Virus record (IMG/VR): IMGVR_UViG_3300028883_000155
Span: 1 to 20,445 of that record
Length of the DNA: 20,445 nt
Source of the DNA: a virus
Direction: 5' to 3' (one strand)
Below the pieces are notes generated by a model that ran no database searches, was not told the DNA's origin, and saw only the letters and a program-made list of their open reading frames with translations. The translations under genes were made by a program, and so were the position numbers. How positions within the stretch are numbered: the stretch's first letter is position 1; every line of letters starts with the position of its first letter. Positions 1-20,445 of this stretch are shown in pieces.

Positions 1-241
1 TGGTATCGACAAGGCCAGTAATGTTTTTCACGGCATGGATTACCGTTGCGTGGTTGAGCATGAAATAAAACCCTATCCATGTATAGCTCATGTTTGTATA
101 TCTCCTGAGTAGGTACATGGCTATTTGGCGAGGTTCAACGATATACCGCTGCCTTGTCTTTTCCTGTAACGCCCCCACGTCTATACCGTAGGTCTCGGCT
201 ACCATTCCCAGAATAGTGTTAATTTTTTGTATGTCAGTCAT
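1..241 (-). CDS. DnaA domain IV-like DNA-binding protein (3' end outside window)
   Basis: This open frame starts at the ATG at 241 and runs off the left edge, giving 80 residues. The part from about residue 30 (RQRYIVEPRQIAMYLLRRYT, then IG, then NHATVIHAV) matches the pattern of DnaA domain IV. That domain is a helix-turn-helix that binds DnaA boxes, and its signature contains the D/NHATV...A core. No AAA+ ATPase region precedes it, so this looks like a stand-alone phage protein carrying only the DNA-binding domain. Its start overlaps the stop of the upstream zinc-ribbon gene (ATGA), and a GGAGG ribosome-binding site lies inside that gene's last codons. Its neighbours (SSB-like, YopX) suggest a replication or regulatory role. 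The domain assignment is fairly secure; the function is inferred. Confidence 0.8.
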   Translation of the reverse strand, partial: MTDIQKINTILGMVAETYGIDVGALQEKTRQRYIVEPRQIAMYLLRRYTNMSYTWIGFYFMLNHATVIHAVKNITGLVDT

Positions 242-256
242 TCGCTGCCTCCTTTC
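238..256 (-). repeat. 19-bp gene-junction repeat, copy 1
   Basis: On the minus strand, GAAAGGAGGCAGCGAATGA. It contains the last codons of the zinc-ribbon gene (KGGSE, stop), a GGAGG ribosome-binding site and the overlapping ATG of the DnaA-like gene. The identical 19 bases recur at 540-558. Confidence 0.85.
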
Positions 257-543
257 CTTATTTTCTTACCGCAAAACGGACAGTATGTATATCCTTCAGT
301 TTCATCGTTTACCCAAACCTCATCACCCTTACATCCAACCACATAAATAGGTAGGGGTAAATTCTTACCACGAACCTCTTTCCACTCACAAAACTCCTCG
401 CTTGGCGGTTGGATGATTTCAAATTTTGCATCTCGACCATTTTGACCGCAATCATTAAAAAATGGCGGTTCTATTACTACTCGTTCAACACTCCAATTTT
501 TATCGGGTGCTTCATATTCGATGGTTATTCTTTTCTTCATCAT
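238..543 (-). CDS. Small zinc-ribbon protein, 101 aa
   Basis: Unrecognised phage protein. Near the C-terminus a CPFCGKKI knuckle (about residues 88-95) follows a Tyr-rich stretch. An earlier Cys71, and Cys32 or Cys52, could supply further metal ligands, so a compact zinc-binding fold is plausible. The start may be the ATG at 543, which overlaps the YopX stop as ATGA, or the next codon at 540. The protein ends in KGGSE, exactly like the upstream gene, because both genes end in the same 19-bp sequence that also carries the next gene's GGAGG. No function can be assigned. Confidence 0.75.
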   Translation of the reverse strand: MMKKRITIEYEAPDKNWSVERVVIEPPFFNDCGQNGRDAKFEIIQPPSEEFCEWKEVRGKNLPLPIYVVGCKGDEVWVNDETEGYTYCPFCGKKIRKGGSE

Positions 544-558
544 TCGCTGCCTCCTTTC
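540..558 (-). repeat. 19-bp gene-junction repeat, copy 2
   Basis: Exact copy of the sequence at 238-256. Here it forms the end of the YopX-family gene, the ribosome-binding site and the ATG of the zinc-ribbon gene, so the zinc-ribbon gene is a cassette flanked by direct repeats. Confidence 0.85.
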
Positions 559-929
559 AATAGTTCAGGATTTTCATAGATGTTGCCGATGACCTCATAT
601 CTATTACCATCGTTTAAATCCATAAGAAAATTTCCTTGTTGTCCAATAAATTGAGCATAAGGGGTGAAATAAATAATCGTTGCTACCGCATTTGATGCCA
701 CCTTTATAATATCCCCCTCATATATCTCCACCCCGTTGCGGTCTTTAATGCCGGTGTATTGCATGAGCGCAACTTCATTAATTGGATATTCACGTAAATT
801 ACCTTGTTCCGTAACTCCATAGACAGAACCGCTATCTGGGTGCAGACCAAACCATATTGATAGTCCATTAATATCAATCCAAGTTTGATTTTTCACATCC
901 CACGCCCGAAATTTAATTTCTCTTTTCAT
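540..929 (-). CDS. YopX family protein
   Basis: This 129-aa protein has the hallmarks of the YopX family: an N-terminal REIKFRAWD, a central LMQYTGIKDRNGVEIYEGDI and a C-terminal VIGNIYENPELL. These are the family's conserved blocks and the length is typical. YopX proteins are common in phages and prophages, but their biochemical role is unknown. The gene sits between a small membrane-protein gene and a zinc-ribbon gene, and its last bases include the next gene's ribosome-binding site and start. No strong Shine-Dalgarno is visible upstream of its own ATG. Confidence 0.93.
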   Translation of the reverse strand: MKREIKFRAWDVKNQTWIDINGLSIWFGLHPDSGSVYGVTEQGNLREYPINEVALMQYTGIKDRNGVEIYEGDIIKVASNAVATIIYFTPYAQFIGQQGNFLMDLNDGNRYEVIGNIYENPELLKGGSE

Positions 930-961
930 TTCTGTAAAGTTTATCGGTATTTCTATACATA

Positions 962-1141
962 TTATTCGATTGTGTATAGGTTATCATCAGTTTGTTGATA
1001 TACCGTATCTGCCCCCTCAAAGGCATCAACCCTTATCGTGGTGCAACCCCATTGAAGCATCGAGGCCAAAAGTAACAGAAGTGTGACTAACAAAAGTAGT
1101 AGCCACCATCCGTTATTGTTTTTTTGTGTGTAGGTTGTCAT
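962..1141 (-). CDS. Small single-pass membrane protein, 59 aa
   Basis: The start codon overlaps the stop of the preceding 118-aa gene (ATGA, 1138-1141), the coupling seen throughout this window. The predicted protein has a polar N-terminus (MTTYTQKNNN), then a very Leu-rich membrane segment from about residue 11 to 29 (GWWLLLLLV...LLLLLAS), then a short acidic tail of about 25 residues. A Cys follows at position 33 (QWGC), but Trp at -2 makes it a poor lipobox, so a plain inner-membrane anchor is more likely. A holin or regulator role is possible but unproven. Confidence 0.7.
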   Translation of the reverse strand: MTTYTQKNNNGWWLLLLLVTLLLLLASMLQWGCTTIRVDAFEGADTVYQQTDDNLYTIE

Positions 1142-1494
1142 TCTGGAAACTTTGTTTTGAAATGTGATATTATCTTTTCCATGTGAAAGTTGTAATACAG
1201 TTGAAAGTCTTTATACCCCTCCTGGTCCAGCTCCCACAATTTGTAAAGGACAGCCCGCAGGCGTTGCCCCGGTGGCTTCTCACTAAATTCAAACTCCGAC
1301 TGGATGCTTTTCAGAATCTCCGTGTCCCTCTCTTTGAACTCGTCTTTTTTCATCCCTACCCACATCCACTCACGGAGTGATTTAGTCAGTTCGCTGACTT
1401 GTTCCGGGGTGAGTTCGTTAGTCCCCAATGTTACCTTCCATGACTTGTCTGAGCGGCTCTGAACGGCTTCTAATATGACAGGTAGTACCAACAT
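1138..1494 (-). CDS. Phage protein of unknown function, 118 aa
   Basis: An alpha-helix-rich, charged soluble protein with no signal peptide or membrane segment. Notable stretches are LGTNELTPEQVSELTKSL, then QRLRAVLYKLWELDQEG and a Tyr/Phe-rich QLYYNFHMEKII near the C-terminus. It starts one base after the stop of the SSB-like gene and is coupled to the small membrane gene after it. I recall similar unnamed proteins directly downstream of SSB genes in other phages, which would fit a replication or recombination accessory, but no catalytic motif is visible and no function is claimed. Confidence 0.8.
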   Translation of the reverse strand: MLVLPVILEAVQSRSDKSWKVTLGTNELTPEQVSELTKSLREWMWVGMKKDEFKERDTEILKSIQSEFEFSEKPPGQRLRAVLYKLWELDQEGYKDFQLYYNFHMEKIISHFKTKFPE

Positions 1495-1495
1495 A

Positions 1496-1918
1496 CTAAA
1501 AAGGTAGATTGTCCGTTACATCGCTTAATTTACCCGTATCGGTATCACCCATTACCCAGGATGAAAACCGCTCTGCGTAGATAAGTATCATATCCAGTTC
1601 TATCTTGCCGGCAATAGCTAAATCGGTGGACCTGTTTAATGAAGACTGCCTGACTATCATCCTTTGCCTTTCTGGGCCTTCCTGGTATTTATGCCCAGGG
1701 TTAAAGGTTTTTTCCTTCTCGATGTGGATGTTTGTGAACTTACCCTTTTGTTCAATGGTGTAATTTATTTCATCACCTACTTTATAAGGGTCTTGTGATT
1801 TGGAGAGAATACCGCCCGCATCGCCGTTATCAAGGTCGATGTCATATTTATACATCAGGCCGTAATTACCCTCCCATGTCCCGTTACCTTGAATGTTTGT
1901 TATTTTTGCTGTTTTCAT
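1496..1918 (-). CDS. Single-stranded DNA-binding-like protein
   Basis: This 140-aa protein has a beta-rich N-terminal half (about residues 1-68, with NIQGNGTWEGNYGLMYKYDI and VGDEINYTIEQKG), as expected of an OB fold. A helical block follows (RMIVRQSSLNRSTDLAIAG, about 84-103). The protein ends in DTDTGKLSDVTDNLPF. An acidic tail ending in a hydrophobic Pro-Phe is the classic SSB C-terminal tip that recruits partner proteins (bacterial consensus DDIPF). The middle block resembles one I associate with phage SSB-like proteins. The role inferred is coating ssDNA during phage replication. The fold is inferred from pattern only. Confidence 0.72.
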   Translation of the reverse strand: MKTAKITNIQGNGTWEGNYGLMYKYDIDLDNGDAGGILSKSQDPYKVGDEINYTIEQKGKFTNIHIEKEKTFNPGHKYQEGPERQRMIVRQSSLNRSTDLAIAGKIELDMILIYAERFSSWVMGDTDTGKLSDVTDNLPF

Positions 1919-1920
1919 GT

Positions 1921-2169
1921 TTATATGTTTTCATCCCAGCCATCTTCAAAAGGCGGGCAGTTCTTAAAATAAATTTCAGGATTATCGCACATATACTCAA
2001 AATCCATAGAGCAAGACCGGCACATCATTTCATGTCCTATCCATACATAATCACCTGCCATAACCTTAGCCCCGCATCTAGGGCAGAAACTATATTTAAT
2101 TGGTTTCCCCACCGGCATAACAGAGTGATGGTGATAGTACCTACGGTCGTATCCGCTGTCTAAATCCAT
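1921..2169 (-). CDS. Small zinc-finger protein, 82 aa
   Basis: Two Cys pairs are visible: CPRCG at about residues 29-33 and CRSC at about 50-53, a CxxC-x17-CxxC arrangement typical of a zinc ribbon. A His/Tyr-rich N-terminus (YDRRYYHHH) and an acidic C-terminus flank it. The start overlaps the preceding stop by one base (TAATG), and the SSB-like gene begins two bases after its stop. A nucleic-acid or protein-binding role is plausible from the fold; the family was not recognised. Confidence 0.75.
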   Translation of the reverse strand: MDLDSGYDRRYYHHHSVMPVGKPIKYSFCPRCGAKVMAGDYVWIGHEMMCRSCSMDFEYMCDNPEIYFKNCPPFEDGWDENI

Positions 2170-2393
2170 TACCTTAGTGTTATGGTCAGAAATTCGCCAT
2201 TCTGGCTGATATTTTTTACCTCCAAATTGTAAGCGTTGCAGGTTTCTTCAATAACCTTTAACCCGTCCTCATTAATAGAGGTTTCGTGGATGTCAATTCG
2301 TGGGTCGCTTACGACGTATTCAGCGTCCAGGCCGTGAGTCAAAAGTTCATCAATAGCCCTTTGCAGTTCGTTTAATGTAAGTTGAGTTATCAT
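2169..2393 (-). CDS. Hypothetical phage protein, 74 aa
   Basis: A small acidic protein with an N-terminal helix (TLNELQRAIDELLTHGLDAEYVV) and a beta-rich end (LEVKNISQNGEFLTITLR). No motif, signal or membrane segment was recognised. It sits second or third in the transcript from the promoter near 2800 and is coupled through TAATG to the zinc-finger gene. Called from its coding context and spacing. Confidence 0.7.
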   Translation of the reverse strand: MITQLTLNELQRAIDELLTHGLDAEYVVSDPRIDIHETSINEDGLKVIEETCNAYNLEVKNISQNGEFLTITLR

Positions 2394-2399
2394 AGCTTA

Positions 2400-2489
2400 T
2401 TATTTATTGATTTCTTGCCGGGTAACTAATTCGACATTGATACCTTTTGCTTTCAATTCTTTGTAGTGCTTTAGTGAAGTAGTTTTCAT
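2400..2489 (-). CDS. Possible 29-aa micro-ORF between coupled genes
   Basis: An ATG at 2489 begins 5 bases after the stop of the upstream gene. The frame ends 6 bases before the next start, filling an otherwise unexplained gap in a tightly packed operon. The peptide (MKTTSLKHYKELKAKGINVE...) is basic and helical and contains KHYKELKAKGI, which resembles a small regulator or leader peptide. Length alone cannot separate it from chance; the spacing is the main support. Confidence 0.5.
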   Translation of the reverse strand: MKTTSLKHYKELKAKGINVELVTRQEINK

Positions 2490-2494
2490 GGCTT

Positions 2495-2755
2495 TTACAG
2501 ATTATTTTGTTCAACGATCAATTTGACTATTCTTTCGTTGACCTGTTCGGCACTTTCATACCAGTGACCGGAAGTGTCATCCTGAAAATAGTCATCGGTT
2601 TCGTTAAAGTCATCCTTCAGGTTGGCATTATGAGTAAAACCATCATACCATTCACCGTTGATCTCGGCTTCTATGATATAGTTTCCAGCTGTTCCTTTAA
2701 TAGAGATACCTGTAACTTGGTAGTCTTTTCCGTTGATGTTCATTGTTGAGTTCAT
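2495..2755 (-). CDS. Hypothetical beta-rich phage protein, 86 aa
   Basis: First gene downstream of the promoter at 2785-2816. The frame stays open to 2815, but that part includes the promoter, so the ATG at 2755 (MNSTMNINGKDYQVTGISIK) is the better start. The protein is beta-rich, with an acidic, aromatic second half (GEWYDGFTHNANLKDD, YFQDDTSGHWYESAEQ). No family or catalytic motif was recognised. As the promoter-proximal gene it may be expressed early, which is an inference from position. Confidence 0.68.
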   Translation of the reverse strand: MNSTMNINGKDYQVTGISIKGTAGNYIIEAEINGEWYDGFTHNANLKDDFNETDDYFQDDTSGHWYESAEQVNERIVKLIVEQNNL

Positions 2756-2784
2756 GGCTGTTTGTGTTTGTTGTTTGATGAAGT

Positions 2785-2816
2785 AAAGATACGACAATTC
2801 ACCTATGTAAGTCAAG
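2785..2816 (-). promoter_or_regulatory. Bacteroidetes-type promoter for the left gene module
   Basis: On the minus strand, TTG (2816-2814) is followed after 21 bases by TATCTTTA (2792-2785). This matches the Bacteroidetes sigma pattern TTG...TAnnTTTG at all but the last base. The start site would fall near 2778, about 20 bases before the ATG at 2755. The -33 region lies in AAAATACTTGAC, a 12-mer found at the same place in the promoter upstream of 6361. Confidence 0.6.
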
Positions 2817-2919
2817 TATTTTGGTGGTTATTTTGTTAAAAACCTGTTATTTATAGATGGTCTAAATAACTTAACACCCCTTTAACACCTTATTAATAAT
2901 ACCTGATTACCTTCGCTGC

Positions 2920-3057
2920 ATGAAAATACTACTCTTTTTAATGTTTGCCCTGTTGACGGGTTGCCAGGTGCAGGAATGTACCACCTTTGAACAAGATAAG
3001 ATAGAGGCTATTGCGGACGGGTTTTACGACGGTGATACTACGCAGGTTATTTATTAG
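2920..3057 (+). CDS. Small predicted lipoprotein on the opposite strand, 45 aa
   Basis: This is the only convincing plus-strand gene. The N-terminus MKILLFLMFALLTGCQ is a textbook lipoprotein signal: a charged start, a hydrophobic core and the lipobox LTGC, with lipidation at Cys15. The mature 31-residue peptide is acidic (CQVQECTTFEQDKIEAIADG...). It lies in the gap between the leftward gene ending at 3122 and the leftward promoter at 2816. A TACCTTCG just upstream (2908-2915) resembles a -7 box but would put transcription almost at the ATG, and no TTG sits at the right distance. Small phage lipoproteins often act in superinfection exclusion or as outer spanins; neither role is shown here. 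Confidence 0.55.
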   Translation: MKILLFLMFALLTGCQVQECTTFEQDKIEAIADGFYDGDTTQVIY

Positions 3058-3121
3058 CGTTCTAATATTTACCACTTTTACCGGATATTGGCAGTTTTTT
3101 GAATCGCGTTATACCCCTAAT

Positions 3122-3373
3122 TTAAGGGTTTATCGCAACTGGTTTCACTACCAGGTAACTCGCCCCCCGGAAGTCAAGGGACAACCCCTCGATAAATTTA
3201 GAATTACCATTAATGGCTTTGTCGTTCATCTCTTCCCGGCTGCGGATGTGAACCATTGAATAATCCCTCTGCATCAGCTTGGAGATTTCGTTGAAGACTT
3301 CCGTTATCTGCTTTTCATAGGTGCTGTTAAGCACCCTGTATACGTTGTCTGTTATTTTCTGTATCAAATTCAT
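3122..3373 (-). CDS. Hypothetical protein, 83 aa
   Basis: The start at 3373 overlaps the previous stop by four bases (ATGA). The N-terminal two-thirds is helical and amphipathic (MNLIQKITDNVYRVLNSTYE, then VFNEISKLMQRDYS), and the C-terminus is short and beta-like (DFRGASYLVVKPVAINP). No signal peptide or motif was recognised. It is the last gene before the gap holding the plus-strand lipoprotein. A competing plus-strand frame overlaps it, but the operon coupling favours this one. Confidence 0.6.
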   Translation of the reverse strand: MNLIQKITDNVYRVLNSTYEKQITEVFNEISKLMQRDYSMVHIRSREEMNDKAINGNSKFIEGLSLDFRGASYLVVKPVAINP

Positions 3374-3567
3374 CCCTTTGTTTTAAATCCGACTTTCTTT
3401 TTCTCGGTGTCGGACAGGTTCTCGTAATCGAAGTCAATCACCTTTTTAAAAAGAAGCACACCGAACAATCGGTATTCCTTGTGGAGTTGCTGGCCGGTGT
3501 CAACCACGTCCTCACCATCTTTCACGGAATACCCCTTGCGCTTGTCTTTTATGGTTACGGTTATCAT
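3370..3567 (-). CDS. Hypothetical protein, 65 aa
   Basis: The ATG at 3567 overlaps the stop of the upstream gene (TAATG), so it is preferred over the ATG four codons earlier. The protein begins with a beta-strand (MITVTIKDKRKGYSVKDGED), has a central LHKEYRLFGVLLFKKVIDFD and ends in a basic KKKVGFKTKG. The pattern suggests a small beta-rich domain. The family was not recognised. Confidence 0.65.
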   Translation of the reverse strand: MITVTIKDKRKGYSVKDGEDVVDTGQQLHKEYRLFGVLLFKKVIDFDYENLSDTEKKKVGFKTKG

Positions 3568-3866
3568 TACACAGTCCAACTTTCAATAGTAAAATTAAGC
3601 CCGATAGTATCGCCCTCAACCCATGCGTTAAATCCACCCGTCCCAACGGTTGTATTTTTCGCACCCTCATTTAAACGCTTATCTATTACCCTTAATAGTA
3701 ATATTTCGGCTTCTCGTACAAGTGTCCTGACATTTGGCACACCATAATTCTCTTTATCAAAATACCACTCCCAACCTACTGCCATCATAGCAGTATGTAA
3801 TTTCTGAAAGTCAAATTCATCTAATATTTCGTCTTTGGCTTCTAAAAATTCATCTCTTGTTTTCAT
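3567..3866 (-). CDS. Hypothetical phage protein, 99 aa
   Basis: The open frame extends to 4025, but that part overlaps the phosphoesterase gene. The ATG at 3866 (MKTRDEFLEAKDEILDEFDF), 19 bases after the upstream stop, is the likely start. The N-terminal half is acidic and helical. Next come GWEWYF and a helix with VREAEILLLRVIDKRL, then a Gly-rich beta region (TTVGTGGFNAWVEGDTIGLN). It resembles an unnamed family I associate with Bacteroidetes phages. No catalytic residues are evident. Confidence 0.72.
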   Translation of the reverse strand: MKTRDEFLEAKDEILDEFDFQKLHTAMMAVGWEWYFDKENYGVPNVRTLVREAEILLLRVIDKRLNEGAKNTTVGTGGFNAWVEGDTIGLNFTIESWTV

Positions 3867-3885
3867 CTCGTTACGCTTATAAATG

Positions 3886-4872
3886 TTATTCCACCTCCCT
3901 GTTATTGACATAGGTAACACCTTCAACGGTATGCAAATAGCCGAAGGAGCAATCCTGGTCACCATAAGGTGAGTAATCCTGCGGCGCGCACATAGAACCC
4001 AAAGAATAGCACCGTATAATATCACCGTTGGTTGTCCGCCCTTTGTGAGATGAACTCCTGTGGAAGTGGTTTACCAAAGTGTTGCACCTTGCTTTCAGAA
4101 ACATACCCCGCGCCGGGTTGACTTGCCCCGCACCCCCTGTGTATTCATGGCCGTGCAAAATATTCAAATCACCTACCGTTATCCTGCGCTTGTCCTTCAC
4201 CACCTCCACGTTGAGATCACCCAACGGAAGATAGTCATCCAACTTCTCACTCCCAGGTGCATACAACAGCGGGGCGTATTGCTTCCAATAGGTATCATAT
4301 CTTTCCTCGTGGTTGCCGAACTTCCAAATTATCTTAGCGTTAGGGAACACATCCCGCAGGTCAATAAGAAACTGCCAGAACATTTCAAGCTCGTAATCAA
4401 GGTCAGGCTTCTTCGGGTCTTTCGTAAAACGTGAAGAGTGATAGTTGTCTATCGCGTCCCCGTTGATAATGAAATAAGATATAGACTTCTTCACCCCGTA
4501 TTCAATGGCTTCGTATATCGCTTTGTTGTTCTGATACGGGAAATGAATATCTCCCATTACTATTCCTTTGGTGTTGGCTTTCGGCAGGATATAAGGCTCT
4601 CTGTCCATTACCGCCGGCTCTGGCAGGGCGAACTTATCAGCAAGCACTTTATCCAGGTCGTCGACGTGGGAGAGGTCTATAATACTTCTCCTGCTTTGTT
4701 CTCCTTGTTCACCTTTGTGGTATCGGATAACAGTTCGCGCCGCTTCAACAGAAGAATACACCTGCGGGAAATCCCTGTATAGCCTCTTTGCGAGTGTCAA
4801 CTTCCCCGCTGTCGGGTACTCCTCGATGAGTTTTTTCGCAAGTCTGCCTTGCTCTTGTGTTGGTTTAGGCAT
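3886..4872 (-). CDS. Calcineurin-like metallophosphoesterase
   Basis: This 328-aa protein carries the five metal-binding blocks of the calcineurin-like superfamily in order: GDIH (107-110), GDAID (138-142), GNHE (186-189), NHFH (268-271) and HGHE (240-243, which precedes NHFH in the chain). These residues coordinate a di-metal centre that hydrolyses phosphomono- or diesters. The first 60 residues (EYPTAGKLTLAKRLYRDFPQ, then SVEAARTVIRYH) look like a helix-turn-helix. That combination recurs in phage phosphoesterases sometimes annotated as DNA-repair exonucleases or protein phosphatases. The substrate cannot be read from sequence. It is flanked by small unknown phage genes. Confidence 0.93.
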   Translation of the reverse strand: MPKPTQEQGRLAKKLIEEYPTAGKLTLAKRLYRDFPQVYSSVEAARTVIRYHKGEQGEQSRRSIIDLSHVDDLDKVLADKFALPEPAVMDREPYILPKANTKGIVMGDIHFPYQNNKAIYEAIEYGVKKSISYFIINGDAIDNYHSSRFTKDPKKPDLDYELEMFWQFLIDLRDVFPNAKIIWKFGNHEERYDTYWKQYAPLLYAPGSEKLDDYLPLGDLNVEVVKDKRRITVGDLNILHGHEYTGGAGQVNPARGMFLKARCNTLVNHFHRSSSHKGRTTNGDIIRCYSLGSMCAPQDYSPYGDQDCSFGYLHTVEGVTYVNNREVE

Positions 4873-4888
4873 AATATCTATTTTTAGT

Positions 4889-5137
4889 TTATCCTATCTC
4901 ATCCCAGACAACGCCCCAGCTGTCGGCCTTTTCGCGGATCATATCGCGCACCCGTTCAGCCGCGTCAATCTCTGCGGGCGTGGCTTCGCCGTTGCCGTTT
5001 AAGGCTGTCCCGTACTTAACTGTCTGCCTTAACTGCTGGTCGATGTCCCACAGCATACCGCTATACTTATACCCGTTGATAGCATCGCGCATATCAGGCT
5101 CTTCGTCGGGCAGGGTGAATGTTATTGTGTTTGTTGG
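4889..5137 (-). CDS. Phage protein of unknown function, 82 aa
   Basis: The conserved-looking part begins at the ATG at 5137 (MPTNTITFTLPDEEPDMRDA); in-frame ATGs at 5161 and 5176 could extend it. It continues with INGYKYSGMLWDIDQQLRQT and ends in a helical ERVRDMIREKADSWGV. The pattern of TLP-E followed by AINGxKYxxxLWDxDQ-LR is one I recognise from many phage genomes without a known function. A Trp/Asp-rich core and no catalytic motif suggest a small binding protein. It is placed 16 bases upstream of the phosphoesterase start and is co-transcribed with it. Confidence 0.72.
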   Translation of the reverse strand, partial: PTNTITFTLPDEEPDMRDAINGYKYSGMLWDIDQQLRQTVKYGTALNGNGEATPAEIDAAERVRDMIREKADSWGVVWDEIG

Positions 5138-5244
5138 CATATTTTCAAATTTATAGGCCATAAGGCGGGAGGCCATCCCCGCCCTGGCCGACTGCGGTTA
5201 GGTATCGACCCTTTCAGATCCCATAATACCATACGCATTGTCAT
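5122..5244 (-). CDS. Possible 40-aa ORF with GC-rich hairpin
   Basis: An ATG at 5244 overlaps the stop of the 208-aa gene as TAATG, a junction used by several real genes here. The frame runs 40 codons and overlaps the next gene by 16 bases. The peptide is Pro/Arg/Trp-rich (SIPNRSRPGRGWPPALWP) and lacks a recognised motif. A GGCGGG/CCCGCC hairpin (5164-5183) lies inside it. Either a tiny coupled gene or an untranslated spacer fits. Confidence 0.3.
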   Translation of the reverse strand: MTMRMVLWDLKGSIPNRSRPGRGWPPALWPINLKICQQTQ

Positions 5245-5870
5245 TATTTCAACCTAAAGATTAAACTCCCTTGATAGTGCCACTCATCACCAACGGTGGA
5301 GACACCCGCCGCAATCCCCCATTTCCCGCGGCGAGTATACATCAACCCAATGTTAGCACCTTTGATTCCACTTGTGATATTAACTCCACCGTATATCCAT
5401 AAATGACTTTTCTGATAGCAGTCCGAAGTGCTGAAAGCATTGCGCCTGCTTTCTGCAAGCGTTACAGTCTTTTCGATACGAATCTCCCTGAACTTATACC
5501 CGCTCCCCGGAAGGACTTGAAGGCTTGCCAGTTCACCGAACACAACAGCCCGCCAGCGAATTGATAGTAAATCCGTTTCAAATTTACCCTCGTATTTATT
5601 TTGTGGGCAATTTTCGCCCGTGATCGGTTCGCTGGTCGGTGCTGCGGTGTCGGTTTCGATTGAGAGGGAGTAGATGGTGATGGTGTCTGTATTAGTTTCT
5701 TTCCTTATAATGGTATCGTATAAGGTTTTGGCGTTTTTAAGGCTATCGTAAACATCGGCATAGTCCGCGTTGCAGTCCTTGAGTTTCCTTATCTGGCAAC
5801 CTCTATCGAAGTAGAGGAACAGAACAGCCGCTACGAGCAGCCCGATACCTATTTGTTTAATAATTTTCAT
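5244..5870 (-). CDS. Membrane-anchored envelope protein, 208 aa
   Basis: Translation is placed at the ATG at 5870, which overlaps the upstream stop as ATGA; the longer frame to 5954 lies inside that upstream gene. Residues 1-20 (MKIIKQIGIGLLVAAVLFLY) form an N-terminal membrane anchor, followed by a periplasmic region with a Cys near residue 25. The last 50 residues (LWIYGGVNITSGIKGANIGL, then KWGIAAGVSTVG...QGSLIFRLK) alternate like amphipathic outer-membrane beta-strands. A protein anchored inside with a beta-rich end fits a spanin-like or envelope-interacting role in the cluster of membrane genes. This is inference; the family was not firmly recognised. Confidence 0.75.
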   Translation of the reverse strand: MKIIKQIGIGLLVAAVLFLYFDRGCQIRKLKDCNADYADVYDSLKNAKTLYDTIIRKETNTDTITIYSLSIETDTAAPTSEPITGENCPQNKYEGKFETDLLSIRWRAVVFGELASLQVLPGSGYKFREIRIEKTVTLAESRRNAFSTSDCYQKSHLWIYGGVNITSGIKGANIGLMYTRRGKWGIAAGVSTVGDEWHYQGSLIFRLK

Positions 5871-6361
5871 CCGAAGACCCATTCGTATGTGAACGTGAAA
5901 CCTATTGAATAGGTAAGCCAATATATAGCGGCCTGTATTGGATAGTGCCACCATTTTTTAGCCTTAAACCCGTCTTTGCTTAACGGAATAGTGATAGCGA
6001 CAACAGCACTCACAGCCGTTACGTTCCTCCCCCACCTGAATAAGTGATAGGCATCTGTTGTAAAAGCAAGGAACGTAGTTGAACCGAAGTAGGCTGCACT
6101 GTTGTCTGGGTTTCTATCTTTGTATTTATTCTTCCATGATTCTCTTGGATTCCAAAAGTGGTTAGATGTATCCAGCCCCCACTTGTCGAACTTGTCGTAA
6201 TGAAATTGGATAGCTTCGGCTGTCCCGTCGCACATCCCGCTAATAAAGGTGAGGACGAGGGGCGCAACATCCCTCCTGGAAAGTATCTGCGCCCGCGCCT
6301 CACCAGCCATGATTGTCAAACAAAATATGAAAACAAAGTAGAGGGATGTATGTCTTTTCAT
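5867..6361 (-). CDS. Exported membrane protein of unknown function, 164 aa
   Basis: Residues 1-24 (MKRHTSLYFVFIFCLTIMAG...) form a signal peptide with predicted cleavage after EARA and a Gln at +1. The mature part is aromatic-rich (HYDKFDKWGLDTSNHFWNP). It has further hydrophobic stretches around 92-130 and 138-160 (WWHYPIQAAIYWLTYSIGFT), so it is probably an integral membrane protein. It is the first gene after the promoter at 6386-6416. It resembles unnamed Bacteroidetes envelope proteins; a lysis or host-envelope role follows from position only. Confidence 0.75.
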   Translation of the reverse strand: MKRHTSLYFVFIFCLTIMAGEARAQILSRRDVAPLVLTFISGMCDGTAEAIQFHYDKFDKWGLDTSNHFWNPRESWKNKYKDRNPDNSAAYFGSTTFLAFTTDAYHLFRWGRNVTAVSAVVAITIPLSKDGFKAKKWWHYPIQAAIYWLTYSIGFTFTYEWVFG

Positions 6362-6385
6362 GGCTGTGAAATTAAAATTAGATTG

Positions 6386-6427
6386 CTAATTTACAACAAC
6401 CCAAAGCGTTTGTCAAGTATTTTGACA
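6386..6427 (-). promoter_or_regulatory. Promoter with overlapping palindromic operator-like site
   Basis: On the minus strand TTG (6416-6414) is followed after 20 bases by TAAATTAG (6393-6386), one base off TAnnTTTG. The ATG it would serve is at 6361. The -33 element is inside a perfect inverted repeat, TGTCAA-AATAC-TTGACA (6427-6411), positioned where a repressor would block polymerase. The right half (AAAATACTTGAC) is shared with the promoter near 2800; the left half is not. Confidence 0.5.
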
Positions 6428-6428
6428 A

Positions 6429-6647
6429 TTATTTATTCCTGACGGTCAGATTTTGGAAGATTTCCTTACCGAAGTAGAACGCGAAAACACCCGCTATGAT
6501 TGCCTGATAGCTCGCCGGTAACTCCGCAAATTTGTTTACTATCAGAAACCCTATCATAGCAGCCGCGAAGCAAGTCAGGGTTACAAGTGTCATTAATTTG
6601 CGGAAACTGAATGTTTCATCTTTGTCTGTCAAAAATCCGTACTTCAT
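6429..6647 (-). CDS. Holin-like two-helix membrane protein, 72 aa
   Basis: Two hydrophobic segments, about residues 17-37 (KLMTLVTLTCFAAAMIGFLI) and 44-60 (LPASYQAIIAGVFAFYFG), are separated by a short polar turn. The termini are charged (MKYGFLTDKDE and QNLTVRNK). Size and topology match small phage holins, which form the inner-membrane holes that start lysis. The order FRKLM...ELP-YQAII-G-FAFYFGK is one I associate with Bacteroidetes phage holins. The start overlaps the upstream gene by 32 bases and is preceded by AAAGGGG. No endolysin is adjacent, which lowers certainty. Confidence 0.65.
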   Translation of the reverse strand: MKYGFLTDKDETFSFRKLMTLVTLTCFAAAMIGFLIVNKFAELPASYQAIIAGVFAFYFGKEIFQNLTVRNK

Positions 6648-6798
6648 TTGTGTCCCCTTTCATTTTATTAATGATGCTGTCCAGTTTAATTGTCTGCTTT
6701 CTCAATGCGACATTCACGCTGTCCTTCTTCTTTGGTTTCTCCTGGGCAAACAGGACCAGGCCTGAAATCAACAATATGAATAATACAATTTGTTTCAT
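6616..6798 (-). CDS. Small exported protein, 60 aa
   Basis: An N-terminal signal (MKQIVLFILLISGLVLFAQ) is followed by a Lys-rich mature peptide (EKPKKKDSVNVALRKQTIKL) ending in a short helix. Cleavage before Gln19 would leave about 42 residues in the periplasm. The start overlaps the upstream stop by four bases. In a run of membrane genes next to a holin-like protein, an outer spanin-like or lysis-regulator role is conceivable, although no lipobox Cys is present. Function unknown. Confidence 0.65.
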   Translation of the reverse strand: MKQIVLFILLISGLVLFAQEKPKKKDSVNVALRKQTIKLDSIINKMKGDTNEVRIFDRQR

Positions 6799-7007
6799 TG
6801 TGTCATCTCTATTATGGTCAGCACCCTACTGTTAATCTCAATCTGTTCCATCTGCGCTTGTTTCAATTCCTTGACATCTTCCGACATTTCATCCAATATC
6901 CTGCCATACCACATTATAGAAACTATGAAGCCGCATATCGCCACTACTGCCGTTATCAAACTGATAATGCTTGTTGTCTTCTTTTGATACCAGGCTATAT
7001 CACTCAT
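6795..7007 (-). CDS. Single-pass membrane protein with coiled coil, 70 aa
   Basis: A transmembrane helix spans about residues 12-33 (SIISLITAVVAICGFIVSIM). It is followed by an acidic coiled coil (DEMSEDVKELKQAQMEQIEI) of about 35 residues. That layout resembles inner-membrane spanin components (Rz-like) and some small holins. It overlaps the upstream gene by eight bases. The upstream gene has the same TM-plus-coiled-coil plan, so the two may interact or be related. Confidence 0.7.
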   Translation of the reverse strand: MSDIAWYQKKTTSIISLITAVVAICGFIVSIMWYGRILDEMSEDVKELKQAQMEQIEINSRVLTIIEMTQ

Positions 7008-7413
7008 TTACTTCCGGGTATTTATAACAATCAAGTATACTGTATGACATATCATTTCGGCTTACCTGCTTCCAAAGTTCCAACATCTCCTGCTCATTTA
7101 TGATGAAATGGTCGTTTGTCTGCTTCTGAAAGCCATCAAAATCCATCTTCAACTCCCGTAATGCCTTGCTCATATTAATCAACATGATATTAGTGGTATC
7201 GTAATGACTTTTTAACCTCCTCCAATCTTTATGGTCCTGGTCAAGAGTTGTCATTTCCTTTTCTAACATTCGGAGAGTCTTAACATCTTCATCGTATTTC
7301 ACAACGAACCTGCCCAGCATGAAGCCAATTATAACTACCAGTAGTGAAATAAATGAAAGCAATATGCTTATCATATTAAACGACTTCCCATTTATTTTAA
7401 TCTCATTTGTCAT
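7000..7413 (-). CDS. Membrane-anchored coiled-coil protein, 137 aa
   Basis: A short polar N-terminus precedes a transmembrane helix at about residues 14-36 (ISILLSFISLLVVIIGFMLG). A long helical, charged region of about 85 residues follows (EKEMTTLDQDHKDWRRLKSH and SKALRELKMDFDGFQKQTND). The topology is inner-membrane anchor plus periplasmic rod, as in Rz-like spanins or tethers. An AGGAG ribosome-binding site lies just upstream. It is the first gene after the tail fibre, separated by an 87-base gap holding CAAAG/CTTTG inverted repeats but no clear terminator or promoter. Confidence 0.72.
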   Translation of the reverse strand: MTNEIKINGKSFNMISILLSFISLLVVIIGFMLGRFVVKYDEDVKTLRMLEKEMTTLDQDHKDWRRLKSHYDTTNIMLINMSKALRELKMDFDGFQKQTNDHFIINEQEMLELWKQVSRNDMSYSILDCYKYPEVNE

Positions 7414-7500
7414 AACATTACTCCTGCTTTTAAGTGTGAACCACTTTGTAATATAGAAACCAAAGCCCCTTATTCTTTGACCCGCATACTATTTTTCATG

Positions 7501-10332
7501 TCAATCGTGTAAATATGTCATTTTAACCGCTGAATTTTTGAAAGTAGCTTGATCTGTACCATCAACATTCTTCGTCTGGATCACGATTTCATCTCCCGCC
7601 GTAAGTTCACCGTGAGCTATAACTACAACCTGCACAACGTCCGTATTAGCTCCTTCCGTCCCCGCTGCTGTTGGTATCCCTGCCGTCTGTGTAACATTAT
7701 AAAACCTGAAAACATATTGCTTGTTTGGTGAGCCTAATAAGCAGGTCTGAAACTGAATGTCGTAATGACCTGTCTTGGTAACGGTTAAGGTATCATTGCT
7801 TTCTGTAAATCCATGTAATTCGCTCCAGTCCCATAGTGACTGCCCGGCGTTGGTCATGTGATACCATGTGTTTGCAACCGAATAGGAAAATACAGAAGTA
7901 CTATCCCCAAACCAACCGAATAAATGATATATACTGTCTACCGTTACATATCCAGCTATATCTGCGTCCCCAGCCACAACTAATTCGACAGCAGGTGAAG
8001 CCAGCGAAGAGCCTATATTTAATTTGCTCACAATGTTCACGTAATTCGCATCAAAGTCGCCGTATATCAAAGGCGTTGCGGTGTTGGAGTTGTCGATGTA
8101 TAGCTTATTGCTTCCGGTTTCATTGTAGCCAGCCTGGTAGCCAAGAAATACATTATAATCACCGGAGGCGCAACTGAATCCAGATTGCGTGCCAAAAAAG
8201 GTGTTTTGACTTCCCCCATTCAATGAAGTGCCAGAGAAATACCCGACAATGGTATTACCACTATTATTCCCAGCATCACCCGCTTGGAAGCCTATGATAG
8301 TATTGTACTGCCCCGTCGATGTTCCTTCGCCTGCCCCCGTTCCGATATACACGCTTCTCCTGCCACTTGTCAATAACTGCCCTGCCTGCGTACCTATCGC
8401 TATATTATCAGCCCCCGTAACGGCTGCATTGCCTCCGGCTTCTTCACCGATGAAAACATTATCCGTTCCGGTTGTGAAACCGTTACCAGCCTTGTACCCT
8501 ACAAAGACATTGCTTGCTCCGCTGCTCGAACCGTCAACCCCCACACCTGCATACGAACCTATAATGGTATTATACGCCCCTGTGGCATACATACCTGCAT
8601 TACGCCCTATACCTATTGAATTACTTTGGTTTGTCATTCCATATAAAGCATTACCACCTATTGCGATATTGTTTGTACCGGATGTAATTCCATTTAAGGC
8701 TAAATCTCCAATACCTGTTAGATATTCCCCTGTTGTGGTGAAGTTACCAGCATTGCCCATAAATATATTATCTTCACCGTTGTACTGATGAATTAATGGA
8801 TAGTCGTTTAAATAAATCACACCCGTATCTGATGCAGTTGTTTCAGGAAGAGATAAGGTATAGTCATCTTTTTCTGTATAGCCGTTAGGAATAAGTAAAT
8901 CGAATAGCTTTAACCCTGAAATATATACACCTTCATATCTTAAATGGTTCGTTGAAACTATCCCTAAAGAATTAGCAACATCGTACAACCCGAAACGGGC
9001 GAAGAAGTCATAATGCCCAACCGCCCTATCTTCTGCAACATCATTGATATATGTGCGCTGCTTAAATGCTGTTGTATCAGTTCCCTCTTGCGGTGATGTG
9101 ATGACTATATTGCTTTCTGTTGAATCCCTGACCGTCTGAATGCTTGCTATCAATGAATCCAATCCCAGCCTGTAACTGTCATCCACAGCAGCCGTATTTT
9201 CTAAAAAGTTGACAAATATAAGTGAAGGGTTCAGCGTGTCCAAAAGTTGCCAGACGGTTGAGTTCTGATTGTTCCAATCTGCCAATGTACTGCCTCCCCT
9301 GAATATCCTGTGAACCTCAACGGGATAGGTCTGTTTTCCGCTCACATATTCCTTCCACATCGAAACGCCGTAAAGCCTGACCGTCCCGCTGTTGGAATAG
9401 ATATAAAGTGTGTCTGTTGGCTCATAGTCTGCACCTGCATCTATCTCAACTGTCATCTTTCCGGCTGTCGCTCCGTCCGTGCTGATTGCCCCGCTTAAAT
9501 CACCATCATGGTTTACTTTCCATTTAAACTCCCCACCCCCTGAAATCTGCCTGTAATGGAATCGTAACCTATTGAAGTAGCCGTTTGTGATCCTGATAGC
9601 ACTATCAACATCGTTATCGGTATTCTCTGCATATTGCCCGTGCCAGCTCAATGTATCTGCATGGTCAGCCGTAAAAGTCCAACTGTTACCGACCAGCGTC
9701 CAGGGATGGTTAAGCGTTTCGGAGTAGGTTTCTTCCCTCATAGTCACATAGCCATGACCTGCATAGTCAAATTTCTCATCGAATAACTTTTTAACTCCAT
9801 TTGCAAACGGCTCGACCTCGCTATCACCGATAAATACTATACAGGCATTATCAACAGGTGTGTTGTCAAATAAATCGAACTTATTAGCGTTAATCAAATC
9901 CTTATACCAAACGGTCAGGTTGCCCATATATTCATCGTTGCGCTGTAATGATATGGTAGTGCTGTCGCGATATGCCGCTTCTGCAATAGTATCACCAATT
10001 ACAATAGGAGATGCCCACTCTACCTCGCCATTGGTTAATAGTGTGGCTATGCGTCCCACCTTTGTCGCCTCGTCAGGCAGCGGGTATAAGAAAAGGCTGT
10101 CGCCGTTCAGCACAACAGAGTCCGCATAGTTAGACAGCGAATACCTTACGTTCAATTTATTATCGTTAAGGTGGTTTAATATCGTGTTCAACTGCGCCGC
10201 TGTGATAGACTTCGTGGCGTTCGTCACGATATACAAATCTATCGTATCCGCCGTCAGCGCGTCCGTTATCTGCGCCTGCGTCGCAATTATACTTGTTAGT
10301 ATAATACCAAGTGTTATAATCAGTTTTTTCAT
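7501..10332 (-). CDS. Secreted multi-domain tail fibre/adhesin with SGNH-type esterase
   Basis: A 943-aa modular protein. Residues 1-20 form a signal peptide (MKKLIITLGIILTSIIATQA) with Gln at +1. Residues about 160-480 look like an SGNH/GDSL hydrolase: FIGDSE at 167-172 (nucleophile Ser171), RGGS at 345-348 (oxyanion Gly), FVNFLEN at 373-379 (block III) and SNH-like TNHL at 461-464 (His463). A beta-sandwich-like insert (about 205-330) separates the first two. Residues about 520-745 are roughly ten repeats of the N-x-x-IG-x-x-AG-x-x-x-TTG type, a YadA-head-like beta-roll. SNKLYIDNSNTATPLIYGDF (741-760) caps it. Residues about 800-943 resemble a C1q/TNF jelly roll. Likely role: trimeric receptor binding and deacetylation of surface glycans. 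The signal peptide is unexpected for a virion protein. Confidence 0.85.
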   Translation of the reverse strand: MKKLIITLGIILTSIIATQAQITDALTADTIDLYIVTNATKSITAAQLNTILNHLNDNKLNVRYSLSNYADSVVLNGDSLFLYPLPDEATKVGRIATLLTNGEVEWASPIVIGDTIAEAAYRDSTTISLQRNDEYMGNLTVWYKDLINANKFDLFDNTPVDNACIVFIGDSEVEPFANGVKKLFDEKFDYAGHGYVTMREETYSETLNHPWTLVGNSWTFTADHADTLSWHGQYAENTDNDVDSAIRITNGYFNRLRFHYRQISGGGEFKWKVNHDGDLSGAISTDGATAGKMTVEIDAGADYEPTDTLYIYSNSGTVRLYGVSMWKEYVSGKQTYPVEVHRIFRGGSTLADWNNQNSTVWQLLDTLNPSLIFVNFLENTAAVDDSYRLGLDSLIASIQTVRDSTESNIVITSPQEGTDTTAFKQRTYINDVAEDRAVGHYDFFARFGLYDVANSLGIVSTNHLRYEGVYISGLKLFDLLIPNGYTEKDDYTLSLPETTASDTGVIYLNDYPLIHQYNGEDNIFMGNAGNFTTTGEYLTGIGDLALNGITSGTNNIAIGGNALYGMTNQSNSIGIGRNAGMYATGAYNTIIGSYAGVGVDGSSSGASNVFVGYKAGNGFTTGTDNVFIGEEAGGNAAVTGADNIAIGTQAGQLLTSGRRSVYIGTGAGEGTSTGQYNTIIGFQAGDAGNNSGNTIVGYFSGTSLNGGSQNTFFGTQSGFSCASGDYNVFLGYQAGYNETGSNKLYIDNSNTATPLIYGDFDANYVNIVSKLNIGSSLASPAVELVVAGDADIAGYVTVDSIYHLFGWFGDSTSVFSYSVANTWYHMTNAGQSLWDWSELHGFTESNDTLTVTKTGHYDIQFQTCLLGSPNKQYVFRFYNVTQTAGIPTAAGTEGANTDVVQVVVIAHGELTAGDEIVIQTKNVDGTDQATFKNSAVKMTYLHD

Positions 10333-10337
10333 AATCG

Positions 10338-12401
10338 TTAAATAAAGAAGTCCTCACTAAAGTCATCATTAAATTCACCTGTGCCGCTCTCGTCCCATAT
10401 CTGCAACCATTCGCCATCGAAAGTACACGAGCGCATATTGTAACTAAGGCTCAAAGGGATATACCACCGCGAGTTGTAATCCTGCAAACAAGTATGGAAG
10501 TCTATCTTCGGTGTTTCCGCGTCGCTTGGCGAAGTGTCAATAATAGTACCTCTTAACTTGAATTGTGGCCGGCGGTATGTCACGTTCAGATCAGTGCGTA
10601 ATATGGATTCTATTAAACTGCTCGAAGGGTCTGCATCACCCTGGAAGCCGAAGTAATTAACTGCGTCGGGTGTGTCGTCAAACAATACACACCTATTCAC
10701 CAACTGATAATTACCCGTCCCGTCTACTTTCCTGTTGCCGGGATCAGGCGTGTCGCCAAACTTCACGTCGTACTTCGGGGGCTGTAATAAATTATTACTG
10801 TCTATTGTTTCTTCAATAGTACGTTCTGAACCCTCTTCGATGTTCCCATCATACCGGGTCTGCTGCATATTCTGAAAATACAACTTCATGCGGCGATAAC
10901 ATATACCGTCGTCCAGCGTCCCGGCGTTAGCTGATGTTGCACGGCCTTTATAAAGATATACCTGAAATTTAATGGATGTCTGCGATGTACTTTCACCGTG
11001 CGGTGCTTTTGGTATCTTTACAGTAAAACCGCCCCAGTCTTCCTGATACAGATAACCAATAAGGTTATAGCTCGTCGGCCCTACCTTCCATTCTCCAATA
11101 ACACCCTCATCGGTTAGTGTTTCATCTAACGTATATTGAGTGCCGCTGAAATTACCAATTATCTTTATAAAGAATTGGACACTATCATCATCCCAACCGG
11201 AATATTTGGCGAAAGTTTCAGATTCAAACTTCATAATTATATCGCCACCGTTCCATTGCGACATTAAATTACCCAAACTACCCACATAATCACTCATATC
11301 TATTTCATCAGAATAAATATAAGTATTGAAAGTCATCGGGCCTGTTATATATCCCTCTAACCGTAACGCCCTCCAATCCGTTTCATGGTTTACAGACATA
11401 CCACCATTAGCTGTCCAATGCCGAAGCATGCCGCCTGAAAAATCATCATCGGTAAATATACCTTCGTAATTTGACAGCGGCAATAGATTAACATCCTTGC
11501 CAAACTCCTGGAATATCTCAAGCCTTTTATACGCTGGTTGTACTTCAAGCGAAGCACCTCTTATAAACCGAATATCATAACCCCTGCCCTGGTGTGATGT
11601 TAAAGCAACCTCTTCGTTATTGGAGTTTATTACACTTGAGTAAGATCCGCTATCATCATAAAGCTCCAACCGAAAATCATCATACTTCTGGTCTAACCTT
11701 TCAATCCTCCACGCGTCGCCATTCTGGTATAACCTTGCATTGAAACTTGCACAAATCTCATTAAGTACATCGAAACAACTCCACCACTCCGCGTCTTCAT
11801 CCTTTAAAGCCCTGTAATCAATATAAAGGTTTTCAAATATCCTACTTGAAATAATATTGTCGTCGTATTGCTTCGCTACAATATTCACGGCTATTTCAAA
11901 GTCCATGTTATTATAGTTATAACCTATCTTTGATAAACAATGATGGACGTAATATATTAACGTCTGTTTGTAGTCTGCTTTAGCGAACCCCGGAGCTGTT
12001 GGCTTGACGTTCTTTAATTCTACCAACCCGTCGATACAATGAACGCTAATAGGATGGTTGTCGTCTATAAACTCTTCGGAGTAGTATTCGGGATTAATGA
12101 ACCCGGTAAATACTAAATTAACCCCTCGGTATATCTCAACCTCATAAGTCTTGCCCTGCGAGGTGAACAAATCAAGTAACTGTAAAGAAGAGGTGGCGAT
12201 GTAATTTATATACGCTTCCTTTGGCTTAATATGCGTAAACTTGTCATCGTCGTTACCCACCCACTTTATCACCACGGGCTCATCCAAAGCTAAACGTAGG
12301 GACGTTTCAGAACCCGTGTAACCATCTTTTTTAATATAGACTTTGCACAGGTTATTATTATCGTCGTAGAAACTACTTGTATATACTATTTCGTTAGCCA
12401 C
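10338..12401 (-). CDS. Distal tail / baseplate hub-like protein, 687 aa
   Basis: Lies directly after the tape measure (8-base overlap), the usual place of distal tail and hub proteins. The N-terminal 130 residues read as a Dit-like beta domain: YTSSFYDDNNNLCKVYIKKD, then VVIKWVGNDDDKFTHIKP, then VFTGFINPEYYSEEFID and IDGLVELKNVKPT. I associate this arrangement with tail proteins of Bacteroidetes phages. The middle is long and beta-rich, and the C-terminus (LQDYNSRWYIPLSLSYNMRS...TFDGEWLQIWDE) is aromatic. No lysozyme or peptidase motif was found. Role inferred: joining the tail tube to the fibre protein that follows five bases later. Confidence 0.78.
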   Translation of the reverse strand: MANEIVYTSSFYDDNNNLCKVYIKKDGYTGSETSLRLALDEPVVIKWVGNDDDKFTHIKPKEAYINYIATSSLQLLDLFTSQGKTYEVEIYRGVNLVFTGFINPEYYSEEFIDDNHPISVHCIDGLVELKNVKPTAPGFAKADYKQTLIYYVHHCLSKIGYNYNNMDFEIAVNIVAKQYDDNIISSRIFENLYIDYRALKDEDAEWWSCFDVLNEICASFNARLYQNGDAWRIERLDQKYDDFRLELYDDSGSYSSVINSNNEEVALTSHQGRGYDIRFIRGASLEVQPAYKRLEIFQEFGKDVNLLPLSNYEGIFTDDDFSGGMLRHWTANGGMSVNHETDWRALRLEGYITGPMTFNTYIYSDEIDMSDYVGSLGNLMSQWNGGDIIMKFESETFAKYSGWDDDSVQFFIKIIGNFSGTQYTLDETLTDEGVIGEWKVGPTSYNLIGYLYQEDWGGFTVKIPKAPHGESTSQTSIKFQVYLYKGRATSANAGTLDDGICYRRMKLYFQNMQQTRYDGNIEEGSERTIEETIDSNNLLQPPKYDVKFGDTPDPGNRKVDGTGNYQLVNRCVLFDDTPDAVNYFGFQGDADPSSSLIESILRTDLNVTYRRPQFKLRGTIIDTSPSDAETPKIDFHTCLQDYNSRWYIPLSLSYNMRSCTFDGEWLQIWDESGTGEFNDDFSEDFFI

Positions 12402-14487
12402 TATATCTCGTGTGTTTACTTTCCTGTTTCTTCATCGCATAGTAAATATCTTCACCGCGCACAACCCCTACAACCTCGACTCTTTGTTTGCCCATCATTG
12501 AGTCTAACTTCTTAGGCGGGATAACCATCTCTCCTGAACTCAACAGGGCGGGATAAGTGTCCCCAGGATAACCCGCCGGGACAATTCCACCCTCCGCCAT
12601 TTCAACACCCTTCTGTGCTATACCTGTCAACACTGCGCCCGCTGCAACAAGTGCCACACCCGCCGCTAAAGCTACATACCACTGCATAGATTTAATGGCA
12701 TTATCAAACGCTTCGCCTAAAACACCTATCGCTATCATCGCAGCACCTAACTCTTTCATAAACCCGCCAACAGCTGCGAGTAACCCGCTGCCTAACTTAC
12801 TCCAGTCGTCTTCGCCCTTTACCCATGCTTCTATCATTTGAGCGAGCGCATCGGTAACGGCTTTTGCTACTGACTGCATAGAGTTTATTATCCCGGAGTT
12901 TATCTGGTCTATTCTTTCGGCGGCCATTTCGTAATTGTCGGCAAAGTCGTTTAATGTGCCGCCAGCACCTCCCATGTCAACACCGCCCGAACCAGCACCG
13001 CCAACACCTTCCATACCACCTATACCCCAAGAGTCAGCGCCAGACGAACCGCTCATAGAACGAATAGCAGAACGCATCTCAATTAATTTCCGCGTGGCAG
13101 CATCTACTGATTTAGCAAAGTTATCTATCGAATCAGTTCCGCTGTCGGTTTCATCGCCAAAATTATCTAACTCGATACCTAACTCTTTTAGGAGTTTATT
13201 ACGTTGTTCTTCAAGCGTGTTATTATGCTCTACTGCGTTATTGTATTCTATCTGTTTAGATCCGACATTAACGATTAAATCATTAAGTGATTTCTGTAAT
13301 ATAACTATCTCTTTTAATGAGGGTCTTAATAAATTGTGCTTCTTTAATAAGTCTTGAACGGCCTCGCCCCTTTCAAGGGTGCTTAATGTCCCGTCCTCCA
13401 TAACAGACAGGTAATCCCGGTGAGCTTCTTTACTCGCTTTAGCAAACTTATCCTCTAAATTAACAAGCCTTGTAAGTAACTCTGTTTCGGCTTCCTGTAA
13501 AGCCAGCGACCTACTACCAACATCTTCACGGAATTTCTCGGCTTGCTTTTGCAGGATAATCTTATTTATCATCTGCTTATTATATTCACCGAGATTCTTT
13601 GTCAGCGTTTCAATGGATACATTTTCAGCATCAATGCCGTCGGTAACTTCGGGATTTAATTTCTTTAACTCTGCGAGTATTTTTTTACGCTCTTCTTCGT
13701 TGGTATTGACATCAATTAATTTATAAGCAAGCGTATTAACTTCCATACGTTGTTCTTCCAGTGAGTCGCTTAACAGCCTTGTGGGTGTGATTAAGTCTTT
13801 GAAAAACTTGGCTACTTTAACAAGTCCGGGGGCAAGTTTATAACCTATCGTTTCCGCTAAGTCTCCCCAGGCATTACTTAATTGTGTTAATGCACCTGCC
13901 GTTGTGTTAGCCGCTGATTCAGCCTGTCCCCTGAATTTATCATTCAAAGATGTTATCGCGCTTTCAAGCCTTTCATTACTACCAACTGCGCCCTCTACCT
14001 GGATGCCGTAACGTGATAATGCGTTAGTTGATGAACCTAATGTCTTACCGACTAATAAGGCTGCGTCTTTAAGGTTCATGCCCATAGCTACGGCCATATC
14101 CTGAATAAGTGGCATCAACCTCTTTAACGCGTCTTCGTTTTTCTCAAAGGCTGCTAATTGAGCATACGCCTCAATGGTTTCCTCATCACCAAATATGGTT
14201 ATCTTTTGAAGTCTGGCCGCATCTTTAATTAAAGACTGCTGTATATCTTTGCGCCCTCTTAACGCGGTGAGTAACTTCTGTTCAGCCTTTTCCTGTTCAC
14301 CCGCCAAAGTCACCGCCTGTTTACCAAATCTTACAATAGACGAAACAGCAAAAGCCCCGGCAATAATCCCACCAAGTTTTTTCACCTGGTTAGAGAACGC
14401 ACTGGTCTGCTTCTGCGCGCCTTTTATCCCGCGCTTGAACTTGTCATCTTGGAAGCCTAACGCTACATATAAGTCTGAAAATTTCAT
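12394..14487 (-). CDS. Tail tape measure protein
   Basis: At 697 aa it is among the longest structural genes and sits in the canonical place after the tail chaperones. The N-terminus (DDKFKRGIKGAQKQTSAFSN, then an Ala/Gly-rich hydrophobic stretch at about 39-53) and a long helical coiled-coil body are typical. A Gly-rich linker lies at about 485-520. Hydrophobic segments at about 567-594 and 603-624 could insert into the host membrane. The C-terminal motif GGIVPAGYPGDTYPALLSSG (633-652) continuing into EMVIPP is common to tape measures. It sets tail length and is ejected with DNA. At about 0.15 nm per residue the tail would be near 105 nm. No hydrolase domain was seen. Confidence 0.93.
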   Translation of the reverse strand: MKFSDLYVALGFQDDKFKRGIKGAQKQTSAFSNQVKKLGGIIAGAFAVSSIVRFGKQAVTLAGEQEKAEQKLLTALRGRKDIQQSLIKDAARLQKITIFGDEETIEAYAQLAAFEKNEDALKRLMPLIQDMAVAMGMNLKDAALLVGKTLGSSTNALSRYGIQVEGAVGSNERLESAITSLNDKFRGQAESAANTTAGALTQLSNAWGDLAETIGYKLAPGLVKVAKFFKDLITPTRLLSDSLEEQRMEVNTLAYKLIDVNTNEEERKKILAELKKLNPEVTDGIDAENVSIETLTKNLGEYNKQMINKIILQKQAEKFREDVGSRSLALQEAETELLTRLVNLEDKFAKASKEAHRDYLSVMEDGTLSTLERGEAVQDLLKKHNLLRPSLKEIVILQKSLNDLIVNVGSKQIEYNNAVEHNNTLEEQRNKLLKELGIELDNFGDETDSGTDSIDNFAKSVDAATRKLIEMRSAIRSMSGSSGADSWGIGGMEGVGGAGSGGVDMGGAGGTLNDFADNYEMAAERIDQINSGIINSMQSVAKAVTDALAQMIEAWVKGEDDWSKLGSGLLAAVGGFMKELGAAMIAIGVLGEAFDNAIKSMQWYVALAAGVALVAAGAVLTGIAQKGVEMAEGGIVPAGYPGDTYPALLSSGEMVIPPKKLDSMMGKQRVEVVGVVRGEDIYYAMKKQESKHTRYSG

Positions 14488-14960
14488 CTTACTATTTCCT
14501 TAATCAGTTTGTCCAACTCCCTACCCATACGTACTTTCACCGCTCGTTGTGTGATGTTATAAGCCCTTAACATAAATCTTTTTGCTGTTATCCTACCTCT
14601 GTATGCACCCTTTTCGGTATACCTTGCCGTTGTACCTTTCTCTAAGATATGTCCGTGATACGCCCTGTAACGCTGGCTCTTACGTGGCCCTACCCATAAC
14701 AGGGTATTGTTGCGATATTTCTTCGAGTTTATAATAGCAATAGACTTCCATAGGTGTTCCCGCTTGCCGTGCTTGGTAATCAGCACGTGCGGGTCGTCGC
14801 TTTGATATGCCTTAGCCATGCTCTTCGCAGCACGCTCCATAGGTTTACCCGCCCGACGTATGGCCGTCTTAGCCTTTGTCCTGCGCGTGCCTAAAGAAGC
14901 CAGTTTGTCTAACTTCCTTTGAAGCTCTCTGTCGTCAACATACATTCCCTCTTTAAGCAT
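14484..14960 (-). CDS. HK97 gp10-like putative neck/tail protein
   Basis: A 158-aa, strongly basic protein. The layout fits HK97 gp10-like proteins: an N-terminal helix (DDRELQRKLDKLASLG), a basic helix with GKPMERAAKSMAKAY, a central WKSIAIINSKKYRNNTLLWV strand pair, and a YRAYHGHILEKGTTARYTEK segment before a C-terminal helix. The HxxxxEKGT element is characteristic. Such proteins normally belong to the head-tail joining region, upstream of the tail terminator and tube. Here it lies between the tail chaperones and the tape measure, overlapping each by a few bases. The placement is odd but the sequence pattern is good. Confidence 0.75.
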   Translation of the reverse strand: MLKEGMYVDDRELQRKLDKLASLGTRRTKAKTAIRRAGKPMERAAKSMAKAYQSDDPHVLITKHGKREHLWKSIAIINSKKYRNNTLLWVGPRKSQRYRAYHGHILEKGTTARYTEKGAYRGRITAKRFMLRAYNITQRAVKVRMGRELDKLIKEIVR

Positions 14961-15276
14961 TGTATCCTTTCCCGTCTTTATCTACAAACCTACCTACTTT
15001 TCTAAGCCAGTAGTCGTAATCCTCTTCCGTGAGTTCTACCGCCTCGCTCTTCTCCCAGGGGAAGCGTATCAAGTCCTGATAACTATGCAGCCTCCTCTTG
15101 ACATCGTGCGGCGCTAACGTATAGAAAGCAACAAACCGCGCCCGCTCCCATTCAGACTTATACTCTGAATTTTTCAACTCAAAAAAACCCTGCTGTTTTA
15201 ACTGGAAGTCCCGCCAGGACATTCGCCAAAAGTCAGCAGGGTTCATCCCTATTTGCCCGAATGCTATCTGCAACAT
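14953..15276 (-). CDS. Tail assembly chaperone, T-like frame (made mainly by frameshift)
   Basis: The 107-aa frame holds the pattern GMNPADFWRMSWRDFQLKQQ, matching the lP-dFW-mt--e core of downstream chaperone domains. The ATG at 15276 may not be the main start. The frame is open without a stop upstream to the slippery run at 15308-15316. A -1 slip there joins 115 residues of the upstream protein, 11 linking residues and these 107 into a 233-aa fusion, like lambda gpGT. The chaperone coats the tape measure and recruits tail-tube subunits, and is absent from the virion. Confidence 0.85.
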   Translation of the reverse strand: MLQIAFGQIGMNPADFWRMSWRDFQLKQQGFFELKNSEYKSEWERARFVAFYTLAPHDVKRRLHSYQDLIRFPWEKSEAVELTEEDYDYWLRKVGRFVDKDGKGYNA

Positions 15277-15287
15277 CTCACATCCCG

Positions 15288-15653
15288 TTATCCCTTTGCC
15301 TTCGTTGTTTTTTTTTGACTGTCAAAAGTCTGCATGAAGTCCATCCACAGCTTGCCAATCAACTGCATATCTTTTCTCTTGATGACAGACTCATCCACCC
15401 ATTCTAAAACCTGCTCCTTTGTGAACCAGAGTCTTTGCCTGTGCTCCACGCAGTAAGACTTAGCCCCCGCGTAGACAGCCGTAGTTATCAACTCATCGAA
15501 AGGCACTTTACTAATCTGTGAAACTTCATCCGTCAGCGCAATATCGAACTCTTCAAGAATCGTAAAGAATGCCAGCATATCGAAGCGGACACCCAATTTC
15601 TTGCGCCTCCACTTCGGCTTGATTACAATTACCGCCTGAAAGTCTTTATCCAT
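15288..15653 (-). CDS. Tail assembly chaperone, G-like protein
   Basis: A 121-aa protein between the tail tube and the tape measure, the position of lambda gpG. It is helical and charged (LAFFTILEEFDIALTDEVSQ, then FDELITTAVYAGAKSYC and WTKEQ-like FTKEQVLEWVDESV). It ends in SQKKTTKAKG, where the Lys codons form a run of nine A. Termination gives the short form; a -1 slip gives the long form. It starts three bases after the tail-tube stop codon. Confidence 0.85.
   Translation of the reverse strand: MDKDFQAVIVIKPKWRRKKLGVRFDMLAFFTILEEFDIALTDEVSQISKVPFDELITTAVYAGAKSYCVEHRQRLWFTKEQVLEWVDESVIKRKDMQLIGKLWMDFMQTFDSQKKTTKAKG
15308..15316 (-). promoter_or_regulatory. Programmed -1 frameshift slippery site in tail chaperone genes
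   Basis: On the minus strand nine A follow a C, read as CAA AAA AAA ACA in the G-like frame. A AAA AAA fits the X XXY YYZ rule for -1 slippage. After the slip the frame reads NNEGKGITGCE and enters the T-like ORF in phase, with no stop. The zero-frame stop is 18 bases downstream (15290-15288). No strong downstream stem-loop was obvious. Confidence 0.85.
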
Positions 15654-15656
15654 CTC

Positions 15657-16088
15657 TTAGGTATATGCGGTGCAACTCAACGCTCCGTCGCCTTCGATGG
15701 TGGCTGAAAATGTCAGCTTGTCATTTGGCGCGGATGTTACCGTGAACCCTGATATGTAACAGTCACCATGCCAGTAGTAATCGCCGTGAACGTGCGTGCC
15801 GGAACTTGTCAACTGGATTAGTTTCAAACCGTATTTAGTCTGGGCAGTAACCGCAGCGCTGATCTCTTTTGCACCTACGGTCTCATCCATTACCACGATC
15901 ATATCCACGCTGCCGCTCCAACTGCGCAAACCGGGCATAATATCCCTGTCGCCTGCAGATGTCTGGCTGGTAACGTCGATCATGTCCACAGTGCCGTTTA
16001 TTGTAATTCCCGTGCAACGTGCAACCGCTGTGCCGTCAAGATAGAGATACATTAAATTCCCGTTTATAGGGGTGCTACTTATTGCCAT
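15657..16088 (-). CDS. Major tail tube protein
   Basis: A 143-aa beta-rich protein directly before the tail chaperones, the expected position. It opens with INGNLMYLYLDGTAVARCTG and continues with TINGTVDMIDVTSQTSAGDR, then a long series of alternating strands (WSGSVDMIVVMDE, CYISGFTVTSAPNDKLTFSA). This is the usual pattern of the lambda gpV/TP901 major tail protein fold: a value strand, a ...EIDVTS... motif, then a GxxxWSGS block. Hexameric rings of it form the tail tube. Its leader AAAGGAGGAGAAATA is identical over 15 bases to that of the capsid gene, fitting high expression. The start overlaps the upstream gene by 14 bases. Confidence 0.88.
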   Translation of the reverse strand: MAISSTPINGNLMYLYLDGTAVARCTGITINGTVDMIDVTSQTSAGDRDIMPGLRSWSGSVDMIVVMDETVGAKEISAAVTAQTKYGLKLIQLTSSGTHVHGDYYWHGDCYISGFTVTSAPNDKLTFSATIEGDGALSCTAYT

Positions 16089-16341
16089 TTATTTCTCCTC
16101 CTTTAATTGTTTTCGTCTTTTTCTTTCTAACGCCCGTTTTCTTGTCAGGGCTATCCTCTCCTGCGCTTTCTGGCGCTGGCGTTTCTTCTGCTTGTGGTTC
16201 ATCTTTCATTACGTTATTAACGTCAATAGCCCATCCGCGCCGAACATAGCGCCTCCCGTATCTGTCTTCTACTATCACGGGCTTGCCCGGTCTTAGTACC
16301 AGGCTAAAATGTTCAATGTCTTTTATAGGTAGTATTTTCAT
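16075..16341 (-). CDS. Small basic phage protein, 88 aa
   Basis: It has an N-terminal folded part (HFSLVLRPGKPVIVEDRYGR, then RYVRRGWAIDVNN), an acidic low-complexity linker (DEPQAEETPAPESAGEDSPD) and a Lys-rich tail (KKTGVRKKKTKTIKGG). The arrangement recalls small neck or tail accessory proteins, but the family was not recognised. It is coupled to the tail-terminator gene by a four-base overlap, and its end contains the tail-tube gene's ribosome-binding site. Confidence 0.7.
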   Translation of the reverse strand: MKILPIKDIEHFSLVLRPGKPVIVEDRYGRRYVRRGWAIDVNNVMKDEPQAEETPAPESAGEDSPDKKTGVRKKKTKTIKGGEINGNK

Positions 16342-16763
16342 GTCGCTATTGTTATCGTTACTGTTATGTTTTTGGTAAAAAGTCCTATCCCTGTTGTCGA
16401 TGCTTCGCCCTGTCCTATGTTTTCTATCGGGCCGTCGCTCATAGAGATAAGATTTGTTTCCACCACATTCTTGCCTCCCGTTGAACCTACATACCTGTTA
16501 AACGCATCCCGGAGATACCCTGCATAGGTTTCACAGTTGGTATAGGTTTCAGCAAACAAAGTCATGCTCACGGTGTATTCATCCCAGTTGCTTTCAGATT
16601 GAGTGGTATGTGTTAAATCTACACTATCCACGCTATACACAACCGAAGGCCATTTCTTACCCTCCTTTTGCGGGAAGTCCACAGGGAAGATCCTGTCGCC
16701 GAATGTCGTCAAGCAGTTCGTGTCCGCCCTTATGATGTTATATATAGCCGTTGAGAGTGCCAT
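16338..16763 (-). CDS. Tail terminator / tail completion protein (DUF3168-like)
   Basis: The 141-aa protein begins MALSTAIYNIIRADTNCLTT and then has FGDRIFPVDFPQKEGKKWPS followed by VVYSV. This matches the common start of tail-terminator proteins (a helix, then RI-P---Pq----P-ivy). Later parts alternate helix and strand (YTVSMTLFAETYTNCETYAG, FTKNITVTITIAT), as in the lambda gpU/SPP1 gp17 fold. These proteins cap the tail tube and join it to the neck. It lies just before the tail-tube module, coupled at both ends (TAATG and ATGA). Confidence 0.8.
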   Translation of the reverse strand: MALSTAIYNIIRADTNCLTTFGDRIFPVDFPQKEGKKWPSVVYSVDSVDLTHTTQSESNWDEYTVSMTLFAETYTNCETYAGYLRDAFNRYVGSTGGKNVVETNLISMSDGPIENIGQGEASTTGIGLFTKNITVTITIAT

Positions 16764-17074
16764 TAGGGTGCTACTGTATATTCAGATAAATAGTATTTAT
16801 TCCCATACGCATAGGCTAAAAAATAATAAGTAGTTCCACCGTTCACGCTATAAATAAATTTATGCCAACCGCTACCGTTTGTCGATGGATCACCTAAAGC
16901 AGATATTAACTCTTCTTGCGTCGGTGTTGCTCCCGATGTCGCCCCAATCGCCACAATATCTTGATAACCATACAACTCATCGAAGTTATCATTACACTTG
17001 TCAAAAGCTGCCCGCCCGGTGTCGCCCGTGCGGTCATCTGCGCTGCTGCCTATGTCAATCGTTTGTTTTGCCAT
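16763..17074 (-). CDS. Virion appendage-like protein, 103 aa
   Basis: The N-terminal half (IDIGSSADDRTGDTGRAAFD, then KCNDNFDELYG) matches a short motif found at the N-termini of many phage tail-fibre and appendage proteins (IG-sandDgtGDp-r-AfdKiNdNf-eLy). That segment usually acts as a virion attachment or trimer-initiation element. The rest is a small beta-rich domain with WHKFIYSVNGGTTYYFLAYA. It lies between a secreted protein and the tail terminator, in the neck region, so a head- or neck-attached fibre is a reasonable guess. Confidence 0.72.
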   Translation of the reverse strand: MAKQTIDIGSSADDRTGDTGRAAFDKCNDNFDELYGYQDIVAIGATSGATPTQEELISALGDPSTNGSGWHKFIYSVNGGTTYYFLAYAYGNKYYLSEYTVAP

Positions 17075-17076
17075 TG

Positions 17077-17514
17077 TTATTCAGGTATGTATAGTCTTAT
17101 TTCAATAGTCCCCAACGTAGACGCACCCTTACTTAGATATATATCACCGTAAGGATATGGGAAACTCGTCCCCGCTATACCACTCGAAGGAATGAAGATA
17201 GAATGGAATGTTTCCGTGCTGTCGCTGACAAGTAAACTGTCACCGATAGTCACATAGTTAGTGCCATCTATTGACGCTTTCAGATACACCCCCGCGTTGT
17301 TGGTTTCCAGGCTGTCGGTGACTTTTACAAATACGCTGTAAGGCTTAGTCCTGGCATCACGAAGTGGAATCCAATATAAATTAGTATCCGCCCCGCTCAA
17401 CGTCGCAATGTCAACTGTCCAGGTAATGGATTCTCCCTTTTCTATTTGTGTCGGCGTCTGCGCCATAGCACCAAACCAGCCTAACACTGCTAAAATCAAT
17501 AATATCTTTTTCAT
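17077..17514 (-). CDS. Exported protein within the head-tail gene cluster, 145 aa
   Basis: The N-terminus (MKKILLILAVLGWFGAMAQ) is a clear signal peptide, with cleavage predicted after AMA and Gln at +1. The mature region of about 127 residues is beta-rich (GESITWTVDIATLSG, VYLKASIDGTNYVTIGDSLL, STLGTIEIRLYIPE) and resembles a sandwich or jelly-roll accessory domain. AAAGGAG precedes the start. The gene is embedded between head closure and an appendage-like protein, so it should be virion-related, yet the signal peptide would send it out of the cytoplasm. Function unknown. Confidence 0.72.
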   Translation of the reverse strand: MKKILLILAVLGWFGAMAQTPTQIEKGESITWTVDIATLSGADTNLYWIPLRDARTKPYSVFVKVTDSLETNNAGVYLKASIDGTNYVTIGDSLLVSDSTETFHSIFIPSSGIAGTSFPYPYGDIYLSKGASTLGTIEIRLYIPE

Positions 17515-17524
17515 CTTTTCTCCT

Positions 17525-17935
17525 TTAATACATTGTCATATCGGCCGTTATCGTTGTCGAGTCCGCTGTCCATTGTGTCGAGTCCGCTGTGAAACTTTCT
17601 ATCATGTCGCCCGCCTCGCAAATCAAATCCATATACTGATGCCTACCCACCTCGTTGACTCCTGAAATGTTAAATATCCTGTTACGGTAAATCAGCCTGT
17701 ACTTCTCATTCACGTTAGCATCGTAGTGAAGCCGGAACGTCGCGCTTGTAGATACCATCAGCATATCACCGCTCACGCTTTCCGTCGCGCTCATGCTCGC
17801 CATGTCCGCCCACCGCCATCCGTAATTACTCCATGTGGATTGCCTCTCTCCGTTAGTGGCAACGCTCTCCGTGCCAACCTGTAAAAGAACCCTGCGATCC
17901 ATCGAGCCAACATCGTATCCGGTTTCTAAGCTCAT
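17525..17935 (-). CDS. Head closure protein (SPP1 gp16 / HK97 gp7-like)
   Basis: At 136 aa and directly after the connector gene, with a four-base overlap. It reads MDRRVLLQVGTESVATNGER, then WSNYGWRWADMASMS, then ATFRLHYDANVNEKYRLIYR and NRIFNISGVNEVGRHQYMDL. This is the typical head-tail joining pattern (D-RV-lq--t----G-----W, a-i--l, F-iRy---i----ri-y-g--y-I--v-----r---l-l-c). It seals the capsid portal and offers a docking face for the tail. The C-terminus is unusual: TADSTQW, TADSTTI and TADMTMY form three tandem heptads. Confidence 0.82.
   Translation of the reverse strand: MSLETGYDVGSMDRRVLLQVGTESVATNGERQSTWSNYGWRWADMASMSATESVSGDMLMVSTSATFRLHYDANVNEKYRLIYRNRIFNISGVNEVGRHQYMDLICEAGDMIESFTADSTQWTADSTTITADMTMY
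17555..17590 (-). repeat. Tandem 21-bp repeat encoding TADST heptads
   Basis: A 15-base unit (17555-17569) recurs exactly at 17576-17590 with a 21-base period in the last part of the head-closure gene. It encodes TADSTQW-TADSTTI, and a third degenerate copy gives TADMTMY at the C-terminus. The repeat is in frame. Confidence 0.7.
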
Positions 17936-18519
17936 GTCATATTTTCAGTTGTAGAGTGAAACACCCTGTAAGGATAAACCAACGCGTGCCAGTTAGAAAA
18001 CTTCTCACGCGGTGAATTACCCCTGACGTGATAGAGATCCGTCAACGCCATCGCGACTGCTTGTTTCAGTGGAGTCGGGACAGCATCCGGTGAAGTATAC
18101 CCCGTTACGAACCTGACGGATATTTTCTCAAACCTGTCTTCATATAAAGTCGGTACGCTTGCGCTATCCGAATAAAAAACCTTTGTCGGGTTTTCGTAAA
18201 TCGAATAGTAGTAATTGCTTGCGTCCCAGGTCTGCTCCACGTTAGAAGAGTCGTAATATTTCACATGGGTTATCGACGCAACAGGTGAACGTGGTAACTC
18301 GATATAATAACTCGGAAAATCACTTAGGAACAAATCCCAGGTAGCTGCGGTCAGGTCAAGGTTACAGTAGTCCTCAACCTGCCGCTGTGCTACATAAATC
18401 AAATCCTGGATAAGCGTGTCAGAATCAGAAGTGTCAACGTTTAGCTGCCTTTTTGCTTCTGCCAGGCTTAACACCCAGGTCGTCTGCGCCGTCGTCAGTT
18501 TCACCGACTGGTATATCAT
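17932..18519 (-). CDS. Head-tail connector protein (gp6-like)
   Basis: A 195-aa protein whose N-terminus (WVLSLAEAKRQLNVDTSDSD, then TLIQDLIYVAQRQVEDYCNL) has the signature of gp6-like/SPP1 gp15-type connectors: a PvtLaEaK-hLrid motif, then a long helix ending in a cluster of aromatics. The centre holds LPRSPVASITHVKYYDSSN, the usual PlqsI--i-Y-d-dG block. The C-terminal helix (PTPLKQAVAMALTDLYHVRG) matches the pp-lk-Ai-llv-hwyenR element. It forms a ring under the portal. The start overlaps the upstream gene by 86 bases, long for this window, but the family start fits the ATG at 18519. Confidence 0.87.
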   Translation of the reverse strand: MIYQSVKLTTAQTTWVLSLAEAKRQLNVDTSDSDTLIQDLIYVAQRQVEDYCNLDLTAATWDLFLSDFPSYYIELPRSPVASITHVKYYDSSNVEQTWDASNYYYSIYENPTKVFYSDSASVPTLYEDRFEKISVRFVTGYTSPDAVPTPLKQAVAMALTDLYHVRGNSPREKFSNWHALVYPYRVFHSTTENMT

Positions 18520-18667
18520 GCTTCACTTTCTTTGCAGGTGCTTTGTATCTCTCAACAAACCCCTTGTCTATGAACTGTTTTGCCCTTGCGTCATCCAGGT
18601 CGATGACAGCGCCTTTCTTGACGCTATCATCTGACCAGGTGACATCAACTAAAAATTTTACCTTCAT
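18434..18667 (-). CDS. Small post-capsid protein, 77 aa
   Basis: Directly follows the capsid gene. The first 40 residues (VKFLVDVTWSDDSVKKGAVI, then DLDDARAKQFIDKGFVERY) match a short domain common right after phage capsid genes (vtg-y--Gdvv-l---eA--li--G-a). The end is basic (KKVKHD... and PGRSKKAAKR), suggesting DNA or capsid-interior contact. Its last 28 codons overlap the connector gene in another frame. Function unknown. Confidence 0.75.
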   Translation of the reverse strand: MKVKFLVDVTWSDDSVKKGAVIDLDDARAKQFIDKGFVERYKAPAKKVKHDIPVGETDDGADDLGVKPGRSKKAAKR

Positions 18668-18678
18668 ATCAATTAAGA

Positions 18679-20205
18679 TTAGGTGTCCATTCTCCTGTAG
18701 TATTTCACAGGGCTGTAAGTGGTTGCGTTAGGTGCGATCAACTCGGAGTCCACCCTTTGCAGGGCAACGATACCTGTCCTTAACAACTCAGCATAACGCT
18801 CAGTCAAACGGATGAGCCTTGTCGGGCCTGCGTACCTGATAGCAAACTTTTTCAGGTCGCCATACAGGAAGTGCCGCGAATTAGCTGAAACGGTTGTATT
18901 GGCCGTCAACTCATTGGAAACGTAGTAAGGTTTTCCTAAGAAAGTATCCGGTGCGCCGTCCTTCATACTCGGCTGCCATAGCGGCTGGCCTGTGGTGGAT
19001 TTCAGTCCCATCACGTCAAACAGTTGGCTCTGGTGCATCAAAAATGAAGCATTCATCTGGTATGCCCAGTCTACGGTTGACATAAACTGGATAAGCCTGT
19101 CGTATGTAATGGGGCAGTCGCCTCCAAGAGTACCCTTTGCGGCTGCCAATGCAAGTCCCTGCGGTTTACTTGAACCGTCGGCTGTCATACAAGCCGTTGA
19201 GATAGCACGCCACAGACGTTCACCGAGTACATCACCGAGTACTTTACCTGAATCGAAGTCACCGTCTTCCAGGTCTTCATTGTCGATACTTACCAACTGT
19301 GAGCTGTAAGGATACGCAGTAAGGGTTTTGGCTGCCATTGTCACAGCATCGGAGCTGTCGCCGATGTCCGTTCCGGCTGCCTCGAGCGCTCCCGTGTACG
19401 ATGTATCATCACAATTTGTTACCGTAGCGGCTTTTTATCCACTACTTCTTATGGTTTCCCATAAGTTCGGCGTACATTTTCAACCAGCTTGGGTTGTCGG
19501 ACACTCTTGGCAGGGTTATCGCTTCCATTGTCGCCCACCTGCTACGCTCTACGCTACTGTTGGTGTCAGTTAGCACGGTATTAACTTGTCTTTCATGAGA
19601 TTTAGTCTTCACCGTATTTGCCCGATTTTTCATAATTAATTACTTAATTAAGCGGCTAATGATAGTTTAACCGTTGGCCAGTTCATCGTATTACCACGTG
19701 GTGTCCTAAACTCATTACAAGCCGATAACCACCCGCCGTAATATTTCTTGGCGCGCTCTACTTGCTGAACTACATCGGTAGTCTGCATATTTGAGAATGA
19801 AGTTGCATTACCTGGATTGGCACGAAGCTCGATAAATTCCTGGTTGCCATCAGCCCTTACACCTAAGATTTTACGCTCATCGGCATTCAAGGCGCTCATG
19901 CCCCTTTTAAACCATTTTTGAATAGCGGCGTTGTATTTGATTGTCCGCTCTTCAACGGTTTCGATAGTTTCGCCCTTGTCATTTTTGATAGGCTGGTTCA
20001 ACGTACCACGAATCTCGTTCACCTGCTCCAGCACGTCAATTTGTTTTTGGAGTGCCTGCATCTCGTCAGTCAACTCCTTGAAAGTTGTATGCTCCTCTTC
20101 GCTCATAAGCCGCTCCTCACCCTCGGCAACCTTTGTAAGTTGCTGGGCTTGATACCACAGCTCACGCTTGCGTTCATACAGATTTTGTATTTCTGATTTT
20201 GCCAT
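18679..20205 (-). CDS. Major capsid protein (HK97 fold), split by a group I intron
   Basis: The coding sequence is exon 1 at 20205-19670 and exon 2 at 19411-18679 (1269 bases, 422 residues); 19412-19669 is intron. Residues 1-70 are a charged coiled coil, the internal delta/scaffold domain. The region from about 140 on follows the HK97-fold pattern: VVQQVERAKKYYGGWL, then RTPRGNTMNWPTV, DDTSYTG, LTAYPYSSQLVSIDNEDLED, GSSKPQGLALAAAKG and FLGKPYYVSNEL. The intron splits the Val179 codon (GT|T), and joining yields PTVDDTSYTG, the conserved strand of the family. Unspliced, translation ends six codons into the intron (KLSLAA). A strong AAAGGAGGAG ribosome-binding site precedes the ATG. Capsid identity is firm; splicing is predicted from sequence. 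Confidence 0.92.
19412..19669 (-). ncRNA. ORF-less group I intron in the major capsid gene (258 nt)
   Basis: Numbering the intron from 19669, these elements can be paired. P1: exon ACGGU with GCCGC at 14-18, U.G at the splice site. P2: 19-34. P3: 45-50 with 168-173 (UCGGGC/GUCCGA). J3/4: AAAU. P4: 55-59 with 91-95 (ACGGU/ACCGU). P5: 63-66 with 84-87. P6: 96-103 with 111-117. P7: G121, bulged A122, 123-127 with 196-201 (GAGCGUA/UACGCC). P7.1: 128-132 with 156-160. P8: 174-178 with 185-189. P9: 205-211 with 216-222, closed by GAAA. P9.1: 225-231 with 240-246. The intron ends in G258. P10 pairs 6-13 with the first eight bases of exon 2. P7.1 suggests an IA-like subgroup. No homing endonuclease is encoded. 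Confidence 0.9.
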
Positions 20206-20445
20206 TATTTCTCCTCCTTTTTGGGATATACTAATTTAAGTTTATCTTTTTCCTGTTCTTTCTTTAACCGCTCCTGTTCTGCTTTTTCAGCACGCTCTAA
20301 CATACCAAAGTTATTATGCAGTTCCAGGGTTGCGTTAAGTCCTTCTAATTGTCTTTTTATTGAGTCCTTGCGGGCTTGCTCTTTTCTAGTCGCCTCTTCG
20401 TCAGCTTTGCGCTGCTCTTCTTTTTGGCGGTCTATCTCTTCTGAC
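20205..20445 (-). CDS. C-terminal part of a coiled-coil head protein (5' end outside window)
   Basis: A frame open from the right edge ends in TAA overlapping the capsid ATG (TAATG). The 79 visible residues are extremely charged and helical (SEEIDRQKEEQRKADEEATR, then NNFGMLERAEKAEQERLKKE, ending LVYPKKEEK), an almost continuous coiled coil. Directly before the capsid gene this is the usual place of the prohead protease or a scaffold, and protease-scaffold fusions end in such helices. The catalytic part, if any, is outside the window. Confidence 0.7.
   Translation of the reverse strand, partial: SEEIDRQKEEQRKADEEATRKEQARKDSIKRQLEGLNATLELHNNFGMLERAEKAEQERLKKEQEKDKLKLVYPKKEEK
20206..20220 (-). 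promoter_or_regulatory. Strong ribosome-binding site of the capsid gene
   Basis: AAAGGAGGAGAAATA directly precedes the capsid ATG. The same 15 bases precede the tail-tube ATG with one extra A before the start (16090-16104). These are the two most abundant virion proteins, and a perfect Shine-Dalgarno is not the norm in Bacteroidota. Confidence 0.7.

Follow-up and report, generated by a model that had tools for sequence, protein, structure and literature searches.

Capsid-gene introns have already been described in phages, including phages of Bacteroidota. In the mycobacteriophage LittleE, an intron in the capsid gene, most likely of group I, was shown by RT-PCR and N-terminal sequencing (PMC3706429), and a capsid-gene intron of the lactococcal phage Tuc2009 is cited in the same paper. 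Group I introns interrupt the major capsid protein (MCP) gene of Bacteroidota phages from the Delta and Zeta crAss-like groups, and one such gene lies in five fragments (PMC7886860). Jug phages, with Bacteroides or Phocaeicola as predicted hosts, carry about 18.5 introns per genome, and in three genomes reads support the splicing of 37 of 76 predicted introns (PMC12363816). A recent database assigns over half of its viral group I introns to subtype IA2 (PMC11835236). Phage introns that are derivatives without an ORF are also known, from the lysin introns of S. thermophilus phages (Foley et al. 2000, as cited in PMC8541194).

The window analyzed here (20,445 nucleotides, positions 1 to 20,445 of IMG/VR virus record IMGVR_UViG_3300028883_000155) contains a 258-nt intron at 19669-19412 on the minus strand, inside the gene for the major capsid protein of a tailed phage. 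As in LittleE, an HK97-fold major capsid gene is interrupted; splicing before translation was demonstrated experimentally in LittleE, whereas here it is predicted. The LittleE intron differs in length (about 819 bp), in its endonuclease ORF and in belonging to a Mycobacterium phage. The Delta and Zeta crAss-like phages share an MCP gene interrupted by a group I intron, and theirs are phages of Bacteroidota. They differ in having a crAss-like MCP with up to four insertions (found via endonuclease domains) and in being another phage family. A sequence-only reading of the window had regarded a capsid-gene intron as unusual, which the precedents of LittleE and Tuc2009 (PMC3706429) and of the crAss-like phages (PMC7886860) contradict. 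It had also placed the intron in a Bacteroidota phage and taken this to be rare; the rarity does not hold (PMC7886860, PMC12363816), and the Bacteroidota assignment stands as likely only (the tail protein, 12 of 12 records, is discussed below). What is particular to the window copy is its compact form, a host gene that is new for its lineage among the relatives examined and a likely new host phylum.

The interrupted capsid gene

The element at 19412-19669 (-) was identified as a group I intron of IA type, without an ORF of recognizable function, by using the Rfam group I covariance model (RF00028) and covariation among 30 copies. RF00028, a search proposed in the sequence-only reading, gave a full-core match at 19679-19448 (model positions 1-253 of 253) with E-values of 6.7e-10 in a 501-nt stretch and 2.7e-8 in the whole window, though its 43.6 bits fall under the Rfam gathering score of 50 bits and a default search reports nothing. 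Routine annotation would therefore miss this intron. A model of our own (R1) scored 119.6 bits on 19520-19412, with the window copy itself among the R1 training sequences. No endonuclease, the mark of mobile (homing) introns when intron-encoded, was found inside the window copy, and its sole coding-strand ORF of at least 60 aa (63 aa, 19633-19442) had no Pfam or PHROG match. That the 258-nt element is a complete group I intron, which would have to be excised before the transcript can yield the capsid protein, is well supported; the sequence-only reading had recognized it as complete and ORF-less, with boundaries that are right to the base.

Exon 1 (19670-20205, -) covers codons 1-178 plus the initial two bases of codon 179, and exon 2 (18679-19411, -), which includes the stop codon, matches PF05065 (Phage_capsid, E 1.1e-27). 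Translation confirmed that the two capsid fragments lie in different frames, as previously read; unspliced, exon 1 runs through six intron codons and then meets a stop. The intron interrupts codon 179 (V179) in phase 2, at a site that lies inside the conserved PTVDDTS strand. Its removal is predicted to join ...CCAACGGT to TGATGATACA and to give a 422-aa protein that reads ...NWPTVDDTSYTG.... This spliced product, exon 1 included, matches the PHROG family phrog_10 (major head protein) over residues 3-404 (E 3.4e-36), a match along its length to an HK97-type major capsid protein. Intron-less capsid proteins of contig L001, where the junction reads MNWPTVDDTSNTG, and of Vibrio, Rhizobium and Labrenzia phages align with it without a gap at the junction (PTV/DDTS); a fifth homologue, from a Ruminococcus phage, is diverged there and has a one-residue gap. 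The six-sequence capsid alignment is highly divergent. Splicing would thus join the frames and restore the conserved strand as had been claimed, and the comparison with HK97-fold capsids that had been proposed as a check spans the junction.

Alternatively, the 258 nt could be bypassed or frameshifted across, or the two fragments could be separate, co-assembling proteins, given that each exon is open and that exon 2 has internal start codons. This is the least credible of the readings and has only a negligible probability: the exon-1 frame has several stops within the 258 nt, the split falls within a conserved strand and not at a domain border, and the element has the full anatomy of a ribozyme family that is known from many unrelated genes.

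Scans with the capsid protein gave one to four matches only, all distant and intron-less, and none in bacterial and archaeal genomes. A near-identical empty allele was not found, the MCP homologues being only about 25-33% identical. A pattern designed to detect this intron at the identical capsid position (the intron 3' end followed by GAYGAYAC) had no match in viral contigs, from which the window's own record was apparently excluded. Records that share the window's phosphoesterase (L074-L094) gave no capsid match, so close relatives are not comparable at the capsid gene.

Ribozyme fold, splice sites and covariation

Unconstrained folding of the RNA yielded P1-P6, P7.1, P8, P9 and P9.1 (z = -3.06, with 0 of 200 shuffles as low), in agreement with the P1-P9.1 fold of the sequence-only reading. 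The hallmarks listed in that reading are all present, namely the U.G pair of the 5' splice site, J3/4 AAA(U), a six-pair P7 with its bulged A, a P9 of 7 bp with a GAAA loop, P9.1 and the terminal G, and P7.1 and P10 are added to them here. All of the following elements are on the minus strand.

P1 (19653-19673, from sequence and fold) is a 7-bp helix of exon CGGU and intron UAA with intron UUAGCCG, in which U19670.G19656 marks the 5' splice site. Directly upstream of G19656 lies the P10 internal guide AUCAUUA (19657-19663), which can form 7 bp with the start of exon 2 (UGAUGAU, 19411-19405). The terminal (omega) G is at 19412, where the exon frame and P10 both put the 3' splice site; together with the U.G pair in P1 it gives the ends expected of a group I intron. 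P1, P10 and the terminal G define both splice sites, in agreement with the frame-keeping junction. An alternative 3' splice site at G19410 was rejected, as it gives an in-frame stop.

P3 pairs UCGGGCA (19619-19625) with UGUCCGA (19497-19503), and both strands show compensatory changes in relatives. P4-P5 (19575-19615; ACGGU...ACCGU around GACU...AGUU) comes from the fold and is the position of an extra ORF in many relatives. The P6-P6a hairpin (GCUAACUG / CAGUAGC, 19553-19574) and the P8 hairpin (CAACC / GGUUG, 19481-19496) are given by the fold and the covariation alignment, and P9 (19448-19465; 7 bp, CUUAUGG / CCAUAAG, with a GAAA loop) and the P9.1 hairpin (GUAGUGG / CCGCUAC, 19424-19445) by the covariation alignment. 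The two strands of P7, G-(bulged A)-GCGUA (19543-19549) and UACGCC (19469-19474), are invariant in 30 of 30 copies. With the P3 compensations, this gives a P3-P7 pseudoknot with a G-binding P7 (bulged A, G-C pair). An alternative P7 pairing (GGCGAC/GUACGCC) was ruled out, as the adjoining GGCGAC stretch is not conserved in the family. Between P7 and P3 lies an extra helix, P7.1 (GCAGG / CCUGC, 19510-19542), the hallmark of subgroup IA; the assignment is to IA without a split into IA1 and IA2, because P7.2, the IA2 helix, was not established.

An exact 21-nt catalytic core, GGTTGAAAATGTACGCC(A/G)AAC, was found in 66 other viral contigs. Covariation was assessed on an alignment of 30 distinct copies that starts at P4' and ends with the terminal G, using the structure of the window copy. 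Of the cells counted for this structure, 96.8% were paired, versus 80.2% in shuffles and 34-45% with the partner slid; deriving the structure from one aligned sequence favours it over slid versions, and the gap far exceeds that effect. Changes on both sides were seen in 20 of 34 pairs (160 cells, against a shuffle mean of 40), and none of 500 shuffles reached any of the five covariation measures. Covariation is strong in P6, P7.1, P9 and P9.1, with most of it carried by the last three; in P7.1 all five pairs have changed on both sides and 99.3% of cells are paired. P3 lies partly outside the 30-copy alignment, and its compensations were read by eye (UCGGGCA/UGUCCGA, UCGAUCA/UGAUCGA, UUGGGCA/UGCCCAA, UCAAGCA/UGUUUGA). 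P1 and P10 are beyond covariation testing because both are specific to the window copy.

These results bear on whether the element is a degenerate intron that no longer splices, leaving a capsid pseudogene or a defective phage genome. Such a reading would fit an intron that is known from sequence alone and scores under the Rfam cut-off. It is nevertheless very improbable, as all core elements are intact, P7 and other core positions match the invariant columns of the family, both exons are open, splicing restores an uninterrupted conserved protein and the neighbouring structural genes are intact.

Related introns and the phage host

By sequence, the nearest intron (76.7% identity over 218 nt) splits a tape-measure gene in phages of Staphylococcus type, and its exons are unrelated to those of the window copy. 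IA introns of Sextaecvirus-like Staphylococcus phages (MZ417341) and of 'Arcanobacterium phage TPWB06' (PQ358086) have 76-77% nucleotide identity to intron positions 41-258 and share P7, P7.1, P9, P9.1, the terminal G and the compact size, but differ in their tape-measure host gene, their unrelated exons and the Gram-positive hosts of their phages. PQ358086 differs very little from Staphylococcus Sextaecvirus phages in its intron and in the tape-measure gene around it; because of this near-identity, the host recorded for TPWB06 is possibly wrong, or else the phage could have a broad range. IA introns from phages of S. thermophilus (such as CHPC869, in terL) and from Staphylococcus phage ROSA, where the neck protein region is the site, are 85-87% identical over the core from P8/P7 to the 3' end and belong to the same lineage. 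They differ from the window copy in carrying an ORF upstream of P4' (a GIY-YIG endonuclease in CHPC869), where the window copy has none.

Across the lineage, the genes interrupted by relatives of this ribozyme encode terminase, portal, neck and tape-measure proteins and DNA polymerase, mostly in Gram-positive phages, and no capsid-gene copy was found among the relatives examined. Homing endonucleases are frequent in these relatives. In many of them the P4 strands are separated by an additional 700-1000 bases, and the ORFs tested there include GIY-YIG and LAGLIDADG endonucleases; the distance from P3 to the core is about 830-1200 nt in many relatives versus 143 nt in the window copy. An intron core pattern with a short P8 had no match in genome contigs, the pattern being narrow, so that absence is not implied.

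Several relatives have features of their own. In four contigs (L030, L043, L055 and L059) a reading frame starts directly after P7, endonuclease-VII-like in L030, so that ribozyme and coding sequence overlap. In a 29-kb contig (IMGVR_UViG_2836801230_000001) the core matches at 1388-1408 and 10987-11007, one in a tape-measure-like and the other in a terminase-like gene, which suggests spread within one genome. The P8 loop has the form GGTTGTCTTTTTTATTGGTT in L004, L006-L011, L021 and many others (e.g., L006 1086-1206) and not in the window copy; in these relatives it resembles a terminator of transcription, or else an alternative hairpin, lying within the catalytic core.

The phage is likely a phage of Bacteroidota, judging from a tail protein. 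This 687-aa protein matches Bacteroidota phages only (12 of 12 records), and the head proteins have their matches chiefly among phages of Proteobacteria and Firmicutes, with identities of about 25-33%. Since the tail protein and the head proteins point to different phage groups, a Bacteroidota host is likely and not proven. Elsewhere in the window, 2-241 (-) encodes a stand-alone DnaA C-terminal DNA-binding domain protein (PF08299, E 2.4e-23) that is cut by the contig end, and 7501-10332 (-), the customary location for a host-recognition protein, encodes a protein of 943 aa whose repeat region (residues 533-737) gives tail-spike-like and virion structural PHROG matches.

Origin and significance of the compact intron

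The locus is almost certainly a compact IA intron in a tailed-phage MCP gene, the splicing of which would yield a 422-aa HK97-fold protein, and which would be an endonuclease-less, horizontally gained and tolerated selfish passenger. In this mechanism the transcript would fold, and an external G bound at P7 would attack after U19670; the freed exon end would then attack after G19412, joining the exons into the message for the 422-aa HK97-fold capsid protein. The ribozyme lineage is common in phages, with relatives that carry GIY-YIG, LAGLIDADG or endonuclease-VII-like genes, and the window copy, lacking an endonuclease, is therefore most likely an endonuclease-less derivative, one that probably arrived in a new gene and phage group. 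It would have entered the capsid gene and a phage group new to the lineage horizontally, as a selfish passenger, and would be tolerated because of efficient splicing.

An intron that delays or tunes capsid production, e.g., through splicing coupled to translation or growth state, would suit a gene whose expression is normally the highest among the late genes. The T4 introns offer a precedent, their splicing being reported to depend on translation and growth state (the title of reference 68, as cited in PMC8541194). Such a role is unlikely, as nothing in the sequence demands it and the relatives sit in many gene types, as a selfish element would. For the tolerated passenger, a bolder history is conceivable and is offered tentatively: a lineage mainly of Gram-positive phages may have crossed to a Bacteroidota phage and settled at a new site within the MCP gene's conserved core, lacking its own endonuclease. 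If true, this would imply spread across phyla via a trans-acting endonuclease, via reverse splicing, or via insertion followed by endonuclease loss.

The window copy is a clean case of an intron without an endonuclease in the gene for the virion's most abundant protein, and poor splicing there would be expensive. Because this intron scores under the Rfam cut-off, the annotation of metagenomic phages is probably missing capsid genes split in this manner. The lineage has copies in at least six phage gene types and is paired with unrelated endonucleases, which makes it a good system in which to study how compact introns move.
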